DNA from: Candidatus Undinarchaeales archaeon
GTDB lineage: Archaea > SpSt-1190 > JASMDC01
Direction: 5' to 3'
Length of the DNA stretch: 30,261 nt
Assembly (NCBI GenBank): GCA_030753015.1
Contig: JASMDC010000043.1
Span: 1-30,261 of the forward strand
Shown here piece after piece: positions 1 to 30,261 of this stretch. The first letter of the stretch is position 1, and each line of letters starts with the position of its first letter. Made by a program: the position numbers and the translations under genes. The notes beneath the pieces are model-generated. The model did no database searches. It was not told the origin of the DNA and saw nothing but the letters and a program-made list of their open reading frames with translations.

Positions 1-148
1 CGGCATGGTACACCTCCGTGACACCGTCCATCGTCTTCACGATGGATCCCGTCGTCCGTGTGGCACCGCTGTCAGCGATACTCAGCGGGATGAACAGGAT
101 AAGGAAGACTAGCAGACACGTTCCCAGAGTTGACAATAAGGATCTCAC
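1..148 (-). CDS. Secreted or membrane protein, N-terminal part only (runs off the window)
   Basis: Only the first 49 codons are present; the rest lies beyond base 1. The proposed GTG start at 146-148 is preceded by a strong Shine-Dalgarno match (GGAGGGG on the minus strand, 158-164) with 9 bases of spacing, and by a TATA element at 193-200. The product begins with a positive residue, a hydrophobic stretch at about residues 4-22 (LLSTLGTCLLVFLILFIPL) and a small-residue region ending near A25, which is a typical signal peptide or N-terminal anchor. The remaining residues give no family signature. The next gene on the same strand also encodes a signal-peptide protein, so this may be a pair of cell-surface proteins, although a separate promoter lies between them. 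The function is unknown. Confidence 0.6.
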   Translation of the reverse strand, partial: MRSLLSTLGTCLLVFLILFIPLSIADSGATRTTGSIVKTMDGVTEVYHA

Positions 149-192
149 TAGCCCCTTCCCCTCCAATTACTAGAATTAATAGGAGCGGCTAG

Positions 193-200
193 AATATATA
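193..200 (-). promoter_or_regulatory. TATA element for the partial gene at 1-148
   Basis: On the minus strand the sequence reads TATATATT within an AT-rich patch. It lies about 45 bases before the GTG start, so a leader of roughly 20 bases carrying the GGAGGGG ribosome-binding site is expected. This is one of the few leadered, Shine-Dalgarno-bearing starts in the window. Confidence 0.5.
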
Positions 201-253
201 GCCTTCGCTCTGCGGAAAGCGCGGTATCGCTTCCCCCGGCCTCACATGCGATA

Positions 254-2362
254 CTAGAGCGTGTCCCACTCGTCCTGAGGCTCGACCTTGGCGTACTCCG
301 TGGCCTTGTTCTCGAAGGCAGGTTGCTGCGGGGGCGGAGGCGCTTGGGTCGGAGGCGCTCTCGGTGCGGCCGTCGGGGGAGGGGCCGTTCGTACAGGTGC
401 GGTAGACCGGACGGTCACGACCTCCTCGCCACCACCGCCACCGCGCCTTCTAACGACCGTGAGCAGAAGCGCAATGATGATGAGACCGACTACGAGCACG
501 GCACCGGCCGGGGGCCCATCGTCCAGTTCGACCTCGGGAAGGTGCTCAAGTAGCGTGGACGACTCCTCCAGAAGAGCGAGCGCCTTGGCAGGTTCACCCT
601 CCGCGATGAGACGACCGGCCTCCTCGATGATGCTCCTGGTCTGCTCGGCCAGTTCCTCTTCCTTGTCCGAGAGCTGGAGCTTCTCGACTGCGATTAGGTG
701 GCTCTCGGCCTTCTCTAGCGACGCCTTGAGCCGTGAGTTATCGACCTTCACTTCGGCCGTTACCGAGAAGGACTGGCCAGCCTTGTTCCGCCAGGTGAGC
801 ACGTTCCCATTCCGCTCATCTGGCTCCGGCTTTGCGTCCACACTAACAAAGATCGCGATGTCCGTGTCCTCGAAGGCGAGCACGGTCGTGTGGCCGGGCA
901 GTTCGCCGTCAAATGTGAACATGTCGCCCCGCTGCTCCAGGGTCTCGGCGAGCGTGATGTCGACCTCGGCCCGGTCGGTCGTGACCGAGATACTGCCTCC
1001 GCGAAGTATGGGGACATGCTTGCCCTCATCGAGGCGGGCCGCCTTGGTGACGTTGGCCACCAGTTGGTCCATCCCGTGACCGTTGGACTCGATGGAGAAC
1101 GCAACGCCCCCGGTCTGGGGCTTTAGAGAGATGGCGAGCTTCGAGAGATCCAGGTTCAGGGCGCTGGTGACTATGTTTGAGACGATGTCGCACTTGACCG
1201 AGCATCCCGTACCGGTGATGAGCTTGTCGATGATGGAGGGGCTGCGCTCCACGATGCGCCGTTCCATGTCGAATCCCTGACCGATCGATCCCTCGTTCCT
1301 GCACTCGTCCATGCACGAATCCCTGAGGGCGGCCGCGATCGCGCCGACGTCGTATTCTACGTGTTCCATCTCACCATGGACACGTAAATCGAGGATCTGG
1401 CCCTTTGTAGAGAACGAGATGCTGTTCTCACCCTCCCGCAGGATGGGGACGGAGACCGGCGATTCCGCCAGCTCCAGGAAGAGGTCGCCCAGGTCGCCCA
1501 GGTTCCGCGCGTCCAGATCGATGGACACGTCGATCCCGACACCCGCGGGCTTGACCGTGAGAGATAGGTCGAGGGCGAGGTTGGCAAGCGCCCTCGCGAG
1601 CTTGTCGGCCTGGGCCGACGACATCTCTCGCCGGGCCTCTGCGACGAGGAGGTCCTGCCACTCGGAGACCGTGACGTCAACATGCGTACCGACGACATTA
1701 AAATCATCGACTCGGGTGGCGACACCCTCCTGTGCGAACTCCTGGTTCATGGCACCCAGCATGAACTGCACCTGGTCGGTGGGAAGATCGGGAGTGTCCA
1801 GGCTCACCGAAACCGTCCCCTTTTCTGCCTTAAGAGTGACCGCGATATCAGGGATCTCACCGGGCGCCTGATCGGCGCGCAGTCGTCCCTTGACAGCAAT
1901 GCTCGTGCGTGTCGTGCGCGCGTCGAGGTAACCGTTCAGGGGTACCGGGACACCTCCGGCCGAGACGTTCAGCCCGTATCGCATCTTCTTGCCATCGGAC
2001 GAATAGTCGAGGTCCACGATCCCGACTTCTCCCTCGCCGGGCGCCCAACCGTCGACCTTCACTGAGAAGGCGCTTCCCAGGTCGGCCTTGCCTTCGAACC
2101 GTGAGCCGTCGCCGTCCTTGATGGGTCCCTTGGCCACGAGCGTGCCAGTGTTGTCGGCCCGTACCGTGAGGCTGAACTCCGCAGCGTAGTCCTCCTCAAC
2201 AGGCTCGATTGCGATGTCGTCCGGCGGCATCCCGTAATCGATATCATCCTGATATTCGGGTATTGCCTTTATCGGGAGGGGTATAGCCTCCTCAGCGATC
2301 ACGGGCGCTAGCAGGCTGAACAACAATGCTGTTACGAGCAATAGGGCGGTTCTACGGTACAT
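254..2362 (-). CDS. Large secreted, C-terminally anchored protein of unknown function
   Basis: The product has 702 residues. Residues 1-22 form a clear signal peptide (hydrophobic core LLLVTALLFSLLAPVIA). A long extracellular part of repeating beta-like segments follows, with a cluster of four cysteines (CMDEC ... CSVKC), then a charged helical stretch likely to be a coiled coil. One membrane helix lies at about residues 618-640 (AVLVVGLIIIALLLTVV), followed by RRR, a glycine run and a proline/alanine-rich cytoplasmic tail. This is a type I cell-surface topology. I chose the ATG at 2362 because an upstream in-frame ATG at 2434 overlaps the TATA element TTTAAA (2420-2427), and only the 2362 start puts the signal peptide at the N-terminus. 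I recognise no domain family. It is divergent from the aldehyde dehydrogenase gene. Confidence 0.8.
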   Translation of the reverse strand: MYRRTALLLVTALLFSLLAPVIAEEAIPLPIKAIPEYQDDIDYGMPPDDIAIEPVEEDYAAEFSLTVRADNTGTLVAKGPIKDGDGSRFEGKADLGSAFSVKVDGWAPGEGEVGIVDLDYSSDGKKMRYGLNVSAGGVPVPLNGYLDARTTRTSIAVKGRLRADQAPGEIPDIAVTLKAEKGTVSVSLDTPDLPTDQVQFMLGAMNQEFAQEGVATRVDDFNVVGTHVDVTVSEWQDLLVAEARREMSSAQADKLARALANLALDLSLTVKPAGVGIDVSIDLDARNLGDLGDLFLELAESPVSVPILREGENSISFSTKGQILDLRVHGEMEHVEYDVGAIAAALRDSCMDECRNEGSIGQGFDMERRIVERSPSIIDKLITGTGCSVKCDIVSNIVTSALNLDLSKLAISLKPQTGGVAFSIESNGHGMDQLVANVTKAARLDEGKHVPILRGGSISVTTDRAEVDITLAETLEQRGDMFTFDGELPGHTTVLAFEDTDIAIFVSVDAKPEPDERNGNVLTWRNKAGQSFSVTAEVKVDNSRLKASLEKAESHLIAVEKLQLSDKEEELAEQTRSIIEEAGRLIAEGEPAKALALLEESSTLLEHLPEVELDDGPPAGAVLVVGLIIIALLLTVVRRRGGGGGEEVVTVRSTAPVRTAPPPTAAPRAPPTQAPPPPQQPAFENKATEYAKVEPQDEWDTL

Positions 2363-2419
2363 GAGGATATCCCCGGAGGAAGATAGGTACTTCCAGAGAA
2401 CGTGAAGGCAAGTATGGTG

Positions 2420-2427
2420 TTTAAATG
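2420..2427 (-). promoter_or_regulatory. TATA element for the surface protein gene
   Basis: The minus strand reads CATTTAAAC about 60 bases before the chosen start. It implies a leader of about 30 bases. It also argues against the longer upstream start, whose first codons would lie inside this element. Confidence 0.5.
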
Positions 2428-2449
2428 TTTCCATCGCCTGCCCCGTGCC

Positions 2450-2458
2450 TTTTTATAC
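2450..2458 (+). promoter_or_regulatory. TATA element for the aldehyde dehydrogenase gene
   Basis: TTTTTATAC is centred about 27 bases before the ATG at 2481. This predicts a leaderless transcript and selects that ATG over the in-frame GTG at 2445. Confidence 0.6.
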
Positions 2459-2480
2459 CTTGACCGGGTCCCGGCAGCCC

Positions 2481-3923
2481 ATGCCGACACCGGCCGACGG
2501 GACCACGGGCATCCTGGTCGGGGGCGAGTCCCTCGTCTCGGACATCCCTCTGCCCGTCGAGGATCCGGCCACATGCGATGTAGTCCGCACGGTCCATGCC
2601 GCTGACGAAGGGCTGGTGAACGCTGCCGTCGATGCGGCTGCCGATGCCCTTGACCGGTGGAGCGGAACCCCTGTGCGCTCCCGGCAGAAGGCGCTCACAA
2701 TCCTCGCAGATGCCCTCGGATCACGGTGCGAGGAGCTCGCCCGCATCCTCACTCTGGAGCAGGGCAAGCCGCTGGCGGAGGCCCGGCGCGAGGTGCTCAA
2801 CGCCGCCCGCACCTACCGGTACTACGCAGGACTGACAATTGCACCGGAGCCCGTGCGGGACGACGAGCGCGGCACGGTCACTGCGCATATGGAGCATGTG
2901 GGTGTATGCGCCCTGGTGCTTCCTTGGAACTACCCCGTTTCCATCATGTCGTGGAAGCTCGCCCCCTGCCTGCTCGCCGGGAACACCGCGGTCATCAAGC
3001 CCGCGATGACGACACCGCTTGCCGACTGGATGGTGGCCGCCATGGCCGACAAGCTCCTCCCACCCGGGACCGTGAACGTGGTGTCGGGAGGTGACGAGGT
3101 GGGCAGGGCCCTGGTCGCTCACCCGGCTGTGGATAAGGTCTCTCTCACGGGGAGCGTGGCCACCGGGCGTTCCGTGGCCGAGGTCGCGGGACGTGGACTC
3201 AAGCACATCTCCCTTGAGCTCGGTGGGAACGATCCAGCCGTTGTTTTCGGCTCGGTACGACCGGAGCGTGTCGCGTCCCGGCTGCTGCGGGCGGCCATGC
3301 GCAACGCTGGCCAGGTGTGCGTAGCGGTCAAGCGGCTCTATCTCCACGAGGACGTGGCGGACGCAGTGCTCGAGCGCATGGTCGCAGAAGCACGTGTCAT
3401 GGTAGTGGGTCCCGGCCTAGATCCGGCCACGCAGATGGGCCCGCTCAACAACCGGCCACAGCTGGAGCGCGTGAGGTCGCTCGTGGAGCAGGCACAGGAC
3501 GAGGGTGGAGAGGTCGTGTGCGGAGGGATCGTCCCTGATGTGTCGGGCCATGAGCGGGGTCTGTTCTATGCCCCCACCCTGGTGACCGGGCTGGAGGAGA
3601 ACGGGGCGCTCGTTGCTCAAGAGCAGTTCGGTCCCGTGCTCCCGGTCCAGACCTTTTCTGACGAGGACGAGGTGCTAGCACACGTGAACTGTACAGAGCA
3701 CGGTCTTGGTACCTCGGTATGGGACTCTGACATCGAGCACGCCAAGACGTTCGCTGCCCGGATCAGGGCCGGTACCGTCTGGGTGAACGCACATGCCGGG
3801 ATCGACGAGGCGGCACCGTTCGGCGGGATGGGGATCAGTGGTGTTGGGCGAGAGCACGGTCGCTGGGGATTGGAGAGCTACGTCCAGTGGAAGACCCTCA
3901 ACGTGAGCCGGGATCCCGTGTAG
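2481..3923 (+). CDS. NAD(P)-dependent aldehyde dehydrogenase (ALDH superfamily)
   Basis: This is a cytoplasmic oxidoreductase that converts an aldehyde to the acid with NAD(P)+. At 480 residues it has the usual family length. The oxyanion-hole Asn is N150 in LPWNYP, the general-base Glu is E246 in LELGGN, the catalytic Cys is C280 in NAGQVC, and the coenzyme motif LTGSVATG and the late motif QEQFGPVLP are all present, so the enzyme should be active. The substrate cannot be read from the sequence. Succinate-semialdehyde, lactaldehyde or amino-aldehyde dehydrogenases are all possible. The gene is transcribed alone, divergently from the surface-protein gene and followed by a lipoprotein gene with its own TATA element, so context does not help. 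The start is set by the TATA element 27 bases upstream of the ATG. Confidence 0.93.
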   Translation: MPTPADGTTGILVGGESLVSDIPLPVEDPATCDVVRTVHAADEGLVNAAVDAAADALDRWSGTPVRSRQKALTILADALGSRCEELARILTLEQGKPLAEARREVLNAARTYRYYAGLTIAPEPVRDDERGTVTAHMEHVGVCALVLPWNYPVSIMSWKLAPCLLAGNTAVIKPAMTTPLADWMVAAMADKLLPPGTVNVVSGGDEVGRALVAHPAVDKVSLTGSVATGRSVAEVAGRGLKHISLELGGNDPAVVFGSVRPERVASRLLRAAMRNAGQVCVAVKRLYLHEDVADAVLERMVAEARVMVVGPGLDPATQMGPLNNRPQLERVRSLVEQAQDEGGEVVCGGIVPDVSGHERGLFYAPTLVTGLEENGALVAQEQFGPVLPVQTFSDEDEVLAHVNCTEHGLGTSVWDSDIEHAKTFAARIRAGTVWVNAHAGIDEAAPFGGMGISGVGREHGRWGLESYVQWKTLNVSRDPV

Positions 3924-3930
3924 ACATTGC

Positions 3931-3938
3931 CTATTTAT
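3931..3938 (+). promoter_or_regulatory. TATA element for the lipoprotein gene
   Basis: CTATTTAT lies about 27 bases before the GTG at 3962. It supports that start codon and a leaderless message. Confidence 0.5.
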
Positions 3939-3961
3939 GTGATGATTGGCATCCTTTCACC

Positions 3962-4399
3962 GTGAGCAGGACGAGCGCGCTCCTGATGGTCATCGCCCTC
4001 CTACTTGCAGGATGCATGAGCAGCGATGGCGGTACGAAGCGGTACGAGTGGTCCGTTGACCTGCTCGAGGCGAACTTCCTCTGCGACCGAGGGAATGAGG
4101 GGGTGAACGCCCGGTGGATGGACACCTCATCGTCGTCCGTGTTCCTCCACGTGCTCAACCGCAAGCTCACCACGTGCGATGCTTTCATCCGTGGGAAGTA
4201 CCGTGTCGAGGGGCAGGTCATAACAGTAGAGCTCGTCAACGGAGTGGTCCCTGCCTGCAAGCCTCTGAATGAGAACTGCATCCTCGACACGGAGATGAGC
4301 CTTGCCGAGCCTGCCGTTGATCCGACAAAGGACGTCCAGATCGACGTTGTCATCGCCGGAGGGCAGACCTATACGTTGACCCTCCCCGCGAGGACATGA
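3962..4399 (+). CDS. Small lipoprotein of unknown function
   Basis: The product has 145 residues. The N-terminus has a short charged part, a hydrophobic core and a lipobox (LLLAGC) with the lipidated Cys at residue 18, so the mature protein is probably membrane-tethered on the outside. The mature part is mostly beta-like and carries four more cysteines (NFLCD, TTCDA, PACKP, NENC), which could form two disulfides. I chose the GTG at 3962 because it puts the signal at the N-terminus and sits the expected distance from the TATA element. An upstream in-frame ATG at 3887 lies inside the dehydrogenase gene. I recognise no family. Confidence 0.75.
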   Translation: MSRTSALLMVIALLLAGCMSSDGGTKRYEWSVDLLEANFLCDRGNEGVNARWMDTSSSSVFLHVLNRKLTTCDAFIRGKYRVEGQVITVELVNGVVPACKPLNENCILDTEMSLAEPAVDPTKDVQIDVVIAGGQTYTLTLPART

Positions 4400-4426
4400 G
4401 CATCCTGCCCACCATCCAACGATGCA

Positions 4427-4433
4427 CTTATTA
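4427..4433 (+). promoter_or_regulatory. TATA-like element for the zinc ribbon gene
   Basis: CTTATTA lies about 33 bases upstream of the ATG at 4463, in the 63-base gap after the lipoprotein gene. Confidence 0.4.
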
Positions 4434-4462
4434 GCCAGACAGCCTTAGTCCCACACATTGAT

Positions 4463-4660
4463 ATGGTGAGCGAGATGCCTGGATCTGATGACGGACGAGG
4501 ACGGATGGGAGGGCCCGAGATCGGCCCCGGTGGCCATTGCACTTGTCCCTCATGCCGTGCGACCGTCCCCGAAACGAGAGGACGTCCCTGCTACCAGACA
4601 CCATGCCCTAAGTGCGGTACACTCATGATAAGGGCCCGGGAGTCGGGTCGCGAGGTCTAG
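4463..4660 (+). CDS. Small zinc ribbon protein (complete copy)
   Basis: The 65-residue protein has a flexible Gly/Asp-rich N-terminus and a zinc ribbon formed by CPSC and CPKCG, with an extra Cys in the linker (RPCYQTPC). It is probably a cytoplasmic protein that binds one zinc ion. No partner or role can be read from it. Its TAG stop overlaps the TAG stop of the convergent flavoprotein gene in a shared CTAG. Its 3' part (4544-4669) is duplicated at 6718-6843, with no gaps, as part of a larger tandem duplication. The copy keeps all the metal-binding cysteines and mostly silent changes, which suggests the ribbon itself is under selection. Confidence 0.7.
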   Translation: MVSEMPGSDDGRGRMGGPEIGPGGHCTCPSCRATVPETRGRPCYQTPCPKCGTLMIRARESGREV

Positions 4661-6006
4661 GCTGCATCCTGGTCCTCGGCCTCCAACCGGCGCCGCTCTG
4701 CGTGGAACCTGGCTGCATTGCGCACCAGTGGGTACGCTTCCGTGATGGGGACACCCTTGATGAGAAGGGAGGGATCCTTGCTGGCGACACCCCAGAAGAG
4801 AGAACGATAGTCGTCCATGGTCGCCTCGGTAGTGATGATGCGGTCCACATGATCCTCTGTCCCGGAGGCCGCGACCGCGTCGACCAGCCGGCTGAGGTTC
4901 GACTGGAGTTGGTTACTGAGGAGCATGTTGAAGAAGGGCTGGGACCCGTTGTTGAGGTGCCCCTCCACCGGCCTGATAGTGTTCAGCTCGTATGCCGAGG
5001 TCCGCCCCTCTCGAAGTCTTTCATCGAGCTCCTGCGCTACGTTCCTGTAGTTATGGATGATCGTGTTGAACCCGCAGCCCGTGAGTGGCGTCGTACCAGC
5101 GGCGTCCCCGAACAGGAACACTCGGTCCAGTGGTGCGACCGTAAATTCCGCATTCCCGCCGAGGGTGAGGTCCGTGTACATGGGGATGTTACTGAACTTC
5201 TCTTCCTCGAGCCTGAAGCTCCCAGGTTCCTTCTCGATGAGGAACTCGTGGCGCCGCTCCCCGAACTCCGTGCGCATACCCTCCAGATCGTAGGGTTCGT
5301 CACGGGCGGTCTTGAAGTACCAGAGCACTGCACGGTCCTCGTCCACGGGGAACAGTTCCCAGAGGTAGCCGTCACCGCCGTCGTCACAGGTAGAGTCGAT
5401 GACGATGCCCTGGTCAGCATCGAATTCGATACCCGAGACGACACCGCCGTAGACCGGGTAGGAGAAGTTGGGTCTGGGATTGTGCTTCCGCGCGACAGGT
5501 GACGAACCGCCGGTGGCATCAATGAACAGTCGGGCACTGATCTCTTGTTCCTGGCCCTTGGCGTCCCGTGCCTTGATGTGCACGGCGTCCGGATCGGAAC
5601 TGACATCTGTGAAGGTGTACCCGTTACGGACCGTCGCTCCGTTGTCGGCCAGCTTAACAGCGAAGTAGTCCAGGAACGCATGTTCGTTCACGCAGACGGT
5701 GAGCGCATCATTCAGTATGATTTCGTGCTCAGCATCGCGGGAGCGAATGAGACCGCCCTTGTTATAGTGTCGCTTCACCAGGCCGCTCTCGTTGAGCCAG
5801 TCGACGTTCTCCTCGTAGGATCGGTCCGGGTTGCCGAGCGCGTTCACGAGCTCGTTGTAGGAACTGTTCCATGCCTTTGTGGTCTCCCCGACGGAATCCT
5901 GCTCGAGCACTGTGACATCGTACCCACGCTCAGCGAGCTCAGCGCCGAGAGTCAGTCCTGCGGGACCGCCGCCTCCGATGACGATATCGGTGTCGTACGC
6001 CTCCAC
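4657..6006 (-). CDS. FAD-dependent oxidoreductase, geranylgeranyl reductase / lycopene cyclase type
   Basis: The 449-residue flavoprotein has an N-terminal Rossmann FAD-binding motif (VIGGGGPAG, residues 9-17), the DATGG motif near residue 163 and the second FAD motif FGDAAG at about 299-304 followed by TGCGFN. This is the arrangement of the geranylgeranyl reductase family. Members in archaea hydrogenate the isoprenoid chains of membrane lipids or reduce other polyprenyl compounds. Lycopene cyclases share the fold and cannot be excluded. No membrane segment is evident. The GTG start at 6006 lies 25-30 bases after the TATA element at 6032-6040, so the message is probably leaderless. The gene is convergent with the zinc ribbon gene, sharing the CTAG at the ends. 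A second copy once existed after base 6843 and has been deleted, leaving about 10 bases of its 3' end next to its old promoter region. Confidence 0.8.
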   Translation of the reverse strand: MEAYDTDIVIGGGGPAGLTLGAELAERGYDVTVLEQDSVGETTKAWNSSYNELVNALGNPDRSYEENVDWLNESGLVKRHYNKGGLIRSRDAEHEIILNDALTVCVNEHAFLDYFAVKLADNGATVRNGYTFTDVSSDPDAVHIKARDAKGQEQEISARLFIDATGGSSPVARKHNPRPNFSYPVYGGVVSGIEFDADQGIVIDSTCDDGGDGYLWELFPVDEDRAVLWYFKTARDEPYDLEGMRTEFGERRHEFLIEKEPGSFRLEEEKFSNIPMYTDLTLGGNAEFTVAPLDRVFLFGDAAGTTPLTGCGFNTIIHNYRNVAQELDERLREGRTSAYELNTIRPVEGHLNNGSQPFFNMLLSNQLQSNLSRLVDAVAASGTEDHVDRIITTEATMDDYRSLFWGVASKDPSLLIKGVPITEAYPLVRNAARFHAERRRLEAEDQDAA

Positions 6007-6031
6007 GGGCTCGGTCCGGCCAGGTCCCCGC

Positions 6032-6040
6032 TATATATAC
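6032..6040 (-). promoter_or_regulatory. TATA element for the flavoprotein gene
   Basis: TATATATAG on the minus strand is centred about 29 bases before the GTG at 6006. A derivative of this region survives at 6850-6856 in the second copy, where the flavoprotein gene has been lost. Confidence 0.55.
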
Positions 6041-6069
6041 GTTACGATGGGACCGGGGCCACAACACGG

Positions 6070-6076
6070 ATATAAC
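6070..6076 (+). promoter_or_regulatory. TATA element for the first DUF3592-like gene
   Basis: ATATAAC is centred about 25 bases before the ATG at 6098. The corresponding element in copy B is GATAAAG at 6884-6890. Confidence 0.5.
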
Positions 6077-6097
6077 TAAGGGATGCAGTGATGATCG

Positions 6098-6646
6098 ATG
6101 GCCGACGGTGAGGATGCAGAGGCTGTGTTGATCTCGGCCGGCATAGGAGTGTTCCTCCTGCTCACTTGCGTGGGATTCATCGACATAATGGGCGATCCGC
6201 GGGACGTGCTGGTGGACCGCGACCTTAGTGGACGGGCACAGACAGTCCCGGGCATCGTGCTCGGGATCGAGGACACGTACCACGAGATCAACGAGGAGAC
6301 CGTGGAGGTCATAGGGTTCAAGTACACGGTCGACGGGAAAGACTATGAAGGGCAATCCTATACGTCCGAGTATAGCGTTCTGAACGCGCTAAAGGTGGGC
6401 GGGCCCGTGACTGTTGAGTACCTTCCCGACGCACCGCACATCGGGCGTGTGAAGGGAGCTTCCGCCTCACAGGTCCCGTGGTGGACCTTCCTCGTCCTCA
6501 TACCGTTCATTCTGCTAGGTCTGTTGATGCTGTACTGGAGCGCGTCCAGTATCGGCCAATCGATCCGTGGTTCACAGAAGACTACCGAAGGTACCTTCGT
6601 CGACGCGAGTGGCCAATCTGTCAAGGCGCCCTGGCACGAGGGTTGA
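6098..6646 (+). CDS. DUF3592-like membrane protein, copy A
   Basis: The 182-residue protein has two membrane helices, about residues 8-27 (VLISAGIGVFLLLTCVGF) and about 130-152 (WWTFLVLIPFILLGLLMLYW). Between them lies a roughly 95-residue beta-rich domain with the DUF3592 pattern (GIVLGIED ... FKYTVDGKDYEG ... GPVTVEYLPDAPHIGRV). Both termini are probably on the cytoplasmic side with the domain outside, or the reverse. The family has no established biochemical role. It is about three-quarters identical to the gene at 6913-7461, the product of a tandem duplication. The start is supported by the TATA element and by the matching length of the other copy. Confidence 0.75.
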   Translation: MADGEDAEAVLISAGIGVFLLLTCVGFIDIMGDPRDVLVDRDLSGRAQTVPGIVLGIEDTYHEINEETVEVIGFKYTVDGKDYEGQSYTSEYSVLNALKVGGPVTVEYLPDAPHIGRVKGASASQVPWWTFLVLIPFILLGLLMLYWSASSIGQSIRGSQKTTEGTFVDASGQSVKAPWHEG

Positions 6647-6653
6647 GGCGCTC

Positions 6654-6715
6654 TCAGGTATTCTCCCCATCGCCTTGGAACACGCTATCAGCGTCGATCT
6701 CTGTGTTGGTCTGCG
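6654..6715 (-). pseudogene. Remnant of the 3' end of a caspase-like gene
   Basis: The minus strand encodes a tail (HPQTNTEIDADSVFQGDGEN) ending in a stop codon. It matches the C-terminus of the intact protease at 7469-8404 (HPQINTEIEADSVFLGDDEK) with the stop one codon earlier. The rest of the gene is absent. It lies in the same relative position behind copy A of the DUF3592-like gene as the intact protease gene lies behind copy B, which marks the edge of the duplicated unit. Confidence 0.8.
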
Positions 6716-6834
6716 GGTGCCCCTCATGTGGTGCGACCGTCCCCGAAACAGGGGGACGTCCCTGCTACCAGACACCATGCCCTAAGTGCGGCACACCTAT
6801 GATAAGGGCCAGGGAGTCTGGACGCGAGGTATAG
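6703..6834 (+). CDS. 5'-truncated second copy of the zinc ribbon protein
   Basis: This is an open frame of 43 codons that could start at GTG 6703. It reproduces the last 38 residues or so of the zinc ribbon protein at 4463-4660, including CPSCG and CPKCG and the linker Cys. Between 4544-4669 and 6718-6843 there are no gaps. By hand count I see about three amino-acid changes (two Arg to Gly, one Leu to Pro) against about eight silent changes. That pattern hints that the fragment is still translated, but no TATA element or ribosome site of its own is obvious. The first codons come from the antisense of the protease remnant. It may be a live mini-gene or a decaying fragment. Confidence 0.4.
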   Translation: MLVCGCPSCGATVPETGGRPCYQTPCPKCGTPMIRARESGREV

Positions 6835-6850
6835 GCTGCGTCCCACGTCT

Positions 6851-7535
6851 TATACGTTACGATGGGACCGGTGTCACAACACGGATAAAGCTTGGGTCCG
6901 CAGGGATGGTCGATGGCGGACAATGAGGGGACGGCCGCAGCAGGCGTACTGGCCTTCATCGGTATTGCGTTCATTCTCATGAGCTCGCTGTTCTTCGTCC
7001 TCATGGGCGATCCGCGGGACGTGCTTGTGGACCGTGACCTGAACGGAAGGGCTGAGACGGTCCAGGGCATCGTGCTCGGGATTGAGGACACGAACACCGA
7101 GGTCAACGAGGAGACCGTGGAGGTCATAGGATTCAACTACACGGTCGACGGGAATTACTATGAGGGCGATTCCTACGCGACTGACTATAGTGTTCTGAAC
7201 TCGCTCAAGGTGGGCGGTCCCGTAACGGTGGAGTACCTCCCCGATGCACCGCACATCGGGCGAGTGAAGGGCGCGTCCTTCTCCCAAGTCCCGTGGTGGG
7301 TCTACCTCATCCTCACACCATTCATGATCGTCGGTGTGGCGATGGTATGCGGGAGCGCGGCCATGATCGGCCAGCGGATCCGTGGCTCACAGGAGACTAC
7401 CGAGAGCACCTTCATGGACGCGAGCGGCCAGACCGTCAAGGAGCCCTGGCACGAGGGATGAGGCGCTTTCAGGCCTTCTCGTCGTCTCCGAGGAACACGC
7501 TGTCCGCTTCGATCTCGGTGTTGATCTGCGGGTGC
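6851..7535. repeat. Direct repeat, copy B (685 bases)
   Basis: This is the partner of 6036-6720. It holds the promoter, the second DUF3592-like gene and the true 3' end of the intact caspase-like gene. Bases 6844-6850, between the zinc ribbon fragment and this repeat, are the scar of the deleted second flavoprotein gene. Confidence 0.85.
6913..7461 (+). CDS. DUF3592-like membrane protein, copy B
   Basis: The 182-residue protein has the same layout as copy A: an N-terminal membrane helix at about residues 8-28, the DUF3592-type beta domain and a second helix at about 130-152. The duplicate keeps its full length. The domain is the most conserved part, and the helices and N-terminus differ more. 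I chose the ATG at 6913, not the in-frame TTG at 6892, because it matches the start of copy A and lies about 26 bases after the TATA-like GATAAAG. It is convergent with the caspase-like gene, with only 7 bases between the stop codons. Two diverged but intact copies suggest both are used. Confidence 0.75.
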   Translation: MADNEGTAAAGVLAFIGIAFILMSSLFFVLMGDPRDVLVDRDLNGRAETVQGIVLGIEDTNTEVNEETVEVIGFNYTVDGNYYEGDSYATDYSVLNSLKVGGPVTVEYLPDAPHIGRVKGASFSQVPWWVYLILTPFMIVGVAMVCGSAAMIGQRIRGSQETTESTFMDASGQTVKEPWHEG

Positions 7536-8404
7536 TCTTCGTAGCGGCCGCCGTTGCCAGGGGCGTACGGATCGTTCTCCAGAGCGTACTGGAACGCCTC
7601 TGCAATGGATACCTTGCCGTCACCGTTGAAGTCAGCCTCCACGGGATTGCCCTCCCAGTCCCTGCCGCGCATGGCGCTGAACAGGGCATCGGGGAATCCG
7701 TCCATGGGGTGAGCTATATAGGAGGACTCGTCGGCACTGCACGCGGATATGGCGATCCGGTAACCGTTCCCGAGAGCGTCGGCGAATCCGCCCGAGTGGC
7801 ACTGGTCGAACACCAATACCTGCTTCTCTGACTTGATTTTATCGACGTGCTTCTGGAACTCGCTGACGGTGATCTCGTCGATGCCCCACCAGCCGGCGGC
7901 GCCTTCCTTGCGCAGGCAGATGGTGGACTCTCCACCCTTGGTGCCCCCATGATCGGTCGAGTAGAAGAAGAACTCGTCCTCGGGGCGCGCCTTCTCCGCC
8001 ATGGTGTCCAGGGCGTCAAAGACATCGCTCTTGTAGGCAGGTCCGTCCACGATCTTGTCAGATCGGGCCTCGAAGGTGTAGCCGGGAATGGAAGTGACTC
8101 GTTCCCCGCGCACCGAACCACTATCCTTCGGATCCCCGTCGGGCCGGTCCTCGACATACACGTCGGGATCCTCCCCGTGGTCGTGGAGGATGATGATGTT
8201 CTCCTCCTTGTAGCCCTTCTCAAGCAGCATGTCATGCACGAAGGAGATGTTGTTGTAGAACGAAGATGAATCCGCGTACCCGTTGACGATAACAGCGTAC
8301 TTCTGCGGCCCTTGCAGCGCTTCAGGTTCTGTGACCTCTAGATCCAATGTCATCATACCCCTTTCTTGAGCCGGTGCAACCATGGCACACAGGCTCACGG
8401 TCAT
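7469..8404 (-). CDS. Caspase/legumain-fold cysteine protease with C-terminal EF-hand
   Basis: The 311-residue protein has the catalytic dyad of clan CD peptidases: His152 in FFFYSTDHGG and Cys202 in LVFDQCHSGG, each at the end of a hydrophobic strand, as in legumains (C13) and metacaspases (C14). The first strand (KYAVIVNGYAD) and following helix also fit. Residues 258-269 (DFNGDGKVSIAE) are a complete 12-residue EF-hand loop with ligands at positions 1, 3, 5, 7, 9 and 12, so calcium may control activity or stability. The leaderless ATG at 8404 lies 22-27 bases after the TATA element at 8423-8431. With that start the N-terminus is only weakly hydrophobic, so export is uncertain. The C-terminal end of the gene is duplicated at 6654-6715. 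Confidence 0.85.
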   Translation of the reverse strand: MTVSLCAMVAPAQERGMMTLDLEVTEPEALQGPQKYAVIVNGYADSSSFYNNISFVHDMLLEKGYKEENIIILHDHGEDPDVYVEDRPDGDPKDSGSVRGERVTSIPGYTFEARSDKIVDGPAYKSDVFDALDTMAEKARPEDEFFFYSTDHGGTKGGESTICLRKEGAAGWWGIDEITVSEFQKHVDKIKSEKQVLVFDQCHSGGFADALGNGYRIAISACSADESSYIAHPMDGFPDALFSAMRGRDWEGNPVEADFNGDGKVSIAEAFQYALENDPYAPGNGGRYEEHPQINTEIEADSVFLGDDEKA

Positions 8405-8422
8405 CTTCGGCGGATGAACCGG

Positions 8423-8431
8423 TATATAAAC
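8423..8431 (-). promoter_or_regulatory. TATA element for the caspase-like gene
   Basis: TTTATATAC on the minus strand is about 23 bases from the ATG at 8404. It decides between that start and the downstream in-frame ATG pair near 8354. Confidence 0.55.
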
Positions 8432-8501
8432 GTTACTGTTCCGGCACCTGGGATACAATTGCGGGAGGTCCGGTCCGGGGCGTCGCGGTGGAAAAATTCT
8501 T

Positions 8502-9653
8502 ATGCCTTCAGTGCACAGCGGCGTCGGGGGTGACTACATAAAGGGTCTCATAGTCGGTATCGATCCCGGGACGACAACTGGTGTTGCCATGCTCGACCTG
8601 GACGGGAACGTTGTCCATGTGGAGAGCCGCCGGGAGTATCCTCGTGCCGACATCGTGTACACTCTTATCTCCCATGGCCGCCCCGCTGTGGTCGCCACCG
8701 ATGTGAATCCCACCCCCTCTGCGGTCGAACGCATCGCCCATACCTTCGGTGCTACGATCTACCGACCACACCATGTGCTCGCTGTTGAAGAGAAGACACG
8801 GCTCGTGCGCGATATCCCCGGTGTCACCGACTCCCACCGGCGCGACGCCTTGGCGTGCGCTATCAAGGCCTACGACGATGTGCGACAGAACCTAGACAGG
8901 GTCGACAGGAAGGCGCGGGATGCCGAGCTCGACGACGTCCTGCGCGAAGAGGTGCGTGTCCGTGTGCTCCGCGGTGACTCGCCCAGCATCGACGCTGCGA
9001 TCCGCGAGGTGAGCGTGGAGGTGCATGAGGAGGCCAAGGTCGAGGCCGGTGCTCCCGCGGAGCCGCACGTCCACCGCTCGCGTGCCCTGCGTCGGGAGGT
9101 CGTGCTCCTCCGGGAGTACAAGGACCATCTCGAGGTACGCGTGGAATCACTGGAGCACAGGGTGATGGGACTCCTGGGGAAGCTGGACCGTGTCCGTAAG
9201 GGTGGCGAGCGGGAGGCGTTCGCCAGTAAGGCCGTGCGCACCCTCGACGGTCGCATCAAGAACCTCGCCTCGCGTCTCGAACACCAGCGAAAGGAGAACA
9301 ACGAGCTGAAACGCGCAAATCGTCGTCTGGAGGTCCGGGCGAGGATGGCCCTTGAGGGGCTCGTCCCCGTGGAGCGTCCGACAGCGTGCAAGGACGGGGA
9401 CGTTGTCGTGGTCACGCGTCCGTCGCAAGCGCGTCATCTGCACTGCCGTCCGCTCCTCGTGCTCTCCACGTTCCCTGACCCACCCATCCCCACCGGAGTG
9501 CCCTGGATTCGCCGCAAGGCGCTGAAGGTCACCCAGAACGGTGGCGAGTGGTTCGTATCACGACAGGCGGCCGAGCAAGCAGCGTACAAGCGTGAGCGCT
9601 CCAAGCTTATCGATGTCGTGGACGAGTACAAGCACCGCGATGACGACGAGTGA
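8502..9653 (+). CDS. DUF460 protein: RuvC/RNase H-fold domain with coiled coil, short form
   Basis: The 383-residue protein has at residues 14-120 the DUF460 RuvC-like core: VGIDPGTTTG with D21, AVVATDVNPTPSAV with D67, and the helix motif TDSHRRDALACA with D110/D115, a plausible metal-binding acidic set. Residues about 120-300 are strongly charged and helical, a coiled coil. The last 80 residues form a small mixed domain. The family is archaeal, and its nuclease activity on nucleic acid is predicted but not established. Many family members are clearly longer because they have an extra N-terminal region, which is missing here. The start is uncertain. ATG 8502 has a weak GGTGG ribosome site, and GTG 8511 is the alternative. 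Confidence 0.8.
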   Translation: MPSVHSGVGGDYIKGLIVGIDPGTTTGVAMLDLDGNVVHVESRREYPRADIVYTLISHGRPAVVATDVNPTPSAVERIAHTFGATIYRPHHVLAVEEKTRLVRDIPGVTDSHRRDALACAIKAYDDVRQNLDRVDRKARDAELDDVLREEVRVRVLRGDSPSIDAAIREVSVEVHEEAKVEAGAPAEPHVHRSRALRREVVLLREYKDHLEVRVESLEHRVMGLLGKLDRVRKGGEREAFASKAVRTLDGRIKNLASRLEHQRKENNELKRANRRLEVRARMALEGLVPVERPTACKDGDVVVVTRPSQARHLHCRPLLVLSTFPDPPIPTGVPWIRRKALKVTQNGGEWFVSRQAAEQAAYKRERSKLIDVVDEYKHRDDDE

Positions 9654-9659
9654 GAACGT

Positions 9660-10682
9660 TCATCGATGTGCCGCTAGGCGCAGGGTGTTGAGTATCGCCT
9701 CCAGATGGAGCGAGAACATGAGGTTCAGTTCCATGAACGAGAAGGTCGAGCAGGCGCTACACGGGAGCGGGAGCAGTGCATCGAACGCCTCCCGGAATCC
9801 GACCTCTAGAGCGTTCTTCGGATTGCCCTCGTCCCGCAGCTGGATACAGGGATAAACATCGCCGTTGCAGTTGATATGGCAGAAGAACCGTCCCGCATAG
9901 CACGGTACACGCCGGGCCTCCACGGGAGCGTCCTTCAGGTACATGGTGTGGGTGAAGTCGGGCCAGTCCCGCATGAACCGCAAGTAGGACAAGGAGTTGA
10001 CGACGGGGCGCCCCTTGCGCTTCTCGTCCATCAACCGGTCAATGGTGGCGACATAGTCGTCTTTCGAGGCGAAGAGGGCACTGGTATCGCCAGTGGTCTC
10101 CTTCACCTGACAGAGTGGTGTGAAATACGTGGAGAAGTCATGCTGCTCTGCGGTTTCCAGGATGAGGTCTATGTCGCCGATGGAGTAGTTGGTAAGCACC
10201 GTGGTGGTCCAGACACGGATGCCCGATCGGCGAGCGAGCTTGATGGCCTCGATCACTTGGTCGTACGATCCCTCCTGACGATACCGGTCATGTGCATTGG
10301 GACCGTCGAACGAGAGCACAAGTGCATCGAGGTTCCGGACCTCCTCGATCTTCTTGGGGAGCAGCGATCCGTTCGTGCCCATGGTGACGAACAGTCCCCG
10401 CCGCTTGCAGTGGTCGATGACCTCGCCGATATCCTTCCGCAGGAGCGGTTCCCCTCCCTGGATACCGATCCGCTGGGTACCCGCTGCGGCCATTTCGTCC
10501 ACGAGTTGCAGAATCTGCTCGGTGGTCATCTCCTTCGCGGGCCGCGCCCCCACATGGCAGTATGAGCAGTTGAAGTTGCATCTGTTGGTGATCGAGAGTA
10601 TAACAGAGAGAGGCGTGGTGCGAGCGAGCAGATGGAGGCGGAGCATGGCCATGGCCGTGCCGAGCGCATTGCGCAGCACCAC
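9660..10682 (-). CDS. Radical SAM protein with SPASM-type C-terminus
   Basis: The 340-residue enzyme cleaves S-adenosylmethionine with a [4Fe-4S] cluster held by C35, C39 and C42 (NRCNFNCSYC) and has the SAM-binding GGEP at 76-79. The C-terminal third has further cysteines (VPCYAG, FFCHINCNGDVYPC, LPCSAC), the layout of a SPASM domain that binds auxiliary Fe-S clusters in enzymes such as PqqE and peptide maturases. The substrate is not recognisable. The GTG start at 10682 lies about 27 bases from the TATA element at 10704-10714. The gene is divergent from an operon with two more radical SAM genes, and the intergenic space (133 bases) carries both promoters, so co-regulation is possible. Confidence 0.88.
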   Translation of the reverse strand: MVLRNALGTAMAMLRLHLLARTTPLSVILSITNRCNFNCSYCHVGARPAKEMTTEQILQLVDEMAAAGTQRIGIQGGEPLLRKDIGEVIDHCKRRGLFVTMGTNGSLLPKKIEEVRNLDALVLSFDGPNAHDRYRQEGSYDQVIEAIKLARRSGIRVWTTTVLTNYSIGDIDLILETAEQHDFSTYFTPLCQVKETTGDTSALFASKDDYVATIDRLMDEKRKGRPVVNSLSYLRFMRDWPDFTHTMYLKDAPVEARRVPCYAGRFFCHINCNGDVYPCIQLRDEGNPKNALEVGFREAFDALLPLPCSACSTFSFMELNLMFSLHLEAILNTLRLAAHR

Positions 10683-10703
10683 GAAGGTCCATTCCTTCCC
10701 CTT

Positions 10704-10714
10704 GGTATAAAAAC
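10704..10714 (-). promoter_or_regulatory. TATA element for the minus-strand radical SAM gene
   Basis: GTTTTTATACC on the minus strand is centred about 27 bases before the GTG at 10682. It favours that start over an out-of-frame ATG nearby. Confidence 0.55.
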
Positions 10715-10768
10715 TTGATGGTCACGCGTCCCGTCGGACAGACGTTGGCGCCCCCCCACCATGAGTAG

Positions 10769-10780
10769 TTTTTTATATAC
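10769..10780 (+). promoter_or_regulatory. TATA element for the anchored-protein / radical SAM operon
   Basis: TTTTTTATATAC lies about 40 bases before the ATG at 10816. This gives a short leader that contains GGTGAG, a possible ribosome-binding site, at 10804-10809. Confidence 0.55.
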
Positions 10781-10815
10781 AAGGGACGTCTCGCCATTCC
10801 AACGGTGAGAACTCT

Positions 10816-12525
10816 ATGAAGCGCGCAATAATCGTAACGTTCATGCTACTCTGGCTCTCGACGGCCGCGGTGGACTGGACCGGAGTCCAACCCCTGGTCA
10901 CCGATTCGGCCGGCGACCAGCTTGAGGATCTTGCGGACATCCAGGCCGTCTATGTCCAGATGGACGATACATATCTCCACATCCGGGCAGAGATGGGCGA
11001 TGCCAACATGAAGAACGACGACATGCTGGAGTTCCGTTTCGATACCGATCTCGACTGGCAGCCGGACTTCTCCACGAACTTCTACCTCAACGATAGGCTC
11101 GTCCTTTTCCGGTACGGAGAGCAGTTACAGCGTCTCCCGACCGGTAACGCCACGCTCTCCCACCAGGGACGGAACATAGACATAGCCATCCCACTAGTGC
11201 TCCTGGACGAGCCCGCGCGGATGAACATCGCTCTCTCGCTCTGGTCACGGACGCTCATCAGCAATGACACAGAGGTTGTCGACGAGCTTTCTCCCGCGTG
11301 GTACCTCTTTCCATCCGGATCAATCGAGCAGTGGAGCGGTCATGACTGGACCGGTGTTGAGCAGCTTGGCGACCTCGATCCGGAGGGCGACGCCTTGGGC
11401 ACGTCCGACATCCGAGCGCTCTACGTGACGAATGACACCGAGCACCTCTACCTCCGGCTCGACATAGACGGGATCACTGCCCCGGAAGATGTCGTCATCG
11501 AGTTCCTTCTGGACACCGACTTCGACGACGTGATCGACTTCTCCACGAACCTCCATACCATGGGACCGCTCTATCTGTTCAAGCACGAACCCGAGTTCAT
11601 CCAGTTACCACCGGGAACCCTCGCGCTGGCGACCGTAGATAAGGGGTACCAGGTCCGCATCCCGCTCGCTGCCATCGGCAATCCGCGCGCTATGCTCATC
11701 GGCGTCGGCCAATGGGGCTCCACCGACCTAGGCCCGTTCCTCCTCGACGAGATGCCGTTCTACGAGCGTTCCTATCCACCCGGGGCCGTCTCGCGATGGG
11801 GTGGCCATGACTGGACCGGCATCCCACCGCTCGCGGTCGATCCACGGAACGATAGCCCCGAGAGCACCGACCTCAAGAGCCTCTATATGGTCAACGACAC
11901 TACCTACGTCTACCTGCGCGTGGACCACTACACGACCAGGATTAATCCGGGCGACCTATACGAGTTCCTCTTCGACATCGACATGGATACCAAGCCAGAT
12001 TATTCCACGAACTTCTACCCGAGCGGTTCGAAGAGCCTGTTCAAGGAGAAGCCCACACTCACCCGTGTCGATGCTTTGGACTCGGAGGTAACCTACCACG
12101 ACAACGTGTTCGAGGCACGCGTTCCGCTCACTGCTATCGGCTCTCCCGCCGCCATGCGGATCGGCGTCACCGTCACCTCGATAGCCGAGGCCAACCGTAC
12201 CATGGGTAAGGAGCCGTCCGACATCCTCCTCCAGCACGGGTTCGACATAGTCAAGAACGTCCCCGTAACGGAGACCGACTATCTGTACATCGTCTATCTC
12301 CTCGTAATCATCGGCCTGCTCGCGTTCATCGCCCAGGACATCATGACCGAGGAACGCAAACCCAGCCCGAAGAAGAAGAAGAAGAAGAAGAAGAAGAAAA
12401 AGGACAAGGACGAACCGGCTGAGGAGAAGGACAAGAAGGCCAAGCCCAAGAAGAAGAAAAAGAAGTCGACACCCAAGGCCGATACCGAGAAGAAGAAAGT
12501 CGGGACGCGTGTGGAAGAGGCGTAA
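10816..12525 (+). CDS. Secreted three-repeat protein anchored by a C-terminal helix with Lys-rich tail
   Basis: The 569-residue protein begins with a signal peptide (residues 1-19). Three homologous extracellular domains of about 155 residues follow, beginning at residues 20, 177 and 332, each opening with DWTG and containing a D-I-x-A/S-L/V-Y-V element, FxxDTDxDxxxDFSTN and a closing IPLxxIGxPxAM strand. The pattern recalls beta-sandwich ligand- or sugar-binding domains, but I cannot assign a family. One membrane helix at about 489-509 (YLYIVYLLVIIGLLAFIAQ) leads to a cytoplasmic tail with a run of 11 lysines (12370-12402) and a second lysine block. It heads an operon with two radical SAM genes, 4 bases from the next start. 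A role as substrate, docking protein or sensor for those enzymes is conjecture. Confidence 0.8.
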   Translation: MKRAIIVTFMLLWLSTAAVDWTGVQPLVTDSAGDQLEDLADIQAVYVQMDDTYLHIRAEMGDANMKNDDMLEFRFDTDLDWQPDFSTNFYLNDRLVLFRYGEQLQRLPTGNATLSHQGRNIDIAIPLVLLDEPARMNIALSLWSRTLISNDTEVVDELSPAWYLFPSGSIEQWSGHDWTGVEQLGDLDPEGDALGTSDIRALYVTNDTEHLYLRLDIDGITAPEDVVIEFLLDTDFDDVIDFSTNLHTMGPLYLFKHEPEFIQLPPGTLALATVDKGYQVRIPLAAIGNPRAMLIGVGQWGSTDLGPFLLDEMPFYERSYPPGAVSRWGGHDWTGIPPLAVDPRNDSPESTDLKSLYMVNDTTYVYLRVDHYTTRINPGDLYEFLFDIDMDTKPDYSTNFYPSGSKSLFKEKPTLTRVDALDSEVTYHDNVFEARVPLTAIGSPAAMRIGVTVTSIAEANRTMGKEPSDILLQHGFDIVKNVPVTETDYLYIVYLLVIIGLLAFIAQDIMTEERKPSPKKKKKKKKKKKDKDEPAEEKDKKAKPKKKKKKSTPKADTEKKKVGTRVEEA

Positions 12526-12529
12526 CGGA

Positions 12530-13525
12530 GTGAGCGAGGAACGGACGGTTACTCGACCGCGTAGGCGGATGGACCTGCGCATGGGTTTCGCCTGCAACAA
12601 CAATTGCCAGTTCTGCGTCGTGGGGGACGAGAAGCGGCGGACACATGACATGGTCACTGCGGATGTTAAGGCCTCCATCGACGCCGCTCGAGAGGGGGGT
12701 GTCACGACCCTGGTGTTCACCGGAGGTGAGCCGACGATCCGTAAGGACCTCGTCGAGCTCGTGACCCATGCCGGTGGCCTCGGTTTCCAAGACATCATCC
12801 TCATCTCTAACGGCCGCATGCTCTCGTACCCCGACTACTTGCGCGACCTCGTGCGTGCAGGCCTCACCACGGTCTCCATGTCGCTGCCGTCTCACCACCC
12901 GAAGCTCTACGAGCACCTGACGCGGAGCCCTGGGGGCTGGCGTCACCTCATGAAGGCATTCGACAACGTCGCCGAGCATCCCCTCACGGTATGCACGATC
13001 ACCTGCATCACCAAGCCGGCCGTGGCAGACCTTCCTGATACTGCCCGCTTCCTCGTCAAGCAGCAGGAGCGGTTCCACCGGTATTTCGGCGAGCTCATCT
13101 TCGTTCATCCCGCGGGCAATGCCCTTGCCAACTGGCGGGACATCGTGCCCCGGATGAGTACCGCGTCACCCCTCGTCCACGCCGCCCTCGACATCGCAGA
13201 GGAGGCCGACATTATCCTGAACGTGGAGGCGATCCCTCTTTGCCACATGCAGGGGTACGAGTCCCATATAATCGAACTGGCCATGGCCCCTGAATGGGAG
13301 ATGCGCGAGCCGGGGATCACCGGTCTCGACCAGAACCAGGCCCGGCGCGAGCGGAACAAGCACAAGGAGCCGAGCTGCCGCAGCTGCAGGTACGACGCCG
13401 TGTGCGAGGGTCCTTGGGCCGGGTATGTCGGCTTATTCGGGTTCGAGGAGTTCCACCCCATATCGGGTGAGCCCGTGACCGATCCTGCGACGCTCCTGGC
13501 AGTAGCGCGTCCGGGAGGTGCGTGA
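12530..13525 (+). CDS. Radical SAM protein
   Basis: The 331-residue radical SAM enzyme has cluster ligands C22, C26 and C29 (FACNNNCQFC) and the SAM motif GGEPTIR. A C-terminal cysteine group (PSCRSCRYDAVC) probably binds an auxiliary cluster (SPASM or twitch type). I chose the GTG at 12530 because GAGGCG lies 8 bases upstream and the start follows the previous stop by 4 bases; an in-frame ATG at 12509 would overlap the preceding gene. The stop overlaps the next start (GTGA, 13522-13525), so the two radical SAM genes are translationally coupled and probably act together. The substrate is unknown. A peptide, a lipid or a cofactor precursor are all possible. Confidence 0.85.
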   Translation: MSEERTVTRPRRRMDLRMGFACNNNCQFCVVGDEKRRTHDMVTADVKASIDAAREGGVTTLVFTGGEPTIRKDLVELVTHAGGLGFQDIILISNGRMLSYPDYLRDLVRAGLTTVSMSLPSHHPKLYEHLTRSPGGWRHLMKAFDNVAEHPLTVCTITCITKPAVADLPDTARFLVKQQERFHRYFGELIFVHPAGNALANWRDIVPRMSTASPLVHAALDIAEEADIILNVEAIPLCHMQGYESHIIELAMAPEWEMREPGITGLDQNQARRERNKHKEPSCRSCRYDAVCEGPWAGYVGLFGFEEFHPISGEPVTDPATLLAVARPGGA

Positions 13526-14925
13526 GCATGGTGGAGAAGGAAGAACGGCCCGTGGTGCGCGAGGGCGAGAGCGTTTGCCCGCGCTGTTTCATGCGCATAC
13601 CCTCCAAGATGGTGGAGCAGGATGGTATGATATTCATGGAGAAGACCTGCCCCGAACATGGCTTGTTCTCCGTTCCGATCTCACGGTACGCATGGTATTT
13701 CACCGGGCTGCGGTCCTACTATGATTCCCTTGTCGCCAGGAACGAGCCGCCGGACGCGAAGGACCAGGCGATGTACACCCTGTTCCTCAACATGCGGTGC
13801 AATATGAACTGCCCCATCTGCTTCACCGACGCGAACCGGGATTACTCGGAGCCCGACCTGGCGTTCATCGAGAAATCGCTGGAGGGGATGCATGGCGTCC
13901 AGATCAACCTCTTCGGGGGCGAGCCCACGGTACGCGACGACCTCCCCGAGATCATCAGTATCGTCCGCAAGAGCGGTAACATCCCGCTCCTCTTCACCAA
14001 CGGTCTGAAACTCGTCGACATCGATTACCTCCGGTCGTTGAAGGAGGCGGGGCTCGAGGAGGTCCATCTCCAGTTCGACGGATTCGAGGAGGCGGCCTAT
14101 CTCAGGTTCCGCCGACAGCGACTAGTGGACACCAAGGTCAAGGGGCTCGAGAACCTCAAGGAGCTGGACATCGCGACGGTCCTTGAGACCACCATCGCTC
14201 GGGACGTGAACTCCGACCAGCTCAACCGCATCCTCGACTACGCCGTGCACAACGACTTCATCAAGGCCATCGCCTTCCGCTCCTACTCGGTTCTGGGCAA
14301 GGCGGGCCTGGGACCGGACAGCTGCTTCACCCTCGAGGACCTCGTAGATCTCCTGGACCTCCAGACCAACGGACGGATCAACTTGCGCGACGTGTTCTTC
14401 TTCCAGCGCATGCTGTTCGCGCTCTTCCACATCCTGGGCATCAGCACTTGCTTCTACAACCACTACTACCTGCTCTACCGCCGGGAGGGTGGCGAGTACG
14501 ACACGATCAGCGAGCTTGTGGACATCGATGGGCTCGAGTACGATCCGGAGGATCTGAAGACGAACATACCCGGCTTCATCGCCCGGTTGTTGCCCCGGTT
14601 CACATCGGCCGGCGCCCGGAAGGTCATGTGGGATATACTTGCGACCATGGCCGATCGTCTTGGCTACGGACAGCGGTTCTATTACTCCCAGCATCGCCAC
14701 ACACGTGACATGCTCGTGCTCGGGTTCGAGAAGGCCTGTGACCGGTACACCTTCGACTACGAGCACGTGTCGAACTGCCCGGGCGGCGAGATCACGACCA
14801 CCGATGGTATCACCACATCGTTCTCCCTCGGGAACATCAAACGCGACAAGAAGGCGGTTCAGCGGGGACGCTCCGGTCCGAAACCCACCAGCAGTGACGA
14901 CTCGCCCTGCCGCAGCATCGGGTAG
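13522..14925 (+). CDS. COG1964-type radical SAM protein, tetraether lipid synthase-like
   Basis: The 467-residue protein opens with a metal-binding module, CPRC (19-22) and CPEHG (43-47), directly before the radical SAM cluster motif C93, C97, C100 (RCNMNCPIC) and GGEP (132-135). This order and the CPEHG motif are characteristic of the COG1964 family. The family includes Tes, which joins two archaeol chains into tetraether lipids, and methanogen proteins linked to pterin methylation. A C-terminal NCPGGEI motif also fits. The gene could be Tes or a paralogue, and the sequence alone does not decide. It is coupled to the preceding radical SAM gene by a 4-base overlap; an alternative start is ATG 13528. 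Its last 22 codons overlap the 3' end of the convergent gene (14859-14925). Confidence 0.82.
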   Translation: MSMVEKEERPVVREGESVCPRCFMRIPSKMVEQDGMIFMEKTCPEHGLFSVPISRYAWYFTGLRSYYDSLVARNEPPDAKDQAMYTLFLNMRCNMNCPICFTDANRDYSEPDLAFIEKSLEGMHGVQINLFGGEPTVRDDLPEIISIVRKSGNIPLLFTNGLKLVDIDYLRSLKEAGLEEVHLQFDGFEEAAYLRFRRQRLVDTKVKGLENLKELDIATVLETTIARDVNSDQLNRILDYAVHNDFIKAIAFRSYSVLGKAGLGPDSCFTLEDLVDLLDLQTNGRINLRDVFFFQRMLFALFHILGISTCFYNHYYLLYRREGGEYDTISELVDIDGLEYDPEDLKTNIPGFIARLLPRFTSAGARKVMWDILATMADRLGYGQRFYYSQHRHTRDMLVLGFEKACDRYTFDYEHVSNCPGGEITTTDGITTSFSLGNIKRDKKAVQRGRSGPKPTSSDDSPCRSIG

Positions 14926-15548
14926 AGCTCGACGAGCAGTCCATGTGCGGCGACCGAAGGGGAGCCCACCGTCGCACCCGGGAGCGTTGGGAATGTCGTG
15001 GGAACGAGCACCACCCAGGGGATGTTCAGGTGCGATACATCGATCTCGGGGTAGATCCCATACCCGGGCCGTAGCTGTGCTAGCTCGACGGTCCCGAGGT
15101 CCTCCTCACCTATGATGTCGGTCCCCGACAGCACCACGCCGGTGGGCAGCGTCGGCGGTGGCAGCGTCTCGTCGTGGGCGAGCACCGCGCACACGTCATA
15201 CAGTAGGGCATCGAGGGCCCCGGCGTTGAACACGTTCTCGCCTTCAGCCTTGTATTCCGTGTCGGTGATGGAGGCACGTTCGTCAGGTCCTACCCAGCCC
15301 ATGAACCGCAATCCGGACGTCCGCTCCACCGCGTCCTCGATAGCGGACCGGTCCGTTCGTGAGGATGGTTCGACCGGTCGCGCTGTAGCGTTGAAACGCG
15401 AGGGCGGATCGGGCAGGTCGCCGCCAGCTACGAATTCACTACATCCATCGCATGACCATCGTGCCCTACGGATCTCAGAATCGCGTACGAGCCGGCCGCC
15501 GCGACAGGTCGAAAAGCATGGAAAGGCCGCGCAGCGTGGCGAGGGCAT
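14859..15548 (-). CDS. Unknown protein with N-terminal zinc ribbon
   Basis: The 229-residue protein starts with a four-cysteine ribbon (CFSTC ... CDGC, about residues 12-36). A polar linker follows, then a mixed alpha/beta part (FNAGALDALLYDVCAVLAHD ... GVVLSGTDIIGEEDLGTVEL ... PWVVLVPTT) that I cannot assign. The ATG at 15548 lies about 27 bases from the TATA element at 15572-15581, which is shared with the divergent cobalamin-uptake operon. Longer starts up to 15653 would run through that promoter. The 3' end overlaps the convergent radical SAM gene by 67 bases, which is unusually long for this window. One of the two ends may be extended by a small sequence error, or both frames are really used. 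Confidence 0.6.
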   Translation of the reverse strand: MPSPRCAAFPCFSTCRGGRLVRDSEIRRARWSCDGCSEFVAGGDLPDPPSRFNATARPVEPSSRTDRSAIEDAVERTSGLRFMGWVGPDERASITDTEYKAEGENVFNAGALDALLYDVCAVLAHDETLPPPTLPTGVVLSGTDIIGEEDLGTVELAQLRPGYGIYPEIDVSHLNIPWVVLVPTTFPTLPGATVGSPSVAAHGLLVELYPMLRQGESSLLVGFGPERPR

Positions 15549-15571
15549 TGGATGTAATCGCCAACACAATC

Positions 15572-15581
15572 TTTTAATATC
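15572..15581. promoter_or_regulatory. Shared bidirectional TATA element
   Basis: TTTTAATATC reads as a TATA element on both strands. On the minus strand it is about 27 bases from the ATG at 15548. On the plus strand it predicts a start near 15603 and a leader of about 25 bases carrying AAGGAG (15613-15618) before the ATG at 15628. Confidence 0.5.
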
Positions 15582-15627
15582 GAAGCGTTCTGGTTGAGAA
15601 CTCAGGAAATTCAAGGAGTTATTACAT

Positions 15628-16539
15628 ATGACAAAAGGAAATGCGTTCATCAATCATCATTACCCCGGAGAGCGCATCATATCGCTCAAGGCGACACTCA
15701 TCGTCGCGCTCCTGCTGACCGTGGCCCTGTTCGCGGGGTGCACTTCCGGGGACGGGCCTGCCACGCCCTCCGGTGAGCAGGGGGACGTGCGCATAATCTC
15801 CATTTCTCCCGGGACCACGGAGATCGTGTTCGCCCTTGGGATGGGGGATAAAATGGTAGGGGTCACCACGTACTGTAACTATCCTCCCGCGGCCCTCGAG
15901 GTCGAGAAAGTGGGCGACGTTCTCAATCCCTCCGTGGAGCGAATCGTCTCGCTCAAGCCGACCCTTGTGCTCGGGATCGTCGACCAGTCCGCCGTGGCCG
16001 AACGGTTGACCCCCCACGGTATCAACGTCCACCTCATGAACGCCACTTCGCTCGACGGTGTCATGGATGAGATGGCTACCATAGCCCGGCTAACGGGAGC
16101 GGGCGAGGAGGGCGAGCGTATCGTTGCCGACCTCCGTGGCCGCATCGCAGCTGTCCGGGAGCGCACTACCACCCTCGATGAGACGGCCCGACCTACGGTG
16201 TTCGTCGAGGTGTGGGACGAGCCGCTGATGAGCGCCGGACCGGGCACGTTCACGCACGACGTCGTTATCTCCGCCGGCGGGCGTCCTGCCCTGGACCTCA
16301 CAATGCCATGGCCTAACGTGGACGCTGAGGCCGTCATCGTGGCCAAGCCCCAGGTCGTGCTCCTCACACATACGAACCGCACGATCGAGCACCTGCGCGC
16401 ACGGCCCGGCTGGAACGCCATCCCTGCTGTAAAGGACGAACGCGTGTACCTCATCGATCCAGACGCTGTATCGCGTCCAGGCCCTCGCATAGTGGATGCA
16501 GTCGAGGAGGTGGCTGACCGGCTTCATGGCAACGGGTGA
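15628..16539 (+). CDS. btuF: Cobalamin-type ABC transporter, substrate-binding lipoprotein
   Basis: The 303-residue protein is the extracellular binding component of a B12/siderophore-type importer. Residues 20-38 form a lipoprotein signal with lipobox LFAGC (Cys38). The mature part has the class III binding-protein pattern: RIISISPGTTEIVFALG at the start of lobe 1, VGDVLNPSVERIVSLKPTLVLG, then VFVEVWDEPLMSAGPGTFTHDVVISAGG and PGWNAIPAVKDERVYLID in lobe 2. The EV-x-D-x-P-L-x-x-A-G-x-G-T-F segment is typical of BtuF, although heme or iron-chelate binding cannot be excluded from sequence. A good ribosome site (AAGGAG) stands 9 bases before the ATG. The permease and ATPase genes follow directly, which supports the role. 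I see no cobalamin riboswitch in the short leader. Confidence 0.85.
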   Translation: MTKGNAFINHHYPGERIISLKATLIVALLLTVALFAGCTSGDGPATPSGEQGDVRIISISPGTTEIVFALGMGDKMVGVTTYCNYPPAALEVEKVGDVLNPSVERIVSLKPTLVLGIVDQSAVAERLTPHGINVHLMNATSLDGVMDEMATIARLTGAGEEGERIVADLRGRIAAVRERTTTLDETARPTVFVEVWDEPLMSAGPGTFTHDVVISAGGRPALDLTMPWPNVDAEAVIVAKPQVVLLTHTNRTIEHLRARPGWNAIPAVKDERVYLIDPDAVSRPGPRIVDAVEEVADRLHGNG

Positions 16540-17548
16540 CGCCGCGGTCCCTCGCCACGGACGCGCGCTCGGTGCTCTCCTCGCCGTGGCCATGCCAATC
16601 GTCGTGATCATCGCGCTCTCATCCGGCCCCGCCGATGTCGGTGTCGGTGACGTAGCTTCGGTGCTCCGCGCTCACGCTAATCTGGGGCCACAGGTTGACG
16701 GGACGACCGACGCCATCGTGTGGGACATGCGCCTTCCCCGTGTCGTGCTGGCACTTGTTACCGGGGCTGCGCTCTCTCTGGCCGGTGTTGCGTTCCAGAC
16801 ACTGCTGCGCAATCCCCTGGCCGATCCATTCATCATCGGTGTGTCCTCGGGTGCATCTCTTGCGGCCTCCCTGGCGCTCGCATTCGGTACGAGCGCCCTC
16901 GTCCCTCCTGCGGGATTCATCGGCGGTCTGATCACCGTGTACGTCGTGTACCAGCTGGCCCTTGAGGGCGGTGAGGTGTCGGTGCGGACCATGCTCCTTG
17001 CAGGCGTCGTGGTATCGTCGTTCCTCTCGTCGTGCACCACCCTCCTGCTCATCATCATGGGCCGTGACATGCACAAGGTCGTGTTCTGGCTCATGGGGAG
17101 CCTCGAGCCCACGGGAACCACAGTGGGGCTCCTCCCCATCGTTGTACTGGCGACGGCGCTCGGCGGGCTCGTCCTCATGGCAATGGCCCGCGACCTCAAT
17201 CTCCTCCTTCTGGGGGAGGACCACGCCCGTCATCTCGGATGTGACGTGCCGCGTACCAAGACCGTGTGCTTCGTCTGCGCGTCACTGCTGGCAGGGGTCG
17301 TCGTATCTGTCACCGGGCTCATCGGGTTTGTTGGATTGGTCGTACCCCACATGGTGCGCCTCATCGCTGGCCCGGACAACCGGATCCTGTTACCCCACTC
17401 GGCCGTCTTGGGCGGTATCTTCCTGGTCCTCGCGGACCTCGTCGCCCGCACCGTTATCTCTCCCGAGCAGATCCCGGTCGGGACCATCACCGGGTTCGTT
17501 GGCGGTCCCTTCTTCCTCTATCTCCTCGTCCGGTCAAGGAGGATTTAA
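16526..17548 (+). CDS. btuC: Cobalamin-type ABC transporter, permease (FecCD/BtuC family)
   Basis: The 340-residue polytopic membrane protein, with some ten hydrophobic segments, shows the FecCD family signatures: RLPRVVLALVTGAALSLAG, FQTLLRNPLADPFIIGVSSG and, near the C-terminus, the ATPase-contact region GLIGFVGLVVPHMVR. It forms the channel through which the substrate delivered by the binding lipoprotein crosses the membrane. I chose the ATG at 16526, which overlaps the end of the preceding gene by 14 bases, since it leaves a normal N-terminus; an upstream in-frame start at 16496 adds residues that overlap the binding-protein gene further. The ATPase gene starts 2 bases after its stop. Confidence 0.9.
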   Translation: MATGDAAVPRHGRALGALLAVAMPIVVIIALSSGPADVGVGDVASVLRAHANLGPQVDGTTDAIVWDMRLPRVVLALVTGAALSLAGVAFQTLLRNPLADPFIIGVSSGASLAASLALAFGTSALVPPAGFIGGLITVYVVYQLALEGGEVSVRTMLLAGVVVSSFLSSCTTLLLIIMGRDMHKVVFWLMGSLEPTGTTVGLLPIVVLATALGGLVLMAMARDLNLLLLGEDHARHLGCDVPRTKTVCFVCASLLAGVVVSVTGLIGFVGLVVPHMVRLIAGPDNRILLPHSAVLGGIFLVLADLVARTVISPEQIPVGTITGFVGGPFFLYLLVRSRRI

Positions 17549-17550
17549 CG

Positions 17551-18828
17551 ATGGCACTACCGGCGTTCCAGGCGAAGGATCTCGTGATGTCCTATGGCCA
17601 CGAACGGGTGCTCAAGGGCGTCAATCTTACCGTTGAACAGGGTGCCTTCGTGGGTATCATCGGCCCCAACGGCGCAGGTAAGTCGACGCTCCTTCGCATA
17701 CTCACAGGCGTGCTCGAACCCACGGCAGGGAAGGTGCAGCTCCTCGGTCGCCCCGTGTCCGGCTACGATGCCAGGGACAGAGCCCGTCACATGGCCGTCG
17801 TGCCGGAGAATCCCAGTGTCCCATTCGCCTTCACCGTGGAGGAACTGGTGCTCATGGGACGCACGCCCTACACTTCACTTCTCGGCGGGAACGATGAGTA
17901 TGATGGGGCCACCGCCCGTCGCGCTATGGTCTCGACGGACACGCTCCATCTCGCCTCGCGTCCCATCTCCAATCTCAGCGCCGGGGAGCGCCAACGCGCC
18001 TTCCTCGCCCAGGGGCTCGCCCAGGAACCTGAGGTGCTGGTGCTCGACGAGCCCACGGTCCACCTGGACCTCCGCCAGCGAATGGCGTTGTTCGAGCTGC
18101 TATCCTGCCTCAACCGCGATAGCGGGATCACCGTGGTAACGGTGCTCCACGACATCAACATCGCTTCGCAGTACTGCACGCGCCTCGCTCTCGTGGACGC
18201 AGGTCGCATCGTCGCTGAGGGACCGCCTGATGAAGTGCTCACCCGAGAGGTCCTGCACGATAGTTTCGGCGTCCGCGTCCAGGTGCGACCGGATCCTGTC
18301 ACGGGCCGCCCGGTGGTGACGCCCATCGTCCATCGCCAGCGTCCGCAGCTGACCGGAAGGGTACACGTAGTGTGCGGTGGTGGGTGCGCTGAGGCGACCC
18401 TACGCGACCTTGTGGACGCGGGCCTAACGGTCACGTGCGGTGTCGTGAACCGTGGCGATGCCGATTGGGAGGTCGCCCGTACGCTCGAGGTCGCGACGGT
18501 GGAGGGGGAGCCGTTCTCCTCGATAGGCGACGAGACACTGGCCCGCAACCTGCGCTCAATGAAGGCAGCGGACGTGGTGGTCGTCGAGGCGGTGGCCTTC
18601 GGTCATGGAAACCTCCGGAACCTCGAGGCGGTGGAACAGGCCGTCAGGTCAGGCGTGCCCGTGGTGCTGGTCGAAACAGAGGCCATCGACGAACGCGACT
18701 TCACTGGCGGCAAGGCCGGACACTCGTACGACCGGGTGCGCAAGAAGGCTCGTATCATTACATCACGGGGCGCGCTCATGGACACCGTGGCCGAGCTGCT
18801 CGGGGAGGAAACCGATGGTGGTGAGTAA
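17551..18828 (+). CDS. btuD: Cobalamin-type ABC transporter ATPase with extra C-terminal domain
   Basis: This is the 425-residue cytoplasmic ATPase. Residues 1-255 form a complete ABC domain: Walker A G38-T46 (GPNGAGKST), signature LSAGERQR, Walker B VLVLDEP and switch His in VTVLHDIN. Residues about 265-425 form an additional alpha/beta domain (RVHVVCGGGCAEATLRDL ... ADVVVVEAVAFGHGNL ... GVPVVLVETEAIDERDFTGG) with a nucleotide-binding look. Similar extensions occur on archaeal BtuD proteins, but their task is not established. The ATG at 17551 has a strong ribosome site (AGGAGG) about 8 bases upstream; the longer in-frame extension to 17266 runs inside the permease gene and is not real. The next gene overlaps its end by 14 bases. 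Confidence 0.9.
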   Translation: MALPAFQAKDLVMSYGHERVLKGVNLTVEQGAFVGIIGPNGAGKSTLLRILTGVLEPTAGKVQLLGRPVSGYDARDRARHMAVVPENPSVPFAFTVEELVLMGRTPYTSLLGGNDEYDGATARRAMVSTDTLHLASRPISNLSAGERQRAFLAQGLAQEPEVLVLDEPTVHLDLRQRMALFELLSCLNRDSGITVVTVLHDINIASQYCTRLALVDAGRIVAEGPPDEVLTREVLHDSFGVRVQVRPDPVTGRPVVTPIVHRQRPQLTGRVHVVCGGGCAEATLRDLVDAGLTVTCGVVNRGDADWEVARTLEVATVEGEPFSSIGDETLARNLRSMKAADVVVVEAVAFGHGNLRNLEAVEQAVRSGVPVVLVETEAIDERDFTGGKAGHSYDRVRKKARIITSRGALMDTVAELLGEETDGGE

Positions 18829-19399
18829 TCAGGCTCGCCTCCTCCACCTCCTCCTCTCCCTCGCGGGAGGTAGCTGTTCGCGGGGACTGCTGGGACGCCG
18901 CTTGGGCGAGACCGATGCCCGGGTCCGCTCCCTCCTGACAATGCTCAAGGAGCGTGGCTTTGTCACGAGCTCGCGAAAGGGCCACATGCTCACTCCAGAA
19001 GGGAAGAAGATGGTTGACACCCTCGGGATCGTCGGTCCTGTTGGGCTCGACGCCGGTGAGCTAACCGTCGGCCCGCGTGATGCGGCCATCCTTGTGCGTG
19101 GCGCCGCGGTCCGTGTCGATAAAGGGATCGAGCAGCGAGATGCAGCCCTGATCGCTGGAGGGATGGGGGCCACCACGCTCGTGATGTCGGAATCAGGTCT
19201 TGGGCTCCCGTTCCCCGGTACGGTCCCGACGTCCGTAGCAGAACGTCTCCTTGAACTCCTGCCAGCACGGGAAAGTGACGTCATTATCGTCGGAACGGCC
19301 GCTCACGGATGGTCGGCCAAGCGTGCGTGCGTTGCCGCGGCGCTCACTTTAGCCCCCGCCGACATCGTTCTCCGGCCCCGACAAGGGAAACGTATATAA
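18815..19399 (+). CDS. Winged-helix DUF4443-type protein, candidate regulator of the uptake operon
   Basis: The 194-residue protein has an N-terminal winged-helix DNA-binding domain, residues about 5-65 (LLGRRLGETDARVRSLLTML, then ERGFVTSSRKGHMLTPEGKK). A domain resembling DUF4443 follows, with GIEQRDAALIAGGMGATTLV as its most typical segment. The second part could bind a small ligand. The gene overlaps the ATPase gene by 14 bases, with GGGAGG 6 bases before the ATG, so it is made together with the transporter. That position suggests it senses cobalamin or transporter status and controls this operon. This is inference; the sequence shows only the domain type and the coupling. The promoter of the next gene lies in its last codons. 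Confidence 0.7.
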   Translation: MVVSNQARLLHLLLSLAGGSCSRGLLGRRLGETDARVRSLLTMLKERGFVTSSRKGHMLTPEGKKMVDTLGIVGPVGLDAGELTVGPRDAAILVRGAAVRVDKGIEQRDAALIAGGMGATTLVMSESGLGLPFPGTVPTSVAERLLELLPARESDVIIVGTAAHGWSAKRACVAAALTLAPADIVLRPRQGKRI

Positions 19400-19400
19400 A
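19391..19400 (+). promoter_or_regulatory. TATA element for the zinc ribbon gene at 19430
   Basis: CGTATATAAA lies inside the end of the preceding gene, about 34 bases before the TTG at 19430 and only 15 before the ATG at 19411, which reads a different frame. It predicts a transcript starting near 19422. Confidence 0.5.
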
Positions 19401-19429
19401 GGGAGATATCATGGGCACCCTCGGTTTCT

Positions 19430-19792
19430 TTGGAACGTAAGTGTTCAGTATGTAAGAGATTTCCCAGTAAGGAGGTGCTCGTCTTCAATGAGGACGGATC
19501 CACCAACCTCCTCCTGGTATGTGGCCGCTGCGTCAAGGGCGTCGAGGGCGGTAAGCTCCCCTCCGTGGGAATGAAGGCTGACCGGAGCCTCGGGATCGTC
19601 AATGGACGATTCGCCATCGAGGACGTTGACTCCATCCTGCACTACTTCAGGGAGGATATCTACGAGACTCCGAAGTTCGTCATTGACCTCGACATCGTGT
19701 TCGGACGTGTATCCATCGGAGACGATGAGCCCGAGGACAAAGCTGAGGCGGAGACTCCCAAGATACAGGAGTTCCGTCTTCCCGGCGCCTGA
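19430..19792 (+). CDS. Small zinc ribbon protein of unknown function
   Basis: The 120-residue protein has an N-terminal zinc ribbon (CSVCKRF ... LVCGRCV, residues 5-34), a middle part rich in acidic and hydrophobic residues (IEDVDSILHYFREDIYE ... FVIDLDIVFGRVSIGD) and an acidic tail. It is likely cytoplasmic and I do not recognise the family. The start is doubtful. The only in-frame start is TTG 19430, a few bases after the transcript start predicted from the TATA element. An ATG at 19411 with a good GGGAG ribosome site reads nine codons in another frame and stops inside this gene; a one-base change in the T-rich stretch between them would join it to this frame. Confidence 0.65.
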   Translation: MERKCSVCKRFPSKEVLVFNEDGSTNLLLVCGRCVKGVEGGKLPSVGMKADRSLGIVNGRFAIEDVDSILHYFREDIYETPKFVIDLDIVFGRVSIGDDEPEDKAEAETPKIQEFRLPGA

Positions 19793-19850
19793 GCTGGAGC
19801 AGGATCCCCTCTGCTAGCAGGCGTACCTGAAATAGTCCGAGGACCGTCTC

Positions 19851-20792
19851 TCAGGGATCGTTACATGCTTTCTTCGCTTTTAGCGTGGTCAGCTTCGTCG
19901 CTATGGGCAGGTCGGTGATCGGCACGACATCGACGGCACCGGATGACACAAGGGCGTCGAACGCCTCTTTTCCTGCCTCGGTCCGCACTATCACGGTCGT
20001 CCAACCATCAGGTGAGTCGACCCCCCCGAGCGCAATGTCCGCGTCCCGTGCAGCGAAATCATCGCAGATCTTAAAGCATCCGCGAGCAACGGGCGCGAGC
20101 TCTTTGACATGCACATCCACGGTGCTCTTCCCTTCCACCACCATGCGCCCGCGCGTGATTGCCATACGTTCGGCAGTCTCCTGTTCGGCACCTTGTTCCT
20201 CCAAGAGCGCCCACATTGCGTCATGGTCGAACGTCTTTGAGCATAAGAGGCCGATAATAAGGCCTATACGACGACGCGTGGCAGGAAGCTCCGCGAGCGT
20301 ACGAGCGCCCCGGGTATGGCACGGGAGCCCGATGACCCATGTCGGTTCCTTCGTTCCAAAGAGGAGGTGGAGCAGGGGCACATGGCAGAACACAGAACCA
20401 CCGGGAGGTAGCCTGTCAGTGAACCTGCGAGGGACCGCGCGCCAACCGTCCCGGTCGATGGCCAGCACACCCGCCCCGCGCTCGAGAGCAAGGGATGCCA
20501 GGGCACTTGCCACGCCGCCGTCCTGTGCCTGTCCACGGAGCTCGAGGTCCGTCGTCCGGGCAGCATAAGCCGCCAACATTGGGCCCAAGGGAGCATCACC
20601 GGACCATGTCCATGGGGTGACCCTTGGGCAGGCTTTGTAGCAAAGCCCGCACTCGATGCACTCGTCAACGAGGCGAGGGGCGTCTGGCCCCATCTCAATC
20701 ATATCCTTCTTGGGGCAGATCCCTACACAGGCGCCGCACGCCACGCACTGACCTTTCCCGATGACTTCTCCCTGTAAGTATTCAAAGCTCAT
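19851..20792 (-). CDS. FrhB-like F420-type oxidoreductase subunit with two [4Fe-4S] clusters
   Basis: The 313-residue protein has an N-terminal ferredoxin domain with two cluster motifs, C16/C19/C22/C26 (CVACGACVGICP) and C45/C48/C51/C55 (CIECGLCYKACP). The FrhB/FdhB domain follows, recognised by the alternation QDGGVASALASLAL, VIGLPCHTRG and the late segment ALGGVDSPDGWTTVIVRT. Family members pass electrons between Fe-S clusters and coenzyme F420 through a flavin, or reduce other partners (e.g. FpoF, FdhB, sulfite reductases). The partner cannot be told here. The start ATG 20792 overlaps the stop of thiL (ATGA), so it is translated with thiL. The flavin/F420 use and the pairing with thiamine metabolism are inference. 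Confidence 0.85.
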   Translation of the reverse strand: MSFEYLQGEVIGKGQCVACGACVGICPKKDMIEMGPDAPRLVDECIECGLCYKACPRVTPWTWSGDAPLGPMLAAYAARTTDLELRGQAQDGGVASALASLALERGAGVLAIDRDGWRAVPRRFTDRLPPGGSVFCHVPLLHLLFGTKEPTWVIGLPCHTRGARTLAELPATRRRIGLIIGLLCSKTFDHDAMWALLEEQGAEQETAERMAITRGRMVVEGKSTVDVHVKELAPVARGCFKICDDFAARDADIALGGVDSPDGWTTVIVRTEAGKEAFDALVSSGAVDVVPITDLPIATKLTTLKAKKACNDP

Positions 20793-21715
20793 GTACTCAC
20801 CCCATATGTTCTCCAACCGACCGACGGTAGGCGTTCGCGTCGTTCTCCGCACACCAGCGTAAGTCCTTTTGCTCGTTCGGTCACACGCCCGATAACTGTC
20901 AGCGTGGGTATAGATGTTCGTGCCTCCTCGAGCTGGTCCGGTGACAGGGTCAGGAGCGTCTCGAACTCCTCTCCGCCACCGATCACGATATCCTCAAAGG
21001 ACACGCTCAGCCGTTCGCACAGCTCTTTGGCGCGAGAATAGCACGGCACATCGGACAGTACGACATCCACACCAACATCGCTTCGTTCCGCAAGCTGTCG
21101 TACCGAGCGAGCGAGCCCATCGCTTATGTCCATTGAGGCCGATGCCAGCTCTCCGACCGGGCCCGCGGAACCGGCCTGGATCCGAGGCCTGAGAAAGGCC
21201 TTAACGACATCCTCAGCGTCATCGATACCTGCCTGAAGGCATAGAAGACCTAGACGTGCGGTACCCATCTCGCCCGTGACGCAAAGGAGATGGCCGGGAA
21301 CGGCACTGCTCCGACCAGGCACCCGGTCCCCCTCGCCAAGTCCGAAGCTAGCAAGCGTCACCCGGTCCGTTACCGAAAGGTCGCCCCCAACATAACGACA
21401 GTCGTGCGCTTCGCAGCATGCTTTGGCACCGACAGCAATGGGACCGACAAGGTCCGAGGAGTCTTCAGGCACTCCGATGGCGAGGAGGAGGAAACGTGGG
21501 ACCGTCCCGGCGGACACGAGGTCGCTGATCGTCGCCGCCATCGCCTTCCATCCCCAGTCTTCGGGCGAGGAGCGCGGTGGGAGATCGGTGTCCTGGAAGA
21601 GCATGTCGGTCGAGAGGGCCCATGTACGGTCACCGACGGTAAAAGCGAAGCAGTCGTCCCCGATAGCGTCACCCAGAAGGCGAGTCAACGTGGCAATGGC
21701 CTCGTCCTCGTCCAC
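20789..21715 (-). CDS. thiL: Thiamine-monophosphate kinase
   Basis: The 308-residue enzyme phosphorylates thiamine monophosphate with ATP to give the cofactor thiamine diphosphate. Family motifs are present in order: GDD near the N-terminus (AIGDDCFAF), STDMLFQDTDLP, the Mg/ATP-binding YVGGDLS, SMDISDGLA and IGGGEEFE. The fold is the AIR synthase/PurM type and the length is normal. I chose the GTG at 21715 because the TATA element AATATTTATT (21735-21745) lies 25 bases before it; the in-frame TTG at 21736 overlaps that element. The gene is the first of a two-gene operon with the FrhB-like protein, which is an unusual neighbour for thiL. Confidence 0.92.
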   Translation of the reverse strand: MDEDEAIATLTRLLGDAIGDDCFAFTVGDRTWALSTDMLFQDTDLPPRSSPEDWGWKAMAATISDLVSAGTVPRFLLLAIGVPEDSSDLVGPIAVGAKACCEAHDCRYVGGDLSVTDRVTLASFGLGEGDRVPGRSSAVPGHLLCVTGEMGTARLGLLCLQAGIDDAEDVVKAFLRPRIQAGSAGPVGELASASMDISDGLARSVRQLAERSDVGVDVVLSDVPCYSRAKELCERLSVSFEDIVIGGGEEFETLLTLSPDQLEEARTSIPTLTVIGRVTERAKGLTLVCGERRERLPSVGWRTYGVST

Positions 21716-21734
21716 GGGAACGGTCGAAGGGGTC

Positions 21735-21745
21735 AATATTTATTA
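21735..21745 (-). promoter_or_regulatory. TATA element for the thiL operon
   Basis: TAATAAATATT on the minus strand is about 25 bases before the GTG at 21715. It rules out the upstream TTG, which lies within it. Confidence 0.55.
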
Positions 21746-21775
21746 AGCTGGTGGCGTGCCCCGGTTTTAGCACAA

Positions 21776-21785
21776 TTTTAAATAC
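21776..21785 (+). promoter_or_regulatory. TATA element for the coiled-coil / secretion-type ATPase operon
   Basis: TTTTAAATAC is centred 25-28 bases before the adjacent GTG 21806 and ATG 21809. It suggests a leaderless message starting at one of them. Confidence 0.55.
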
Positions 21786-21808
21786 CGGGAAGGGTATAGT
21801 CCATAGTG

Positions 21809-22213
21809 ATGAGCGAGCTAGAGCTCGTACTGGACCCAGGGAGCGAACGGGAGATGCTCAACGCTCTCCGCGATAAGCTCGAATACACCCGCTTGCAGTT
21901 TAAAAACTCCGAGGAACGGCTCAAGCGGACCGAGCTCGGAGTCCACGAGTTCACCAAGAGCGTATCACGTACCAAGGTGCTCATCAGCAAGGGTATGCCG
22001 GAATCCGCCCAGATGGAACGGCTCACATCGTCGCTCGTCACCGCGTTCGAGAAGGTGGCGGAGAAGATGGGGAGCATCCAGGTCACCGCTAACGTCCAGG
22101 CACCGGCGGCGCCCAGTGGAAAGCCGGGGCGCATCGACTGCCCACACTGCTCCCGGGCGCTCCCGGCGAGCGCTAAATACTGCAAGTACTGCGGGAAGAG
22201 GGTGAGCAAGTAA
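21809..22213 (+). CDS. Coiled-coil protein with C-terminal zinc ribbon
   Basis: The 134-residue protein has a heptad-like coiled coil over residues about 10-55 (MLNALRDKLEYTRLQFKNSE and onward), an amphipathic segment at 60-95, an Ala/Pro linker and a C-terminal zinc ribbon (CPHCSRALPASAKYCKYCG). It is the first gene of an operon and is separated by one base from the ATPase gene, whose product begins with a similar ribbon. The two proteins could therefore share a partner or form a complex. No catalytic signature is seen. ATG 21809 is preferred, with GTG 21806 possible. Confidence 0.7.
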   Translation: MSELELVLDPGSEREMLNALRDKLEYTRLQFKNSEERLKRTELGVHEFTKSVSRTKVLISKGMPESAQMERLTSSLVTAFEKVAEKMGSIQVTANVQAPAAPSGKPGRIDCPHCSRALPASAKYCKYCGKRVSK

Positions 22214-22214
22214 G

Positions 22215-24167
22215 ATGGCCAAAGAATGCCCGTTGTGCGGTCGAGCTTACGAGGACGACTGCAGGTTCTGTGACGAGTGCGGGGAAGAGCTCAAGGACGC
22301 GGGTGGTGGTGGAAAGGTCGAGAAGATCGAGAAGACCGAGAAGGTGCTCATCAAGCAGGTACCGGTCATGGCGGGTGGTGGCGCCTCCTCGGAGGACATG
22401 ACACGGCTCGTCGGTGCCATCGAGAAGCTCGTAGAGAAGATGGGATCTGGCGGTGGCGGAGGAGGAGGAGGTGGCGGAATGGATTCCTCCAAGCCGATCG
22501 CGTTCTACCACGTCAAGGATCCCGCTCTGGAGAAGAAGAAGCACCACGGTGTCAAGGGCGTTGCCCTCCCCTCGCTCCGCGATACCGAGAACCTCCCTGA
22601 GGACTCCTCAGTTACGGGCAAGAAGTCCGACAGGATCGACAAGTCCAAGATCAACGAGACCTATCCCCTCATCCCGCGGCATCCCAAGCACCCGAAAGAG
22701 GTCAAGGCATGGGCCTGGATCAAGTACGATCCCAAAGCACAGGAGCTGGTGTACAACGTTATCGAGCCACCGCTCACGCCCAACGAGACGGATGCCATCG
22801 AGAAGATCAAGGCTCGTCTCGAGGAGCGCCTTGACATGGACTTCGGCGTGCTGTCGAAGGCCAAGGCCCACCTGCGCTACCTCACGGCCCAGATCGACAA
22901 ACTGCTGGAGTACTTCGACATCAAGCTCTCCAAACAGCAGATGGACAAGATCAAGTACTATATCTTCCGCGACTTCGTGGGGATGGGCAAGATCGAGCCC
23001 ATGATCCGCGACCCCAATATAGAGGACATCTCGTGCGACGGTATCGCTATCCCTATCTACATCTTCCACCGCAACTCGATCTACGGGGAGATGAGGTCCA
23101 ACGTCGCGTTCAAGACCAAGGAGGAGATGGACAACTTCGTGATGAAGATGGCCCAGAAGACGGGCAAGACCATCTCTGTGGCCGAGCCGCTCCTGGACGG
23201 CACGCTGCCCGACGGCAGCCGTCTGCAGGCCACCTACGGCTCGGACATCGCCCGTAAGGGTTCCAACTTCACCATCCGTAAATTCACCGATGAGCCGCTG
23301 ACGCCCATCCACCTCCTCCAGTACGGCACTGTCAACCACGAGGCTTTGGCCTATCTGTGGATCGTTGTGGAGGCGGGGAAATCCCTCCTAGTGGCCGGTC
23401 CGACAGCTACGGGGAAGACCACGATGTTGGGTTCTATCGCTCTTTTCATCAAGCCCGAGCAGAAGATCGTCAGCATCGAGGACACGGCCGAGCTGCGGCT
23501 GCCCCACCCCAACTGGTTGCCCCAGGTGGCCCGTTCGGACATGGGTGCGAAAGGGCATGGTACGGTCGACATGGCCGACCTGCTGAAGGCAGCCCTGCGA
23601 CAGAGGCCCGACTACATCCTGGTAGGCGAGGTACGAGGGGCAGAGGCAGCTATCATGTTCCAGGGGATGGCCACAGGTCACGCTGCCATGGGGACCATCC
23701 ACGCCGACGACCTCCAGAAGATCGTCGACCGACTCGTGACACCGCCCATCAACCTCTCTCCCGCTCTCATCCAGCACCTGGACGTCATCATCTTCATCGT
23801 TCGCACCCGTATGGCTGGCAAGTTCGTCCGTCGGGTGAGCGAGATCGTCGAGGTCGAGGACGTGGATGTGGAGTCCAAGCGTGCTGAACCGCGCATCATC
23901 TTCGAGTGGGACCCCACCAGCGACGAGCTGGAGCCCAACCAGTCGAGCCGCATCATCGGAGAGATCGCCCGTCTGCGTGGTATCAAGGGATCAAGTCTCC
24001 AGGCGGAGGTCATCCGACGCACAAACGTTCTGCGATGGGCCGAGTACAAGGGTGTTGTTAACTACAAGGCCGTTGGCCAGCTCATCGCCTCGTACTATCA
24101 GAATCCCGACGAAGTGCTTAAGCATATAAGAAAGGACCTGGAGGCTTTGAAGAGTGCCCAGTACTGA
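22215..24167 (+). CDS. Archaeal type II/IV secretion-type ATPase (FlaI/GspE/TadA superfamily) with N-terminal zinc ribbon
   Basis: The 650-residue hexameric-type motor ATPase has residues 4-26 as a double-CxxC zinc ribbon (CPLCGRAYEDDCRFCDECG). A low-complexity stretch with a run of glycines follows at about 76-86. From about residue 140 the archaeal secretion-ATPase N-domain (YPLIPRHPKHPKEVKAWAWI) leads to the motor: Walker A G395-T402 (GPTATGKT), an Asp-box region with SIEDTAELRLPHPNW, Walker B with E472 (ILVGEVRG) and His-box ATGHAAMGTIHADD. Such motors drive archaellum, pilus or secretion assembly with a FlaJ-type membrane protein. None is encoded next to it here; the flanking genes are coiled-coil proteins. 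The zinc ribbon and Gly linker are unusual additions. The start is one base after the previous stop. Confidence 0.88.
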   Translation: MAKECPLCGRAYEDDCRFCDECGEELKDAGGGGKVEKIEKTEKVLIKQVPVMAGGGASSEDMTRLVGAIEKLVEKMGSGGGGGGGGGGMDSSKPIAFYHVKDPALEKKKHHGVKGVALPSLRDTENLPEDSSVTGKKSDRIDKSKINETYPLIPRHPKHPKEVKAWAWIKYDPKAQELVYNVIEPPLTPNETDAIEKIKARLEERLDMDFGVLSKAKAHLRYLTAQIDKLLEYFDIKLSKQQMDKIKYYIFRDFVGMGKIEPMIRDPNIEDISCDGIAIPIYIFHRNSIYGEMRSNVAFKTKEEMDNFVMKMAQKTGKTISVAEPLLDGTLPDGSRLQATYGSDIARKGSNFTIRKFTDEPLTPIHLLQYGTVNHEALAYLWIVVEAGKSLLVAGPTATGKTTMLGSIALFIKPEQKIVSIEDTAELRLPHPNWLPQVARSDMGAKGHGTVDMADLLKAALRQRPDYILVGEVRGAEAAIMFQGMATGHAAMGTIHADDLQKIVDRLVTPPINLSPALIQHLDVIIFIVRTRMAGKFVRRVSEIVEVEDVDVESKRAEPRIIFEWDPTSDELEPNQSSRIIGEIARLRGIKGSSLQAEVIRRTNVLRWAEYKGVVNYKAVGQLIASYYQNPDEVLKHIRKDLEALKSAQY

Positions 24168-24561
24168 CGACCCGGTGGAGAAGAAGGCCCCTGAGAAGAA
24201 GGCCGAGGAAAAGAAGGAAGAGAAGAAGGTAGTGAAGAAGAAGGAAACGCCGAAGGTGACAGAGGCGGAATTAGCATCAGACGTTCGAAGCGTCATCCTC
24301 GACATCCACAAGGCGGTCTCTGATATCAACAAGAAGACCACCGACTTCGAGCGGCGACTAGGCGCCCTCGAGGAAGAGCTCGCCGAGAGCTCCAACGAGC
24401 TCAAGGTCCTTCGTATCTCCGTGTTCAAGACCCTCCCTGACACCGAGGAGACGCGCACTATCCACCGTCAGGCATCGAAGGAGCAGGCCGGTGAGGACGA
24501 GGAAATAGAGACCCTCACTCCTGACATGATGCGCAAGATCAGACGCGCCTCCAGACGCTGA
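24154..24561 (+). CDS. Charged coiled-coil protein, third gene of the secretion-ATPase operon
   Basis: The 135-residue protein has residues 8-40 made almost entirely of Lys, Glu, Ala and Pro. Residues about 45-95 form a clear coiled coil (VRSVILDIHKAVSDINKKTT and onward to ELKVLRISVF), followed by an acidic part and a basic C-terminus (MMRKIRRASRR). There is no membrane helix or enzyme motif. The GTG start at 24154 overlaps the ATPase gene by 14 bases, with GGAGG about 11 bases upstream, so it is translationally coupled and probably an accessory factor for the ATPase. Its position is where a FlaJ-type membrane gene would normally stand, but it is not one. A GC-rich hairpin follows its stop. 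Confidence 0.7.
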   Translation: MPSTDDPVEKKAPEKKAEEKKEEKKVVKKKETPKVTEAELASDVRSVILDIHKAVSDINKKTTDFERRLGALEEELAESSNELKVLRISVFKTLPDTEETRTIHRQASKEQAGEDEEIETLTPDMMRKIRRASRR

Positions 24562-24563
24562 CC

Positions 24564-24577
24564 GGGGCGACCGCCCC
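24564..24577 (+). terminator. GC-rich inverted repeat after the ATPase operon
   Basis: GGGGCG-AC-CGCCCC is a perfect 6-base inverted repeat directly after the stop at 24561. No T run follows, so it may be a processing or stabilising hairpin, not a classical terminator. Confidence 0.3.
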
Positions 24578-24596
24578 CTATGATGTCACGCTCACA

Positions 24597-24606
24597 GTTA
24601 TACAAA
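24597..24606 (+). promoter_or_regulatory. TATA-like element upstream of the tRNA
   Basis: GTTATACAAA lies in the gap before the tRNA, about 15 bases from the mature 5' end. This is a little close, so either the transcript starts very near the tRNA or another element is used. Confidence 0.35.
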
Positions 24607-24615
24607 TGGTACGAT

Positions 24616-24689
24616 GGGCTCGTGGCCTAGTTGGATAAGGCGACGGCCTTCTAAGCCGTAGATCGCGGGTTCAAATCCCGTCGGGCCCA
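24616..24689 (+). tRNA. tRNA-Arg (anticodon TCT)
   Basis: The 74-base cloverleaf has a 7-base acceptor stem GGGCTCG/CGGGCCC (one G-T pair), a D arm closed by GCCT/AGGC around AGTTGGATA, an anticodon arm ACGGC-CTTCTAA-GCCGT with anticodon TCT reading AGA, and a T arm GCGGG-TTCAAAT-CCCGT. The discriminator base is A and CCA is not encoded, as is common in archaea. There is no intron in the anticodon loop. A run of six T follows. Confidence 0.95.
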
Positions 24690-24694
24690 TCACC

Positions 24695-24700
24695 TTTTTT
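24695..24700 (+). terminator. T-run terminator after the tRNA
   Basis: Six consecutive T follow the tRNA within 6 bases. Oligo-T on the non-template strand is the usual archaeal termination signal. Confidence 0.6.
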
Positions 24701-24718
24701 CTTCTTGGGATCTCCCGC

Positions 24719-27700
24719 TCACGCCTCCGCGTCGACCCGGACAGCCTCGTCGAGCAGCGCTCGGACACCCGCCTCGCGTCGGCAGTACAGGAGCACGCTG
24801 CGTGCCTGGGCGGGTGACGATCCAAGCGCCTTTGCGGCCACCGCCACTGTCGGCTGGGACCCGGGATGGCCCACTAGGTACTCGAGCACGTCCATGGCCA
24901 GAGCCTCCAGTTCGTCGTTATCCACACGCTTGCCATCCTCCTCGAGCACTGATAGGTCGGATAGGGCATCGAGCAGGTTCAGAGCGCTGCGGAGGTCTGT
25001 CAGGGTAGCATCCACCTTCCCAGCGATATCAAGGAATGGGGGTGCGGGCCCTGCTCCGTCCCATACGACCAGGGCCATATCGGTAATCTCACCAAGGCGA
25101 GTGGCTTCCTTGTTCGAGATGTCAGAGGGTCGTACGGTCTCGGTGTCACGGTCCAGCGCGTCCAGGTATCCAAGTGCCTCGGCGACCAGGGACGGTCGCT
25201 CGCCGGTGAGTGCCACGACCTCCTCCAGCTCGACGTCCTTCAGTCCACCGCGCGTCTCGGCCACGTCGTGAAGGAGCTTTTCGATCATGTTCACGCGTCT
25301 TTTCGGGAGAGTCGCGGGCTCCACTGTCACGTCCTTGAGAGAATCCAGGTGGGAGAGCGCCCGCCATAACGTGCCCAGTCCCAATCCCGCGCGTCGCGCC
25401 AGGACCCGCCGGGGGAGTCCCCGGATACGTCCGCCGATCGTGATGACGAGCTTGCCTGCGGCCTTGTCCACAGGCGCGGTACCGCGCCCTGCGTCTGTAG
25501 GGCGGTCGAGAAGGTCACGATCGAACCCGAGGAGCTTGCGTGCCACCTCCATGGTTATGTCGAGAGCTAGCGCTACGGTACCAGCGTCGTCCTCAGGATC
25601 GAGCTCTGCGACCAACCGGGTCGAGAGCACGTCAAGGTGCTTGAATTCGTCCTTGGAAAGTGCCATCGTGTCCAGCTCTACAGGCGAGACGAATGCATGG
25701 AATCCACCCGAAAGGAGGCCCTCCAAGCGGTCCCTCGGGACACGGAGCACGGCGAACAGCTCGACCTCGTTGGGCAACCGGCCACGCTCGGAGCGGAAGA
25801 GGCACATCTTGAGACAGTCGGCGTCCTTCTCTCGTGCGATATCCCCTCGGAGGGCACGGCCCACAAGTGGACCGCGCATCGTGCCCGCACGCTCCCATTC
25901 CACCATCTTGAGCAGACGATCAACATCGAGATAAGGATGCTCGCGCTCGAGCCACGCGCCCACCTTCTTTAGATGGAGGATCTCTGCGGCATCCTCGGAT
26001 CGATCCTCGATCACGCCACCGAGGTCGGCAAGCCTCCGTACGCGAGTACCTGCCACATTGAGCCCGCGTGACGCCGTGACTGCCGTGACCAGGGGAAGGA
26101 CCTCGCGAACGACCTCCCAGGACAGGGTTCTCCTGCGCTCGGGACGGACGATACAGTCCTCCACGGGTCGCAGTAGTCCCGCATGAATCCAGGAGCGACA
26201 GGCGGCATCCCAGTCCTCTGCTTTGGCGTAGCAGGTTCCTGCGCGCTCCCAGAGGCGGGCCTGGTAGAAGCATGAACCGGCCTTGGCCCACTTGCGGGCA
26301 GTCTCGTAACATGTACCGGCCCGGTCCCATTCGCAGGCCTTCTCGTAGCACTTGCCGGCCTTTGCAGGCTTTTTCGCGTCCTCGTGGCACTCACCGGCCA
26401 GAATCCACTCACCTGCCCCCGAGTAACATCGGGCAGCGGCCTCGAGCTTCCCGAGCTCTCGTAACAGTTCTCCAGCACGTGAGAGGTGGCCCGCCGCCTC
26501 AAGGTTCCGTGCGGCCGCTGGTAGGTCATTGGCCTGGAGGAACGCTTCGGCCGCTCGAGCGTGCTCAGCGATGGTCTCGAGGCAACGGCCCTCGTTAGCA
26601 TGGTCGCCGCTCACTTGGTAGCGGTCGGCGGCCTTGTCGAGCGCCCCTGCCTTCTCCCAGGCGATCGCGGCCTTGGCCGGCAACCGTGCACGGTCGAACA
26701 TCTCAGCAGCGTCGGTGTGGCTCTCTACCGTCATGAAGCACTCACCGGCCCGGTTCCACACGCGTGCTTTGCGGTAGAGCGCCGCGGCGTCACCGATCTC
26801 CCCGGCCTGCTCCATGCACTCAGCAGCATCCTTGTAATCGTCTGCACGCTCGTAGCACTCGCCAGCCTCCTTCAGCATCTGGGCCCGCTCGTAGCTCTCG
26901 GCCGCTTCGTGCCAGGACTTCGCGTTGGCGAACGAGTCGCCCGCTTTATCCCATTCCTCGACCTTTCTGAACGATTGACCCGCATCCCGCCATTCCTTCG
27001 CCTTGAAGAAGGCCCTGCCCGCTTCGAGGTCCAGACCTGTGGCCCGGAAGCAGCGTCCAGCACGGTCCCACTCCTCGGCTTCGTTGTACGCAAGGGCGGC
27101 CGGCTCCATGAGCTCCGCGTTCTCGAAGCACTCACCGGCCAGCTCGTACGCTTCGCCCTTCTCGAAGGCCGTACCTGCTCGCTCCATCTGCTCCAGCTCC
27201 TGCCAGAGCTTACCGGCATCGACCCATCGCTCGAGCTTCTCGTAGGCCTCGGCAAGGAGATCGCGCTCTCCCGCCTTCTTGAGGAGGGGGACCGCTCGCT
27301 CGTACTTCCCGGCCTTGAAGAAGGACCGTCCCGCCTTCTCCGACGCCTTGGCCTTGAGATGGTCTTCGGCCGCTTCCTTCCACGCCCCTGCCTCCTCGAA
27401 CGCATGGGCTGCGTTTTCCCACATCTCAGCGTTCTCGTAGCATCGGGCCGCGTTCTTCCAGTCGGCGGCCTTCTCCAGGGCGGCACCTGCCTTGGTCCAC
27501 GCACCGGCCTTCCCGTAATGAACTCCTGCGCGGCCCCATTCATCGGCACGCTCGAAATTACGGGCAGCGGACAGGTCGTCACCGACCTTGGCGAAGATCC
27601 GACCGGCCTTCTTCCATTCCTTTGCCTTCTCCCACGCCTCGGCCGCCTCGGGGTACAACTTGCACTTCTCGAAGCAAGGTGCTGCCCGTGCCCAATGCTC

Positions 27701-28558
27701 GGCCTTGACGAGGTCGGTGGCGGCCAACTTCCAGTCCTTCAGGCGGATGCGGTTCTTAGCAGCATGTGCCCAGAGGCCCGCCTTCTCCAGTAGGTCTGCG
27801 GACTTCTCGAACTCACCCAGCTTCTCGTAGCAGATGCCAGCCCCACGGAGGTCCTCGACCTCCTCGCAGAGGCGCACTGCCTTCTGCCATTGCTTCGCTC
27901 GCATGTAGTTGAGGGCTGCGCGTCCAGGGACCTTGGCGGCATTGAAGAGAGCAGCGGCATGCATCCATCGTTCGAGCCGCTCGGAAGCGACCGCCGCGTT
28001 CATGACATCGCCCGATTTCTTGAAGGCGACGAAGGCACCCTCCCACTCTCCTGCCAGGGCGTACTCCTCACCAGCAAGGTCCCACATGTTCCCCTGCTCA
28101 AAGCAGTCCGCGGCCTTGAGATGGTCACCCGTTGCTGCGTACACCTCACCGGCCTCGACCCAGGCGCGAGCCATTTCAAGGTGTCGTCCCGCTTCCTCCA
28201 GCCGTCCTAGCTTGCGAGCGAGCCGACCTGCCTCCAACCAGTCCTCGAGATGTACGAAAACACCAAGGAGCCGGTCAATCTTCCCGGCCTTCTCCCAGGC
28301 CCGTGCAGCCTTTTCCCAGCTGCGCGCCGATTCCCATGCATGTGCTGCCTTCTCCCAGTTACCGGCCTTCCAATGCTCATAGGCGGCTCGCTCCCAGGCA
28401 TCTCGTGCCCGGTTCGGGTGTTGGGCGGCGTCCCAGCAGCGACCGGCGTCCTCCCAGTTGTTGGCCTTCTCGTACAGGTTTGCGGCTTCAACGAACTCGC
28501 CCTGTCCCTCGGCCGTCCTGGCCCGACCAGCATCCCCGAAGAGGTTCTCGAGCACCAC
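24719..28558 (-). CDS. Giant 13-residue-repeat protein with a separate C-terminal domain
   Basis: The product has 1279 residues. Residues 25-798 consist of 59 complete tandem units of exactly 13 residues, broken only by a 7-residue part-unit (51-57). Typical units are AGTCYETARKWAK and AAEAWEKAKEWKK. The consensus is Ala, then Ala or Gly, a large aromatic or aliphatic residue at position 5, Ala at 8 and often Trp at 11, fitting a solenoid of short amphipathic helices. General annotation would call it TPR-like, but TPR has a 34-residue period. Residues 799-1279 are unrelated to the repeats and contain several segments resembling winged-helix domains. There is no signal peptide or membrane helix, so it is probably a cytoplasmic scaffold. 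The GTG start at 28558 follows the TATA element at 28592-28601. A GTG directly after it is an alternative. It is monocistronic, ending next to the tRNA. No function can be named. Confidence 0.9.
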   Translation of the reverse strand: MVLENLFGDAGRARTAEGQGEFVEAANLYEKANNWEDAGRCWDAAQHPNRARDAWERAAYEHWKAGNWEKAAHAWESARSWEKAARAWEKAGKIDRLLGVFVHLEDWLEAGRLARKLGRLEEAGRHLEMARAWVEAGEVYAATGDHLKAADCFEQGNMWDLAGEEYALAGEWEGAFVAFKKSGDVMNAAVASERLERWMHAAALFNAAKVPGRAALNYMRAKQWQKAVRLCEEVEDLRGAGICYEKLGEFEKSADLLEKAGLWAHAAKNRIRLKDWKLAATDLVKAEHWARAAPCFEKCKLYPEAAEAWEKAKEWKKAGRIFAKVGDDLSAARNFERADEWGRAGVHYGKAGAWTKAGAALEKAADWKNAARCYENAEMWENAAHAFEEAGAWKEAAEDHLKAKASEKAGRSFFKAGKYERAVPLLKKAGERDLLAEAYEKLERWVDAGKLWQELEQMERAGTAFEKGEAYELAGECFENAELMEPAALAYNEAEEWDRAGRCFRATGLDLEAGRAFFKAKEWRDAGQSFRKVEEWDKAGDSFANAKSWHEAAESYERAQMLKEAGECYERADDYKDAAECMEQAGEIGDAAALYRKARVWNRAGECFMTVESHTDAAEMFDRARLPAKAAIAWEKAGALDKAADRYQVSGDHANEGRCLETIAEHARAAEAFLQANDLPAAARNLEAAGHLSRAGELLRELGKLEAAARCYSGAGEWILAGECHEDAKKPAKAGKCYEKACEWDRAGTCYETARKWAKAGSCFYQARLWERAGTCYAKAEDWDAACRSWIHAGLLRPVEDCIVRPERRRTLSWEVVREVLPLVTAVTASRGLNVAGTRVRRLADLGGVIEDRSEDAAEILHLKKVGAWLEREHPYLDVDRLLKMVEWERAGTMRGPLVGRALRGDIAREKDADCLKMCLFRSERGRLPNEVELFAVLRVPRDRLEGLLSGGFHAFVSPVELDTMALSKDEFKHLDVLSTRLVAELDPEDDAGTVALALDITMEVARKLLGFDRDLLDRPTDAGRGTAPVDKAAGKLVITIGGRIRGLPRRVLARRAGLGLGTLWRALSHLDSLKDVTVEPATLPKRRVNMIEKLLHDVAETRGGLKDVELEEVVALTGERPSLVAEALGYLDALDRDTETVRPSDISNKEATRLGEITDMALVVWDGAGPAPPFLDIAGKVDATLTDLRSALNLLDALSDLSVLEEDGKRVDNDELEALAMDVLEYLVGHPGSQPTVAVAAKALGSSPAQARSVLLYCRREAGVRALLDEAVRVDAEA
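26165..28486 (-). repeat. Tract of 39-base coding repeats (59 units of 13 codons)
   Basis: Each unit is 39 bases. The units are diverged at DNA level but keep register over 2.3 kb with a single break of 21 bases. By hand count, position 1 is Ala in 55 of 59 units, position 2 is Ala or Gly in 54, and position 11 is Trp in 29. The last four units (26204-26359) are the most alike, which suggests later duplication at that end. Confidence 0.9.
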
Positions 28559-28591
28559 GTATGACTACCTACACGTCATCTTCTGCATGAA

Positions 28592-28601
28592 GTTTTATAT
28601 G
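28592..28601 (-). promoter_or_regulatory. TATA element for the giant repeat protein gene
   Basis: CATATAAAAC on the minus strand lies about 38 bases before the GTG at 28558. It implies a leader of about 10 bases. Confidence 0.5.
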
Positions 28602-28645
28602 AATAAGGCACCGCTAAGCGTCCAAATCTGGCCCGGTTCCCCAGA

Positions 28646-28697
28646 TGTTCCATGTTGTTCCATGTCCCGTTCACTGTATTTATATATCCGGAACGGG
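28646..28697. promoter_or_regulatory. TATA element with flanking inverted repeat and adjacent direct repeat
   Basis: TATTTATATATCC (28677-28689) sits between the arms of a 7-base inverted repeat, CCCGTTC (28666-28672) and GAACGGG (28691-28697). Next to it, TGTTCCATG occurs twice in tandem (28646-28654 and 28656-28664). This arrangement is typical of a promoter with a repressor or activator site. It could serve either the giant gene or the interrupted frame on the plus strand. Confidence 0.4.
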
Positions 28698-28742
28698 TGA
28701 ATACTTAAACGGCGTGCGTAGGGAACCGAGTCCCTCACGTAG

Positions 28743-29222
28743 ACAAAAAAAGGCAACGACCGCTCTGACCACGTGCGTGCGATGCGCGCACTCGACCACG
28801 ATTACTGGCACCACAACGATGTCGATGGTGCCCGGTCCCTCCACGCCTCCCCAGAGGCCCGCACTGAAAACGCCTTCCCCCTCCCCAACCCCGACGACGG
28901 TTGGTGACTCGGCGTGGGCCTCATTGTATCCTTTTTCTACCGGAGACCCACCGTATAACCTAATATTGGATGGTCACTCTCCATCCCACCCATGGCCCTC
29001 ACACCCTCCGATGACCGCTAGCGTCACATCGTTCGGTATTCACAGGCCGATACTATCAGCGGATTGTTGGATATGTTCCCGGAACTTGTCATCGAGGACA
29101 CCGTGTATGGTAGCTTCGGGAAGACCGGTGGCGCTCTCTGTCCGGGAGGATCAGTAGGTGCCATCGTGGGCATATGCGTTGCGCTGACTTTGTCTCCGTC
29201 GACAGGCTCGCATAAGCACTAG
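28743..29222 (+). pseudogene. Interrupted coding-like region in the 660-base gap
   Basis: Apart from promoter elements this is all the gap between the giant gene and the KaiC-like gene holds. A single plus-strand frame looks coding but is cut by TGA (about 28908), TAA (28956) and TAG (29019). Its parts are a polar segment after ATG 28782 (RALDHDYWHHNDVDGAR), a hydrophobic piece (LGVGLIVSFFYRR), then from ATG 28992 MALTPSDDR, TAG, and an open run to 29222 (ADTISGLLDMFPELVIED, GGALCPGGSVGAIVGICVAL). The final TAG overlaps the KaiC-like gene's TAG in a shared CTAG, as in the real convergent pair at 4657-4660. A TATA-like GTATAACC (28953-28960) precedes ATG 28992. It may be a decayed membrane-protein gene, two tiny genes or a recoded one. 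A 170-codon frame overlapping it (28645-29157) has poor composition. Confidence 0.35.
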
Positions 29223-29941
29223 ATGTACTTCTCGTGGACCTGGAGACCCTTCTCCGAAATGGTGTAATTGAACCTGACGGTCGGGTGGTCCGTATAGCGC
29301 ATCTTGCGCACGAGGATCGTAGGATTCAGGTCATAGTCCCGTTCCTCGAACTTCAGCACGATCACGCCATCGGAGATGAAGCTCTCCACACCGAACCGGT
29401 CCACGGCGCTGGATCCTTCCTCCACCTCGACGGTGAGCAGGGTAGTGACCTCCTGTTCCTTAAGGTAGTCACAGAACCTGAAGAGGTCGAACCGGAACTC
29501 CGCGGTGTCCTCGTACCGGAACGCGACCGCTGTGAGCGAGTCGAGCACGACCCGCTTGATACCGAATCCTTCGATGTAGGTACCAATGAGCTTTGTGAGG
29601 TGCTCGAGGTCGAGGATACCGCCACGCGCCCGTTCCTCGGACGTCCCAATCACCTTTCGCAGGGCCGCGCCGTCGACGATCTGGAAGCGCTCGTCGAACA
29701 CAGAGGTATCGAGGTTCATACTGTTGATGACCTTCATCAGGTTCTCACTGCGCTCGTCCAGGGTGATATAGAGCCCGGGCTCGCCATTGAGGGCACCGTG
29801 GTAGAGGTACTGGAGTCCAAGGAATGTCTTCCCGGCCCCCGTGCTGCCGGACACCAGAACGATGTTTCCTTCAGGGATCCCCCCATCAAGGAGGGTATCA
29901 AGCCCCTTCACGCCAGTAGCGATCCGCTTCATCTCTACCAT
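29219..29941 (-). CDS. Single-domain KaiC-like ATPase
   Basis: The 240-residue protein of the RecA/KaiC superfamily has Walker A G32-T39 (GSTGAGKT) after the typical lead GVKGLDTLLDGGIPEGNIVLV. It has the acidic pair after strand 2 (YITLDERSENL, D62/E63) and Walker B with D134 (VVLDSLTA). It has only one of the two KaiC domains, as is usual for archaeal homologues, which are linked to signalling and to motility regulation rather than a proven clock. No membrane segment is present. The ATG at 29941 is preceded by TATA element ATTTAAATAAT (29973-29983), with an inverted repeat between TATA and start. It lies upstream of an interrupted frame and next to the 3' end of a TPR gene on the same strand, with its own promoter. 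Confidence 0.9.
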   Translation of the reverse strand: MVEMKRIATGVKGLDTLLDGGIPEGNIVLVSGSTGAGKTFLGLQYLYHGALNGEPGLYITLDERSENLMKVINSMNLDTSVFDERFQIVDGAALRKVIGTSEERARGGILDLEHLTKLIGTYIEGFGIKRVVLDSLTAVAFRYEDTAEFRFDLFRFCDYLKEQEVTTLLTVEVEEGSSAVDRFGVESFISDGVIVLKFEERDYDLNPTILVRKMRYTDHPTVRFNYTISEKGLQVHEKYI

Positions 29942-29953
29942 GGTAACCGTCCA

Positions 29954-29972
29954 CCGAGGGCAACACCCTCGG
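29954..29972. promoter_or_regulatory. Inverted repeat (operator candidate) in the KaiC-like gene promoter
   Basis: CCGAGGG-CAACA-CCCTCGG is a perfect 7-base inverted repeat with a 5-base spacer. It lies immediately downstream of the TATA element (29973-29983, minus strand) and before the expected transcript start near 29951. A protein bound there would block initiation. Confidence 0.5.
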
Positions 29973-30019
29973 ATTATTTAAATCAAACCTCAGCGTTCCG
30001 CCCGCGTACGGGAAAGAGG

Positions 30020-30261
30020 TCACTCATTATCGAGCTGGGCCGCGCTCACACCAAGTCCCCTGAGGGCCGTGAGGGCCTGTTCTCCGAGGTCGCTCTCGGC
30101 GTCGATTCTGTACACCTTCTTGAAGGATTCGATGGCATAGTCGTACCAGCCTTTATCCTTGTATATGAAGGCAAGGTTGCTCCAGCCGATGGCGTACTTC
30201 TCGTTGATACCGACCGTCCTATTGTAACATTCGATGGCCTGCTGCGCATCGTCCTTGTTCT
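30020..30261 (-). CDS. Tetratricopeptide repeat protein, C-terminal part only
   Basis: The last 79 or so codons of a gene that enters from the right edge. The visible part contains a canonical 34-residue TPR (AIGWSNLAFIYKDKGWYDYA followed by IESFKKVYRID) and half of a preceding one (AQQAIECYNRTVGINEKY), then a short C-terminal tail. It is a protein-interaction scaffold of unknown partner. It is useful for comparison: its 34-residue spacing is quite different from the 13-residue period of the giant protein 1.5 kb away. Confidence 0.8.
   Translation of the reverse strand, partial: NKDDAQQAIECYNRTVGINEKYAIGWSNLAFIYKDKGWYDYAIESFKKVYRIDAESDLGEQALTALRGLGVSAAQLDNE

Follow-up and report, generated by a model that had tools for sequence, protein, structure and literature searches.

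Reviews of alpha-solenoid proteins discuss two-helix units of about 31-40 residues, and no published description of a 13-residue helical solenoid was found in the open-access literature. The closest described system is the TPR, a unit of two helices in 34 residues with a recognizable signature (W4, G8, Y11, A20, F24, A27) and an inter-repeat linker of 8 residues that contains P32. By profile, the best natural relatives of solved structure are the WD40-TPR proteins IFT144 (E 1.2e-11) and IFT172; the IFT-A and IFT-B solenoids contain short stretches with a 13-residue step, but no more than about 3-6 in succession and interrupted by slips, and carry WD40 propellers besides. SNAP (PF14938) and the clathrin heavy-chain repeats (PF00637) are also matched above cut-off, but over short local stretches, and to our knowledge neither has been described as an exact 13-residue array.

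The archaeal window considered here (the whole stretch of 30,261 nucleotides that was analysed) contains a gene for a protein of 1279 residues in which a 13-residue unit recurs 59 times. In the reading that we prefer, at a probability of roughly 75%, the array would be a TPR relative that lacks linkers and forms a long alpha-solenoid, likely a passive scaffold or spacer of elongated shape that binds proteins.

The gene and its surroundings

The features of the gene are collected in Table 1. In its reading frame the GC content of the three codon positions is 0.71, 0.47 and 0.74. The gene stands alone: on one side it converges with the region of a pilus-type ATPase gene, and on the other its divergent neighbour is a small uncharacterized ORF, beyond which lies a KaiC-like ATPase gene. 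This orientation of the neighbours does not suggest an operon, and the TATA-like ATATAAAA suggests that the gene may have its own promoter. PADLOC found no defence-system signature in this gene or for the other array proteins. Directly after the pilus ATPase gene, a K/E-rich low-complexity DNA repeat lies inside a 135-residue ORF (24177-24246).

Table 1. Features of the 1279-residue array protein gene, in positions of the window
Feature	Positions	Strand	Basis
Whole gene, 1279 aa, GTG start	24719..28558	-	ORF list
13-mer units 1-2, aa 22-47	28418..28495	-	tiling
7-residue insert PNRARDA, aa 48-54, sole slip in the array	28397..28417	-	tiling
13-mer units 3-59, aa 55-795, 57 contiguous	26174..28396	-	tiling and autocorrelation
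16 units folded, aa 588-795; positions 1-10 of each unit predicted helical, 11-13 a turn	26174..26797	-	AlphaFold2
C-terminal region, aa 796-1279, without confident family	24722..26173	-	sub-threshold HTH_64 match only
TATA-like ATATAAAA, lying about 35 nt 5' of the start codon	28593..28600	-	direct reading

The 13-residue array

Dynamic programming with a refitted 13-mer profile tiles the protein with 59 units of 13 residues that are free of gaps but for one insert between units 2 and 3. The tiling score is 961, whereas 20 control sequences, shuffled and refitted in turn, average 196 and reach 231 at most. The BLOSUM autocorrelation of residues 1-810 peaks at 13, 26, 39, 52, 65 and 78 residues (z 18-21 against shuffled sequence, about 21 at lag 13), with nothing comparable away from multiples of 13; minor side peaks at 6-7 residues represent the helix pattern within one unit. 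Both the count of 59 and the single slip of 7 residues had been claimed in the original prediction and are borne out, and its placement of the array at residues 25-798 (nucleotides 26165-28486) differs from the tiling only in phase, by 3 residues. Its description of the repeats as exact holds for their length and fails for their sequence, adjacent units being only about 27% identical in amino acids.

The unit consensus is W-E-K-A-A/G-R/E-C/A-F/Y-E-K-A-G-D/E. The fourth position is the most constant, with Ala in 55 of the 59 units (93%), followed by A/G5 (54/59), F/Y/W8 (43/59), A11 (39/59), W1 (30/59) and G12 (21/59). All four Ala codons are used at A4 (22, 12, 11 and 10 times), and so conservation acts on the protein. 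At the nucleotide level the identity of units to one another is 0.43; within the gene, no DNA array was reported by Tandem Repeats Finder. The codon spread, the absence of a DNA tandem array and the low identity of neighbouring units together indicate that the units are old.

No peak was found at 34 residues, where a TPR control does peak, nor does the array show the 35-residue unit of PPR proteins. It had been recognized at the outset that the true unit might be 26 or 34-39 residues, and of these only the first finds an echo, as a weak alternation of odd and even units (z 3.2, reached by 1 of 200 shuffles). That the unit is in fact a 26-residue hairpin of two unlike helices, in effect a short TPR in which the 13-residue step is only pseudo-symmetry, appears unlikely, but it is the alternative that deserves the closest attention. 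The autocorrelation is slightly higher at lag 26 than at lag 13 (0.93 versus 0.76), the alternation falls mainly on G12 and C7 in the odd units, clear 26-residue doublets occur in another archaeal genome (L096), and arrays of the cyanobacterial group have higher-order periods of 52 residues. However, the alternation is worth just 1.7 BLOSUM points where the mean is about 11, odd and even units have every conserved position in common, the predicted helices are of equal length, and in a paralogue with 84 units the alternation is absent (z -0.8). Because of this last result, and the conserved positions common to both phases, the structural unit is taken as 13 residues, with a weak secondary alternation in the 1279-residue protein.

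Paralogues, the C-terminal region and possible function

Three further genes of the same genome hold 13-mer arrays, each with a different tail. The largest product (1307 residues) has 84 units and a tail resembling a zinc ribbon, the second (381 residues) has 15 units and an end that is SHOCT-like, and the third (357 residues) has 12 units and an acidic tail; a further helical domain in the C-terminal part is common to the first two (E 1e-15, with 28% identity over 109 residues). At E 1e-10 the other nine genomes of the class gave no match. A Cys-rich ORF of at least 1215 residues, whose N-terminal part resembles cell-wall-binding repeats, was also noted in this genome (L024:2-3646, minus strand).

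For the C-terminal 484 residues of the 1279-residue protein, 297 archaeal genomes gave no relative; the region has no internal repeat of significance, and its single-sequence fold is uninterpretable (pLDDT 39). Some segments appear by eye to resemble winged helices, and the HTH_64 match, which is sub-threshold, lies at the end of the region. The region could make the protein a regulator or an enzyme subunit.

For the array itself a scaffold role seems most likely, by analogy with TPR-type solenoids generally and from its reuse with different tails in the three paralogues, which is expected of a generic scaffold module. That the array instead reads nucleic acid helix by helix, in the manner of PPR or TALE proteins, with the C-terminal region as a DNA-binding tail, is improbable. 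The length and regularity of the array, the winged-helix-like segments and the helicase fusions in bacteria would suit such a function, but the column counts show no hypervariable two-position code, and the charge of the array, near neutral to slightly acidic (114 K+R versus 131 D+E), does not suggest a nucleic-acid-binding face.

Relation to the TPR

Under the array's own profile a consensus TPR falls into a strict 13+13+8 tiling, its two helices scoring 8.5 and 5.7, and a natural archaeal 34-residue TPR protein (L027) tiles in the same way. By this tiling the 13-mer corresponds to the step from helix A to helix B, and the missing piece is the 8-residue linker. The likeness extends to the residues, with equivalents of the TPR signature present in the unit as W1, A/G5, F/Y8, A4 and A11. 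In both systems a W or Y opens the helix, a G or A lies at the helix crossing, and an aromatic residue is followed by a small one; the Trp, Gly and aromatics of the 13-mer resemble TPR helix A, and the A4/A11 pattern resembles helix B. The differences are that the array unit has one helix in 13 residues where the TPR has two in 34, that neither a linker nor a P32-type turn is present (zero spacer across 57 units), and that the global superhelix does not superpose. The tiling, taken with the superposition of the predicted model on TPRs with linkers skipped, makes a linkerless TPR-like solenoid a well supported reading of the array. The original prediction had proposed just this, a TPR hairpin step repeated without the inter-repeat loops, and it is supported by the tiling as well as by the predicted fold and superposition given in the next section.

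It is very improbable that the protein belongs with ordinary TPR or SNAP-type proteins, its repeats having just degenerated. Pfam does return SNAP (73.8 bits against a cut-off of 25, as 8 partial stretches), TPR_2 (51.6 bits) and Clathrin (39.9 bits) above cut-off, and NCBIfam gives sub-threshold matches only. However, the profile matches are scattered short bits of one motif, and, besides the lack of a 34-residue autocorrelation peak, ordinary TPRs tile as 13+13+8, and TPR proteins of this ordinary kind among the loci have at most 2 contiguous 13-mers versus 57 here. As regards the IFT proteins, Pfam finds no WD40 match in the 1279-residue protein, and the array already starts at residue 22.

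Predicted structure and packing

Sixteen units were folded with AlphaFold2 (Table 1), using a four-row alignment made from the segment and three others of the same protein; since all rows come from one protein, the coevolution evidence is thin. The prediction has a mean pLDDT of 97.1 and a pTM of 0.82, and four of the five models reach a mean pLDDT of 95-97. In the model each 13 residues form a 10-residue helix and a 3-residue turn, that is, one helix per unit (helices H27-36, H40-49 and onward at a spacing of 13), with the first pair fused at the free end. It had been foreseen that structure prediction might show ordinary hairpins or a coiled coil, and the one-helix unit argues against the latter. 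A continuous coiled coil, or a single long helix with a 13-residue rhythm of composition, has next to no likelihood, since, for all the weak 6-7 residue autocorrelation and the abundance of A, E and K, the predicted helix is broken each 13 residues (pLDDT 97), position 12 is repeatedly Gly and position 13 repeatedly an acidic or turn residue, and 13 is no multiple of a heptad or hendecad.

The best Foldseek matches of the model are consensus TPR proteins, SNAP and IFT proteins, and the antiparallel helix-turn-helix stacking typical of TPRs is seen in the predicted model and in its TPR superposition. With a second aligner, about 95 contiguous model residues superpose on short TPR designs to within 2.7-3.0 Å, covering about 120 TPR residues with the linkers skipped, as for the TPR 6vfk_A (Z 12.7, rmsd 2.7 over 96). 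Over the whole length the superposition on TPRs drifts to 11-15 Å over about 200 residues, as for 8chy (Z 14.8, rmsd 11.0 over 198). A local fit with global drift is what would be expected if TPR-like packing without linkers followed a different global path.

For the linkerless TPR-like solenoid the following arrangement is proposed. Each 13-mer would consist of a 10-residue helix from W1 to K10 and a turn formed by A11, G12 and D/E13, and neighbouring helices would pack antiparallel through A4, A/G5, C/A7 and F/Y/W8 together with W1 of the next unit, much as helices A and B pack inside a single TPR. With the 8-residue linker missing, the helix-to-helix steps would be nearly all alike. Other alpha-solenoids rise about 5 Å per helix, and at that rise the 59 helices would stack into a long, thin solenoid of roughly 30 nm, which might present or link partners along its length and carry the distinct, possibly winged-helix, C-terminal region.

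Whether such arrays amount to a distinct class of alpha-solenoid, having a single 13-residue helix-and-turn unit with equivalent steps and elongated separately, to dozens of units, in this archaeon and in a cyanobacterial clade, can be put forward only tentatively; were it so, a screw-symmetric, straight two-layer rod would take the place of the open TPR superhelix. A natural array with one short helix per 13 residues, in which 57 to about 92 units follow one another, would have a shorter unit than any other alpha-solenoid that we know of. Its existence would mean that helices of TPR type can pack over very long stretches with no linkers between them; it would also offer a minimal module for repeat-protein design and a means of testing how unit symmetry sets curvature, and would correct the annotation of proteins at present labelled TPR, SNAP or clathrin-like.

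Relatives in archaea and cyanobacteria

The array is real and unusual but not unique, as arrays of similar or greater length occur in the 84-unit paralogue and in a cyanobacterial group (up to about 92 units). A search of archaea with a 13-mer profile, as proposed when the repeat was first noticed, gave matches in 30 of 394 genomes (six-unit profile, E 1e-10), and outside the source genome these are short runs of 4-5, 9 and 10 units. The runs of 4-5 contiguous 13-mers, of the same consensus, belong to a widespread archaeal membrane protein (L031, L034, L035, L039 and relatives), probably from Thermococcales, in which the short array stands behind transmembrane helices and is followed by a fixed pattern of inserts of 7, 5, 12 and 25 residues. 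The 10-unit run is in a UvrD-helicase protein. The 9-unit run comes from one small archaeal genome and consists of 26-residue doublets; several genes of such doublets (YxxAAxIWLQLDN KxKAAEAYEKxGx), broken by 3-residue slips, were seen in a small archaeal genome at L096:6931-8079 and L097:5606-7809. Proteins of another kind (L080, L083, L099), of which one genome has several copies near each other, carry six successive 13-mers at the N-terminus, followed by an apparent FGE-sulfatase (formylglycine-generating-enzyme-like) domain; these proteins could be targets of diversity-generating retroelements.

The single 1279-residue protein had no relative in the scan of genome contigs; a synthetic consensus matched five loci there, all of them lacking a long array. 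With the 1279-residue protein as query no relative was found in plasmids, nor was one found in viral contigs, and 391 genomes around a Bacteroidota strain gave no match at E 1e-12 in a search that had no positive control. Among 388 genomes around Microcoleus vaginatus, on the other hand, 20 match and about 15 have large array proteins. The cyanobacterial assignment of each of these genomes is presumed from the search centre and from matches on Crinalium and Euhalothece plasmids. The complete large proteins have roughly 1200-2170 residues, several with recognizable UvrD-helicase domains, and contain from about a dozen to about 92 contiguous 13-mers.

These UvrD-helicase-like proteins (L092-L095, L100, L101) share with the archaeal array its contiguous 13-mers, here from about 13 to about 92 of them, of consensus WEKAAxCYEKxGx. 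They differ in the fused helicase-like N-terminal part, in a 52-residue higher-order period that is clear in most of the arrays tested, and, in L100, in a recent internal duplication. The L100 protein (L100:3590-10111, minus strand) has 2173 residues and 98 tiled 13-mers, with a strong six-unit period (z 12.8) and near-identical blocks of 78 residues pointing to recent expansion. With a cyanobacterial array as query, plasmids gave two partial matches, from Crinalium and Euhalothece, both annotated as UvrD-helicase. On the Crinalium plasmid pCRI9333.06 (L103:1-6442), the UvrD-helicase relative of the array proteins adjoins ParA and DUF262/DUF3696 genes.
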